This document shows, in pieces, positions 1 to 64,000 of a DNA stretch of 64,000 bases. The position numbers were made by a program, and so were the translations under genes. The stretch's first letter is position 1. The number at the start of each line of letters is the position of its first letter. Below the pieces are notes generated by a model, which worked only from the letters and a program-made list of their open reading frames with translations, was not told the origin of the DNA and did no database searches. Source of the DNA: Entophlyctis helioformis (Eukaryota > Chytridiomycota > Chytridiomycetes > Chytridiales > Chytriomycetaceae); assembly GCA_025526915.1 (NCBI GenBank), contig JAHLKH010000116.1, positions 1 through 64,000 of the forward strand, given 5' to 3'.

Positions 1-222
1 AGGAGGCAGGGAGACACGGGGGCGTTGCGGGAGCGGGCCGGTTGCACGGATGAAGCGCAGCCACAACGCGCTCATCTGAGCTGTGCAAGGCAATGGGGGC
101 GCTCGGAGTGATCGGCCGCGGCAGTGGTAGACGATGCGAGGCAGATGCGGCCTGTGCATGTGTTGCCCTTGGCGAGCGGCTGGCTGCCCAGCGTGCCCAG
201 CGTGCACCACCTGCAGCCGGAA

Positions 223-944
223 TCACTGGCTGGTGCCTGCCATGAGCACCTTCAACGGCCGCCGGTGCACAACCACAACCACCAAAACCCAAACACTCAA
301 AGCACACATACCAGAGGGGGCGGAGGCAGACTGACAGACAAGCAGGAGGAGAGCAAGAGCAGCAGCGACTCACCGCAGAGGTCACGCTCGTTGACAGCGC
401 CGAGGGTGCACGCATTGACGCCCTGCGGGCCCATCGCCTTGCAGTACGTATCGAAGCGGTTGACGGCGTTGGAGCGTCTGGTCATGATTTCAGCCGACGC
501 AGGCGGGCAGGCTGTGGCGTTGCCCAGCACCATCATGAGCGTCGACGTTGCAAAGTCGCATCGCTCCTGGCACAGGATGGGGTTCTTGTTGGGCTGCGCC
601 GGCGACGGCCTGCACCCGGCCTTGAGCGCCTCGTTGACAAAGTTGGAGCACGAGTGCGACACCTGGAAGCGCATCGAGTCGAGCGCCGGACGCACCGTCG
701 CTGCCGAGCAGCCATAGCTGCTGATGAACGCCTTGGCGACGTTGTCGAGGTCGGCGATGCCCGTCTGCAGCACCGACGTGAACTCGGCCTGGTTGGCAAA
801 GGCTGCGGTCTGGATGGGGAAGCCGCTGTAGTCGTCTCCGCAGGGCGTGTCCCGCGAGAGCAGGAAGCACTGCTCAGCGGCCTGTGCGTGTGCACTGCGT
901 AAAAGGCCCGCGAGCAGAACGAGGAGTGCACTGAGAGTCGCCAT
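223..944 (-). CDS. Secreted cysteine-rich protein, function unknown
   Basis: The main exon is 944-374. It begins with a signal peptide (MATLSALLVLLAGLLRSAHA, then QAAEQC), followed by about 165 residues with regularly spaced cysteines and no hydrophobic segment. It looks like a small secreted, disulfide-rich protein; I do not recognise the family. The exon ends at a good GTGAGT donor (phase 1) after a Cys-Gly pair. The simplest continuation is a 14-nt exon at 236-223 that adds Gly-Thr-Ser-Gln and a stop. Another acceptor nearer the window edge cannot be excluded, so the C-terminus is uncertain while the main exon is well supported. The gene stands alone, with the 3-kb gene-poor stretch upstream. 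Confidence 0.6.
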
Positions 945-3910
945 CGGATCTCGCGTTTGGCTCAGGTGGGCAAACCAGTGTCAACTCTGGCAAGGTCACG
1001 CCTGCAAGCGATGGTCTGTCGGAGGTTTCTGGTGGGAATGAGCCCAGAGGTTGTTTGTGTGGAGGCTGGGGTGAGCCCAAGGGTCGTGCACGTGGGAAAG
1101 GGGGGAATGTGGATCGCAGGCTGGTCGCAAGCAGCGGCAGGACACAAACGACGCTTACCAAGTCAACCTGCGCCACTGCCACATTGTTGGAGCATCATCG
1201 GCTGCAACCTGCCCTTGTCAACGATCCAGCCATCCGTGTCCTCCATGATCACCACTCGCACTACCTGTCTCTGTGCTGCTGGCGAACACCGACGGACACT
1301 GACCGCCACAACCGCAGAGACGGCTGCATCGCTTGCATGCTGCTGTTGCTGTGTTGACTTGCACGCTGCTGGCTTGCCTTGCACCACTTGGATTGTGTCT
1401 GTTTTCAAAGTTCATTCCACAAAGTCAGAAACGAGCAGACAGACTGAGAGTGAGAGGGAGTCGGATTGCTGTGCGTCAAGATGGACGACGCCTGGCGATC
1501 CGGCACTGATGGGGTGTCGGTAGAGTGCCGAGGGATGCTGATGGTGGATGCAGATGCACGGCGAGACTGCTGCTGCTACTGCTCCATGGTCAGCCGCCCT
1601 CGTTGGTCGATGTCGCCACGCATCAATGTGCAGGGGGGTGGCGGCTGAGAGATGCTGTGATGTTGGTGAGACTGCGGCGTCAGGAGAGACAATGGGCGTC
1701 TGTGGTGTCGCAGGCAGGCGAGTCAGTGACATGCGTTGAGACGCAGGTGCTGCAGAGGTGGTTGGTGAGTGTCATGCTGGAGGCAGCATCGACGGTTGGT
1801 GCGGGCGGCGTTGGTTGTGTTGCATGTGGTGTTGTGGGTTGAGTCGGAGCGGCGGCGGTTGATGGTGGTTGAGAACGGTGCCGTGTGGTGCTGGCTGTGG
1901 TTGTGGCGAGATGCTGGACTGCGGCTTGCTCTGGGTCTGGCGGTGTGTGCAGCTGGCCGCTTGGTCGTTGGTCGTTGGTGTTTGTGAGTGGTTTGGCAGG
2001 CTGGATTTGTTGCCCGGCTGTTCAGCTGGATCGTGTTGGCCAACGACTGGCGGCGATCAGCAACAGCGGCACAAGGGACAGCAGCAACAGCAGCAACCAT
2101 GCCGGCACTCGGTGCGGTGTGTGGCCTCTCAGCTGCGCCAGGTTGACAGTCGCCAGCAATGCTCAGTGCTGGCAGGTCGCCAGTGTCAACCAGAGCAGCC
2201 CAACTGCAGAGAGCAGCGCACACGAGCCCTGGCTGGCTCTTGGCAGTCTGGCTGCTCACGCCACTGCTGTGAGCCTCGGCTGGCAGCAGCAGTAAGCAAC
2301 AGGCAGCTGCAAGAGTGACTGGCGGCCATCGGACAGTGTCCGCACTCTGCTCTGACTCTGCCAGCGCACCTGGAACGGCCTGTCAGTCTGGCTGCCACAA
2401 GGACACTGAGAACGCGGCAACAGTCGTCCTTGTGGCAGTCGGATTCGCAGGCCGTCTTGGCATTCACGGGCAGCGGGCTGCCGACTGTGTTCTGGCACTC
2501 TCATCCACACGGCTGCCCTTCTGTCTGCCATCCACAGTCGCGGCCATGGTGCATCGTTGACTGAGCAGGTCGATGATCGCGATCTGTAAGGCACAGTGTG
2601 CAGCACAGTAGCCAGCCATCTCAACTCTGTCTCGCCTGCCAGCTGCGTGTGCGACGGCCAACCAGCTGCACTCTCTCCAGCCTGCATCGACAAGCAGCAA
2701 GGATGGGATTGCGGTGGAGATCTCTGTCAGGATTGTCAACCGACCGTCGCCTCAGCCTCAGCCGCTCACAAGATGCCCGTGAACCACGAACAGCCGTGGT
2801 TAAACACAGCACTCGCAGCTGGCTGCACTCACAGATCTAGCCGGACTCGTGCAGGCAATGCCTGGATCGTCGAGGCAGCCTGGATTCTGAATAAACTACG
2901 CCTATGCACGATCTGTGGATCATGGACATACAGACTTGCATGGACGCCAGCCGTGTTGGAGCAGCCAGACACGCACCACGACCAGCAGCCTGCAGATCGT
3001 CGCCGCATCGGACTGGAGATGGACAGCCATCAATCGGCAGCCTGCCAAGGGCAGTCCTGAAACGCCATTGCCAGCCGTGCCTGCTGCGGCATCAGCAGAT
3101 GTGGCGATCCAGCTCGTGATGGTCTGGAAGGCATGGAGGCAGATGTGACTGTTTGCTGTTCTTTGCCAAACACAAGCCAGCTGGACAGCCCAGCCCAGTC
3201 ATCTCGCATGTGTATGGATTGCACAACCAACCACACCAGCAATACCTGCAGCGAGCAGATTTGCGACGGCTTGCCCAGCAGCCATGCACACGAGGCATAT
3301 CATGGATCGCACACAGCTGCAAGCCATCAGCGACGGGACAGCATACGCGGGCAGCCTGACACGCTGACCAGATCTGTGATCGCAGCAGCCCGCCACACAA
3401 CCAGCCGCACAAACAGAGACTGGCATCATTGTTTGGCAGGCGGGCAGGCAGGCAGATCAGTGATCGCGGTGGCTGGTTGTGCCAGCCATGACAAGCCAGC
3501 AGCAGAGAGCGGTGTTTGGTGTCCAGTGACAGGCTGGCTGGTCGATGCACACAGCACGCCGATCTGGAGTGGCCAGGCTGACAGTCTGCAGCAATGCAGC
3601 AAGCGGCACTCTGCCAGACAGCCCAGCGGGATGCCGCACGACCCGCGGGCTCATCCCAATCCAGCACATGCTTGGCCTCCTGCGCTTGCTCCCCCCCTGT
3701 CTCCCATCACTCCTATGTGCTGACCGTGCTGTCGGAGACCTCCGCCATCCCGTCATCTGCAATCGTGATCCGATTGGATTTCACGACAACGCCTCCTTGC
3801 CGCACCAACGAGCTTGCCATCGATTGAGCTTGTTATTGAGTTGGTGCACATGGTTCAGCAACGTGGAGCAGCAACGTGGTTCAGCAACGCGTGGTTATTG
3901 AGTGAACATT

Positions 3911-3944
3911 GGCTCACTGGCTCACTGGCTCACTGGCTCACTGG
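3911..3944. repeat. 8-bp tandem repeat (GGCTCACT)x4
   Basis: The 8-mer ggctcact is repeated four times without interruption about 130 bp upstream of the start codon at 4074. It may be promoter-proximal; no function is known. Confidence 0.85.
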
Positions 3945-4011
3945 CCAACGCCATGGTCGGTACGCCTCCTTGCTTCAACTCGCTTGCCATCGATCACGCA
4001 CAAAGCCCAAG

Positions 4012-4018
4012 TATAAAA
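4012..4018 (+). promoter_or_regulatory. TATA box of the secreted-protein gene
   Basis: TATAAAA lies 56 bp upstream of the ATG at 4074, in AT-richer DNA than its surroundings. Confidence 0.7.
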
Positions 4019-4073
4019 CGGCTTGTGATGGCAACCAGCCAACCAACACAACAACCGCAACTCGTCAAGCTCG

Positions 4074-5284
4074 ATGCAAATGCTGGTCTCGCTTCTCGTC
4101 TCGTCCCTCGGTCTCCTCGCCTCTGCTGCCTCTGTCGGCTCCTCGTCCGTCGTCCGTCGTCAAGCCAGCTCTTGCAATATTGACATAGCGGGCTCGACTT
4201 GCTCGTACGTCGATCCTGCCAAGCTCAACTGGGCGATGACGTCTGGTCATGGGCTGTCAGAGACGCTGTCAAGAAGTGCTGCGATCCCTGAGGCGCCTGT
4301 CTCAGCTGGTGCTCGCACGAGTTCACGTACCAGCAGAGGTACAGAGCCAGGGTTCGAACGCAGGGCACCTACACTGGGTTCACGCAGTACAGCAGCGGCC
4401 CGATCACCACTCTGCAAATGCGCGACTATCTCAGCGAGTACGCCGTTCAAGAGGTCTGGGCCAAGTCGGTTCCTGGTTGTGTTGCCACGTGCGGAGAGGG
4501 ACCAACCCGGCCGTGCGGCAAGCCATGCATGGTCGCAGACTCCAACAGCGGCACCATGGATCAAGCTCTGGCCGTATCCGGAGGCGACCACTCGAACGCG
4601 ACCGCGTCTGTCTGTCAGCCTGGCGAGTGCATCGCCTGGGGCCGTTCAGCGTCGAAGAGCATCATGGTCTTCGCCCACCACGCCGACGGTGAGAACAGGC
4701 GCTCGAACCTCGGATGGACCATCGAGAACGTCAGCGCTGTGCCATCAAACACCTGCAACTGGATGAACTGGTGGGCGTCGGCGACCGGCTGGATCAACCC
4801 GGCGTACGGCGCGATTGCTGGCTTGGCGGCGACCGCCTGCTCTGCGTTCGACCGTGCCACGGCTGCTCCAGCTGACGAAAGCATGGCAGGCGTCACCCCT
4901 TCTGTTGTTGGCCTGGTACGGACTGATGCACTCTGTGCTGTGGGTGCTGCTGCTGTGGAGGCGGTGGCTCTTTAGAGCAGTCTGCCACTGATGACACGCA
5001 CCGTGGTGTTTGAGGGGGGAAACGCGACGCTTGTCTGCCCAACTCAAGGCTGCACCGGCGACTTCCTGCGCGACCTTCCCATGCATATCGCCAAGATGCA
5101 CGGCTTTGCTGACGAGGCGTGCAACCAGTGGGACGGCGTTACCAAGAACTCGACTGACATTGGCAAGGGCGTCGGCGCGGCCTACCCGATTCGCATGGAC
5201 ATCCATCTCGACCCCGAGTTCAAGCGTAGCCGCGCAGCTGTGCCTGCTGCCAAGGCCCACACCCGCCGTGTTCGTCGCGACTGA
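4074..5284 (+). CDS. Secreted protein, family not recognised
   Basis: The model is 4074-4204, 4306-4915 and 4976-5284 (phases 2 and 0), about 349 aa. A signal peptide (MQMLVSLLVSSLGLLASAAS) precedes a mature part with many Cys and aromatic residues (WCSHEFTYQQRY, then CGEGPTRPCGKPC and CNWMNWW) and a basic C-terminus. No transmembrane segment follows. The first intron is the weak point: an open stretch inside it (around 4225-4287) also reads like protein (DDVWSWAVRDAVKKCCD) but ends in an in-frame TGA. There may therefore be an extra exon, or a mutation in this copy. The TATA box and the polyA signal AATAAA near 5434 both fit. No function is proposed. Confidence 0.6.
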
Positions 5285-5626
5285 TTGCTGCTGAGCACAA
5301 GGTTTAGCCTGCCACCATTCACCGACATTAAGCGATCTTGTTATCATTGGCCTCTTTCTTCCCATTCTTTTCTCCTCCTGATGAATGCACGAATGCAGGG
5401 TGAAGGGCACTCGCTCATCCAGCCTTTCCACAATAAAATGCATTGATACAACGTTTTGCACTTAGTTACGAATGCCAAGTGGCCATGCGTGGATGGGCAA
5501 CTGATCGCTTGGCTATAAACAAGCGTGAAGCAACAACCACCACGCCTTGCTGTGCTTTGCAATCGTGTAAACAATGAAGCTGGAAGGTGCCATCAGGACA
5601 CGGATGGCGACGACTGGCGTTGGACT
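5285..5626. other. 3' flank with polyA signal
   Basis: This is the 3' untranslated region of the plus-strand secreted gene, with AATAAA near 5434. It then runs into the tail of the retroelement ORF. No gene is seen. Confidence 0.5.
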
Positions 5627-7531
5627 CTAAGCGATGCCAGCCAGGCTGTATTGTACGCAGCACATGATGTAACAGTGTGCGCAGCCAGTGCATCGTACAC
5701 GAGTTGGCGTCTTGTGCGATGTCGCCTTACGCGAATAGATTATGGAAGCATTGCCCTCCTTGGCAAAAAGATCCTGAGGCGGCGACGATGCTGCAGGCTC
5801 GTGTGGCAGCGTGCAAGGCTCGAGACCAAAGGCGAGGAAGTACGGAGCATAGCCAGTCGATGCACTTGGAGCAGAGCTGAAGGCATGGACAGCCGCATCG
5901 AGCATGTGCTCCCAGTTGCTGCCGCGGTGGTTGGCGTACTTGGACAGCAGGTCCTTGAGCGTGCGGATGGTGCGTTCGGACTGGCCGTCGGTCTCCTGGT
6001 GGCGGGCCGTTGCCATGACTTGCTCAATGTCCAGCGCCGCACAGAGCGCCGTCCAGAAGGCAGACAGGAAGCGGGCGTCGCGGTCCGAGACGATAGACGA
6101 CGGCAGGCCGTGGCCAGCAAGCACCCGTCGGTTGAGGAACAGCGCGGCAAGATCCTCGGCAGTCGCGTCGCGTCGCGTCGGCACGCACTTGACAAGCTTT
6201 GTCAGGCGATCCACAATCACAAACACAGCGTCGTTGCCCTCGGCCGACATGGGCATGAACGCAATGTCGCAGGCCACAGACTGGAAGCGGTCGGCAGGGA
6301 TGGGCAGCGGGTGCAGCAGACCGGCAGGCGCCTGTGTCGACGAGTTGAACCGTTGGCAGGCGTCGCACGAGCCCACAAAGCGGCCGACCGACGCAGCCAT
6401 GTCTGGCCAGTAGTAGTGCGCACGCAGACGGCGAACAGTGCGGGCTTGTCCCTGGTGGCCGGCATGAGGCGGTTCGTGGGCCAAAGTGAGCAGGTCGGTG
6501 CGCACTTGACCCTCTGGGATGTACATGCGACCCTCGTAGAACCACAGGCCGTCGACCAGCTCAAGTTTGGCTGCCAACTGACGCTCGTGTGCAGCAGCAC
6601 CAGCAGGATCGGCCTTCCAGCGAGCGACGTTGAGCAGGAACGGATCGGTAGCCAGCAGCGGGCGGATGCGAGCAGCGATGCCAGAGATGACCGTCGTCAG
6701 GGCAGACACATCCACCGTCGAGCGGCATCGAACGCAGTGCGGAGCAACAGTCACATGGCGCGACAGCATGTCAGCCAGGTGGTTCTCACCGCCCTGGATG
6801 TACTGGACCACAGCATCAAGCTCTTGCAGCTCCATGATCCAGCGAGCCTGGCGGTACGACAGCTTGGGCTGCGTCGAGATCCAGCGCAGCGAAGCGTGGT
6901 CGGTGTGGATGGTGAAGTGCACGCTGAGCAGGTAGTGCCGGTACTTGTCGCAGGTGTCCACGATCGCCAGCATCTCGCGCTCGTGGGTCGTGTAGTTGCA
7001 TTCTGCATCGTTGAGCTTGCGCGAGTAGAACGAGACTGGATGGATCTTGGCCGTGCCGTCCGCATCGACATGCTTCTGGCCGATCCAGCCACCAATGGCA
7101 AACTCGGATGCGTCCACACAGCCATGATCCAGACCCTGCATTGCCACTTGGGCCCTGACACGATGGAGTGCAATGTCGTTGAGCTGCATCTTGACCATTG
7201 TGCACTCCAAGCCATCCAGCATCTGTGCAATCACTCCAAAGTCATGGCCAAGGAGTAGGATCTGATGGATGCGATCAATGCCAAGCAGTATGGCATTGCC
7301 ACGAGGCTGGAGAATGCCACGCAACCCTCTTCTGAGGATGTCAACAGGATGGTCAGGTCTGTGCGTCCTTGGATGCTCCAGCCATCCCGAGTTGATTGAG
7401 GACACTTGCGCACTGAGAGACCGGCGTGTGCCTATTGACCACTTGAATGACATCAAGTTGATCATCACGGAGGTCCAAGGCAAAGACCAGCTCGTGCGCA
7501 TGTGTGTATGTAATGGATGTAGGATAGTCAT
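5627..7531 (-). mobile_element. pol: Ty3/gypsy retrotransposon relic: RNase H and integrase
   Basis: One 634-codon minus-strand frame carries the 3' half of a Ty3/gypsy Pol polyprotein. RNase H is recognised from VDASEFAIGGW, THEREMLA, HTDHASLRW and NHLADMLSRH, which supply the four acidic residues. Next comes the HHCC zinc-binding domain of integrase (HAGHQGQARTVRRL, then CDACQRF). The catalytic DDE core follows, with Asp in ACDIAFMP, Asp in SDRDARF and Glu in GQSERTIR. Gag, protease and nearly all of reverse transcriptase are missing upstream, no LTRs or chromodomain are visible, and about 100 N-terminal codons of the frame look unrelated. The element is 5'-truncated but its surviving catalytic residues are intact, which suggests a fairly young fragment. 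It ends 34 bp from the LRR gene. Confidence 0.88.
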
Positions 7532-7564
7532 TTGGATACATTCACAAGCAGTATTGGCTCCGTT

Positions 7565-9579
7565 TTACAGAGGCGTCATGGCAATGGAATCAGACTGAGC
7601 AGCGGTCATGGCGGCCTTCTTGGCTCTGTTGCGATAGACCATGGCAACCTTGACAATGACTGCAAGGACAATCACACCGACGAGCAGAATCGAGATGATG
7701 GACTCTGTTCCCAAAGGCTTTGGTGGCTCTGCCACTGTCAATAGAACACCAAGGACGTGTCAGTGTTTTGGCTTATTGCCAGGCATGCGATGGTGAGCAT
7801 GACGTGGCGTACCTCGCATGCACTGGCTGGCAACTTCCTCATATGTAAACGTGATGCTTGTGTTGCGAGTATCGCATTGATCATACCAAATTCCTGCAAG
7901 GTAGAGGCTAGTGTTGCCTCCAAGCTTTGGATTGTTGTTGAGTCGCCTGTTGTGAGGATGCGAGTCAGCATTGAGGCGCTTGCAATGAAGCTGAGAGTGG
8001 ACTGGCAGCTAACAAGTACTCAAATGTCTTGCCATCCAAAGCTGCCGACACGTTTCCTGACAGCTGGTTGTTCTCGAGTGACCTGCTCATTCATCCAGCA
8101 AGAGTGGTTAGTGCATGGCATGCGAATACACCAAGACTGTCATTCTTGTTGATGACTTACAGATATCTGATACTCGACAGGTTTCTGAAGGATGCCGGGA
8201 TTGGACCAGTGAGCTGGTTGTTGCCCATATAGCTGCATTCAGCCAACACGGTGGTTAGAAAATCATGTGAATGCAATGTCGTGAGTGCAGCATGGAACGG
8301 ATACAGTGACTTACAGGCTAAAAAGCCGCAACTGGCCCATAGAGTCGGGGATTGGGCCAATCAGCTGATTATATCTCAGATCTCTGCATGCCAGTGTGTC
8401 AGTCATGCAGCATCGCACGATCCAAATGCGGTTACAATGGTGTGCATTTACAGGCTGCTGAGGTATGGAAGACGACCAATGGTTTCCGGGATGCTGCCCG
8501 AGATGCGGTTAAAACCGGCATTACTTGGCAGGCAGGGCCATGAATGTCAGTCCATGATGCAAGCAATGCAGTCAATGAAACTGAGATGCATTTGTTGGCT
8601 TACACATATCTCAGGTTTGTGCATCTGACCACGCCATCAAGCGTGCCGGTGAAGCTGTTGTTGGAAAGGCTCCTGTACAAGCAAAGCATGACGCTGTCAG
8701 CTTCAACCAATGCACGACCATGGCCAATGGCAAGCATGCAACTTACAGACTGTACAGCTTTGGGAGAGCAGGCAGTGCCGACAGATCCGAGGCAAACTGG
8801 TTGTACGACAAGTACCTGTTTGGATGGTCAGCAAGAAGATGGTCCAGATTGCTGCTCAGATGGACTCACAGGTAGGTCAAGTTGGGCAAGGGCTTGAGAA
8901 CATCGAGCGAGCCAGAGAGTGCATTATAGCCAAGATCCCTGCTCATCGCCATTGTGCGAGTCAGCGGCAGATCTTGCTGCTTGCAAATGCAGCCAGTGCA
9001 CAGGCACAACTTACAGGATTTCAAGAGAGGACATGTTGCCAAAGATGGCAGGCAGTGGACCCGACAGCTTGTTGCCATGGAGGTCAAGCACCCTCAGCTT
9101 TGTCAGGTTTCCCAAGATCGGAGGCACGGGACCCGACAGCTTGTTGTAGTAGAGGGCCAGCCTCTCCAGCTTGGTAAGATTGCCAAAGCTTGCTGGGATG
9201 GTGCCTGTCAGACCGCTGCTGATAACTATACTACAAGAGGCAAGGGGTGAGTGGAGTGCAACAGCAGAGATGAGCTGGTACAACTCACAGCGAGACAAGC
9301 TCAGTGAGCGATCCAAGCGACTGTGGCAGCTGGCCGGCGAGACTGGTGCCAAAGAGTGAGCTGCAACGGTTGAACAAGGTGGCGTTCAAGCGGTGGTCAG
9401 CAAGGAGGGCCAAGGAGGTGGACGGCAGTGAAGATGGCGGCTCACAAGGTGTTGACTCTGCCGTTGGTGCACTCGACTAGGACAGCGGTTGTATTGGTAA
9501 GGGGGCAGCAGTTGGTGACATTGGCAAAGGCCGACGGGAACGCCTGGGCGAGAACAGCGCAGTCTGCCGGTGCACTCAT
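7565..9579 (-). CDS. Leucine-rich repeat transmembrane protein
   Basis: Twelve exons (9579-9446, 9360-9289, 9230-9015, 8938-8870, 8815-8747, 8672-8604, 8523-8452, 8383-8315, 8232-8161, 8082-8014, 7946-7813, 7734-7565) join in consistent phase to 404 aa. An N-terminal Cys cap (ADCAVL, NCC) is followed by about 11 plant-type LRRs such as NKLSGPVPPILGNLTKLRVL. A 44-residue linker, one transmembrane helix near residues 355-375 and a short basic tail close the protein. Eight exons are 69 or 72 nt and one is 216 nt (3x72), all in phase 2, so exons equal whole repeats. No N-terminal signal peptide is present. It resembles the LRR gene at 16996 in its N-terminal cap. A cell-surface recognition or adhesion role is inferred; no kinase domain is present. 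Confidence 0.88.
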
Positions 9580-9718
9580 GGATGGTCTGGAGTCGATTAG
9601 GTGAGGGAAGGGGGCAGCGGCGTCGCCTATTTGAATGCTGGTCCAGGCAAGCAGAGAGTGCTGTCAAAATTTTACTGCTTGGCTTCATATGGCGCAAAAT
9701 TGCAAGTCGATCCAAGGG

Positions 9719-10909
9719 TCACAGCGTCGACAGCTTGTACAGGTCGTGCCGCCGGTGGCTCTCGACAGGCATATCCCGTCGCACTGATGCAACGAGCCCG
9801 AGATCAAGGTCCGCCACCTCGATGCACGGCTCGGCCGTCTTGCAGTCAGCGACGACTGTCCCCCACGGATCCACAATCTGCAAGGGGCGGTGAGTGCGGG
9901 ACACTTCAAACGACAGACGACAGACGACAGTGGCGAGGTTACCATGGCATGCCCGTAGCTCGCCCGATGGGCCGTATGCAAGCCGCTCTGCGCGCTGGCA
10001 ATGACATAACACTGCGTCTCGATGGCGCGTGCACGCAGCAGCGGCTCCCAGTGCGCCGGCCCCGTCTTGACGGTGAATGCCGACGGGAACGTGAGGATCT
10101 GTGCACCGGCCCGTCGCAGCAGCGTCGACTGCTCGGGGAACCGCATGTCGTAGCATGTCGCGAGACCCACGGCACCGAACGGTGTGGCCACGGGTTTGGG
10201 AACTGCCAAGTCAAGTCAAGCGATGCCAAGTCAAGCGATGCCGTGCCAAGCCGTCTGTGAGTGTGGGTGAGTGTATATGGACAGATGGACGGATGGACAG
10301 ATGGCGAGACGACGCACATTCCCGGCCCGCGATCGTGGTGGAGGACTCCATGAGGATGGGGCCGTTGGTGATGGACACATCGAACAGATGGATCTTGCGG
10401 TACACGGCGGCCAACTCGCCCTGGCTGTCAATGACTGCGGGCCGGTGCCCACGCCAAGCCCCGCCAGTGTCAGTCAAGCCGCCATGCCGACCTCGCAGAG
10501 CCAGCGGTGCCACTCACGCAGATGCGAGTTGAAGAAGCGGCCGGGCGGGGTCTCGCTGCCGCCAGCGGGCTCACAGGCAGCAGCCTCTTGCTCGTGCACA
10601 CCGACAGAGACGTAGACACCGGCCGAGCGGGCGGCGTTGCGCAGCTCCGTCACAAAGTGTCCCGTCAGGGGCTGTGCGAGCGCCAGGCCCTGCTCCTTGT
10701 TGGCCGCGATGTAGTCGGTTGCTTCGGGCAGGAAGATGGCCTACGGGCCGGCAGCTGTCAGCATCGGGCGAACTGGCTGTCTGGCTGAGCAAGCAGAGAG
10801 TTGTCACCTTGCAGCCACGGGCAGCCGCCGCACGGACAAGCTGTAATGCCGTGGCAAGGTTGTCGGCCACAACAGGCGTCGACCGAAGCTGTGCAACAGC
10901 CACAAGCAT
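9719..10909 (-). CDS. NIT1: Nitrilase-superfamily amidase, NIT1-like (deaminated glutathione amidase)
   Basis: Five exons (10909-10808, 10740-10518, 10434-10318, 10202-9943, 9877-9719) join in phase to 286 aa, the usual size for NIT1/NIT2. The carbon-nitrogen hydrolase triad is visible: Glu in FLPEATDY, Lys in YRKIHLFD and nucleophile Cys in LATCYDMRFPE. NIT1 enzymes hydrolyse deaminated glutathione to alpha-ketoglutarate and cysteinylglycine (metabolite repair). NIT2 (omega-amidase) is the main alternative; the overall pattern, including the insertion before FFNSHL, fits NIT1 better. The start is the first ATG of a typical MLVAVAQLRST nitrilase beginning. It lies only 43 bp after the stop codon of the same-strand bromodomain gene. 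Confidence 0.88.
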
Positions 10910-10952
10910 GGTTGGAAAGGATCGGTCTGCAGGGGAAACCTCGTTCAAGCTC

Positions 10953-13239
10953 TTATTGTGTAAGTCTCTGCGCCAATGGACGGGTCGTTGACCCATAGGA
11001 CAGCCGGGACGATCGCGACTGGCTCTGCAGCTGGCGGTGCGACTGGGGAGTGGATGCCGAGCCAGACGACGGACGCGACCCGCCGAGTGCAGACGGCGTG
11101 CCAGGCGTGTATGGCATGGGTAATGCACCTGCGGCAGCATTGGCGGCAAACCCAGCCACGCCGGGTGCACCTCCCGGCTGGGCAAGACCGCCAGCACTGC
11201 CTGCTTGGCCAGCCGCGTTTGCGGGGTTGGAGCAGGCTTCGCGGGGAAAGATGGTGTTGCCGACCTCGTTGCTCAGGAATGCAAACGGCTTGTGTGGAGG
11301 CAGCGTGCCCTTGAAGCCCGGCTCGTACATGTTGACGAGCGTCCATGCATCTGCGAGCAGATCGGCCGTCACCAGATCGCTGGGTGCAACGCGCTTGGTC
11401 AGTGCCGTCAGGTTCTGCTTGAGCGCCTGGGCTGTTGTACAAGAGAGCAGTGTGAGGCAGTGTCGTGGCAGTCGTCGAGAGGCACAGAGTGATAGCCCAT
11501 GTGTGCAAGCCTACCGCATTGCAGTTCCTCAATCTCAACCTGCGGACCGCCAGACGTCTTTCTCTTGAGCACGTTGCGGGTCTTGAGACGCTCAGACTGG
11601 AAGGCGAGCAAGCGCTGGAGAAGCGTCGCGTTCTGGGCGAGCAGATCAGCTGTGCCAGCCTGATCAAGCAGCTTGGCAACGGTCTCTGGTTTGGAGTCCT
11701 GCCTCAACAGGGGCAGCAAGAGCGACCAGTCTGGGTCGTTGGTGAGCGGGGCCAGGTTCTCTGGGTCCAGCTTGGCCTTTTCGGGTGCTTCGAGCCTGGC
11801 GAGCTCCAAGTCGTCCAGACGGCGAGGCGGCACGATGGCTTCAACGGGGATCGACCGGAGGCCGGTGGCTGCGGGATCGCCAGCGCCATGGACATCGACG
11901 CTGATGCCATTGAACGAGGGAACCGTTTCTGGCAGCGGCTGCTCATCGACATAGTCCATCTCGACGCGCAGGGATCTCAGGAACATCATGGACGACTCGG
12001 ACACGGACACGGATGCCCTGGACGAGTCGGCGACGGGGGCAAACGACGAGAACACGCCATAGTCTCTGTACTCGACTGTTGCAAGCGGTGAGGTCAGCAA
12101 AAGTGCAGACGAGCGGTGCACAGCGAGGCGGTATGCTCACCTGGGGCGACTGGGATGCCTGCGGGGATCTTTCTGGGAGGCAGAGGCTTTTGGCGCTTTG
12201 GGGGGCGTGTCGAGACGGCCAGGACCGGGAGGGCAGACGCGGGAAGAGACGGGGTCGGGATGACCTTGACCTTGCTGACGACGTCACCTGGCAGGCGAGA
12301 CGGCGTGAGACAAGCGACAGAGAGAGAGACGCGAGGAAGAGAGACGCGAGGCAGAGAGACGCGAGGTGTACGTACCCAGAGGAAACGAGTCGATGGGATG
12401 CGGGTGAGCGCCTGTAAAGTAAAAGGTGCCGTCGGTGCCGCGCTGGACGAGCGCCGTCTTTTGGCGGCGGATGTTGGCGTCTGCGGGTTGGCTGGGGAGG
12501 TCAGCCAGGTAGGTAGGGGGGCAGTGAGACACAGAAGGAGAGACAGACAGACACTTGCCCAGAGCCAGATCCAGCACGGTCTTGTTGGCGGGAGGGGCCG
12601 GGAGCGGCGGCTCGCTGGGGGCGTGGGCCGGCTGTGACTGGGCGAGGCTGCTGTGGATCAGCCGTGTGGCGAGCCGGTCGAGGCTGCGGGCGGCTGTCGG
12701 TGGGGGCATGCGTGTGAGACAGGCATGTTCAAGTGGCCGAGACAGGCAGGTGAGACAGACGGGTGCATTCATGGGGCACATCGGAGCACCTTGGTGGATG
12801 GCGTGGGCAGCGGGATAGTGGACGAGGGCGTGGCGGACGACGAGCGACAGGTCGGTCTGGAAGGCAGCCAGCGACGAGTAGTGGCCGAGCAGCGTGCGGT
12901 CGGCGAGGGTGGCGAGCGAGACGGGCTGCTGCTGGTTGTGCTGCTGCTGCTGTTGTTGTTGTTGGTCGTCATGGTGGCCGTGTGGTGGTTGCAGGGGCGG
13001 GTCGGCGTGAAGAAGCCCGAGTCGTCGGTGCTGGCAGGTTGGCGAGGGACAGGCAGTTGGCGTGAGACAGCCAGCGGGACAGCCAGCGAGACAGCCAGCC
13101 AGCGAGACAGCGAGACAGCGAGACAGCCAGACGGCACGCACGCAAGCAGCACCGTGAGCAGCTTCTTGAGCAGGCGGCTCAGGTCCGAGTCTGTGGCCGA
13201 CGGCGACAGGGCCGCGGCGAGCGAGGCGGCCGAGCGCAT
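10953..13239 (-). CDS. BRD7/BRD9-like bromodomain protein (DUF3512), SWI/SNF-type subunit
   Basis: Seven exons (13239-13153, 13030-12790, 12693-12555, 12491-12376, 12287-12141, 12075-11515, 11431-10953) join in phase to 589 aa. A short, divergent bromodomain end (YSSLAAFQTDLSLVV, HALVHYP) follows a polyglutamine tract. Then come the KTVLDLALG and DGTFYFTGAHPHPIDSF segments and the DUF3512 signature (EYRDYGVFSSFAP) typical of BRD7/9 family proteins. These bind acetyl-lysine histones within SWI/SNF-type remodelling complexes. The front of the bromodomain (ZA loop) is not obvious, so acetyl-lysine binding may be weak or an exon was missed. It is divergent from the 13342 gene across a 102-bp shared promoter gap. 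Family assignment rests on motifs recalled without a search. Confidence 0.72.
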
Positions 13240-13341
13240 TTGCGTTTGAGATCTTTCGGCACCTGCGACTCGCCCGTCTGCTTGCCAACACCTGTTCGAC
13301 CACACCCGACCAACACCGTCTCGACACCACACTCGACCGCC

Positions 13342-14213
13342 ATGGGCAGCGCGTCGTCCAAGCCAGCCAGGCGTGCCGCCGAGGCTGCTGCACGGGCGGC
13401 CACGGCAGCAGCAGAACCGACACCCACAGCAGCAGCAACACCTGCAGCCGCACGACGCCTGCCGTCCACACCCACAACGCACATTCCCACTCAGACCCAC
13501 GCACAGAGTCACAGTCACACAGGCAGCCCGCAGAGCGAGGCCCACGCACAGCAGCCCCCGCACGAGCTGCCGCCGTGGCAGGCGCCCGCAGAGGCCGAGA
13601 CGGCCCGCGACTACCAGAAGATCCTCGACGCCTTCCACTCGCTGCACAGCGCCGTCGACAAGCGTGCCATCCCCGAGGCCGGCTATGCCAAGGTACTCCT
13701 GCCTGTCTGTCTGTCTGCCTGCCTGCCTGTCTGCCTTGCGCATTCCCATCGGTCGGCCCACCAGTCTGACCACCACAACCACAACAGGACAATGAGATGC
13801 TCAACATCCTCAAGATGCGCCAGGAGCGCGACGACTACATGAAGCTGTCCGAGGGTGCCCGTGCCGAGCTGCGGCGCGCTCAGCAGCAACAGCAGCAGCA
13901 GCAGCAACTGTCGCGCTCGACTGCCGCGTCGGCCCTCGACTCGTCCCCGCTGCCCGTGCACAAGGCCTCGGTCGATGCCATCCAGCGCATGCTGCGCAGC
14001 CGCCGCGTCGTCACAGCCGCTGCCTGGACGCCCGAGGCCGCCGCCGCGGATCTGGGCTGGGACCCCGAGTCAGGCTCGGCCACCGTGCGCCTCCTGGCGC
14101 AGTACGTCAACACCGCCGAGCCCGGCATCATCACGGGCGCAGCCAACCAGCTCGTGCCTGCCGTCTGGCGCGATCCCGTCTCGCCGCCGCCCTCCTCCTC
14201 CTCCACGGCATGA
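13342..14213 (+). CDS. Putative N-myristoylated protein, function unknown
   Basis: Two exons (13342-13692, 13788-14213, phase 0) encode 258 aa. The N-terminus MGSASSKP is a strong N-myristoylation pattern (Gly2, Ser/Ala, Lys), so membrane attachment is likely. An Ala/Thr/Pro/His-rich disordered region follows. A helical segment around the exon junction (TARDYQKILDAFHSLHSAVD, then ILKMRQERDDYMKL) precedes a polyglutamine run and a folded-looking C-terminus (SVDAIQRMLRSRRVV). No domain is recognised. The intron is CTGT/CTGC-rich. A polyA signal follows at 14265. Confidence 0.75.
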
Positions 14214-14264
14214 GGCTCACCAGGCTCACCAGGGGTGGGCATCCTCGCCGTCCCGAAGCGTCTG

Positions 14265-14270
14265 AATAAA
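14265..14270 (+). terminator. AATAAA polyadenylation signal
   Basis: AATAAA lies 51 bp after the stop codon of the 13342 gene and 79 bp before the aldolase ATG. The same AT-rich run (GAATAAAAA) could double as the aldolase core-promoter element. Confidence 0.6.
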
Positions 14271-14349
14271 AACGCGCGCGTGCAACCCTCACTCTTGCCC
14301 CACCTTCCAACAACCAACACCCACCGCACGCCAACCAAACCCCTGCAAG

Positions 14350-16502
14350 ATGCCCGTGTCGTACGCTGCCCCCGAAAAGTTCCGCAAGGAGCTCGCCGAG
14401 ACCGCAAAGGCCATTGTCGCTCCCGGCAAGGGCATTCTGGCCGCCGACGAGTCGACGGGCACCATCGGTAAGCCGCCTGCTGCTCGTCGCTGCCCTGCGA
14501 TACGCTCTGTCTGGTTGTCCCCGGCCCATGCGCAGACGGTCTGGGCCTGTCCGTCACGTTGCTGGTCATGGGAACACCGTCTGGAGAACGTGACGAGCGG
14601 CCCGCCCATCGACTGCCAGCCGGCCTGGCCGTCCTGACCGAGCCTGGCTTGGACGGGCTTGGACGGGCTTGGACGGGCTTGGACGGGCCGTCTGTCTCAC
14701 GCATGCCTCCCTCACACTCACACACACTCGCACACACTCGCCCGCCCGCCCTCTGCCGACCCGCAGGCAAGCGCTTCACGCCCATCAACGTCGAGAACGT
14801 CGAGGAGAACCGTCGCGCCTACCGCGAGCTGCTCTTCACCGCCGGTGCTGGTGAGTGCCGCCTGCTCTTGTCTTGCCTCTCGCCGCTCGCCGCTTGCCTG
14901 CAGAGTGCCAGCCACTGACGCATGCTGTCGCACGCCTTGCCATGCCATCCCTCGCCTACAATGCCATGCCGTCCCGTCCCGTCCCACGCCACCGCCGTCC
15001 TCGTTGAACCTCCGCCCTCAATCCACGCCCTCAATCTCCCTCCGCCACGCCCCGCCATGTCATGCCATGTCATGCCATGCCCCGCCCCGCAACAGAGCTC
15101 AGCCAGTACCTCGGCGGCGCCATCCTGTTCGAGGAGACGCTCTTCCAGAAGACCGCCAGCGGCAAGCCCTTTGCCGATGTGCTCCGCGAGGCCGGCATCA
15201 TTGTCGGCATCAAGGTCGACAAGGTCTGTCTTGCCTGCCTCGTGCCTGCCGCGCTTTCCTTTGTTCCTGCCCATGTGATCTGCCGCTCAGCCATGCCACC
15301 GCCGTCCGCTGGCGCATGCAAACCATCTGGCTCACACTCGCATGCCTGCCTGCCTGCCTGCCGTCGCCTACCAACGAACAAACGACAACAATCCCATAGG
15401 GAACCGCCGTGCTCTCGGGCACCAACGACGAGACCACCACCACCGGTCTCGACGGCCTCGACGAGCGCTGCAAGAAGTACTACGCCGCCGGTGCTCGCTT
15501 TGCCAAGTGGCGCTCCGTCCTCAAGATCGGCCAGGGCATGCCCTCGCAGCTCTCGATCATCGAGAACGCCAACGTTCTGGCCCGCTACGCCTCCATCTGC
15601 CAGGTATGCTCACCCTGTCCGCCCATCCGCTGGTCTTGCAGAAAACATCTCTTCTGGTCAATTGACCTGTCATGCAATGCAATGCCATGCCATGCACATC
15701 CTCTTTGCGACCCATCCAGGCCAACGGTCTCGTTCCCATTGTCGAGCCCGAGATCCTGATGGATGGCGACCACGATCTCGACACCGCTGTCGAGGCTACC
15801 CAGAACGTCCTCGCTGCCGTCTATAAGGTGCGCTGGCTCGTGCTGCTGCTGATGACGATGACGATGACGATGATCCGCCCAGCTCATCTCGTGTGCTGCC
15901 GTCGTGTGCTGATCACCATCTTATCGTCCATGCGTATGCCATGCGGCACCGGTATTCACGCACCACCACCATCAGGCGCTCTCTGACCACAAGATCTTCC
16001 TCGAGGGCACCCTCCTCAAGCCCAACATGGTCTGCCCCGGCCAGGACTGCAAGACCAAGTACACCCCCGTCGACATTGCCCGCGCCACCATCACCGTGCT
16101 CCGCCGCACTGTCCCCGCCGCCGTTCCCGGCATCACCTTCCTCTCTGGCGGCCAGTCCGAGGAGGAGGCCACCGTCCACCTCAACGAGATGAACCGTGTG
16201 CCCGAGATCCGCCCCTGGTCCGTCACCTTCTCGTACGGCCGTGCTCTCCAGGCCACCGTCCTCAAGGTCTGGGCCGGCAAGGCCGAGAACGTCGCCGCTG
16301 CCCAGAAGGCGCTCCTTGTCCGTGCCAAGGCCAACTCGGAGGCTTCCGTCGGCAAGTACAAGGGCGATGCCGCTGATGCCAACGCCACTGCCTCGCTCTA
16401 CGTCAAGGTAAACCCCATGTGTCACCTGCTCGCTGTCCATGCGCACGTCACCTCCGTGATGCTAACCCGCCCGTGCGCCACCTACAGGACTACAAGTACT
16501 GA
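14350..16502 (+). CDS. FBA: Fructose-bisphosphate aldolase, class I
   Basis: Seven exons (14350-14467, 14767-14850, 15096-15223, 15400-15603, 15720-15827, 15976-16407, 16488-16502) give 362 aa, the standard class I length. The enzyme cleaves fructose-1,6-bisphosphate to DHAP and glyceraldehyde-3-phosphate in glycolysis. Visible hallmarks are the N-terminal [14 protein letters not shown], the Schiff-base lysine motif LLKPNMV, ASLYVK near the end, and a C-terminal Tyr (DYKY), which in this family takes part in catalysis. The last exon codes only for DYKY plus stop, so the functional tail depends on splicing a 15-nt coding exon. The long introns 1-3 contain repeats of GGCTTGGACG and CATGC-type words. 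Codon use is strongly biased to C-ending codons, as expected for high expression. This is the metazoan/plant-type class, not the zinc-dependent class II enzyme of yeasts. Confidence 0.97.
14641..14690. repeat. 10-bp tandem repeat in aldolase intron 1
   Basis: The word ggcttggacg is repeated four times in a row inside intron 1 of the aldolase gene. No function is evident. Confidence 0.8.
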
Positions 16503-16995
16503 GCGACCCTGCCAGCGTCTGGTTGTCAGAGACTCTGCACACACACACCCACCCACATCACCCCCGACGCCCGCTCTCCTGTAGCACGTTGAATGAAAGA
16601 TAACTTACAACAATCCGCTGCGCCTGTTCCGTCCCGCCTGTCTGTCGGGATGCCCCGTCGTGCCATCTCTTGCAATCAAACGACCGTCGATGTGAGCGTC
16701 CACCACACACACGTTGCGCCTCCCACCTGATCTGCTACAGCGTGGATTGCCCGCGTGGACCATGTCTTCATTTGCCCGTTTTGGCCAAATTAGCGCCGCG
16801 TGGCGAAGCCATCACACGTGTGTTTGCCATACGTCGCGCGGACAGACCACGCTGCGCGTGGCATGCGCATCTTGATTCTGATAGAGCCCGTCGAGACTCC
16901 CGCCTAGATTGTGCGTATAAAGATGGGCCCGATGCGCAGCTGCCTGGTGCCCCATCCACTCCCCTCCCCTCCCAACAACACCACACTAGAGCGAG
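16503..16995. other. Intergenic region with TATA box for the LRR gene
   Basis: This is the 3' flank of the aldolase gene followed by the promoter of the LRR gene. TATAAAG at 16916-16922 lies 80 bp upstream of its ATG, followed by a C-rich, ACA-rich leader. No coding sequence is seen. Confidence 0.6.
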
Positions 16996-18043
16996 ATGTC
17001 TGTTTCTGCTGATTGTGCTGTGCTCCAGACGGCTGTTCCTGCCATCTTCCGTACCGTCACCAACTGCTGCACGTTTGACGAGGAGGTCGTTGTGTGCAAT
17101 GCCGAGGGCCGTGTGACTCAGCTGTACGTTCCGCTGCCGTCTGGTCCCCTCCCTGCCCCTCTGCTCCCTCTCCTGCTGTGTGTGTCTGTCGCCCACCACA
17201 GACGCTCGCATCGTGATGCTGACCTTGGCACACACATCACACACCACGTCATTACAACCATCCGACCATCCGACCATCCGAACAACCAATCCAGCCTGCT
17301 CACCGACGCCAAGCTCAACGGACTCTTCCCGACCGGTCTCGAGGCGCTTTCGTTTCTGGAGGTCCTTGATGCCAACTCGAACAACTTCCGCGGCACGCTG
17401 CCGGCAGCGCTCGGCGGCCTCACGAAGCTGCGTGTGCTCGATCTCGGCTTCAACTCCCTCGAAGGCGCCTTTCCCGAGTTCCTCAACGCCATGCCGACGC
17501 TCGAGAAGATCTACCTCACCAACAACAAGTTCACTGGCCCCATGCCGGCCCTCACGCTGCCCGCCCTCAACACCCTTGTCGTCTCGGGCAACAAGTTCAA
17601 TGGTGTGCTGCCGCAGTCGTACGATGCGCTCAAGACCCTGACGTACCTGTGAGTCTTGAACGTATCTTGGGCTGTGTGTGTCTGTGTGTCTGTTTGGATG
17701 GCAACTCACCGTTTCGTGTTTGTGCTGCTCAGTGCCGTGTTCAACACCTCGCTCGCGGGTGCCATCCCACCGTCCTACAAGAACCTGCCGCTCACCAACT
17801 TGTACGTCGCGTCTTCTCCTCTCCTTCCTCTTCCAGTGTAACAAGCACGAACCCGCCACTTACTCTCGCTCTCGCTCGCTCACACTCGTGCACAGCTACT
17901 TTGGATCCACCGAGCTGTCCGGCCCCCTGCCCATGTTCACCAACCTCGGCTACTGTAACGGTGTCAAGAGCAACGTGTGCATCCCGATCGGCTACACTGG
18001 CAACCGCTGCAAGATTGATGCAGACTGTACGTCCATCTCGTTG

Positions 18044-18096
<53 letters not shown>

Positions 18097-18811
18097 GTCG
18101 CTGTGGCTGTGGAGCATGCGCGACCGCGTGTGTAAAATGACACGGTGCTGACTTGCAAACACGCTGTGCACAGGCTCAGCTGATCTGCCTCCTGTCGGCC
18201 CCTCGTCGTCGACCACGACCGTCGCCAAGGCCACCACCACGACTGTCCCGCCCGTCGTTGTTGGCCCTACCACCACTGTCGTCAAGGCCACCACGACTGT
18301 CGCCCCCGTTGTTCCTGGCACCACCATTGCTCCCGTAGTTGTTCCTGGCACGACCATTGCTCCGGTTGTTCCTGGTACCACGGTTGCTCCCGTTGTTGTC
18401 CCTGGTACCACGGCTGCTCCCGTTGTTGTCCCTGGCACCACCATTGCTCCCGTTGTTGTCTCCAGCACGACCGCTGCTCCCGTTGTTGTCCCTGGTACCA
18501 CGGCTGCTCCCGTTGCCGTCATTACCACAACCGTCAAGCCCGTCGCGTCCGTGCCTGCTGTGACCACCACTGCCGCTGCCCCTGTCCCTACCCCTGCTGC
18601 TGCCGACTGCACCACGACGCCCGTCGCCAAGCCCAAGCCCACGCCCACGCCTGCCTACCCCGGCGCCAAGCCCGAGTCCGACGACGAGACCTACGCCAAG
18701 ACGGGCGAGACGCCCGAGCCCAAGACGGAAGACATTCTCAGCAGCGCCGCTGCCGTCTGCGTCTCGGCCGCCTCGGTCGTGGCTGCCGTGCTTGCCGCCA
18801 TGATGGTCTAG
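16996..18811 (+). CDS. Leucine-rich repeat protein with Pro/Thr stalk and GPI-type C-terminus
   Basis: Five exons (16996-17123, 17295-17648, 17733-17801, 17896-18026, 18174-18811) join in phase to 439 aa. The Cys cap (ADCAVL, NCC) and about nine LRRs match the paralogue at 7565-9579. A Cys-rich knot (CIPIGYTGNRCKIDADC) follows. Next comes a stalk of about nine imperfect copies of a VVPGTTxAPV unit, likely O-mannosylated, then a hydrophobic tail (ASVVAAVLAAMMV) that fits a GPI-anchor or membrane signal. There is no N-terminal signal peptide, and the TATA box sits too close for a missed upstream exon to be easy. A cell-surface recognition or wall role is inferred. Confidence 0.88.
18045..18094. 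repeat. (CT)25 microsatellite in an LRR-gene intron
   Basis: Fifty bp of perfect CT dinucleotides start 18 bp after a 5' splice site in the fourth intron of the GPI-type LRR gene. It is probably length-polymorphic. Confidence 0.95.
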
Positions 18812-19397
18812 ACGACACTGTCTGCGCTTGCCCTGTTGATACACGTTCCACTTCCCTCCTTCCCTCCCTCCCTCCACCCGTTCCCTTATCCGCTCTTTAT
18901 CGCACAATACATGCCGTCTTTATGGGTGTGCTTGTCGCTGCTCGTGTGTCTTATTACAACCCCGCTGTTGTTGGAAGTGGGCAGTTGCCGTCGAGAAGCT
19001 GCTCAATGGCAGGCGTGTTGGTGGCATGACTGTCCAAGATGCCTCGCATGTCTGCCTGTGCCAGACAGCACTGTCTGCAGTGCGACGCTTGCAATCTGCA
19101 GTACCCGCCAGTCATGGCACGGCCACCAGTCCTCCACAGATCACCGTCACATCACCGTCACATCACTGTCATATCATGCCGCACAAAGTGTATATCTCAA
19201 GCCGTTTCGCCGCTTGCTGCTCACTCCACTCCCCAACACTCGCACTCGCCAGGTTCGTTGCTAGCTTCTGGGCCAGCAGTTCACTGCTCGTTCTGTTTGC
19301 TGCCGCTCTGCCTGACGCTGCTGCGTTGTCTACCACTGCCCTGCCTGCCGCTTCCCTTGCTGCAGCTTCAACTCAAGCAAGCGCTTCTGACAACGAC
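18812..19397. other. Intergenic region
   Basis: This is the flank between two plus-strand genes. The ankyrin frame is open for 372 bp upstream of its likely ATG, but that stretch lacks protein-like character. No other gene is seen. Confidence 0.5.
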
Positions 19398-20504
19398 ATG
19401 GCCGAGCCAGCACAGCACGTGCAGCCAGACCAGCAGCAAGCGCCGCCAGCCAAGCGACTCAAGACAGTAGCAGCAGCACCGTTATGTGCTTCCAACAACG
19501 AAATGGTCGAGCCAGCGCCGCACAAGCAGCCGTTGCCGCACGAATCAAGTCTCTGGGACAAGCTGCCGGCAGAGATCCAGCTGCTCGTGTTCAGGTTTGC
19601 CAGCCCGCTCACTCGCCACATCAACAACCTTCAGGCGTTCCATGGCAAGACGGCCGCCACACTCGACGAAGTGACCAAGCTGCAGCTGTGGATCGATGCG
19701 TTCAAGATGGACTGGCAAGGCGATCTGTATCTGCTGCCTCTTGCCGACCTGACGGCCGACAACGGGCTGCTCCTCGCACACTCTCGCTCCATGTATCACC
19801 GTCTCTGCGAGTACTTTCCTGACTACACCGAGCCCTCCTGTGCGAGATACGACGCATACAACAACACCTACGACAGATCGTTCACCTACTCCTACTTTGA
19901 CAGCAGCCGGCTGCTTCTCATTCCGATGCGGCACTGCTGGTTCGATCTGCTCGACTTTACGTATCCGATCGCACTCGCTCGCTTGGCCATCCGCTTTAGC
20001 TGCCTCGATCTGCTCAAGCATCTCGATGACAAGTTCAACACACTCAAGAACTGGATGGCCCATCATAAACCAACCAGCCGGTACTGGTACGAAGCCATCG
20101 ATCAAGCAGCGGGCAATGGACATCTCGACGTTATCCAGTACCTGTTTGGCCGTGGTGTGACGGGATGCACGAAGGAGGCGATGAATGCCGCGGCTGCCCA
20201 CGGACATCTGCACGTTGTCATCTGGCTTCACGAGAACAGAACGGAAGGATGCACGACTGCCGCGATGAGCCTGGCGGCTGGCGAAGGCCACCTGCACGTT
20301 GTCAAGTGGCTCCACAAGAACAGGACGGAAGGCTGCACGCCGTGGACAATGGAGTATGTGGCTCGCAACGGCCATCTTGACATTGTGCAGTTTCTCCACG
20401 AGAGTGGTCGTCAAGTATGCACGCATGCCGCACTGGATAAGGCCATCAGCAAGGGGCACACGGACATTGTCCGATACATGCACTCGGTTGGCGTCCGCAC
20501 ATAA
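19398..20504 (+). CDS. Ankyrin-repeat protein, possibly truncated
   Basis: The start at 19398 (MAEPAQHVQPDQQQ) gives 368 aa; the frame is open further upstream but looks non-coding there. A disordered N-terminus with a KRLK basic patch leads into LWDKLPAEIQLLVFRFAS, which resembles a degenerate F-box. A linker follows, then four or five ankyrin-like repeats of the GHLHVVIWLHENRTEGCT type found in large expanded families of chytrids and some protists. Such proteins may serve as ubiquitin-ligase adaptors; that role is inferred. The frame stops at a TAA after MHSVGVRT, yet the same frame continues beyond the stop with another repeat-like segment, so this copy may be shortened by a nonsense mutation. 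Confidence 0.75.
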   Translation: MAEPAQHVQPDQQQAPPAKRLKTVAAAPLCASNNEMVEPAPHKQPLPHESSLWDKLPAEIQLLVFRFASPLTRHINNLQAFHGKTAATLDEVTKLQLWIDAFKMDWQGDLYLLPLADLTADNGLLLAHSRSMYHRLCEYFPDYTEPSCARYDAYNNTYDRSFTYSYFDSSRLLLIPMRHCWFDLLDFTYPIALARLAIRFSCLDLLKHLDDKFNTLKNWMAHHKPTSRYWYEAIDQAAGNGHLDVIQYLFGRGVTGCTKEAMNAAAAHGHLHVVIWLHENRTEGCTTAAMSLAAGEGHLHVVKWLHKNRTEGCTPWTMEYVARNGHLDIVQFLHESGRQVCTHAALDKAISKGHTDIVRYMHSVGVRT

Positions 20505-21146
20505 CCCAATGTCATTGAGCGTGTGTCAGCTGTCGGCAATATCAAGATGCTGCGGTGTTTGCTGGAATGTAACTCGCGATGCACTTGACTGCGCCAAAGA
20601 TGCCGCCATCACCCGCATTCTGCAATGCAGCCTCCCACTGGACCATCCATTGCGGCAGTTTTCCTATGCAAGCCAAGACGATTGCGATGCTGCCACCGAG
20701 GGAACCCACGCAAGTGATGAATGAAGATTTGTTTGTTGTTTCTATGTGTTGCTCCGGCAGCGGTGCCAGTGCATGCCGCGACGTGCACCGCGTCTGCTTG
20801 TGTTGAGTGCGACTGTGCGAGAATGGCATCAGCCGACGGATGCCACGGATGCCACGACCGTCGGTCTCGCATGAGCCGCCCCGCTGTCCCTTGCCATTGC
20901 CATTGCCATTGCCATCGCCATTGGCTCTCTTGGCGGTCGTCACCTTGCCCTTGTGGCCTTGTCGATGGTGTGGTCGTGGTGGCGTCACACGCTGCGATCT
21001 TGGTCCCGCGAGCGGCAACAGCGAGCAACGAGCAGCGAGCAGGCAACAACATAACAGACACACAGCAACCAGCAACGTAACAGACACACAGCAACCACAC
21101 ACATACGCACGCACACACACACACGCAGACCGAAGCGGCGCACGAC
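20505..21146. other. Intergenic region with ankyrin-repeat remnant
   Basis: The first 75 bp continue the ankyrin frame after its stop codon (PNVIERVSAVGNIKMLRCLL) until a second stop at 20588. A further short segment in another frame (LDCAKDAAITRILQ) also looks repeat-derived. The rest is the DCP2 promoter and leader, rich in ACACAC words, with no gene. Confidence 0.5.
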
Positions 21147-24100
21147 ATGTCGTTTGACAGCCTCAACCTGGACCAGGTGCTGGACGACCTGACCAGGTGC
21201 GTCGTTGCTGCTGTTGCTGCCAACTGCTGCCTGACAGCTGCTGCCACTGCAACCCTTGCCCATGTTGCTTACCAACACTGCACTACACTGCGCTACACTG
21301 CGCCGACCTGCGCTGCGCCGACCTGCACTGCTACCAACAACCGCCTGCGCTTCCCCACGGGCAGCCGCTTCATCATCAACGTGCCCGAAGAGGAGCTGCA
21401 GAGCATCGAGCGGGTGTGCTTCCAGATCGAGCAGGCCCACTGGTTCTACGAGGACTTTGTGCGCGAAGAGTCGCCGCGGCTGCCGTCCTTCTCGCTCAAG
21501 AACTTCTCGTCCAAGCTGTTCCGCCACTGCCCGCTCCTCCAGCACTGGGCGAACCACCACGAGCTGGCCTTTGCCCAGTTCATGGAGTACAAGACCCGCG
21601 TGCCCGTCTGCGGCGCCATCCTGCTCAACCAGAACTTGACAAAGGTGCGTGTGTGTGTGTGTGTGGGTCTGTGTCTGTCTGTCCGTCTGTGTGTGTCTGC
21701 CTATGTCTGCCTGCGTGCATGTACATAAATGTGTACTTATATGCCCGTGTCCACGTCTGTTTCCCTCTGCAGACGCTCCTCGTGCGCGGCTGGAAGTCGT
21801 CGGCCGCCTGGGGCTTCGCCAAGGGCAAGATCAACAAGGACGAGCCCGAGATCGAGTGTGCCGTGCGCGAGGTCTACGAAGAGACGGGCTTTGACGCGTC
21901 GCCCTACATCCGCCAGAACGAGTACATTGAGCGCACGATCCAGCAGCAGCGCATCCGCCTGTACATCATTGCCGGCATCCCCGAGACCACGACCTTTGCC
22001 ACGCGCACGCGCAAAGAGGTTGGCGACATCCGCTGGTTCGAGCTGTCGTCGCTGCCGGGCTTTGACAATGCCGAGTCGGACACGGGTGGTGGTGGTGGCG
22101 GCGGCGTCGGTGGCGGTGGGAAACGCCCTGCTGTGAGCGTCGGCGTCACGGGCGGCAAAAAGTTCAAGTTCTTCTTCGTGACAGCGTTTGCCGCGGCGCT
22201 CCGTCGCTGGATCCGCCGCTTCAAGAAAGCCAAACGACAGGGCAAGGACCGTTCGCGTGCACACCTCAAGCTCGTGCTCGGGTACGCGTCCAACACGGAC
22301 AGCGACAATGAGGGCGTGAGCACCTCGGATGCTGCTGCCTCTGCTACTGCCGGCGGCGGCGGCGGCGGTAGTCATGCAAAGGGCGGGTCGCGTCGGTCGA
22401 CCACGGCGATCTCGAGCTCGGTCACGGCGACGCCTGTTGCGTCTGCCCTGCAGTCGTCGATGCCCACGACACCAGCTGCGGCATCAGCACCCGCCTTCAA
22501 CAGCCAGTACGACATCTCGCAGACGGACGTGCCGTTCCTCGAGAGCTACCTCAAGCAGATGATTGGCATCGGGTCGGCTGGCGGGGGCGTGGGCACGCCG
22601 TCCATGTCTGCCCCAACCTCGACCACCACGCACGTCTTTGGACCCATTCTCAGCGGCTATGGCGCGGGTCCTGCTGGCGCTGCTGCGACGCCTACTGGCA
22701 TGCCGCTCCCGCTCTACTATCGTGACGCGGTATCGCCGGGCGACCAGCATCCCGTTTACGATCCGAATGCAGCGTCTATGGGCATGGGCATGGGCATGAG
22801 CGGTGGGATGCCTCCGCTTCCTGTGCACCACTACCAGCAGCAGCAGCAGCAGCAGCAGCAGATGCTCTCGGATGCATCTGCACTGCTCGAGCTTATGGGT
22901 GTGCAGTCTTTACAGCAAGTGCAGCAGCCCAGTCCTCGCGTCACGTTTGATCTGCCTCCTGTCGGCGACGGCCCGACACACGGCCCCGATCCGTCCGAGA
23001 TCCCGAGCCCGGCATCGATCCCCCTGCCGCCCGTGTCGATGCTCGCCAGCCATGGGGTGGCGGCATACCAACCCACGCAGCCTCAGCAGGCGTACCAGTC
23101 ACGGCCGTTCAACCAAAACCAGGCATTGCCAGTGACGACGCCGACAACGCCGACCGCGGCGACTGCAGCGACCGTGGCCGCGGCACTCGAAGACAAGAAA
23201 AAGTCGCTGCTGCAGCTGCTCAAGGGAAACCCGCCGCCGCCGTCTTCCACTTCACCTTCCTCGCCGCCATCTTTGCCGTCGTCGTCATTGTCTCCGACCG
23301 CTTCGGCCACTCCGTCTTCGATACTGGCGGATGCTGCCTCGCGTGCACGGAGCCCCGAGGCATCGCTCGTGCCCACGCCGTCGTCGCGGCTGCAACAACA
23401 CGCACAGCAGCCGTACCGGGGAGCGCCGTCCCACGCAACGCCCCTGCGTGCGATGACGACTGCGGACGAGTGGATTGCGGACGGTGTCATGGGTGCGCTC
23501 CATGCCAAGAAAAACGCGGTGGCGGGTATTGGCGGTGGAAACCGTGGTGCTGGTGCGGCAGGTGCGGCGAGTGCGAGTGATATGCACCGGGATGCGCTGC
23601 TCGGTATTCTGCGTGGGAATGGCGGTGGGTCGATGGCTGCTTCACCAGCCCCTTCCCCTGCACCTGTTCCTGCACATGCTCCTGCACATGCTCCGGCGGA
23701 TAATGACCATGTGGGTCAGCTGCTCGGCGCGTTGATTGGCGCGGGCACGTCTGCATCGACGGCTACGACTTCCGTTGCCGCCTCTCCTGCCTCTGCTGCC
23801 TCTGCTGCCTCTGCTGCCTCTGCTGGTGGCGTTGGCAGTGCAACGCCACGTGCTCCGGATGCGTCGGTCGACAAGGCGGCGCTGTTGTCTGCGCTCTTGG
23901 GCGGCTTGTCGATGAATCAGCCGACGGCATACTACCAGCAACAGCCTCAACAGCCTCAACAGCCACAACAGATGCTGCCGACGACCAAGGATGCAACGAC
24001 ACCGGCGAGCGCGACGGGCACGCAACACGCGGCCGACCTTGTGGATCTGCTCCTTGGAGCGCGGTCGACGCAAGCGGCTTTGCCTGCGCCTGTTGTCACG

Positions 24101-24891
24101 GTCGCTGATGCGAGCGACCAGCTGCGCGCTGTTTTGCTCGGCGGCGGCGGTGGCGGTGGCAGTGGCAGTGGTGGCGTGTCTGGTGGCATGCCGAGTAGTG
24201 GCGGCAGTGGTGGCAGTAGTGGTCCCCGCGAGTCGCCACTCGTGTACCAGCCGCCACCTTACCAGCCTCAACAACAGCAGCAGCAGCAGGAGGAGCCCGG
24301 CGCCGTGTACCGAACGATTGGGCATCGGCAGTCGCTGCTGGATCTGCTGGCGGGGCCGGCGCAGCCTGTTGGCGTCGTCACGCAGCTGCCTGTTGGCAAG
24401 AGCGACGAGCGGGTCGCGTCTGCGGTCAGCCGGAGTCTTGGCTCGGCGGGAGGGCCAGCGTCTGCGACTGTGTCTAGCGGCGGCGGGCAGTCGAAGCAGC
24501 GCGGTACGGATGCCGAGCGGCTTGACGCGCAGTCGAGCGAACTGATGTATTTGTTGCGTGGCGGCGGCGGCAGCGGCGGTGGTGGGGGCAGACCGCCTGT
24601 CCCGCCGTCGATGCTCGAGATACCTGGTGTGGCGACGACGACTGGCGGCGGCGGTGGCGGTTCTACAAGTGCGGGAACCAGTGCGGGTGGCAGCCGCATG
24701 ATTCAAAGCCCGCAAGCGTCGCTGCTCAATGTGCTGCTGCAGAGCCCTGTGTCTCCGTCGGTGGTCACGGTGTTCCACGGCGCGTCCACGGCGACTGCGT
24801 CAGTGTCTGCGTCGTCTGTATCTGCGTCGTCTGTATCTGCGTCTGTATCTGTCTCGAGTGGTGTTGGGCCGAGTGTGCGGCCATTGCAACA

Positions 24892-24943
<52 letters not shown>

Positions 24944-25024
24944 GGAGACGCGCGCTCTGCTTTGCTACACCTGTTGCTGAGTGGCGCTGCTGGCAACAGT
25001 GCCCAGCAGACGCCACGGTCTTGA
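21147..25024 (+). CDS. DCP2: mRNA-decapping enzyme subunit 2
   Basis: Three exons (21147-21196, 21365-21644, 21773-25024) give 1,193 aa. The N-terminal regulatory domain is textbook (QVLDDLT joined to SRFIINVPEEE, then CFQIEQAHWFYEDF). The Nudix domain follows with the motif core REVYEETG, then Box B-type residues. It hydrolyses the m7G cap of mRNA in P-bodies with DCP1, EDC3 and PAT1. After about residue 250 comes a 900-residue disordered tail of Gly/Ala/Ser/Pro and Gln runs, ending with a polyglutamine stretch near 24889-24941. At least ten short leucine-rich segments (LLQLLKG, LLGILRG, LLSALLGGL, LLDLLAG, LMYLLRGG, LLNVLLQ, LLHLLLSG) recur in it. They resemble the helical leucine-rich motifs that bind EDC3 and PAT1 in fission yeast Dcp2. 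The stop codon overlaps the polyA signal. Confidence 0.95.
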
Positions 25025-25029
25025 ATAAA
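25024..25029 (+). terminator. AATAAA overlapping the DCP2 stop codon
   Basis: The final A of the TGA stop (25022-25024) is the first base of AATAAA, so the 3' UTR is very short. Confidence 0.75.
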
Positions 25030-25236
25030 CCGTTTCCATTCATACGCGATCCTTGGTGCCCCGTTGTCTCTCAATAGGTCATGAGCCTGTCTACTTCGAC
25101 CGGGTGTGCTACGGGTGTAGTGGGCACGGGCACAGGCGGCGGACCAGCTGTGGTCCAGTGTAAGTGCACACGGGACGGTGTGCAAGACTGTAATGACAGG
25201 AGACAGGGCCAGGGACGTCCTTGGACGCGAGATCAA

Positions 25237-25548
25237 TCACAGCGGCCGGATAGCCATCCAAGCGTAGTACACACCGCCGCCGAGCAACGCCAGCAGGATC
25301 AGTGCAGGAACAATGCCCGACGTTGCAACGACCGCAATGATCATCAAGAAGAGCTGGTTCAGACTCATGATGAGGACGGCGGTGAAGACAAGTAGGCCGC
25401 CCGTGTTGACAGTAACGGGGGCCTTGACGGCGCCTTCGGCCACAGCGCCTTTGAAATCGGCCTGGACAGCTCCCTCGGGGATGTCAACATTGGCAAGAGC
25501 TGCTCTGCCAAACATCCCACCAATAAAGCCTTCAACAAGTGCGGCCAT
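25237..25548 (-). CDS. Small two-helix membrane protein, unknown
   Basis: A single exon encodes 103 aa. The N-terminal third is amphipathic (MAALVEGFIGGMFGRAAL), a short Val/Ala-rich stretch follows, and then come two strong transmembrane helices (GGLLVFTAVLIMSLNQLF and VVATSGIVPALILLALLGG). It ends soon after the second helix (YYAWMAIRPL). TATAAAAG on the same strand at 25635-25628 lies 80 bp upstream, and the leader is a TTTGTTG-rich tract, both supporting a real expressed gene. Its family is not recognised; the size and topology would suit a small organelle or ER membrane subunit. Confidence 0.7.
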   Translation of the reverse strand: MAALVEGFIGGMFGRAALANVDIPEGAVQADFKGAVAEGAVKAPVTVNTGGLLVFTAVLIMSLNQLFLMIIAVVATSGIVPALILLALLGGGVYYAWMAIRPL

Positions 25549-25852
25549 GCTGTCGTTTGTTGTTTGTTGTTTGTCGTTTGTCGGTTGTTGTAGGTTGTTG
25601 TGGGTTGTGGGCAGGGGCCAACCGCTGCTTTTATATGGCACGGCCTTTTGTCATATGACGATGTCACATCCGAGAACCTGCCATATCACTTGAATTCACC
25701 TGTGAAGCCACATCCAAGACCAATGTGATATGCTAGCACCGTCAATCGAGTCATTGTCATCGGTATGGATTGGACAGAACGGAACGCTGGATGAGCCACT
25801 GAGGGCAGTGGATGGTTGCAACAGGACGATGTGCAACGAGACGATGGGCGGT

Positions 25853-25882
25853 CTGACAGACGGCGGGTTTCAGTACACAAGG
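25853..25882 (+). repeat. 30-bp direct repeat, copy 1
   Basis: It starts ctgacagacggcgggtttca and is identical over 30 bp to the copy at 25934-25963, 81 bp away. Related CTGACAG words occur nearby. Confidence 0.9.
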
Positions 25883-25933
25883 ATATTCATTGGTATAGCT
25901 TCGTAGTAATAAAGGCATATGCACGGGCAGTAC

Positions 25934-25963
25934 CTGACAGACGGCGGGTTTCAGTACACAAGG
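25934..25963 (+). repeat. 30-bp direct repeat, copy 2
   Basis: This is the second identical copy. The intervening 51 bp is AT-rich compared with its flanks. Confidence 0.9.
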
Positions 25964-26371
25964 CGACGACTGGGGCAAGTCGCCTTGTGGTCTGTCAGGA
26001 TTCAAGTGGGACGCGCGACCGGTTGCACGCGTGTCACGTGATCACGGCTGACTGTTACAATGGTCGTGAGAGCAACAGGACATTAAGCCAGATTGTGCAT
26101 ACCAGATACGGTGCGACGCTGGGTCTTGTTGTCTTGTTTGCTCTTGTGAGCTGCATGAGGCAGCGGCATGCGCGTTGGTTCCGGTGCTTGCCCATGGCGC
26201 TGATGGCCACAACGATGGATGGCTCTTTCGGTCGATTCAGTGGAACAGCAACTCAACCTTGTTGCTGTCCCTGCCATGGTTGATGGCTCTTGATGCCTTG
26301 AGCAGTGACGATCGGACAAGAGCGAGACACGCCTGTGACTGATGGCATATGCTCATTCATTTATCTGCAGC

Positions 26372-29300
26372 TCATAAATACTCGTCATCTTCAAACTCGA
26401 GCTGGATGTAAGTCTCCTTGTCGCCTTGCTCGTCTGAGTGGTCGTCCCATGCTTCGTCCATGTCCACATCATCGCCAGTGACCTCGTCCCAATTGCTGGT
26501 GCTAGAGCATGCACTCTGCCGCTCATCCATTGCCGCCAGGTCTCCTGCTGCTTGCCACCATGTCAGTTTCACAGAATAGGCTGCAGACATGGGTACGGCC
26601 ACTCGTACCAGATGCACTTGCGCGTCTGATATCCTCGAACAAGTGGCTGTGTTTCTGTTGGAACATGTTAGCACTTGAAATGACACGACGCACCACTCTG
26701 TTGGCAGATGCAGCAAGCGTGAGTAACAGATATGCCGTGCATGACAATGTTGACTTACACAGCAAACAACAGAATGACTTGCTTGCATGACCATTGCTGC
26801 GCGTCCGGATGTGCCATCCATTCATCCAGCTGCTCGCTGCATCGAATCATGGTGTACTTGCTCTGCCCATATTGCAAAATCAGCTGTATCTCTTCCCTGC
26901 CACACAGTGCCAGTCAAATCGTGTCAGTTTTCAGCCACACACAAAGCAAGCATCGAGAGAGCAACCTTTGAATGCGCGACTCTTCAGCTGTGAGTGGTCT
27001 TTGCTTGCTGTTGATGCCTTTCTTGGATGGATTTGGAAACAATCGACGCCTGATCTGTTCAACGGTTGAGCCAGCTGGGTCGGGCAGCTGACCAATGTGC
27101 TTTGGTGCAACATCTCTGAGCATCCCGACGGTCGCAGATATGAGCGCCACAACAAGCTGCTGTTGTTGGTCTTGCGTCAACGAAGCGACTGTCAGATCCA
27201 GAGATGGAACATCGAGCCGGCTGCTGATTGTCTCATCATCCACAGACTGGCATGCGTCCTGCCATGCTTGCAAGATGGCGCGGGCTACATCGGCTGTTAT
27301 CTCCGAGACAGCCCAATCATTGCATTAATGGTCTCACATTCCAGCTGCTCATGCAAACATCCAAAGTAGATCCATCCATCCTGCTTACCAGATGCACTTG
27401 CTGTTCTGATCTCCTCACACAGGTCATTGTATGTATGCTGGAATTGTGAAGCATTTACAATGACGCGGCACACCACTCTGTTGGCAGATGCAGCAGGCGT
27501 GAGTGACAGATATGCCGTGCATGACCATGTTGACTTACGCAGCAAACAACAGAATGACCTGCTTGCATGACCATTGCTGCGCGTCTGGATGTGCCATCCA
27601 TTCATCCAGCTGCTCGCTGCATCGAATCATGGTATACTTGCTGGTCCCATGCTGCAAAATCAGCTGTATCTCTTCCCTGCCACACAGTGCCAGTCAATCG
27701 TGTCAGTCTCCAGCCACACACACAACAGCCATCAAACGAGCAACCTTTGAATGCGCGACTCTTCCTCCGTGAGTGACCGACGTTCCTTTGAGCCTGGCTT
27801 GGATGGATTTGGAAACAGGCGACGCTTGGTCCGCTCAAGAGATGAGCCAGCTGGATCGGGCAGCTGGCCAAGATTCCTCGGCGCAACGTCACTGAGCATC
27901 CAGGCATTCAATGTCTTGAGTGCCGCGACAAGCTGCTGTTGTTGGTCTTGCGTCAATGAGGCGACTGCCAGATCCAGAGACGGGACATCGAGCCGGCTGC
28001 TGATTGTCTCGTCATCCACAGACTGGCATGCGTCTTGCCATGCTTGCGAGGTGGCGCGGGCTACATCGGCTGTTATCTCTGAGACAGCCCAATCATCGCA
28101 TTAATGGCCTCATATGCCAGCTGCTCATGCAAACATCCAAGGCAGATCCATCCATCCTGCTTACCAGATGCACTTGCTGTTCTGATCTCCTCACACAGGT
28201 CATTGTGTGTATGCTGGAATTGTGAAGCATTTACAATGACGCGGCACACCACTCTGTTGGCAGATGCAGCAAGCGTGAGTAACAGATATGCCGTGCATGA
28301 CCATGTTGACTTACGCAGCAAACAACAGAACGAACTGCTTGCATGACCATTGCTGCGCGTCTGGATGTGCCATCCATTCATCCAGCTGCTCGCAGCATCG
28401 GAGCATGGTATACTTGCTCTGCCCATGCTGCAGTATCAGCTGTATCTCTTCCCTGCCATGCATTGCCATTCAGTCATGTCAGTCTCCAGCCACACACACA
28501 ACAGCCATCAAACGAGCAACCTTTGAATGCGCGACTCGTCTTCTGTGAGTGGTCTTCGCTTGCTGTTGATGCCTGGCTTGGATGGATTTGGAAACAGGCG
28601 ACGCTTGATCTGTTCAGCGGTTGAGCCAGCTGGGTCGGGCAGCTGACCAATGTGCTTTGGTGCAACGTCTCTGAGCATCCAGGCATTCGAAGTCTTGAGT
28701 GCCGCGACAAGCTGCTGTTGTTGGTCTTGCGTCAATGAGGCGACTGCCAGATCCAGAGATGGAACATCGAGCCGGCTGCTGATTGTCTCATCATCCACAG
28801 ACTTGCATGCGTCTTGCCATGCTTGCGAGGTGGCGCGGGCTACATCGGCTGTTATCTCTGAGACAGCCCAATCATCGCATTAATGGCCTCACATTCCAGC
28901 TGCTCATGCAAACATCCAAGGCAGATCCATCCATCCTGCTTACCAGATGCACTTGCTGTTCTGATCTCCTCAAACAAGTCATTGTGTGTATGCTGGAATT
29001 GTGAAGCATTTACAATGACACGACGCACCACTCTGTTGGCAGATGCAGCAGGCGTGAGTGACAGATATGCCGTGCATGGCCATGTTGACTTACGCAGCAA
29101 ACAACAGAACGAACTGCTTGCATGACCATTGCTGCGCGTCTGGATGTGCCATCCATTCATCCAGCTGCTCACAGCATCGGAGCATGGTATACTTGCTCTG
29201 CCCATGCTGCAGTATCAGCTGTATGTCTTCCCTGCCACACAGTGCCAGTCAAATCGTGTCAGTTTTCAGCTACACACACAACAGCCATCAAACGAGCAAC

Positions 29301-32300
29301 CTTTGAATGCGCGACTCGTCCTCTGTGAGTGGTCTTTGCTTGCTGTTGATGCCTGGCTTGGATGGATTTGGAAACAGGCGACGCCTGATCTGTTCAGCGG
29401 TTGAGCCAGCTGGGTCGAGCAGCTGACCAATGTGCTTTGGTGCAACGTCTCTGAGCAGCCATGTATTCGAAGTCTTGAGTGCCGCGACAAGCTGCTGTTG
29501 TTGGTCTTGCGTCAATGAGGCGACTGCCAGATCCAGAGATGGAACATCGAGCCGGCTGCTGATTGTCTCATCATCCACAGACTGGCATGCGTCTTGCCAT
29601 GCTTGCAAGATGGCGCGGGCTACATCGGCTGCTATCTCCGAGACAGCCCAATCATCGCATTAATGGCCTCACATTCCAGCTGCTCATGCAAACATCCAAG
29701 GCAGATCCATCCATCCTGCTTACCAGATGCACTTGCTGTTCTGACTTCCTCAAACAGGTCATTGTGTGACTGTTGGAACTTTCCTGCCCTGTCACTGACG
29801 CGACGCACCACTCTGTTGGCAGATGCAGCAGACGTGAGTAACAGATATGCCGTGCATGACCATGTTGACTTACGCAGCAAACAACAGAACGAACTGCTTG
29901 CATGACCATTGCTGCGCGTCTGGATGTGCCATCCATTCATCCAGCTGCTCGCTGCATCGGAGCATGGTATATTTGCTGGTCCCATGCTGCAAAATCAGCT
30001 GTATGTCTTCCCTGCCACACAGTGCCAGTCAAATCGTGTCAGTTTTCAGCTACACACAAAGCAAGCATCGAGAGAGCAACCTTTGAATGCGCGACTCGTC
30101 TTCTGTGAGTGGTCGACGTTCCCTTACGCCTGGCTTGGATGGATTTGGAAACAGGCGACGCCTGATCTGTTCAACGGTTGAGCCAGCTGGGTCGGGCAGC
30201 TGACCAATGTGCTTTGGTGCAACGTCTCTGAGCATCCCGACATTTGACGTCCTGAGTGCCCTGACAAGCTGCTGTTGTTGGTCTTGTGTCAACGAAGCAA
30301 CTGCCAGATCCAGAGATGGAACATCGAGCCGGCTGCTGATTGTCTCATCATCCACAGACTTGCATGCGTCTTGCCATGCTTGCGAGGTGGCGCGGGCTAC
30401 ATCGGCTGTTATCTCTAAGACAGCCCAATCATTGCATTAGTGGCCTCACATGCCAGCTGCTCATGCAAACATCCAAGGCAGATCCATCCATCCTGCTTAC
30501 CAGATGCACTTGCTGTTCTGACTTCCTCACACAGGTCATTGTATGTATGCTGGAATTGTGAAGCATTTACAATGACGCGGCACACCACTCTGTTGGCAGA
30601 TGCAGCAGACGTGAGTAACAGATATGCCGTGCATGGCCATGTTGACTTACGCAGCAAACAACAGAATGACCTGCTTGCATGACCATTGCTGCGCGTCTGG
30701 ATGTGCCATCCATTCATCCAGCTGCTCGCTGCATCGGAGCATGGTATACTTGCTGGTCCCATGTTGCAATATCAGCTGTATCTCTTCCCTGCCATGCATT
30801 GCCATTCAGTCATGTCAGTCTCCAGCCACACACACAACAGCCATCAAACGAGCAACCTTTGAATGCGCGACTCTTCCTCCGTGAGTGACCGACGTTCCTT
30901 TGAGCCTTTCTTGGATGGATTTGGAAACAGGCGACGCTTGGTCCACTCAAGAGATGAGCCAGCTGGATCGGGCAGCTGGCCAAGATTCCTCGGCGCAACG
31001 TCACTGAGCATCCAGGCATTCAATGTCTTGAGTGCCGCGACAAGCTGCTGTTGTTGGTCTTGCGTCAATGAGGCGACTGCCAGATCCAGAGATGGAACAT
31101 CGAGCCGGCTGTTGATTGTCTCATCATCCACAGACTGGCATGCGTCTTGCCATGCTTGCGAGGTGGCGCGGGCTACATCGGCTGTTATCTCCGAGACAGC
31201 CCAATCATCGCATTAATGGCCTCACATGCCAGCTGTTCATGCAAACATCCAAGGCAGATCCATCCATCCTGCTTACCAGATGCACTTGCTATTCTGACTT
31301 CCTCAAACAGGTGTCTGCGTGTCTGCTGGAACACTTTAGCATTGCCAAGGATGCGATGCACCATTCTGTTGGCAGATGCAGCAGACGTGAGTTTCAGATA
31401 TGCCGTGCATGACAATGTTGACTTACACAGCAAACAACAGAACGAACTGCTTGCATGACCATTGCTGCGTGTCTGGATGTGTCATCCATTCATCCAGCTG
31501 CTCGCTGCATCGAATCATGGTATACTTGCTAAACCCATGCTGCAGTATCAGCTGTATCTCTTCCCTGCCACACAGTGCCATTCAGCCGTGTCAGTTTCCA
31601 GCAACACACAAAGCAAGCATCGAGAGAGCAACCTTTGGATGCGCGACTCTTCAGCAGTCAGTAGTCTTTGCTTGCTGTTGATGCCTCGTTTGTTTGCATT
31701 TGGAAGCAGGCGATGCTTGATCCGTTCAGCGGTTGAGCCAGCTGGGTCGGGCAGCTGGCCAAGATTCCTCGGCGCAACGCCTGTGAGCATCCCGACATTC
31801 GACGTCTTGAGTGCCGCGACAAGCTTCTGCTGCTGGTCTTGCGTCAATGAGGCGACTGTCAGATCCAGAGACGGGACATCGAGCCGGCTGCTGATTGTCT
31901 CATCATCCACAGACTGGCATGCGTCCTGCCATGCTTGCGAGGTGGCGCGGGCTACATCGGCTGTTATCTCTGAGACAGCCCAATCATCGCATTAATGGTC
32001 TCACATTCCAGCTGCTCATGCAAACATCCAAGGCAGATCCATCCATCCTGCTTACCAGATGCACTTGCTATTCTGACTTCCTCAAACAGGTGTCTGCGTG
32101 TCTGCTGAAAATTTGTAGCATTGCCAATAACACGACGCACCACTCTGTTGGCAGATGCAGCAGGCGTGAGTGACAGATATGCCATGCATGATCATGTTGA
32201 CTTACGCAGCAAACAACAGAACGAACTGCTTGCATGACCATTGCTGCGTGTCTGGATGTGCCATCCATTCATCGAGCAGCTCGCTGCATCGGAGCATGGT

Positions 32301-33781
32301 ATACTTGCTAAACCCATGCTGCAGTATCAGCTGTATCTCTTCCCTGCCGTACAGTGCCATTCAGCCGTGTCAGTTTCCAGCGACACACAAAGCAAGCATC
32401 AAACGAGCAACCTTTGAATGCGCGACTCTTCCTCCGTGAGTGACCGACGTTCCTTTGAGCCTTTCTTGGATGGATTTGGAAACAGGCGACGCTTGATCAG
32501 CTCAACGGTTGAGCCAGCTGGATCGGGCAGTTGATCACTCCTTGGCGCAACGCCTGTGAGCATCCCGACATTCGACGTCCTGAGTGCCGTGACAAGCTTC
32601 TGCTGCTGGTCTTGCGTCAACGAAGCGACTGTCAGATCCAGAGACGGGACATCGAGCCGGCTGCTGATTGTCTCATCATCCACAGACTGGCATGCGTCCT
32701 GCCATGCTTGCGAGGTGGCGCGGGCTACATCGGCTGTTATCTCTGAGACAGCCCAATCATCGCATTAATGGCCTCACATTCCAGCTGCTCATGCAAACAT
32801 CCAAAGTAGATCCATCCATCCTGCTTACCAGATGCACTTGCTGTTCTGATCTCCTCACACAGGTCATTGTGTGACTGTTGGAACTTTCCAGCCCTGTCAC
32901 TGACGCGACGCACCACTCTGTTGGCAGATGCAGCAGGCGTGAGTAACAGATATGCCGTGCATGACCATGTTGACTTACGCAGCAAACAACAGAACGAACT
33001 GCTTGCATGACCATTGCTGCGCGTCTGGATGTGCCATCCATTCATCCAGCTGCTCGCTGCATCGGAGCATGGTATATTTGCTGGTCCCATGCTGCAAAAT
33101 CAGCTGTATGTCTTCCCTGCCACACAGTGCCAGTCAAATCGTGTCAGTTTTCAGCTACACACAAAGCAAGCATCGAGAGAGCAACCTTTGAATGCGCGAC
33201 TCGTCTTCTGTGAGTGGTCGACGTTCCCTTACGCCTGGCTTGGATGGATTTGGAAACAGGCGACGCCTGATCTGTTCAACGGTTGAGCCAGCTGGGTCGG
33301 GCAGCTGACCAATGTGCTTTGGTGCAACGTCTCTGAGCATCCCGACGGTTGCAGATATGAGTGCCGCGACAAGCTGCTGTTGTTGGTCTTGCGTCAACGA
33401 AGCGACTGCCAGATCCAGAGACGGGACATCGAGCCGGCTGCTGATTGTCTCGTCATCCACAGACTGGCATGCGTCTTGCCATGGCTGCGGGGTGGCGCGG
33501 GCTACATCGGCTGTTGCTGTTGATGATGGCGAGCCTGTGCGTTGTTCGAGTGGCTCGGCCCTGCGTCTGCGAGCCTGGCGATGCTGATCAGGCGATACAA
33601 GCGAATAGCTGCTGTCTGCATCAAGTGGATCAGATGCGACCGATGTGGCCGATGACGAGCGAGATCGCTTGGCAACGTGGCCGGTGTGGACGGCATCTGG
33701 TGCGTCTGCATCGACAGCCATGCTGCGCTGTGCCATCAACAGCGGCTGTCCATCATGGCGTGCCTCGTGCTGCTGGACCAT
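26372..33781 (-). CDS. Giant gene of nine tandem three-exon modules, unknown family
   Basis: The proposed start at 33781 (MVQQHEARHDG) begins a basic, Ser-rich N-terminus (KRSRSSSATS). Nine copies of a module follow. Exon A is 322-328 nt (VDDETISSRLDVPSLDL, LTQDQQQQLVAAL, LPDPAGST); exon B is 138 nt (LDEWMAHPDAQQWSCKQ); exon C is 89 nt (VVRRV, EEIRTASAS). Exon A1 is 33781-33186 and B1/C1 are 33116-32979 and 32917-32829. The other A exons start at 32733, 31960, 31181, 30405, 29628, 28848, 28069 and 27293. The last exon, 26544-26372, is an acidic tail (EFEDDEYL). All 28 exons join in phase (introns 2, 2, 1), giving about 1,806 aa. The modules are helical and unknown to me. An upstream exon ending at 34107 (GTGAGT donor) is possible. 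If the third intron of a unit is not spliced, the frame ends at a stop within it. Confidence 0.72.
26609..33510 (-). repeat. Nine-unit ~777-bp tandem array of exon-intron modules
   Basis: Unit starts (acceptor of exon A) lie at 33510, 32733, 31960, 31181, 30405, 29628, 28848, 28069 and 27293, spaced 773-780 bp. Introns are about as similar between units as exons, which points to recent duplication or ongoing gene conversion. Units 3 and 2 share an exon C variant (ATRRHLFEEVR type) that differs from the others, so homogenisation is patchy. Confidence 0.93.
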
Positions 33782-34569
33782 CGACAACGGCGACGGTGTT
33801 GTGCTGCAAGCGGTCAGCCAGACGGCGCAGGCTGGACAGCAGAGGCAGGCCAGAGCGACGGGCACAGACTCACTCGGTGTCTGCACGAGAGGCAGGCTGC
33901 GCAACAGCACCTGTGGCCGTCTGCGTGGGCCGTCTGTTGGCTGCAGCGGGCTCGCTGGACGCTTGTGCCGGCTCGCCGCTCGGCTGCCCGTGTACCTCGT
34001 ATCGGTGGCCGGCCGTGTGGCGCGGTTGCCGCAGCAGCTCCTGTGGTGCATGCAGTGTGAGCCAGCCAGCCAGCCACGGCAGCCAGCCACGGCAGCCCGC
34101 CGCACTCACCGCCACATCCGCCAGTGTCGGCTGGCTGCCGTTCCTCGCGTGCTCATTCGTGCTGCCGCTTGAGCGTGTTGCTGTGAGCCAAGCAAACCAT
34201 CTGCTTGCCATCCACAACACTCCCAGATCGCGGCTGGTCAGCATCATCAGCGACCGGAACTCGGCCATGAACCCCTCCATCGACTGTGCTACCATCCAGC
34301 GTGATGGATCCTATCAACCACCACATACGCTCTGCTCCTGACGGCAGCCTGGTTAGACAGCTGACGACGGCCGCTGGCAGATGCTGCCAGCAGGTGAAAG
34401 GCATCGCGTGTGCAAGATGGCCAGGAGACTCGCGGCTCGCATCAAGCGCGTGGTTGCGCGTGGTTGAATGCCCACCGGCTTGGCTGTGCCCGTCGTCTCT
34501 CAATACCCAACACTCTACACGTCCTCCAAAGCAGTTTATTAGAAATACATACGATGCGGCAGCTTCCGG
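33782..34569. other. Upstream region of the repeat gene
   Basis: No complete gene is seen. On the minus strand an open stretch ends at a good GTGAGT donor near 34107 (preceded by NGSQPTLADVA) and could be a 5' exon of the repeat gene. The far end is the 3' flank of the SMP-domain gene. Confidence 0.4.
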
Positions 34570-37500
34570 TCAGTCCGTGCCGGACGGATGGGACGTGCGT
34601 CTGCCACGGTGCCGCGGAGTGCCTTGGACAGGCGTGTCGTCGCCGCCGCCGCCGCCGCCCGTTGTCGCCACATGGTGGTTGCCGAGCCGGCCCGGCTCGC
34701 CCTCATGCATGCGATGCACGGCATAATGCGCAGGCGGCCGGCCCGGCCCCGACCGTGACGTCTCGGTGCCAACCTCGCTCCCGCCGCTGCCGCCGGCCAA
34801 ACTTGTCTGGCTCGCCATCCATGCACCCGACGCGGTGTACACGTGCGATAATGACGATACAGAGGATGGTGCACGCAGCCGCCCCCCACCGCCACCGACG
34901 CCACTGCCGCCAGTGCTCTCATACTGCACGGGCGAATGCATACTGCCGCCTGTGTCGTCGTCGCCACGTCGGCTCGAGGCTGCTGACCCCAGTCTCGACC
35001 GCTTGCGTCTGACTGCACGGTGGCCGCTGCCGCCCGCAACACCTCCGCCGCCGCCACCGCCACTGCTGCTGCTGTTACCACCGCCACCGCCGCCGCCGCC
35101 GCCGATAGACGTCAAACTGCCATGTGTCGACGAGTGATAGTCGTCTGCATCATCCAGCGACGACGGCGGCGCGGACGTCGAGATGGATAGGCCCAGCACC
35201 GAGAACACGCGCGACGGTTTCTGTTTGAGCGACGTCGGCCGGCGTGTGCCTCCTCCACCACCACCTCCACCACCACCATGCGCCGTGGTGTCCAGCGACA
35301 TGGACGAGTCCGACACGGCAGGATCAAAGTCCAGCGAGCCGCCATGGCGACCGCCGTCGAGGTGCGCGCCGGGCTGGTACCGCGCATACGGCTGCTGGCC
35401 CGCGACACCTGCCGACGGATGGCCGTATGCCGCGCGCGGCGAGTGTGCATCAGACACTGACGACATGGACGTCGTCGACACACGGTGCCGCAGCGTGTCG
35501 TGCGACCGCGTGACGTGATTCTCGGCCGGCTGTCGATGGTGTTGGTGCAGTGGATGCTGCGGATGCTGCGGATGGTGGGCGTGGTGGGCGTGTCCGGCAT
35601 GCTGGCTGTCGCCTGCCCATGGCCGTGTCGCGACAGGCTGCAGCGGTGGCTGCAACGGCACCGACTGTGGCTGGTGCCGTCCATCGTCTGTCAACGACGA
35701 TCGCTGGCTGCCGGTCCCGCCTGGCGACACGTCGTCGCCGATCTCGTCGACAGGCTTATCAGGCGTCAATCCCAGCGAGTCAATCGCCTTGAGGCCGATC
35801 GTCGCCGCCGTCGCTTTGAGGTAGTTCTGGTACGACGTGGACGTCTGTCGAGCGTAGTTGAGTGCAGGCGACGTGTAGGTCGATACGGACGCAACGACAT
35901 TGCGCGCAGCGCCGTCGATGCCGTAGTGGCGGGCGATGCTGCCGAGACGATAGGCTGCCGAGCCGAGGTAGTTGAGGTACGCTGGCGAGGATGTGCGCGA
36001 ACCGTCGAATGAGCCCGTCGAGCCTGGCCGGTCAGAGTCTGACGATGTTTCCGAGAGTCGGCTGGCTAATGGCGGCATCTCTGGTGGACTCGGCACGTCA
36101 GTGTATGCATGTGTGTGTGTCGTTGCGGCTGCGGTTGCGGTTGCGGTTGCAGGTGGGGTTGCGTGGCCTGCAGCAGCCGGATGAGAGGCGGGTGTTGCTG
36201 ACACGGGCACCGACCCAACACCCGACGCGCTGTCGAATGCTGCCACATAGCTGACACGCGCACCTGTCGTGCTGTTGCTGCACAGACTCTCTGCGTCAGA
36301 GTACGACGTGGCGTCCATGCTGTCGGCATGGTTGCCGGCATTGCTGCTGACATGGCTCTGGCTGAGATCGCGTCGACCGGCACCGTGTCTTGTTGCCGCA
36401 GCCGGGCCAGCAAGCAGTCCCTGCAGAGCAGGCACAGCCTGGCCATCAGAAGGAGAGCCAGGAAGCTCAACGCCCATGTCGTTTGACGACACAGAGTGCC
36501 GGTGCCAGAGCCCGTTGACGCCGTGAAAGGGAAGCCCGTCCAGATCCGCCTCGTCGTCATTGTAGATGTCGGCGAGAATGTCTTGCGGCCGCAGCTGGTG
36601 CAGGCTGGGCCGACTGCTGTGGTGGCTGTGGCGGCGGATGGATGTCTCGACAGCCTCGCCGGCCAGCGACGCAGCGACCATGGACTCTGCATCGCTCTCG
36701 AATCCAGACATGGACTGTGGCAGTTGACGCGGCTGCTGCGGAGAAGCCGAAACAGATTGTTGATGTTGTTGCTGATGCTGCTGGTAGTGGTGGTGGTGAT
36801 GTTGATGCTGGTGTTGTGCTGCTGGCCGCGACCGCGACGGACCGTGAGTCTGTCCGTGCTGGCTGGCGTATCCTGCTGCTGCTGCGATCCCGGCTGCGTG
36901 GGGGTACGGCTGCTGATGTGGCGGCCCATACAGACGCCCGCGTAGATCGGCATCCTCGTCCTCATCCTCAATGCCATCGCCGCTCCCGCCGCCACGGAGG
37001 AGCGTCGATCCGCCAGCACCGGTTGCCAGCCCGCTGTCCAGATCCGTGCTCCGGTCGTACCCACGCTCCAGCACATCGTCGTAGATGGGATGGTAGCCAT
37101 CCATGACGCTGGATCGGTCGCCGTCCGTCTCAAACTCGTCATGGTCGTCGCCCGAGTCGTCAGAGTCATCTCCGCCAAACGGAAACGTGCCGATGATGTC
37201 TTCAAACGGCGTAAACGACAGATCGTCCATGTTGGGCAGCATAAACGACTCTTCGAGGGCCTCCTTGATGCGCCTCTCAATGACCTGGTTGACCATCTGG
37301 ATCTTGATGAGCTTGTTGGAGATGATGGGCTCGACTTCGAGCTCCAGCTTGAGCTCGGGCTTGCGGTAGAAGCCGAACCAGATGCGGTTGGTTTCCCAGA
37401 ACGGCTTGACCTTGAGCAAGACACGCGCCGAGAAGCGCTTGATCTTGACGGCGACGACGATGGGCACGGTGATGGGCTTCATGTAGGCGTCCCAGGCCGG

Positions 37501-39156
37501 CACAGAGAGCGTGGCGACAGTCGCCGCCTCGATGCGCACACCGCCCGTGTAGTCAATGTCCATCTCGATGTTCATGTCGCCCTCGACCGAGATGTTGACC
37601 AGCTTGGGGTTGGACAGCACGGGGAGCGAGTTGCCAACGTTCAGGTCCTGGATGACAATGTCGCCGAGAAACGACGAGGTCTCGGTCTGCTGCGGCGCGC
37701 GGCGTGTCAGACGGTGAATGAACCAGTCCTTGATGTAAGGGTTGGAGTGCACGGCGACAAAGACGCGGCCGACGAGCGCGTTGAGCCAGGCCGTGGCCTG
37801 GTGCTCGGGCGACGCACCCAGGCCGGTGGACGTGTTCTGGATGAGCTTGTCCATGGCCTCGGTGTATGCGCGCATGGGATCCGCCTCTTGGTAAAAGGCC
37901 GACAGCGCGCCGCTGTCTGCAAAGGCGGGCAGCTTGGACGAGCGGCGCAGCATAAAGAACCAGTCCTCCTTGTCGGATCCCGTCGGCGCGTAGATGAACA
38001 GCTCCTGCTGCTGCTGCTGGGCGAGCGGCGTGCCGGCGGACATGGAGCGCGACAGCGACGAGTTTTTTGGGATGAGCGCAATGGGGTGCGAGCGCAGGTA
38101 CATTTCCGAGTCTGGGATGTGCAGCGGGAAGGGGCTGACTCTGTACTGGGGCAGCAGGATGACCTGCGTGCATTCGATCTGGCGCTCGTCCGTGTAGAGG
38201 AAGAGCGTCTTGTGCTTGAGCACGCCGAACGCATTGCGCCATTTTGGCGGAGCAGGCGCCTGGTTGGCCGCATCGTCCTGGTCCTTGCGAGAGCCGGCGG
38301 CGGCAGCAGCGGCAGCAGCAGCCGACGACGACGAGAACGCGTCAGGCACGGGCAGGTCCTCGCCCTTGAAGCGCGCGATCAGAAACGACGACAGCGCGTA
38401 TGTCGTTGAGTAGGCGGACTTTATGGTGGACGACAGGCCGGATATGCGGCCGGCGGAAGCTGTTTTGAGGGGCAGATGGTGCGTGTCAGTTGCTGTGCAA
38501 TGGCATCTGGCATGCGCGGCGGATGCAGCGATGCGCGATTGAGGATTCCAAGCCGAGCGAGCCGTTCAACCGTCAAGCCTCGGACAGACAGGCGGCGCAA
38601 TAGGCAGACGGCGCACAGACAGGCAGACAGGCAGCCAGACAGACGCACCCTTGAGGCGGCTGGTCAGCGACGATCGGTGCTGCAGCAGCCGGGCGTGGGC
38701 GGGCGGCAGCGGGCCGCCAGCGGCCTTTGCGCCGGGCGGGCCGAGCGCAGGCAGCGAGGGCAGGGCCGGCAGCGGGTCGTCCTGGCAGAACAGCTCCTGC
38801 TCGGACAGCGGCACCAGCGACACCCGGATCCAGCCGCAGCGGTTGAGGTGCGGGTCAAAGTTGGGGTCGCTTGGTTGTGCTGCGCCAGTGGTAGCCGCCG
38901 GCTGTTGGGCCAGCTGTTGGGCCAGCTGTTGGGTCTGTTGGGCCAGCTGGTGCTGCGGAATGAGCGGGCGGTGGGCCTTGAGCGGCAGCACGTAGTAGGG
39001 CAGCCAGTGGATGTACAGGATGACGCCGGCGACCAGCACCACGAGCGCCGAGCCCAGGCCCAGACAGAACGCGGCGCCGTGCGTCCACACCCACAGCGGC
39101 AGGCCCAGTGGCAGTCCGAGTGGCAGCGACAGGCTCAGGTTCGAGAGCGAGAGCAT
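34570..39156 (-). CDS. SMP-domain membrane-contact lipid-transfer protein (Nvj2/TEX2-like)
   Basis: Two exons (39156-38649, 38459-34570; phase 1) give 1,465 aa. The order is an N-terminal transmembrane helix near residues 25-50 (ALVVLVAGVILYIHWL), a PH-like domain (WRNAFGVLKHKTLFLYTDER), and an SMP domain near residues 390-580 (WLNALVGRVFVAVHSNPYIK; LELEVEPIISNKLIKIQ). A disordered tail of about 880 residues follows, with Asp-rich, His/Gln-rich and Gly-rich tracts. This matches the Nvj2p/TEX2 family, which sits in the ER and moves lipids at organelle contact sites through its SMP tube. The tail is far longer than in the yeast protein. An in-frame ATG 54 nt upstream (39210) is an alternative start. 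Confidence 0.88.
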
Positions 39157-39280
39157 GCGTCCAATGGCCAGCCACGTGAAAGCCGGGCAGGTCTGGATTC
39201 GGGAATGCATTCAAGGCGGCCTCGATCGGCTGATCCATCGCTCATCGTCCACTCATCTGTCGCTCGCTTCATTCATTCAT

Positions 39281-40847
39281 TCATGGCTCCAGGCAGCCGG
39301 CATCGAACCACTCAAAGTGCTCGCACCGCACCGGCTCGCTGGGCTGACTTGGCTCGCTGGGCTCGCTTGGCTCGCTGTCTCCACTTGGCCCACCGCGTTC
39401 ACGTCCACCGCGTCCACCGCCGCACGACCAAAAGTACCACCCCAGACTGCCCGCCGCCTTGATCACCGGCCGCAGCTCGCACGGCGCCCCGCAGCCGCAC
39501 ACCGGAATGCGGCGCGCCAGCTCGTCCCGCACCATGCGGAACGTCAGGTTGATGCGCCGCTCGCCGCTCGTCGCGTGCGGGATCAGCACGCCCGTGCTGC
39601 GTCGCAGGCTCGCCCCCACCCTCGGCACCTCGTGCTTGTACTCTTCCTGTGCCACGGCCGCCGGCGTGTCAGCTGTCTGGCCGCCACCTATTGGCACCCA
39701 CACCCACACCTGCACCCCCACCCGCATGCCAGTCTACCTGCAGAGGCGGGAACATGATCAGCAGCGAGTTGTGCGGCAGCAGCAGGTCGTACGTCTGTCC
39801 GCCTCCGCTGCCGGCTCCCGTGCCATTGGCATTGGCATGGCCGTTGCGTCGCACGCGGAACGTGCGCGTCGCTCCAAGCGTGAGCGATGCAATCACCGGT
39901 CTCGGCCCTATGTAGGTCAGCTTATCGGTATGCCCTCCAACAGCCTCGCTGCCATCGTTGTACGAGTTGGCAACCGCGATCGTCGGCACCCACTTGCCCT
40001 GCACCTCCAGCGGGCTGCGCTCACGCAGGTCATACCGCTCATTGACACGCTCAGCCACCACGGCGGCCGCGGCAGCCATGGACGGCAGCCAGTCGCGCGT
40101 GCGCGTCTTGCGGCCGCTGTAGTACAGATCTGGTAGCGAGCCGCCGTGTCGGCTGTCGACATACAGAAACGTGTTGTGGTACGACTCGAGCGTCTTGTCA
40201 AACATGACGACCCGCAGGCGGTGCCACGACGCTGCTTCGGCCAGCATGTCGCGGAGGAGCGTGTCTGCGTCCTGGTCCGTGAGCACGTCCAGCAGGAGCT
40301 CGCACGGAATGTGCGATGCCACGGTGGATGCCGTCAGCGTCATGGGCGGCCGTCGCTGCGGGTCCGATGGCGCGGCTGTCTGTGACCGAGCCGCGCTCAG
40401 CAGCGTCTGGAAGGCATCGGTACCTGGCGTGTCTGCAGGCTGGCTCGGTTGGCCGCTGTCGTCTGCGATCCGCTGCCGCTTGGCGCCAGTCCCGTCGGCT
40501 GTGACGGCTGTGTCCGCTGGACTCCTGCATGGCGCACCGAGCCCAAGCATGCCCAGCAGCCGCTTCTTGTTGGCGGCAGGGGTGGCTGCGCCGTGCCGGT
40601 GCACTTGTCCGGATCGGCCGTGCGCGGCTGCAGGGGCTGGAGCTGGAGCACGAGCCGCAGCCAGCGACGCCAGGCGGGCCGATGCGGCAGCCTCGTTGCC
40701 TGCGCACTGCAGCAGCACGTCCAGACACACCTCGTCGGGCAGCCGGTCCTGGAAGCGCTGCACCAGCCGGGCAAAGGCGCCGTCCACGTCGACCACGTCG
40801 TCGCTCAACTCGTCGCTCGTTTGCTGCTGATCTTGCGCGTCGCTCAT
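39281..40847 (-). CDS. CUE-AlkB-GRF 2-oxoglutarate/Fe(II) dioxygenase
   Basis: Two exons (40847-39738, 39646-39281; phase 0) encode 491 aa. An N-terminal CUE/UBA-like helical bundle ([19 protein letters not shown]) is followed by a linker with KKR and KRQR basic patches. The AlkB dioxygenase domain has the iron-binding HTD in [13 protein letters not shown], the distal His in YKHEVPR and the 2-oxoglutarate arginines in [12 protein letters not shown] zinc finger ([25 protein letters not shown]) precedes an acidic Ser-Glu-Pro tail. AlkB homologues oxidatively demethylate nucleic acids; the GRF finger suggests single-stranded DNA binding and the CUE domain ubiquitin binding, so a DNA alkylation-damage role is inferred. 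Its ATG (40847-40845) directly abuts the divergent gene's ATG at 40848. The frame is open upstream of the ATG, so a longer form is possible. Confidence 0.88.
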
Positions 40848-41551
40848 ATGATTCTCGGCTGCCGGCCAAGGCGCAGTGCTCGCTCGGCGCTTGTGGTAGG
40901 GCTGGCCGGGCTGGCGTGTCTGGCCTGCATCGTGTCGGTGCTGCACACGCTGCTGCCGCCCTCGTCTGCGCCGCTCGCCCACCACGACAGCCGTGCACAG
41001 CGCCAACTCGAAGGCCAAGGCCAACCACAGCACCACGCACAGCAGCAGCACGCTCAGCAGCAGACCGCCAAGCTGCGCGGCCTCGTGCATCGAGGTGTGT
41101 GCGGCTGCTCGCCCTGCCCACGGGCTCTGTGCTGGCCCGAAGCACATGCTCAGCACTGACTGCGCGCCATGGCTCCGCAGATGCGTCCAAGTACAGGCCG
41201 GTGCTGGTCGGCGGCGCTCCCATGTTCGCCTGCATCGCCAACGAGTCGCTCGCCATCCCGTTCGCGGCCGTCAACGACGACTTCTGCGACTGCCCCGACG
41301 GCAGCGACGAGCCTGGCACCGCCGCATGCGCTGGCCTCTCGCTCCCGCCCGTGCCCAAGCCATCGGCTGCTGGCCGCAACCGTGCAAAGGACAGGCTGAA
41401 TGCCTTGGACGGCAGCTCGGGCCCCGTCTGGCTCTGCGAGCGATCTGGCGCGAGCATCCCCGTCTCACGCGTGGACGACGGCCTGTGCGACTGCTGCGAT
41501 GCCAGCGACGAGTCGGTGTCCCCATGCACACGCCTGCCGCACTGCCTCTGA
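40848..41551 (+). CDS. Glucosidase II beta-like (PRKCSH N-domain) membrane protein
   Basis: Two exons (40848-41094, 41181-41551; phase 1) give 205 aa. A short cytosolic basic start, one signal-anchor helix ([20 protein letters not shown]) and a Gln/His-rich stalk precede a complete glucosidase II beta N-terminal domain. That domain has two LDL-A-like Cys/Asp repeats ([17 protein letters not shown] and [15 protein letters not shown]). Full glucosidase II beta continues with coiled-coil and mannose-receptor-homology regions; here the protein stops after the first domain. A type II ER/Golgi membrane protein with a calcium-binding PRKCSH domain is therefore inferred, not the classical ER subunit. 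The 3' flank shows no obvious continuation. Confidence 0.82.
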
Positions 41552-41674
41552 CCCTCCCTCTCAGCAACCACGAGCCTGTGGCATACCGGGTTGTCGAGCT
41601 ACAAACGCGCAGACTGCACCAAGGCACACGTTGGTGGCCGCAATCTCAAGCATGCCATCAGCTCCAACACTCGT

Positions 41675-42954
41675 CTATTTGTGTAGTGCTGCAGTGGACA
41701 CAGAGGCAGTCACGATCCGACTCAACACAACCGCAACGCTCGAGCTCTTGTCATCCCCTGTCTCGTCCGTGGCCGTCGCGTTGGGATCCACTATCGGCGT
41801 GTCCAGCAGGCTCTTGAGCTCCCTGAAGAGCACGGATGCGGCCATGTGGTGCACTGCAATCACTGCCATAAAGATCTGGCCATACGCCGTCGATCGTCGC
41901 CGCTCTGGCGTGCCGTGGTCGCCATAAGTCACCAGCGTTGCAAAGAGAAGATACACGCCGAGAATGTCAAATGCAAAGAAAAAGACAATGAACCCGTGGA
42001 TAATAGTGAGCGCCGACTGCCAGTCTCGTTGTCGTCGCTGTGTGAGATGTGCCAGCCGCTTCTTTACAGTCATTCGCGGTTTTTGCTTAATGGGTGCGGC
42101 CCCCTTGTCCGTGCGTGTTTCGTTGATCATGTTGTGCGATGCGCCGTGGAACGTGGTTGTGTCAATGGACACGTCTTGGTCGTCATCCTGAAAGCTCTGG
42201 TCTTGGCTGTTGTATGGCACGCTGCTCTCGACATTGCAGCTGTTGCCGCTGCTGTTGCCGCTGCTGTCTTTGTTGCTGCCGACATCGTACTTTAAGATTT
42301 GGGTCGTGCGCTCTCTGACAATGGTCACAATGCGAACGACCCATATGCCGACTGCCGCGTCAAAGGTGATCAGGCAGGTGAAGAACACGAGCGAGCCACA
42401 CGCGAGCCACTGTCAGCAACAATGCGAGTGGTCAGTTTGTGTTTGTGACCATACAATGGCCGTAACGCTTGGCCACGCACCATGTTTGCCCAGTAGACAT
42501 CGGGATGGTACATGATGATGCGCCGTGCGAGAATGGGAGTGCCCGACACGGCCGTGTAGGAGATGACAAACACCTTTGCCCAATGCACGACGCTCGGCCG
42601 CACGAGCTGGCTGCTCTGCAGCGACTGCATGACGCCGAGGTACAGGAAATTGAACAGCGGCACTCGGACAACCAGGAGGATATCGAACACCATCTCGACC
42701 ACGTAGGGCACGCGGCAGTACACCACGACGACCCCGAGTACCAGACTGCTCGACAGCACAGCCGAGCTCGCGAGACCGAGACGGAGGACGTGCGTCGGCC
42801 CGTTGTGGTAGATGCTCCTGATGTACGTGGCGGTGATGTAGATGGACAGGGCGATGGCCAGCGCCGACGCAGTGACCGCCATGTACTCGAGGGGGTGGTC
42901 GAAACGCGGCCTGTCGATCTCAAAGTACGGATCGTACGTGAGCAGAATGCTCAT
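41675..42954 (-). CDS. Multi-pass (about seven helix) membrane protein, unknown
   Basis: Two exons (42954-42481, 42409-41675; phase 0) encode 402 aa. Hydrophobic segments include YMAVTASALAIALSIYITA, AVLSSSLVLGVVVVYC, VEMVFDILLVV, VFVISYTAVSG, SLVFFTCLITFDAAVGIW, IIHGFIVFFFAFDILGVYL and FMAVIAVHHMAASVLF, so about seven helices. A Ser/Asn/Asp-rich loop of about 70 residues, ending in a KQKPRMTVKKR basic stretch, separates the last two or three. There is no signal peptide. A receptor-like or channel-like topology is possible, but no family signature was recognised. Confidence 0.8.
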
Positions 42955-43207
42955 TGCGGTGTCGGTGGTTCTGTTCGTGGCGACGAATGCTTTATTGTGA
43001 TGGCGCGAGGCTACATGCGGCGCGTTGTTGAGATTTCCGCGGCGCCACAAAATTTCCTCAACGGACGGCAAGATTTTTCCCTCTAATCTTGCTGCAGGCA
43101 CACGGCGACGAGGTGCGTGCGATGCCGCTTACGGCTGCTGCTGTCACGACTATGGCGACGACGACTGACGATGACTGACTGTGCACTGCGCCGCTCAGAC
43201 GCCCGGC

Positions 43208-46200
43208 ATGCTCAAGCTGTTCAAGAAGAAAAAGGACCCAGCGCCGGCGGCTGCAACGGCGCCAGCTGCAACGGCCCGCCCAGGCTCGCCGGCACCACCA
43301 CAAACGACGACGGCGACGACGACGACGGCAGGCAGCCCAGCGCCGCCGTCTGCCACGGATCATCGCAGAGGCTCCGTGCCCATGAAGGCCGTGCTGGTGC
43401 GGCCGCACAACACCCCAAGCGAAGCGTCGTCTGCGCTCAGCACCATCAGCGGCGCCAGCGACAGCAGCATCCAAGGCATTGTCGCCGGCAACCGCACACG
43501 CCCAAGCATTGATTCAACGGGCGGCCGTGTGCACCACCAGCCGTCGCTCGACGACGACGAAGAGCGGCTCAACACCGAAGCAACCGAGCGCTGGATCCGC
43601 CGTCCGAGCGTGGGCCTGCCCGTACCGGCTGCTGCTGCCGGCACGCCCTCCACCGTCGCCGCCGCCGCCAATGCTGCTCCTGGCGGTGTGCCCGCCGTGG
43701 CTTCACCGTCGGCGCCAGCTTCCGCACCCACAGCCACGCAACGCCGCATGGTCAGCGACGCTGCCGGCTCAGCACAGTCTGCCGGCCCGAGCGGCGAGAT
43801 GCAGTCCCGCAAGTCCCGCGTGCGCGAGCTGGCCACGATGCACCAGCTGTCCATTGCGCCGTCGTCGGCATCCAAGCCCAAGAAGCTCAAAAAGGCCAAG
43901 GCGGCCAAGCTGGCCAAGGCCGGCAAGGCCGGCAAGGCGGGCAAGACGCCAAAGACGCCAAAGACGCCGATCCAGCGCACGGCATCGACGCACTCGGCCT
44001 CGACCATCGTCTCGGACGCCGGCGATCGCATGGTCGTGCGCCGCCCGTCGCTCTCGTCCATCTACACCCACATCGACATGGACGGCGCGCCGGCCTCGCC
44101 CGCCATGTCGTTTGCCGCCGTCGATTCGCCGCGTCCGGGCTCGATCCCCGAGTCGTTTGTGTTCCCCGTCGCGCCGGCCTCGCCCGTGCTCCGCTCGCCG
44201 TCCCTCATGTCGATCGAGGTGGCGGGCTTTGTCCGCCGCGGTGCGTCGCACGGCGCGTCCATCCACAAGCAGCTGAGTGTCCGTGCCGTGCGTGCGCGGC
44301 TCAGCATGTACGAGGAGCTGAGCATGGTCGGCCGTGATGGAGGTGCCGATGCGGGCGAGGACGAGGAGGCTGCGCACGGCGAGGACGAGTACGAGTACTC
44401 GGACGGCCAGGACCACGATGTCGACGATGTTGACGACGAAGGTGACGACGACGATGGCGAGGACGAGGGCGAGGAGGAAGAGTATGACGAGGACGGCGTC
44501 GAGTACGAGTACGAGTACGACGAGGACGGCAACATCATTTATGGCGACGACGCGGACGACGAGTTTGGCCAGAATGGCAGCGACGGTGCACGCGGCGAGG
44601 ACGATGCGCCTCCCAGTGCCAGCGTGACCACGCCCAGCACAGTCACGGTCATGGCAGCTGCCGCCACTGCCGTCGCTGCCGCTTCCGCAATCTCAGACGA
44701 TGTGACACCAACACCGACCCGGCCCGGCCCGCCGCCTGTCCACTACAGCACGCCAGAGTCGGTTCTCGGCCACATGTACGAACGCGATCTGCCTGCGACA
44801 CCCGAGAGCGTCGTTAGCACGACGGTTGGCGAACCCGACGACATCTCGGACAGCCAGACGGACACTCGCACCGAGACGGCGACTGCAACCGTCGTCGCAC
44901 CCGTCGCACCCGTCGCACCCGTCGCACCCGTCGAGCACGCGATTGCACCAACGGTCGCCGAACCCGTCGCCGTGATTGCGCCTATCCCGATCGCGGCAGT
45001 GCCAGCCCCCGTGCCCGCCCCCGTGCCGCCCCGAATGACGATCGACGAGCTCATGAACGAAGTGCAGCAGTTCCTCGACGACTGCGACGTGTCGAGCGTC
45101 TCTGGCGCCGGCACCCCCTCGGCCACCCTGTCGCGCAATGCTTCCCGCACGGCTGCCGAGAACTTGGAAGCGGTTGCACGCCTTGCCTATAACATGGCCG
45201 ACGGCATGGACGTGTCGACGGTTGTGGGCGGTGCTGACGCGAGCGATACCGGCACGGTCGTCGCGCTGGATGGCGGCCACACTGAATCTGCTCTTCTGCG
45301 TGCACCGACGCCTGTGTCTGCACCAACACGAGTTCCGACGCCTGTCTCTGCACCGACACGCGTGCCGACGCCTATGCTTGCACCAACACCTATCCGCGCA
45401 CCAACGCCAGCCGCTGCAGAAACACTGCAACGCGCCAGGTCGCCGCTCGGCGAGGCCAGGCTCCCTGGTGCTTCCATCTTCCGAAGCCACAGTCTGCGGT
45501 TACCGACCCTGAAACGGTTCAGTCTGTCGCCCCCGCCTGCTGCCTCGCGACGCGTGACGATCAGCTCGACCTCTGCTGGCGATATCGAGGGCGGTGTGGT
45601 TGCTCCCACGCCCACACGTCCAGGGCTCCTGCGCACGTTTAGTCTCAACCGCGGTGGGCGGCTCGGACGCAAGGAGCCGCTGGCGGATGCCACGCCGCAC
45701 GCGCAGTCGCGCGGCAAGGGTGCAAGCGACAACTCGACCGGCGGACGCTACTCGATGCCGTTTGAAGTCTCGTCGACCATGCTGCTGCCGTCTGGTGAAG
45801 CATCACAGATCCAGCACGACGCCAGCAACGATGAAGACGAGGATGACGACAATGTGTGCATGCTCACACCGGTTGCGGAGGTGCCGGACGAAGACGCCGC
45901 CCGCACGCGCGACTCGGCGTTTTTCTCGCGCGGCTCGCATCTGATGCTCGAGCGATACCTTGCCCAACAGGCCGGCTCCACCCTCTCTGGCAGCAGCGGC
46001 ATGCATGCGGACACCGACCCGTACACTCATGTCCGCGCCGCCTCGCCTGCGCTGGGCATGCTGCGGACATCGTCGCCCCACGCGGGCAGCCCGGCGTACA
46101 CGACCGGATACCGGCGGCCGTCCGACTACGTGCAAGACATTCTGAGCGGATCGACGCTGTTTGCGTCGGCGTCCATGCCCTCGGGCGGCGATCTCGCCAC

Positions 46201-46594
46201 ATGGATTGCTGGCCAACGCATGGCGCACGTGTCGCCTGAGCCGCGCTCGGTGATGTCGTCGGCGCCGTCGGTCGATCGTGCCTTGTCGCCTGTCCCGCCG
46301 ACTGTCATTGCCAGCGCTGCCTTGCCGGTGTCGGCTCCCGTGAATGGGAACGTGTCGCCGCCCACGTCCGACACGCGTGTCGTCTCTGCCACGTCGTCGG
46401 ACCCCAAACCGCATGGCGCAACAACCAGTGGTGGTGGTAGCACGGGTGCGGGCAGCGCCACCAAACCAGACAAGAAACTTGGATTCTTCTCGCGCATGGC
46501 AGCACGCGCCGGACCCAAGGATCCATCCAAACGGCGGCCGTCTGATCCCGGCGCGGCCACCGTCCCGCTCGGCCAACTCGCTGCCCTGCACTAA
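43208..46594 (+). CDS. Large disordered protein with acidic block, unknown
   Basis: A single 1,128-codon exon starts at MLKLFKKKKDPAP (an earlier in-frame ATG at 43181 is less likely). Nearly the whole protein is low complexity. It has an N-terminal basic patch, a Lys/Ala-rich run (near 43870-43970), and a strongly acidic Glu/Asp/Tyr block of about 90 residues (near 44340-44590). Runs of VAP and of APTPxR units follow (44897-44936; 45300-45410), then Ser/Arg-rich segments resembling kinase sites (RPSLSSIY, RRPSDPG) and a basic C-terminus. A conserved-looking helix (TIDELMNEVQQFLDDCDVSS) sits near 45040. It may be a signalling or polarity scaffold; no family was recognised. Confidence 0.75.
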   Translation: MLKLFKKKKDPAPAAATAPAATARPGSPAPPQTTTATTTTAGSPAPPSATDHRRGSVPMKAVLVRPHNTPSEASSALSTISGASDSSIQGIVAGNRTRPSIDSTGGRVHHQPSLDDDEERLNTEATERWIRRPSVGLPVPAAAAGTPSTVAAAANAAPGGVPAVASPSAPASAPTATQRRMVSDAAGSAQSAGPSGEMQSRKSRVRELATMHQLSIAPSSASKPKKLKKAKAAKLAKAGKAGKAGKTPKTPKTPIQRTASTHSASTIVSDAGDRMVVRRPSLSSIYTHIDMDGAPASPAMSFAAVDSPRPGSIPESFVFPVAPASPVLRSPSLMSIEVAGFVRRGASHGASIHKQLSVRAVRARLSMYEELSMVGRDGGADAGEDEEAAHGEDEYEYSDGQDHDVDDVDDEGDDDDGEDEGEEEEYDEDGVEYEYEYDEDGNIIYGDDADDEFGQNGSDGARGEDDAPPSASVTTPSTVTVMAAAATAVAAASAISDDVTPTPTRPGPPPVHYSTPESVLGHMYERDLPATPESVVSTTVGEPDDISDSQTDTRTETATATVVAPVAPVAPVAPVEHAIAPTVAEPVAVIAPIPIAAVPAPVPAPVPPRMTIDELMNEVQQFLDDCDVSSVSGAGTPSATLSRNASRTAAENLEAVARLAYNMADGMDVSTVVGGADASDTGTVVALDGGHTESALLRAPTPVSAPTRVPTPVSAPTRVPTPMLAPTPIRAPTPAAAETLQRARSPLGEARLPGASIFRSHSLRLPTLKRFSLSPPPAASRRVTISSTSAGDIEGGVVAPTPTRPGLLRTFSLNRGGRLGRKEPLADATPHAQSRGKGASDNSTGGRYSMPFEVSSTMLLPSGEASQIQHDASNDEDEDDDNVCMLTPVAEVPDEDAARTRDSAFFSRGSHLMLERYLAQQAGSTLSGSSGMHADTDPYTHVRAASPALGMLRTSSPHAGSPAYTTGYRRPSDYVQDILSGSTLFASASMPSGGDLATWIAGQRMAHVSPEPRSVMSSAPSVDRALSPVPPTVIASAALPVSAPVNGNVSPPTSDTRVVSATSSDPKPHGATTSGGGSTGAGSATKPDKKLGFFSRMAARAGPKDPSKRRPSDPGAATVPLGQLAALH

Positions 46595-46647
46595 TCCCAC
46601 GCATATCCTATCTCATCCCGCCACTTTAATGAAAACGGGCTTTTTGT

Positions 46648-47522
46648 TCATGCTTGGCCTGCGTACGCATTGAACCAGTCGGCAAACGGCACGCAGGTGA
46701 TGGAGATGAGCGCATCGAGACGCGCCGTCGACAGCTGCGCGTCCTGGGGTCGTGTCGCTATCGGATCGACTGGCGCGTCGGTGATGGGCACCAGGTGGCT
46801 CATGTCCAGTCCATACGCCTTGGCAATCACCTCTGCACATTTCGTGTCAGCCACGCCTCCGTCTCCACCAGTCACCTCCACCAGTCACTCCCACCAGTCA
46901 CCGCCACTTACTGCACATGTCGTACTTGGTCATGCGCTCCTTGGCACTGAAATGCAGGATCCCGCCAGCAGCGTCGCGCACACCAGCCAGCCCGACAATC
47001 GCCCGCGCCACATCCGACACGTTGGTCGGGAACCGGCTCTGGTGGTGGTCCATGTCGGCCCGCTTGCCGGCACGGATCACGTCCAGCAGGACGTTGACGG
47101 CAGACTCGGACGCGGTCGTCACGCTCCCGTACAGCACTGGCACGCGCAGTATCGTTGCCGTGCGGCTGACGGATTCGACCGCCTTTTCGCCGCCGAGCTT
47201 CGTCTTGCCTGTGCGTGTCCATCGGTCGCATCGGTCAGTCGGTCGCATCGGTCGTATCGGTTGTCCGTGCCCATGCGATCTGTGCACGATGGATAGCCTC
47301 ATGCAGCACACAAGGCACCGCACCGTAAAAGTTGAGGGGGTTCGGGGTGTCGGTGACCGAGTAGGGCGGCGCCGTGCCGTCAAAGACATAGTCGGTCGAG
47401 ATGTACACGAGCCAGGCACCGACGGCCTCGGTCTGCTCGGCGAGGTTGCGGGTCGCATCCACATTCAACTGCAGGTTCCCTTGTGGTGAGTCTCGGCTGA
47501 CAGGCTGACAGACGCACGGATG

Positions 47523-47554
<32 letters not shown>

Positions 47555-47902
47555 TACACGCAGGGTGCCGGCCTCGTCACGGGCCGCCACATCTGGCCGG
47601 CGCTCGGCGGCGCAGTGCACCACAATGGCTGGCCGCTCTGCCGCCATGAAGGCCTTGACGTGCTCAAAGTCGGTCAGATCCAGCTTGACCAGCGGTGGCT
47701 CGGCGCGGGAGAATGCAGTGCCAACGACTGCAGCACGGCCCCGGCGAGCGGAGGGTTAGGGTGAGTCGAGTGCTACGACTGGGTTGCGGCTGGCGCATGT
47801 GCACGTACCTTGGTACGCTGGGTTGGATGCAAACGCTGCAAGCACGGCACGGCCGAGCAGGCCGGAAGCGCCAGTCACGACCACCTTGGTTGTCGATGCC
47901 AT
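46648..47902 (-). CDS. RmlD/MAT2B-type NAD(P)-dependent reductase-like protein
   Basis: Five exons (47902-47809, 47727-47560, 47479-47324, 47208-46912, 46832-46648) join in phase to 299 aa, the usual size. It is an extended short-chain dehydrogenase with Rossmann motif [12 protein letters not shown], the STDYVFDG strand and active-site YGKTKLGGE, as in dTDP-4-dehydrorhamnose reductases (RmlD) and in the regulatory beta subunit of methionine adenosyltransferase (MAT2B). In fungi the MAT2B-type role is the likelier one, but no rhamnose or methionine gene nearby helps decide. A TATA-rich element (47951-47967) lies about 50 bp upstream. Confidence 0.88.
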
Positions 47903-47950
47903 TTCGTGGTCGATGGAGAAGAGTAGACCGGGGGGCTATCAAACGACGCT

Positions 47951-47967
47951 TTATATGTATATATAAG
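47951..47967 (-). promoter_or_regulatory. TATA element of the RmlD/MAT2B-like gene
   Basis: On the minus strand this reads CTTATATATACATATAA and starts about 50 bp upstream of the ATG at 47902. Confidence 0.65.
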
Positions 47968-48047
47968 AAACTAGTACGCATAAGGTGGGAGACTAGATGT
48001 GTGGGGTGTGGGGTGTGGGGAGCCGCTGACCGACGAGACGAGCATAC

Positions 48048-48611
48048 TCAGGCAGAGGCGGGACGGTAGTACCAGAACTGCGCAGTGAACCGCTGGTCAC
48101 GGATGCGTCCAACCTTCTTGGCATCGCATCTGGCGTTGTTGACAAGACCGTTCTTGGTGTTGGCGCGAATAACGTACTCGGTGCCGGCAAAGTAGTCGGT
48201 GGGCGAGCCGGGGACGAGGGAGGTGGTCTGGAACAGTGCGTAGTTGATGTCAAAGGCGTTTGCAAACTGCGACGTGCGGCGGACCCAGCGGCCGTTGACC
48301 TGCGAGCCAGTCGGGGTGTGCGTCCACGTGTGCTGGCCAATGGTGAGGTTGGTCGAGTACGAGCCGAGGAGCGTCTTGCGGCGGACGGTGTACAGCTTGG
48401 CCTCGAGCTTGGTGCGGACCCAGCTGGTCGTGTTGGTGCCCTCGGTAATCGCGCAGATGTAGTAGGCTTTGCCGCGGGCCTTGTGGACGGCGAAGCGGTT
48501 GAAGCCAGATGGGAGCTGAAGGGCAGCCTCGACTTCTGACTGAGTAGGCGTCGTCTGAGCAAGGACGGAGAGGATGGACGCGAAGAGAACAAAGAGGGTC
48601 GTGAGCTGCAT
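48048..48611 (-). CDS. Small secreted protein, DUF3455-like
   Basis: A single exon encodes 187 aa. The signal peptide MQLTTLFVLFASILSVLAQ is followed by a beta-rich mature region with LPSGFNRFAVHKARGKAYY, a mid-chain W-x6-AKLYT segment and GQHTWTHTPTGSQVNG. The pattern of an early LPxG, a central YxC, then GxHTW and a GSxVxG turn resembles secreted DUF3455 proteins of fungi and bacteria, whose function is unknown. There are only two cysteines. No close paralogue lies in the window. The family assignment is tentative; the coding call is firm. Confidence 0.75.
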   Translation of the reverse strand: MQLTTLFVLFASILSVLAQTTPTQSEVEAALQLPSGFNRFAVHKARGKAYYICAITEGTNTTSWVRTKLEAKLYTVRRKTLLGSYSTNLTIGQHTWTHTPTGSQVNGRWVRRTSQFANAFDINYALFQTTSLVPGSPTDYFAGTEYVIRANTKNGLVNNARCDAKKVGRIRDQRFTAQFWYYRPASA

Positions 48612-48938
48612 GTTGTTTGGCTGGTTGGCTGGCTGGCTGGCTGGCTGGTTGTGTGGGATGGTGAGGTGGCACAGCGTCTGAACGGCAGCCTTTTGTACTC
48701 GAGCCTGCTGTCTGTGCAATCATTGATTCGAGGCGATACTTATCGGATTTATATCGCGGAGTTTTATAAGATCTTATCATGAAACGCGGTCGTGAATATG
48801 GCGCAACCGAGGCGAAGCGACAACAGGCCATCCGCCCCCCTACCAGCCAGCATCAGCAATACGCTTGATTCAACATCTTCATTGCACATCACAGCAGATC
48901 GCATCGAGTTCACAGAATCACAAAAAGTTACACACGCC
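48612..48938. other. Intergenic region
   Basis: This is the promoter of the small secreted protein, with a run of (GGCT)n on the plus strand near 48630-48648 and TATAAAT on the minus strand near 48747-48753. The 3' flank of the chitin deacetylase follows. No gene is seen. Confidence 0.5.
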
Positions 48939-50235
48939 TCAGCGGTACCACTTGTCAGGTGTGTCGCCGAGGCACTCGCCAACCGTCACAAATCTGTATC
49001 CAATAGCAGTGTAGCGGTCAATCACAATCTTTGTCCACGCGTTGACCGTCTCGATGACATGGTCATGCTGCAGCGTTATCAGCGAGGTCTGCGGGATGGA
49101 CAGTCCAGCAAGCCCCAGTGAGTAGTTGTACTCGTCCTGCTGGATGGCGTTGGGTTGGCCCGTGTGCTCGTAGTCCTTGGAGTCGACGTTGAGCCAGATG
49201 ACGCGGTATCCCCACGAGCCGAGAGCGTTGAGGACGGCATTGTTGGATGCACCATATGGCGGACGCATGTACACGGGCCGCTTTCCAATAACCCTGGCGA
49301 TGGCATCGTCGTTGAGACGCATCTGGTCCCACATGCCCTGCGTCGACAGCGTCGTGAGATCGGCGTGGGTCTGTGTGTGCGAGGCGATCTGCATGCAGCC
49401 GTCAAGCAAGCATCGTCGTCAGCAGCGAGCATCCACCGTGCAGTCAAGCGGTGAGTGCCAGTACCTGGTGGCCCTCGGTGTATGCTCGCAGCAAGTAACC
49501 ACGGTACGGCTCGATCGAGATATCGCCCCAGTTCCTTGCATTCACAAAGAACGTCGCCTTGATGTTGTTCGCCTTGAGCACGTCCAGAAGGTTCCCGGTG
49601 ATGCTCGTTGGGCCGTCGTCAAACGTCAGCGCAAACAGGCCGGGTCTGGTGCACGTTGTGATCCACGGAGCGCGCTTGGCAGGATCGATTGGTGGAGGCG
49701 TGCTCGGCCAGGTGGGGTAAGGCGACGACGACGGAGCAGGGGAGGGCGACGCGGTTGGTGACGCAGAGCAGATGCCGAATCCAGCTTGGCAGCCTGTGCC
49801 GCAATGGCCGGTTGTGGTCCCACACCAACCATACTGCGAGCAGCACATGGCTGAGCCGCACGTGTATCCGTTGCTGCCACATTGGCCATTGATCGTGAGC
49901 GGAAGGCCGGTTGGCGCAGGAGACGGCGACGGCGACGGCAGAGCATTGCATTGGCCGTACGCCGGCTGGCAGTTTGTGCCGCAGTGATTGACCGTCGTGC
50001 CGCACCAGCCGTATTGAGAGCAGCACTGGCCTGGGCTGCAGTAGTTGCCATTAAAGGTACCACAGCGATCGTCGGTCGTCAGAGCACGCTTGGAGAGCCG
50101 AGCGCGGTTGTGGAGCAGCCCAAGCGACGTGGCATTGCCAGCATCAGCAGGGTCAGATGCGGAAGATTTTGGGACGGCAAGCACGCGCGACTGAGCAGTA
50201 GCGGCGATGATCAGAAGGGCGGTGCGGGCCAGCAT
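48939..50235 (-). CDS. Secreted chitin deacetylase with two chitin-binding domains
   Basis: Two exons (50235-49465, 49388-48939; phase 0) encode 406 aa. After a signal peptide come two CBM18 hevein-like chitin-binding domains (CCSQYGWCGTTVNHCGTNC and CCSQYGWCGTTTGHCGTGC). A Pro/Ser linker leads to a NodB polysaccharide deacetylase domain with all main motifs: TFDDGPT (catalytic base and metal Asp), SHTQTH (metal His pair) and RPPYGA. It removes acetyl groups from chitin to make chitosan, acting in the wall or outside the cell. CBM18 plus deacetylase proteins are expanded in chytrids. The end (FVTVGECLGDTPDKWYR) is typical of family members. Confidence 0.95.
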
Positions 50236-50537
50236 CGTCGTGGGTGCACTCGTCGAGCCTGTGCTTGCTGAATGCCCTGAAGAGGATGCTGTGACACCAG
50301 CAGCCAGCAGCGCGAGTCTTTAACTGATCGCCATGTCGCAGGCGGGGCTGTGCGGCGCGTTGCTCCCTCCCTTTCCACTGCGTCTCCCTCCCTGCCTGCC
50401 GTGCTGCTTTGCGGTTGCCCATCCACCCATGCGCTGGCCCATCCACCGATCCATCCCAAGCAGCCAGAGCATCCCCGGCAACCAATGGCTTTGCATCCGC
50501 ATCCATCGCACATTTATTTCGCCCCATCGAACCTACA
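50236..50537. other. Intergenic region
   Basis: 302 bp between two minus-strand genes: the promoter of the chitin deacetylase and the 3' flank of the prenylcysteine oxidase. No clear TATA box and no gene. Confidence 0.5.
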
Positions 50538-52412
50538 TCACAGCCCGTCTGCACTCTGACGAGCCTCGAATTGCCTGGCAACCAATTCAGCCACGTTGCG
50601 GCCGGCTATCGTCTCTGTCTCCATCGTGCTCACCAGTCCCTCAAACGCATTGACGTAGTACAGACCATCCTTGTCAATCACCGTGTTGAGCCTCCATTTG
50701 TCGCCAGCATCGCTGCTGTCACCGCCAGTCTCAACCGGCGGCAAGTACGGGTAGCTGCCGGGCCGGTCCCATGCATATGCAAACGTGTATCCGCGGGCAA
50801 CAAACATGCCGTCAAGGTGGCTGTCGCGCAGCGGCGCATTCGAGAACATCTTGACGACCACATGCGTGGCGTTGAGCGCGCGGTTGATGGAGAACGTGTG
50901 AAACGGCAGGTTGTCGTGCGGCGGCGACGGCGTCAGCAGCGTGCGCGGGATCTCCTTGCGTTCCTTGAGCCCAAAGAATGCCGGGTTCAGCTCGCCAACC
51001 ACCACCGTCACGTACAGACGGACGTATCGGAAGAGCGGGAACGCGTTCACGTCGATGCCGTCAAACGCTATGCCTGATGCATGGATCGGTGCTGCGATGA
51101 CGACCGCGTCGGCAACAAGCGTTTCGCTGCCTGCGACCGATACATGGAACTCGGGCCTGCCGTCTGCAGCCTTGCTCGCCACCTTGGCGATGCGCGTGAC
51201 CTGCTGGTTCAGCCGGACGTCTTTGCCGTCCAGCATGCGCTCAAAGATCAGGTAGTTGCCGCCCTTGACATTGTACATCTCCTCCGTGCCGCTGTACAGC
51301 GCAATGAGGCCGCCAAACGCGCGGATGGATCCAACGTCTTGGAGGTACGTGTTGCGCACAATGCCGCCAAGCATCTCTTCGGTGAATGTGGCGGAGATGC
51401 CCTTGGCATCCATGAACTCTTTGGCCGACTTGGAGACGGTGTCCTGGATGCCGAGATCGGCCACGAGCTGCGCCACATTGTCGAATGGCCGGCCCTGGCC
51501 GAACCGCTCGTAGATCTTGATGAAAGCGTCGGCAGTGGCGCGGGCGATGCCGGCGGCCTGAATCGGGCCGTTGAAGAAGCCGTAGCGGGAGAGCAGACGG
51601 AACGTCGAGAGCCACGATCCAAACCATTTCCAGCCGCTCTTGGAGGACGGCGATTCGAGGTACCGCCAGTCGACGCCGTCCCACACACCAAACGATGCAT
51701 AGAGGCTGTCGGCGAGGGGATCTTGGCCCGGGCCCTGTGTTTCGAGGCCGAGATCCCTGGATGCGTTCACGAGGTGGTGGTTGGCCTTTGCAAAGATGGA
51801 TGCACCGAGCTCTATCGTGAGCTCCTCGATGCGGCACATGTCGTTGCTGCCTTCGCCATTGCCATCGCCTGCAGATGCGGACGCTCGCTGCTGGCGGCCA
51901 GCCGACGGAGACGGGCCGGACGCAGGGTCGTCGCAGACAGTGACGTTGAGCGCCACAATGCGGGCTCGGCCGCCGATGCGCTCGGCACGTTCAAGCACGG
52001 TGACCTGTCGGGCATTGGACGGCGGAAGCTTGTCGAGATAGTACGACTGGCCGGCCGTTGCGTGTCAGTCTGTGTGTGTGCAGGTGTGCAGGGCAAGACG
52101 CTCCGCACTCACAAAGGAAGCACCGGCAGCACCAGCGCCAATGACTACAATCCTGGCTGGCTGCTCGGCCGTCCGGTGAGTGTGGCCCTGGCGGCCCGCT
52201 GCACTCGTCGCGGCCGCGATGCTGAACGGATCGGCGCTGGCCGGGTCGGCGTTGCTCTGCATGACGAGGAGCGGCCCGCTGCGGCCGTCGACGAGCGCCG
52301 ACATGTCGGCAGCCTCGTGCACGCCGACCGCATGCAGGCCCGCGGGCTCGTGGGCGGCCGCGACAGCCACGGCGGCCGCCATTGTGGCCAGATGCAGCAA
52401 TGCCCGTGTCAT
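50538..52412 (-). CDS. PCYOX1: Prenylcysteine oxidase
   Basis: Two exons (52412-52113, 52046-50538; phase 0) give 602 aa. A signal-peptide-like N-terminus (ALLHLATMAAAVAVAAAHEP) and a non-conserved segment precede the FAD-binding motif VVIGAGAAGASF, which is completed across the intron by SYYLDKLPP, VTVLERAERIGGRA and the ELGASIFAKANHHLVNAS region. The prenylcysteine lyase domain follows to the C-terminus. The enzyme oxidatively cleaves farnesyl- or geranylgeranyl-cysteine released from degraded prenylated proteins, in lysosome/vacuole or secreted. A Ser/Gly-rich insertion interrupts the second strand of the FAD domain (near 51870-51930). Confidence 0.92.
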
Positions 52413-52665
52413 CCTAGTGATCTGACTCTAGTGGCAATAGGGCGAGGGAATGCCGGCAAACCGCCGGCAAATGGCCCGACATTCAAACAATTACCAAGCG
52501 TTTTGGAATTGGATTCGACCCGAGAGGCGACGGATGCAAGCGAGCACATCACACGATGGAAGGTTCGAGTCAGCAGCGAGCAGGCGACGACAGGCGGGCG
52601 AGGCACATCCAACGAGATGCTCACCTTGCACCATTGTTTGAATAATGATGTGATAAAGTGACCCG
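52413..52665. other. Spacer 3' of the Fanzor gene with GC-rich hairpin
   Basis: These 253 bp lie between the Fanzor stop and the prenylcysteine oxidase ATG, both on the minus strand. A perfect inverted repeat GCCGGC-AAACC-GCCGGC lies at 52452-52468. In TnpB and Fanzor elements the guide (omega) RNA is usually encoded at this side, so this is the place to look for it. It must also hold the promoter of the next gene. Confidence 0.35.
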
Positions 52666-55600
52666 TTAGGTCGATCGGGAGGTGCCCCGATTCAAAGTGT
52701 TGGTGGTTGTGCTGGAAGTCAGAGCACGTGGAGTGGCACTTGACTTGCTGGCACGCTGTCTGCGTGTTGGACGCTGCTGGACGACAGGCGGATCTGGTGC
52801 TGGAGGCTGCTGGACGACAGGCGGATCGACTGGCGTGTGCGTCAAGTAGAGCGGCCGTTGTCCAAAGAGCAGATGCTCCAGTGCAACCATTCCGATGTTG
52901 GTGGCTCCAAGCACATCGCGGTGGTAGACAGTCTCGCAGTCTGTGCACTCGTAGCGTCGCAGGTTGGTGCGGTTCTTGTATGGGATCCGCTGCTTGCACT
53001 GCGGGCACATCTGGCTGGTCAGGTTCTCGTTGCAGCGGTAGATCTGTGTGTGTGTGTGTGTGCATGATCGTGTGTCAGTTGGTGCACAGATGGATGGATG
53101 GATGGACAGCGTGGCATCAGACGCACATAGGCATATCCAGACGACCGCAGATGCCTGATGAGAAACTTCTCAAACACAGCGTGCCTGCCACCTTGGCCTG
53201 TAAAGTCGATGCCAAATGCCCACACAACGGGAATGTCCTTCTCTGGGTTGCCGACAGGGAGGCCTTGAGATGCATCGGATGCGCGCTTGCCAGTGGTCGA
53301 TCCTGCCAGCTTCATGATGCCCTCAAGAGCCTGTCCGCGATCTGACATGCGCTTGCAGCGCATGGCAAACCGCTTGTCCTTGACCTTCTGTGGAATGCCA
53401 TGCCATGCCATGCCGTCCAGTGTGATCAGCAGGCAATCAAGCAGCATGGCGGCTGTGCCAATGGGCATCCAGAACCAGAGAAAATGTACCCGTGCATTCA
53501 GGAATGGCGAGCAGTACGCATGGCAGCGCAGATCCCAAAAGGCTCTCTCGCCTGCTGTGGCGTTTGGATCGGCATGCTTTGCTGTCTTGAATGCAATGGC
53601 CTCGTGGACGTCCGCAGCCTTGGCATATCGATTGTTGAGCCTGGCACAAGAGGCAGGCACTGTGAGTTGATCTGGTCAAGAGTGCACATGGCAGAGTCAT
53701 TGCATGCATACCACCGCTGAAAGATGCGCTCAGCATGAAATACGCCAGAGGAGAGCACGTAGTTGGCCTCGAGCGTGTATGTCTCCTCCTTGACATTGAC
53801 TAGCATGCTGGACGCACCAAACAGGTACCTTTCGCCCCAGTCAAAACTGACAACGTGAACAGTCTGGTAGCCTTGGTCGGTGAGCAGCTTGTTGGCATCA
53901 GCAACATCGGGCAGTCGCTGCGAGGCGTAAAAGTTGCACTTGACCTGTCATGCCATGGCATGAGTGAGGAATGTGCAATGCATGTGCACCAATGCGCGAG
54001 GTTGGCATGCAAGTGGCTTACAGGATTGGGCGTGTATGGCTTGGCGGCTGATGAGTCGGCTGGATTGGCGGCTGTGGATGGCATGTCAGTCGGTGTGGAC
54101 AACAAGTACGCGTCTGGATTGGCACAGCAACTCACATTCGCCATCAAGGCTATCATCCAAGTCATCATCCAAGTCATCATCCAAGTCATCATCCAAGTCA
54201 TCGTCAGAATCAGAGTCATCAGCATCCTCAACCTGACTGGGCTGCTCGTCTGAAGTCGCCGCGCTGGGACCTGCAGAGCAAGGCAGTGGTCAGAATCAAT
54301 GCGTGCACCACAGCATCCAAGCACGCCACATACTGCGAGGCGACTTTGGACGGTTTGTGCGAAACTCCAGAACAGTTTGAAAGACACTCTTCCCGTCGGT
54401 CTTGATGCTGCCAAATCTGACCGACTTGGTTGGTAGCACTTGAGGAAGAGCATCAACCTCGGCCTTGATCACGTCCACCGACTGCTTGTCGTCCAGTTGA
54501 AGATCGTCAGCCTTGGCTTCTTGTGTCACGTCCGCAGTTGCTCTGGCCTCTGCCGCGGTGTCGGCCGGGTCAATCTGCAACTTGGCCTGTGCTGGCGTTT
54601 GATAGCGCCGTGTATCAGAGGCGAGTCCAGGGAGGAGGAGATCCATGACGCACAGCTCATCACTTGAACTGAACGCCTTGTCGATGGCTTTGTTTGGCAA
54701 TGCAAGCTCCAAGTCTTTCCAGTCAAGCTCTTTGAGAAGCCAGCCAGGCTCTTTGAGAAGAGTGGATTGTTAGCATCAAATCATAAAAAGATGGCATAGA
54801 CAGGCAGTGTGACTGACTTATGGCAGCAAGAAGCTCCGATCTCAATGCTCGCAAGACGGGATCTTGTGACTTGCTGGTGCGATCCCTTTTCAGCCCCATA
54901 ACCGCCCAGAAGAGGACGGTCTCGGTGATAAGAACAAAGGGATCACGACTTGCCGCCTGAGGACAAAGCTTGATGCTCTCTCTTCCAGCGAGATCACGCA
55001 GTTGCTTGAAGCGTCCAACAGTTGACAGCGACATGTTGCGTATGATGGCCACGAGCTTGTGCAATGCTGGCGGGGTCACGACAGCGCTCTTGTTCCCTGC
55101 GGTGCCCTTGGCGGCCGGCTTCTTGCCGCGTGCCTTCTTGGTCGCGCCGCTCTTGTCAGTGGCCGACGATGAGCTTGACGCGGTCTGCTCATGGCTTGCT
55201 GCAGGAGGGGTGGTGTCAAGATCAGCCGACGATGGGTTTGGCGCTGTACTCTTGCGCCTTGCTCTCTTGGGTTGTGTCGGGCTTGACGCGGCGTCCTCAG
55301 TGCTTGACGCCACACTCGTTTGTCTCCCTCTCTTGGCCGCCGATGGTCTTGGCGCGGTGTCCTTGGCAGCAGCAGCCTTGGCGGCCTTGTTGGCAGCAGG
55401 AGCCTTGGTGGCTTTGGCAGCAGCAGCCTTGGCGGCATCAGCTTCCTTGAACAGGGATTGAACCAACTCTTTCGCCTGCTCGCGAGACATTTCGGGAGCA
55501 AGCTTGATGGCTGCACCAACCGCCAGGTCGAATTGACTTCCAATGTAGTGCCGCGCGAGTATGGTGCTCACCTCTCTGGCGAGGTTGTTGAAGATGTCAT

Positions 55601-58600
55601 CTGTTGCGCTCCCGCAGAGAGTGTTGTCCAGGCGGTATGGTAGAGCTGCCTGATACGTGACGTCCTCCTGCATGTCCGTCTGGATTGTGTCGGCCTGCTG
55701 CGCGCCATTCTTGTCCGCGTACATCTTGTCCGCACTGGCCTGCACCGTCCCGCGCGTCCATGCGCGGTGGATCATCAACTGCATGACAGTGACGACCCAT
55801 GCATTGATCGTCTCCATCTTCAAATCTGGCTTGGCCATCTCCTTGCCGGTGAAAATGAACGACAGGTGGCGAAAGATGCAGGCCACAGTTGTCTCGCCGC
55901 CAGAGGTGCTGTTGATGAGTGCCGTGAACAGCTGGTTGGATGTCGGCACTGTTGGTGCTGCTGCTGCTGGCTGCTGAGGCTGCTGAGGCTGCTGAGGCTC
56001 GTCAGGTTGCTCGTGATCGTCAGGCTGCTCGTGAATGTTGGCATCCTCGTGAATGTCGGCATCCTCGGCGTCCTCAGGCTGCTCGGCGTCCTTTGACTCC
56101 TTGGCTATCTTAGGCTTCGTGACCTTCTTGGGCTTCTTGACCTTCTCAAACATAACGTGCTCGAGTCTTGTACCTGTCGCCAGTTGCACCGGATGTCCAT
56201 ACCGAGGCTCCTCGCTTTCGTGATTGTACAAACTCAAGCCGTACATGAGGCGGGCAGTGACGTCCTTTCCGAGGGTGAATCGACCCGAGAAGAGCTCCGC
56301 CTTGGTCACGCCGCCGAGGCAGTCGATGCTGGCATGGTCGCCGAGGTCGTCTGTCAGAGTTCCTGCTCGAGTGCAGCGAAGGCACAGGGAACTGCGGGTC
56401 TGCAACACAGACAGAGGGAGAGGAGCTGTCAGGCGACAGCGTCTGAGGCAGGCAAATGAATATGTATTGTAAGAAGTACCTGCAACACAGACAGAGGGAG
56501 AGGAGCTGTCAGGCGACAGCGTCTGAGGCAGGCAAATGAATAGAACAGCAAGGGAAAGGCAGAGACGCAAGACATAGAGTTGGAAAAGCCAACAGACGAT
56601 AATCTAACATCGTCGATACCCTTGAAGTCCAGGTCCAAGAAACAATACCGCGTCGTCTTGTCATCGAGCCACTTGTACACGTGGTACTTGGGCGGGAGTG
56701 GCGCATCCGCGTTGAGATCAAGTAGCTCTTCGACGATGGCGCCAATCACGACGAACCCAGCATGCCGAACACCGACCGTGAACGAGTACACCTTTACAAA
56801 TGTGTCCTCGATGATCAGACGCCGCGTCCATATCTTTGGCATCTTCCTGGCTTCGATGCCATAGACCTTGGCGCTTCCTGGATCGCCCGACAACATTTTC
56901 TGTGCACCACGCCAACCTCTGAGTTAGTCCATGCAAAGCCATGCATGCAGGCAGAATGGCAATCCTAAATCGTACCTTAAGCAGCACTCTCGCGCCATGA
57001 TGATCAGGCTCGTCCACGGCAGGCTGATCTGGCGCATCCACAGCAGGTTGATTGGTTGCTTGCTCTGCCGTTTGTTGATCATTGCTGCCGATCGCCGCAG
57101 AGAGGGACATGAGTGGCCCTGTAACAATGCGACCCAGCTTTCGAATCAGCAGATGTAGTGCCCATCGTGAGCGACGCACAATTCTGCCAAAACACGTATG
57201 TCAGCAAGAGTACTCAAGGCAAATGGCACAGCATACATCACTTACCCCTGTCTCGAGCCACCAGGCAAACTACTGCGGGCAAAACGGCTCGACTTTCCCT
57301 TGTTTGCCTTGATGGCCCTCAGTGTCGCGGCCTTTGCAGCTTGCAATGCGCTACTCTTCATGAGCGCGGCCTCCTGCTTCTTTGTGAATTGAAGTCGTGG
57401 CTGTGGAGGTTGGATGCAGCATGAGCAATGCATTCCGAGTGCACACAATGCATATACAAGCGCCAATGGTACATCAGAACTAACCGTCGTCTTGGTGTCT
57501 AAATGTCGATTGAGAGAAAAGACCACGGGCTGTGCTTCTTCCACCTGAGCGTCAACAGAGGGCTGTGGTCGCTTACGCCGCTTGCGCCGCTTTGGAGGCC
57601 GAGCCTCCTGCCAATTGGAGAAATGAGTGATTGCGACAAGTCAGTACATGCACACACACAGTCAAGATGAAGACGCACCGAGGCTTCCTTGATGATCGAC
57701 TCTAGCAGTTTGATGGCCTCGTTCAGCTGCTCGACAAGTGTCACTGATTCGCCATCCGTGCGAGATTTCAGGTCGTTCAGCCGTTCGGTGGCCTTTCTGT
57801 GGATCTCGGCCAAGGATTTTTGGGGATCGTCCTGCTTGATGACCTTGCCTTTCTGCTTGCCTTTCTGCTTGCCTTTCTGCTTGCCTTTCTGCGTGCCTGG
57901 CTGCGTTTTTGGTTCTTGAATAGCACATTCAGCATAGAAGGTGTTGTCAGTACATGGCATCGAGTCATTCCAATGCAAGCCAAATGTACGTGGAGTTGAA
58001 ATATCCTGAAAGGATACGCAGCAAGGATTCACAATTTTGCCCAGCTGCACCTTCATCCTCCGAGCTGCGCCCTGTCCAATGCACAGCGGATTGAGTTAGA
58101 CAGTTCAAGGTGAGAGATGCACATGCATCCAAGTCATGCCATAACGTACATGTGTGTCCCAAACAAGCCGATCAAGTCGACCAAGCTCTGCGTGTACTGT
58201 CGGTAAAAGGGATTGCTCACGGACAAGCTCCAACAGCTGCGCACTTGCTGTCCTGCTGATCTTGGCTAGAATGTCACGGCCTGCGACTCCATCGGGGTTG
58301 CGAGCAAGGTAACCTGGCACGTGCTTGACAATGCAGTCGAATGCAATCGGACATCGCTTGACCTCGTAAAAAGTTGTGGCCATTTCGCCGTTGTTGACAA
58401 TCTTGTCAGGTGCCCGTCGATATCCTTCTGCGTCAGGTGCACAATTTCAGAGTCGGGATTGCGTTCTTGCCACTTGGAGTGTACAAGGAGGCAGCCAGCA
58501 GATGAGCATCTGCATCGCGATCCAACAATGACATCAAAGACAGGAACGCAGAGTCAGCAATGTGAGAGACTTCAAGAGATCGCATGCATGCGTACCTTGG

Positions 58601-60102
58601 TTGAGCCGCGGTGGTCGTGTTGGCAGCCTGGCTGCTGTCATTGCCACGTAGCAATGGATGGTCAGCATGGTGCTATGCATGCAAATGCATCTACAGTGCC
58701 ACGTGCTTGGCCAGTCATGCAATGACTTGCCTCTGCCCTTGCACATCGCCAGATTGACCGTTGTTGCTGCTTGGGGCTTTGAACTGGCTGGCAATGTTTC
58801 CCGACTTGTCGTGGTACACGAAAACAGAGAAGGCATTGAGGAACGACTTGACGAGGTCCTCGCCTCCGATCGCCAACAACTCGTCAGAGTAGGCGGCCCT
58901 GACATCCTTCTTGAAGTCGCTGGCAATGTTGGGGGTGTGGAGCAGGACGCAGAACTCCTCCGGCGTGATATTCCTCTTGCGCGCCGCCTCCTCGACGTAC
59001 CTGTTGACGGTGTTGACGGCAGTGCGCAGACCTGCAAGACGATGTGAGTAGCAACACGTGTTAGTCAACACCACAGTTTGGACGACAATACAGAGCATCA
59101 AGACAGGAATCGCACGCACCACGCCCGTAGCAATCAAAATAGTCACTCTTGCTCAATGCAACAACAAGTTGGCAAGCTCCAGGGAATTCGTATACTCCGA
59201 GGGCAGACGCAAGAGATACGATGCCTGAATGGTTGAAAGACCGCAGGTTGGTGGCCTCCGCGTTCCGCATGGACATCATGATGACGGGACAACGTCCAGC
59301 ACAGTGCGCGACGAGATCAGAGTCGTTACAAATGACGGCAATGGGAATGTCGCTGCTGCGAGACAAAGACTGTTAGCCGTTGATCAACACAGACAGTTGC
59401 CATGGCGATCTATACCTTGGCTTGCTTGCATGGTAGGCTACATGGCGGGCAATGCAAACGTCCGCTTCGTGCTTGCACCAGCATACTGCACGCCACGGCT
59501 CAGACCTGTAGATCTCCGCGATCGCCTCGTAAATCAGCTGCTTGTCATTGTGCGTGAGCGTGAACGAGAGCAGCAGCGCACGCTTCTCTTTCCTGGATCA
59601 TTGACTGAGAGTTAGAATCGCCTCGATGCGGCAGGACAAAGTGGACATACTTGGATAAGCGCTTGTATCTCTTGCGTTTGCGGCGTCTGCGAATACACTG
59701 TAGAACTGTGCCCACCGCATTCAGGACCTTGATCGCACGGCCCTTGTGGACAATCTTAATCCCAGAGTCGCCAAGCCTGCCGTCAACGTGGAACATGTAG
59801 GCGTACTCGGGGCCAAACTTGTCCGTGAACGAGCTAAGTACCGGCTTGAGGATCGGTATCCACTCGGCCTTTGACAACGGGTGATCGGACCCTCCTCTCC
59901 TGAAGTGCGGAAAACACACACTCATCACATCGACAAGGAAGGCACCGCGGTTGCTGGGTGTGGCCGTGTTGGTGTCGTTTGGATCTTGTGACAGTCGTGC
60001 ACTGCCAAGCACAAGCTTCGACACCAAGGACCAGGGCACGTCCTTGTGTACGCTGCCGCCGCCATTCTCCACCACACACGAAACAACCGCAGAGACCCCC
60101 AT
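52666..60102 (-). CDS. XPG/FEN1-like nuclease fused to Fanzor (eukaryotic TnpB) RuvC nuclease
   Basis: Exon ends, minus strand: 60102-59651, 59592-59416, 59355-59120, 59031-58731, 58634-58596, 58509-58150, 58071-57679, 57607-57485, 57400-57246, 57183-56976, 56899-56609, 56399-54818, 54750-54334, 54270-54136, 54071-54022, 53944-53712, 53640-53490, 53387-53127, 53043-52666. All phases match except for one apparent missing base near 58418. The first 390 residues resemble XPG/FEN1: MGVS start, FLVDVMSVCF, a basic arch, KHEADVCIARH, AVICNDSDLVAHC and CYGRGLRTA like a helix-hairpin-helix. The last 340 residues are Fanzor/TnpB-like: RuvC-I SFDWGERYLFGAS, VVWAFGIDFTGQGG, ENLTSQMCPQC and zinc ribbon YECTDCETVYHRDVLGATNI with the RuvC-III Asp. 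The middle is Lys-rich and unassigned. It is a likely RNA-guided nuclease or transposon protein. Alternatively two adjacent genes split near exon 7 (RMKVQLGKI). Exon 4 uses a GC-AG intron. Confidence 0.7.
54155..54202. repeat. 12-bp coding minisatellite (x4) in the Fanzor gene
   Basis: Four perfect copies of atccaagtcatc lie within exon 14 and encode an Asp-Asp-Asp-Leu-type acidic repeat on the minus strand. Confidence 0.95.
56400..56462 (-). repeat. Duplicated 3' splice site region, copy 1 (used)
   Basis: This 63-bp pyrimidine-rich intron end plus AG, immediately before exon 12, is identical to the copy at 56480-56542. Confidence 0.92.
56480..56542 (-). repeat. Duplicated 3' splice site region, copy 2
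   Basis: This identical 63-bp copy lies 80 bp further 5' in the same intron, also ending in a CAG acceptor. Use of this acceptor would insert about 80 nt and shift the frame. Confidence 0.92.
57845..57892. repeat. 12-bp coding minisatellite (x4), Lys/Gln repeat
   Basis: Four perfect copies of ttgcctttctgc lie in exon 7 of the XPG-Fanzor gene and encode Gly-Lys-Gln-Lys repeats on the minus strand. Confidence 0.95.
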
Positions 60103-60124
60103 GTCGTGCTCGCGTGTGCGCGGT

Positions 60125-60136
60125 TGTGCGTGTGTG

Positions 60137-60185
<49 letters not shown>
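60125..60185. repeat. GT/AC microsatellite at the 5' end of the XPG-Fanzor gene
   Basis: About 60 bp of nearly perfect GT dinucleotides begin 23 bp upstream of the proposed start codon (60102). Confidence 0.95.
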
Positions 60186-60192
<7 letters not shown>

Positions 60193-60999
60193 TGGTTGTG
60201 CGTGTATGGGGTTGCGTTATGGACAGGCAAGGGTGTGCTGAAGAGGGCAATGAGCGACAGGGAGTCTCGTCAAAAATGTATCAGTGTATGTGGATGGTCG
60301 AGCAACCACAGACGGGCCAACCGCTCTCTTTATGACAAACACAGCGGCCGTGTTGTTGCAACTGCCACAGATGATCACATCTGTGTGTCTGAGATTTGCA
60401 ATGTTTGATTCATGATCAGTGGCACGTCACCAAAACGCGACCCAGGCACATGAACGCGTTGATCTGGAGTGTTGATTGCAAAAGATCACCATGCCTCATC
60501 CTCCACAAGCGCAGTCGTGGATGGCAAGCTGGCCTCGGCGGTGAGTCTGGCACGAGGTGTGTGCTCTTGTCGATGAGCATGCGCAGCTGGCTCGCCTTGA
60601 TATCTGATCAGTTGACACCAAACTCAACTTGAATACTCATGGATACACAGTCACTCTGATCAGTGAACAGATGGCGTTGATGCAGCCCATCTTGGCTGTG
60701 GCGGCTTGATGGCCACTGGGCGGCACACCAAGGGCTCTCCTGCCTGTGGCAGTCTCAACTGGCACCTGTTTGCATCCAGCCGGCACTCTTTTGCGTGCTG
60801 CAGAGACAACCGTGCCATAGCAGACCTGGATGCCTTGGTTGAATGAGCAACCAAAGACTTGCTTGATGCTCAACGGGGTTTGGGTGTTGGCATGGTAGCC
60901 ACAGCACTGGTTGCCCATCCAGCCTTGTTCATAGGGTCCATGCCGCAGTTGGAATCACCAAGTGCGCATGGAATTGCTAGATCTCATCCGTGTGAATAC
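60186..60999. other. Intergenic region
   Basis: This is the promoter side of the XPG-Fanzor gene. A 93-codon minus-strand frame at 60918-60637 (GNQCCGYHANTQTP) could be a 3' exon of the weak ORF at 61343, but I could not join it in phase. No confident gene. Confidence 0.4.
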
Positions 61000-61343
61000 C
61001 TCCAGCCTGATGCCCAGCCCTCCTTTGTGCTCTGAGCAGTACTGAGATGCGCCATATCACTATCCGGCTCTTTGGAACAGAGATTGCCAACCAGTGCCAT
61101 GACAATCCTCCAATCTTTGACCGAGTAGTCATCCCAGATCTCACAAATGTGTCGCACTTTCTTGTGATGATGGTGCAAGGCAAGTTTCTCCTTGGGCACA
61201 GTGTCTTCATTGCCGACTTTGGATGCTGTTGACTTCAGTCGCCAGCAGGTCTGGGACGACTTGTTCTTTGCAGCCTGCAGTCGATCAGCCCTTTGTTGTT
61301 GACCGAGACTGTGCATGCTGCTCGTCATTGCATTTGCGGGCAT
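61000..61343 (-). CDS. Possible exon of an unknown gene
   Basis: From an ATG at 61343, 114 codons read like protein (KVRHICEIWDDYSVKDWRIV, then ALVGNLCSKEPDSD) and end at a GTATTC donor in phase 2. A start region rich in Gln/Ala/Lys and a His run are visible, but no domain. Two downstream acceptors give short, implausible tails, so the 3' end is unresolved. It may be a gene fragment or a remnant linked to the Fanzor locus. Confidence 0.3.
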
Positions 61344-61464
61344 GCTGACAAGTCAGGTGGGCGTGGCTGTTGGCTGTGGATGACGGGGTGCGACGACATC
61401 GTGCCTTGAATGAATGACATGTTGATTATCTGCGCTGCTGGCTGTTGCAAAGACACTCGTCGCT

Positions 61465-62094
61465 GTGACCTTGCTGTCTACACCAAGGCAGCCAGGGCAG
61501 GTTGACATGAGTGTGAGCAGGATTGCTGCAGGCATTCTGTGTGTATCGCCTCGACAGTTCTCAAAGTCAGACCAAGCCAAGCGCGATGCCTTACAGCAGC
61601 TTGATGATACGCAGCAGCTCAACGATACGCCGAGTGATCCATCCATGACCTCGTTGGTGAGCTCGTCTGCCTCTTGTGCGATGGCTGTCAACAGTTGCGA
61701 CTCTGTTGACACTGTGTGCCTTGCCAATCTCAACGACAACAAGGACCTTGCAGGCGAGCCTGGACAGCCAGCCGTTGCTGCAGCTGCCACGCCAACAGCC
61801 AGCCGCCAAAGAGCACCAAGCAAGCGGAAGAGAGCAGCAGCAGATGCCAGTGCGTCTGTGTCGCCTGTGACGTCGCCTGTTCGGACATTGCAGCAGGCCG
61901 CCCCAGCAGCACACACAAGAGGGCCGCCTGGAGGCAGAGGGGCAGCAGCCGCAACAGACAGTCGCACGACAGTTCTTGGTGACACTACCAACATGCAACC
62001 AACTGCTGCCCCTTGGACAGGCTCAGCAGTCCACAAGCAAGCGTCAAAGCGGGCACGACTTGAGAAGGCATCGCCTGCAGGCTGCTCAAAGTGA
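61465..62094 (+). CDS. Low-complexity ORF with basic cluster, uncertain
   Basis: A 209-codon frame rich in Ala, Ser, Thr and Gln with a KRKR basic cluster (RAPSKRKRAAADAS), reading like a disordered nuclear protein. The opposite strand is also open over the same DNA (61353-62036), and no intron, TATA box or domain separates the two readings. The plus-strand frame has the more protein-like composition. It is listed only as a possibility. Confidence 0.25.
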   Translation: MTLLSTPRQPGQVDMSVSRIAAGILCVSPRQFSKSDQAKRDALQQLDDTQQLNDTPSDPSMTSLVSSSASCAMAVNSCDSVDTVCLANLNDNKDLAGEPGQPAVAAAATPTASRQRAPSKRKRAAADASASVSPVTSPVRTLQQAAPAAHTRGPPGGRGAAAATDSRTTVLGDTTNMQPTAAPWTGSAVHKQASKRARLEKASPAGCSK

Positions 62095-62285
62095 CTGGGA
62101 ATTCGGACAAGAATATGAAATTGGATTCAAAAAGATTGGAAATTGGATGCCAAATTGAACAAAATTCGAGGCAAACCAGCCGACCAATCAGGTGCCGGCA
62201 CAGGGCTCTCTATGGGAAAAACACAGAATTACCTGCAATAAATACACGCGAGCGTGTGCGATCCCGGCCTTTGGTGGAAACAAAC

Positions 62286-64000
62286 ATGGCCGCGGCATCC
62301 ACGCAGCCACAGCAACAGCAACAACAGCAACAAGGCTGTCCCGCGACGGCAGCAACCAGCACTGCTGCCATTAGCAAATCCGCTGCTGTGTCACCAGCGG
62401 CGTCAGCAGGCCCATCTGCCAACAACGACGACGACGCGACGACGCTGCGGGCACAAGCAGCCAACGAACACGACCCTGATGCCGATGCCGTCCATCCGCT
62501 CCCAATGTTTCGTGTCATGGTGCTTGCCTGCGCACTCTTTTGCAACACGTACGTGTCTCGCACTGGCCATGAACCGCTGCTCGGCATCTTGTCGCTGGTC
62601 CATCTAACCGCATTCGCGGGTTCACTGGCTTGCTTGCTCGCAGGTTCATGGGCACGATGCTGCTGCCGTTTCTGACTTTTATGGTCGATGACTTTCACAT
62701 CGCTCCCAAACCAGAGAACATTGGCACCTACAGCGGGTATGTCTTGGATCATTGTTTGCATCTGAGAGTGCCAGGTTGGCGTGGCAGTGACGGATCGATA
62801 GATCGACTGACTGGCTGACTGGCTGACTGGCTGGCCCGCAGGTACCTCGTCTCTTCGTTCATGATCGGACAGGCCATCTTCAGCTACCCGTGGGGCCACT
62901 GGTCAGACGTGTGGGGTCGTCGGCCCGTGCTGATCGCCGGCCTGCTTCTCACGGGCTCGTCGTTTCTCTGCTTTGGCTTCTCCATCTCGTACTGGATGGC
63001 GCTCGCGTGCCGCTTTGTCAATGGCGCTGTCAACGGCATCGTCGGCGTCACGATGACGTACATGAGGTGTGTTGCAAGCAGGCCATGGGGGATACAGAGT
63101 GCCTGCGCTCGCCGTGAGTAGCTGACAGCAGTGCACATCCAGCGAGATCACCAATGAGAAGAACCAAGGGAGAGGCTTCGCGATCCTCGGTGTTTCACGG
63201 GCAGCTGGCATCATCTTTGGGCCTATTGTCGGTTTGTTATCGGGGGGCATGATTGTTGGCCGCATATGCTGTGGCGCTGACAAGCACACTCGTGTTGAAC
63301 AGGCGGCTTTCTTTGCATGCCGGCCAAAAAGTACCCGTGGCTGTTTCCAGAAGGCGGTCTATTTGATCGGTTAGTGGGCCGCATAGCCGCCTTGCGCACC
63401 TGCATGCATGCAGGGATCTGACTCGCGCAACAGGTTTCCGTATGTGCTGCCGTGCATGGTTGGATTCTCGGTCGCCATGACAGGCGGACTGGTCGCCATT
63501 CTCGTCCTCGAGGAAACCAAGCCCAGAATCTCTGCAGCAACGCCATCCGAGCTCGAGTCCTGTTCAGGGAACCATAGTGACGACCAAGGCATTTGCATCG
63601 AGGACGAAAGCGATGACGGCCATGGAGACGAAGACGACGATCGCACGCCACTGCTGCTGTCGGCTTCAGCACAACCGCAATTGCCAGCAACAGCAGCCAC
63701 GGCGTGTCCGGACCAGCAAGCCAAGCCCGAGCCACTTCTGACGCTCCTCAAGAGCCCAGCCGTGTCGATATCCGTGCTGTTGTACATGATACTCAACTCG
63801 ATCTACATCCAGTACGATGAGACGTTTGTGTTGTGGTCGCGCATGCCGCCCAGCCGCGGCGGCCTTGGCTTCATCTCGAGCGACCAGGGAATCGCGTTCA
63901 CGGTTGCGGGAATCTGCCTGTTTGTCTACCAGCTGTTTGTGTACGCGGCCGTCGAGCGGAGGTTTGGCACGCTGCGCACATTCCAGCTGGGCCTGCTGCT
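62286..64000 (+). CDS. MFS transporter, ZIFL/TetA-like (5' part)
   Basis: Six exons (62286-62548, 62644-62736, 62842-63066, 63143-63231, 63303-63369, 63434 to the window end) join in phase. A disordered Gln/Ala-rich N-terminus precedes the first helices (MFRVMVLACALFCNT joined to FMGTMLLPFLTFMVDD). The MFS motif A is clear (GHWSDVWGRRPVLIAG), then helices 3-6 and the GRGFAILGVSRAAGIIFGP motif. A long acidic loop between the two halves (ESDDGHGDEDDD) comes before the second six-helix bundle, which is cut by the end of the window. The family resembles zinc-induced facilitator-like and tetracycline-resistance-type antiporters of the plasma or vacuole membrane; the substrate cannot be told from sequence. 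Confidence 0.9.

Follow-up and report, generated by a model that had tools for sequence, protein, structure and literature searches.

According to three published reports (PMC3627910; Saito 2023, PMC10432273; Yoon 2023, PMC10711439), Fanzor1 and Fanzor2 proteins occur in eukaryotic transposons. They are described by the motif D-X(125,275)-[TS][TS]XX-[C4]-X(5,50)-RD (Bao and Jurka 2013, PMC3627910), and their RuvC-I motif is given as "near exclusively DPG" (PMC10711439). PMC3627910 describes (i) Fanzor SPu-1-1p, a protein of 633 residues encoded in a single open frame, (ii) elements with a second nuclease, which is a separate protein (of GIY-YIG or restriction type for two of them), and (iii) the MCi-2 element of Mucor circinelloides, whose copies combine differing 5′ regions with a nearly identical Fanzor-encoding 3′ region.

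The window analyzed here, a stretch of 64,000 nucleotides from Entophlyctis helioformis, contains a member of a high-copy family of DNA transposons approximately 9.8 kb long. In our best explanation, to which as a whole (a model of copying by repair included) we assign a probability of about 0.55, the main recognisable product of this family is one large protein composed of an XPG-like and a Fanzor part. The features of the copy are the following:

52433..62236 (about 9.8 kb, right end approximate), gene on the minus strand: whole transposon copy, with a left boundary common to 13 aligned copies
52433..52439, no strand given: left terminus, with GAGGGGTGGGCAA across the site in most other copies
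52433..52665, minus strand: conserved 3′ non-coding end of 233 nt, candidate omega-RNA region, from an alignment of 20 sequences
60102 to 52666, minus strand: 19-exon XPG-like/Fanzor gene of about 1,980 codons, from the exon model and splice sites, with 16 other copies spliced onto it
58731..60102, minus strand: exons 1-4, XPG-like nuclease part, from a 6-copy alignment and sub-threshold XPG_I_2 matches
53712..53944, minus strand: exon 16, RuvC-I motif VSFDWGERY with predicted catalytic D1675, from a 6-row alignment
52666..53043, minus strand: exon 19, rearranged E1861 (ENLTSQMC), four-Cys zinc ribbon and HRD D1898, from PF07282 above cut-off and motif tests
56352..56609, no strand given: inserted dispersed repeat of about 250 bp (259 bp), lacking in all 14 other copies aligned over this region
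60837..62236, no strand given: upstream (right) module, with right ends TTGCCTGCCCCTC in 2 of 4 recovered copies

The encoded protein resembles the Fanzor1/Fanzor2 proteins in carrying the motif of Bao and Jurka (D1675, 188 residues, TSQM, C1868/1871/1888/1891, 5 residues, RD1898) and a rearranged glutamate that precedes the first CxxC by six residues (E1861-NLTSQM-C1868). This glutamate is invariant in 6/6 rows of the alignment and lies where the first-pass annotation had placed it. The location in a mobile element, whose terminus lies 233 nt beyond the stop codon, is a further likeness. In contrast to the published proteins, RuvC-I reads DWG instead of DPG, invariantly in 6/6 rows. The TNB zinc ribbon PF07282 was matched by all six members (window row: E 1.2e-11, 45 bits, cut-off 26.3). 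The C-terminal part is a nuclease of Fanzor type and is probably RNA-guided.

The size of the protein sets it apart from SPu-1-1p, since approximately 1,670 residues, including the XPG-like part, precede the RuvC-I aspartate. As in the published elements with a second nuclease, two nucleases occur in one element, but here the second is a part of the Fanzor protein itself. The fusion is a real and apparently new architecture, and we found no description of such an arrangement.

A census of the genome gave at least 150 matches each for TNB, the XPG exon and the RuvC exon (the scored matches represent 150 of 205, 150 of 156 and 150 of 206 candidates, respectively). Among the matches listed, 94 of 146 XPG exons are followed within 13 kb by a RuvC exon of the same strand, at a spacing of 4-6.5 kb in 77 of these 94; the arrangement was wrong in three of the 146 (RuvC upstream in one case, on the opposite strand in two). 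This census rules out a chance or one-off fusion. The genome holds well over a hundred copies of the mobile family, and the single-gene architecture repeats across diverged families. An XPG partner is absent from the listed matches for 56 of 150 RuvC matches, and of the 27 such plus-strand matches, 18 are no more than 5.3 kb from the start of a contig. For another unpartnered RuvC match, 1.5 kb of upstream sequence contained no XPG exon, and viral_contigs contained relatives of neither the XPG-like nor the Fanzor part.

The flanks outside the left boundary differ among the 13 aligned copies (with the exception of one pair sharing the same flank), and the right-hand homology ends at 62218 or 62236 in the four copies traced that far. 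A host gene family was rejected because of these sharp ends and differing flanks. Of the four right ends recovered, two form short inverted repeats with the left end (GAGGGGTGGGCAA on the left, GAGGGGCAGGCAA on the right, 11/13), and the other two differ. The left end of the window copy is altered, with sequence outside 52433..52439 unlike that of the other copies, and in three copies (L002, L003 and L007) divergence begins before the common left end. The element shares with MCi-2 the differing 5′ regions and the nearly identical Fanzor-encoding 3′ region. However, MCi-2 reportedly has no recognisable inverted repeats and is flanked by target duplications of 11-12 bp (PMC3627910), whereas here two copies have short inverted ends, and no consistent direct repeat was seen by eye among the few copies read at both ends.

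The upstream module is about 92-96% identical among copies (blastn pieces), rising to 96-100% over 61100-61350, and gave no Pfam match in the three frames tested. Pfam recognised no transposase in the stretches scanned; one of unknown type may still be present. We give slightly less than even odds to the reading in which such an unrecognised transposase, encoded in the upstream module or elsewhere, moves the element, the fused nuclease being a passenger whose sole effect is to promote retention, as with TnpB and insertion sequences. A passenger role would be compatible with the fused architecture and would exclude only the copying step of our best explanation. It is favoured by the lack of a recognised transposase in the stretches scanned, by the position of the upstream module, which at 23 of 40 listed places (window included) precedes an XPG exon and is oriented as expected, and by the several transposon superfamilies that carry published Fanzors (PMC3627910). 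On the other hand, the copies studied share the nuclease gene and the 3′ end, whereas in five copies a different module takes the place of the upstream one.

The six-copy alignment of exons 1-4, whose rows are 34-68% identical to that of the window, contains the acidic positions D58, D107, E193, D195, D221, D223 and D281 in this order. D58, D107, E193/D195 and D221/D223 are invariant in 6/6 rows, and D281 in 5/6, being unread in L045. Their order and spacing resemble the arrangement in FEN1, and D281 is followed by G-R-G at the place of the FEN1 helix-turn region; hhalign pairs those two regions weakly (probability 1.5%, E 0.034 versus 0.27 for the control). The order of the acidic motifs is that of the XPG/FEN1/EXO1 family (Pfam XPG_I and XPG_I_2), the best match being XPG_I_2. 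Unlike in that family, this match, which spans the catalytic core, stays below the cut-off; it was obtained in 4 of 8 copies scanned (E up to 1), with L102 scoring best (E 0.0003, 20.8 bits versus a cut-off of 24.2), and with E values of 0.0011 in L045 and 0.019 in L047. The other Pfam matches were Alpha_kinase (0.013) and 5_3_exonuc_N (0.13), each in one member.

Several further comparisons were negative. PF00867 and PF12813 matched four and three places, respectively, in the same genome, none of which is a transposon copy among the copies listed. The hmmsearch scores of 50 archaeal FEN1s were no better than those of shuffles, the PDB sequence profile comparison gave nothing significant for the XPG-like part, and NCBIfam and PHROGs gave no XPG-type match for it. 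An AlphaFold model of L045 exons 2-4 (unspliced frame, with introns read through) was too poor for a fold search (mean pLDDT 34.8). The FEN1/XPG-type and Fanzor motifs quoted in the first-pass annotation were each located at the place given for them when residue coordinates were mapped. For the membership of the N-terminus in the XPG/PIN superfamily, which the same annotation proposed, the support consists of ordered motifs and sub-threshold Pfam matches; the archaeal FEN1 and PDB comparisons did not add a significant match. We consider the N-terminal part a probable, but not proven, XPG/FEN1-like (PIN-type) metal-dependent nuclease.

It is possible, though rather unlikely, that the gene is fused as described and that its N-terminus is a domain of PIN type that binds nucleic acids or processes RNA, acting for example in guide-RNA maturation or host transcript silencing, and not a DNA flap nuclease. 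Many PIN-type folds are RNases, and the XPG superfamily signal is partial and directed toward XPG_I_2 rather than FEN1. Nevertheless, the FEN1-like order and spacing of the acidic positions, with the G-R-G and its weak hhalign pairing, argues for the flap nuclease.

Both the XPG-like and the Fanzor part are under purifying selection. Eight non-independent pairs gave dN/dS of 0.23-0.41 for exons 1-4; for exons 16-19 the range was 0.34-0.50 in seven of the eight pairs, the one with L045, of which only 22 codons were read, being omitted. The middle exons 6-11 are under weaker constraint (0.30-0.73). The 3′ half has recently been homogenised between families, dS being 0.11-0.26 there versus 0.74-2.13 in the XPG half. 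The introns of the window copy are 90-99% identical to those of L045 or L046 from residue 1578 on, and 45-74% upstream, a contrast between halves that is weak in L037 (71-88% vs 84-94%) and L039 (78-89% vs 80-95%). The changeover point varies, falling in L033 between the introns at 401 and 522, in L045 between those at 745 and 1578, and in L046 between those at 815 and 1623, and the pattern looks as after gene conversion. Strong selection on RuvC and on a cis-acting end, both of which may well be functionally critical, is a very improbable substitute for gene conversion, given that introns and synonymous sites of the 3′ half are homogenised as well and that the changeover is placed differently from copy to copy.

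The conserved 3′ non-coding end reaches from the stop codon to the element terminus, near which a GCCGGC hairpin is located. Its alignment (20 sequences, the more diverged L002, L003 and L007 being left out) covers 275 nt, of which 35 nt are the end of the coding sequence, with a mean column identity of 91%. The folding of this region is not distinctive (z -1.22), its covariation term is near zero (+0.17), and Rfam gave no guide-RNA signal. We infer that the 3′ end may be transcribed into a guide RNA.

In the repair-copying model that forms part of our best explanation, the guide of the 3′-end RNA would be taken from the flank beyond the terminus, and the Fanzor part would cut matching sites, whether free of the element or occupied by another copy. 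At the cut, flaps or ends would be trimmed by the XPG-like part, upon which repair would copy the element; repair proceeding from the 3′ end inward over varying lengths would generate the 3′ homogenisation. To our knowledge, known Fanzors depend on host repair after cutting. A second, probably structure-cutting nuclease, joined to a Fanzor and kept under selection in old lineages, would tie RNA-guided cutting to end processing in one protein. The stronger proposal is that this one enzyme, which would combine RNA-guided double-strand cutting with flap or end processing, is the transposon's own spreading machine, cutting flank-matching sites and preparing the ends for repair to copy the element from the 3′ end inward. 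We regard it as distinctly unlikely; if true, it would represent a eukaryotic RNA-guided homing transposon, with 3′-biased gene conversion across families as its trace. The family would offer a natural system for testing Fanzor-driven copying of elements by repair, and the strong 3′ homogenisation makes this question testable from sequence.

The 19-exon chain of the first-pass annotation was reproduced in its outer coordinates, and its exons recur with matching order and phases in 16 further copies aligned across their introns (16 of 23 long loci fetched; the remaining seven, mostly cut short or degenerate, were left unspliced). Of the 18 introns in the window copy, 17 have GT-AG ends and the remaining one has GC-AG ends; their lengths are 58-102 nt, except for one of 209 nt inside a private insertion. 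Outside this insertion, six of the 17 introns are found at the same residue and phase in 16/16 copies, 13 in at least 14/16, and the other four in 8 to 12. Some introns are thus common to all 16 copies, although the XPG-like part drops to 34% identity. Together with the order found in the census, these introns uphold the proposal of a single gene whose product begins with an XPG-like part and ends with a Fanzor part. A split into two genes between exons 6 and 7, named as the refuting case, is unlikely because the intron there is of phase 0 and 76-97 nt in 16/16 copies. That two adjacent genes of one element are fused in appearance only, as the differing histories of the homogenised 3′ and non-homogenised 5′ halves might suggest, is most improbable in view of inter-exon gaps of at most 102 nt in the window copy (private insertion aside) and of introns at residues 522, 694 and 1640 in the same phase in 16/16 copies.

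The splice phases, reported earlier as agreeing throughout, are interrupted in the window copy, where exon 6 carries a frameshift of one base at about 58.4 kb. This frameshift was seen in none of the 14 other copies of that alignment, several of which have their own indels in exon 6. All 16 spliced copies contain frameshifts in the alignment (3-12 each), which may reflect decay, sequencing error or alignment error. Between the N-terminal XPG-like part and the C-terminal Fanzor RuvC and zinc ribbon, the protein has a long middle region; an AlphaFold model of exon 12 (mean pLDDT 41.7) was too poor for a fold search. The insertion at 56352..56609 is bounded by GT...AG, and its in-frame splicing out is possible.

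The first-pass annotation placed an XPG/FEN1-type nuclease and a Fanzor nuclease in a single 19-exon gene. All of the XPG-type and Fanzor motifs that it quoted were found in the window, and the gene is part of a transposon copy with the following features:

52433 to about 62236, transposon copy (left end on the 3′ side of the gene)
60102 to 52666, minus strand, gene of 19 exons; exons 1–4, XPG-like part; exons 16–19, Fanzor part (RuvC-I in exon 16, zinc ribbon in exon 19)
56352–56609, dispersed repeat of approx. 250 bp with splice-like ends, inserted in the gene
60837–62236, upstream module (right part of the element)

Seventeen of the 18 introns have GT-AG splice sites and the remaining one has GC-AG; intron lengths are 58–102 nt, except for one of 209 nt located within the inserted repeat. 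The spliced reading frame comprises about 1,980 codons. The proposed chain of exons with agreeing splice phases was thus recovered with respect to exon number and outer ends, but it is interrupted in exon 6 by a one-base frameshift (near 58.4 kb). This frameshift is present in none of the 14 other copies of the alignment, several of which carry indels of their own in the same exon, and the window copy is therefore probably not functional.

The window protein was aligned, using a spliced-alignment script, with 16 other copies drawn from 23 long loci (L021–L040, L045–L047), the 7 omitted loci being mostly degenerate or cut by contig ends. The comparison covered 17 introns, excluding that of the inserted repeat. 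Introns after residues 150, 522, 694, 1640, 1768 and 1855 were common in position and phase to all 16 copies; those after residues 401, 815 and 1717 to 15, those after 209, 288, 653 and 745 to 14, those after 388, 1578 and 1623 to 12, and that after 1439 to 8. Some of these copies are only 34–68% identical to the window (321 residues from residue 46 on). A division into two genes between exons 6 and 7 is unlikely: all 16 copies have a phase 0 intron of 76–97 nt there. Each of the 16 copies contained 3–12 frameshifts in the spliced alignment, and therefore no copy is demonstrably intact.

The genome (29.6 Mb, 482 contigs) contained at least 150 matches each to the TNB domain (150 scored of 205 candidates), XPG-like exon 3 (150 of 156) and the RuvC-I exon (150 of 206). 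After removal of four fragment rows repeating listed copies, 146 XPG matches were retained. For 94 of these, a RuvC exon follows on the same strand at a distance of no more than 13 kb, and the spacing is 4–6.5 kb in 77 cases. Among the 146, RuvC lay upstream on the same strand in one case and on the opposite strand within 13 kb in two. Conversely, 56 of the 150 listed RuvC matches had no listed XPG partner; of the 27 on the plus strand, 18 (counted by eye) begin in the first 5.3 kb of their contig, so that the XPG part would fall off the contig. In one unpaired case (in C24), no XPG exon was recognisable in the 1.5-kb stretch examined upstream.

Within the N-terminal part, residues D58, D107, E193, D195, D221 and D223 are invariant in all six rows, and D281, within SKSDYFDCYGRG, is present in five, the sixth row being unread; their order and spacing resemble those of FEN1. 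A Pfam scan of eight copies (window, L033, L037, L039, L045, L046, L047 and L102) gave XPG_I_2 at E up to 1 in four of them, all under the curated cut-off (E 0.0003, 0.0011 and 0.019, the fourth value not being displayed), and the three matches with displayed values lie over the catalytic core. Unrelated families appeared at comparably weak levels (Alpha_kinase, 0.013, one member), two shorter pieces of copy L038 gave no match, and PF00867 and PF12813 scans of the genome had none at element copies. The family profile scored archaeal FEN1s no higher than shuffled sequences, searches of PDB sequences gave no match of the XPG kind, hhalign gave a weak match located where expected, and structure prediction from the unspliced frame yielded no usable model. 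On this evidence the part is called XPG-like here and is not counted among the members of the XPG family.

The C-terminus of all six members matched PF07282 above cut-off (E 1.2e-11 for the window) and gave partial guided_TnpB matches under the full-length cut-off (E 9.7e-7 for the window). It fully fits the published Fanzor motif (PMC3627910), and the rearranged catalytic glutamate proposed earlier indeed lies six residues ahead of CxxC, as in Fanzors (PMC10711439). At RuvC-I, where Fanzors almost universally have DPG, all six rows read DWG, which is a real departure.

Some Fanzor elements carry a second endonuclease as a gene of its own (PMC3627910). The term XPG is absent from the main text of PMC3627910, PMC10711439 and PMC11423790, and a partial check of the literature found no description of the XPG-like/Fanzor architecture. 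We infer that the element may use a guide RNA and cut DNA, and that its two nuclease parts may act jointly. A guide RNA would be expected where the 3′ non-coding end lies; the fold of this end is not distinctive, nor is there distinctive covariation.

Both the XPG-like and the Fanzor part are maintained by selection. The dN/dS values, from non-independent pairs and with large dS values near saturation, were 0.23–0.41 for exons 1–4 (eight pairs), 0.34–0.50 for exons 16–19 (seven of the eight, omitting the L045 pair, of which only 22 codons were read) and 0.30–0.73 for exons 6–11. When the close copy L024 was left out, dS was 0.74–2.13 in exons 1–4 (seven pairs) and 0.11–0.26 in exons 16–19 (the six readable of these). 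Compared with L045 or L046, the window has introns that are 90–99% identical from residue 1578 on and 45–74% identical upstream; for L033 intron identity shifts from 72–82% to 82–100%, and for L037 and L039 the contrast between halves is weak. The changeover point varies from copy to copy. The 3′ non-coding end has a mean column identity of 91% (20 sequences, leaving out the diverged L002, L003 and L007), with variants common to different families. As read from these alignments, the mosaic pattern is one of gene conversion or recombination, most marked at the 3′ end. The same pattern, 5′ variable and 3′ identical, is described for a Mucor Fanzor element (PMC3627910).

The left end (52433) is common to 13 copies with differing flanks, except in one pair; in L002, L003 and L007 divergence sets in before this point, and the window copy has its own terminus altered. 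On the right, homology stops at 62218 or 62236 in the four copies followed there, and two of the four recovered right ends gave 13-bp inverted repeats (11 of 13 positions matching). Inspection by eye of the few copies read at both ends showed no direct repeat that recurs as a target-site duplication would. No transposase was recognised within the stretches scanned. Copies L037 and L038 have identical left flanks on two contigs, perhaps representing two haplotypes or a duplicated region; in L036 (around 9000–9035) the left end carries a tandem duplication of the terminal approx. 19 bp, and the right terminus of L041 (near 3209) has a run of about 18 C, compared with four or five in others, possibly tied to end repair.

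Five copies carry a different upstream module after 60330. That of the window copy matches at least 40 places in the genome. Counting the window, 23 of the 40 listed stand ahead of an XPG exon and are oriented as expected, and the other 17 have no listed XPG neighbour. The module may be mobile in its own right or may be a promoter unit that is shared. It is 92–96% identical between copies whose nuclease genes are down to 72% identical.

The dispersed repeat inserted in the window gene, with a junction overlap of 4 bases, has at least 42 matches, nine of them (window counted in) at 100% identity. Fifteen of the 41 other listed matches fall in the interval from −2.5 to +13 kb around an XPG-like exon, and one (in C82) sits between two pieces of one XPG exon.
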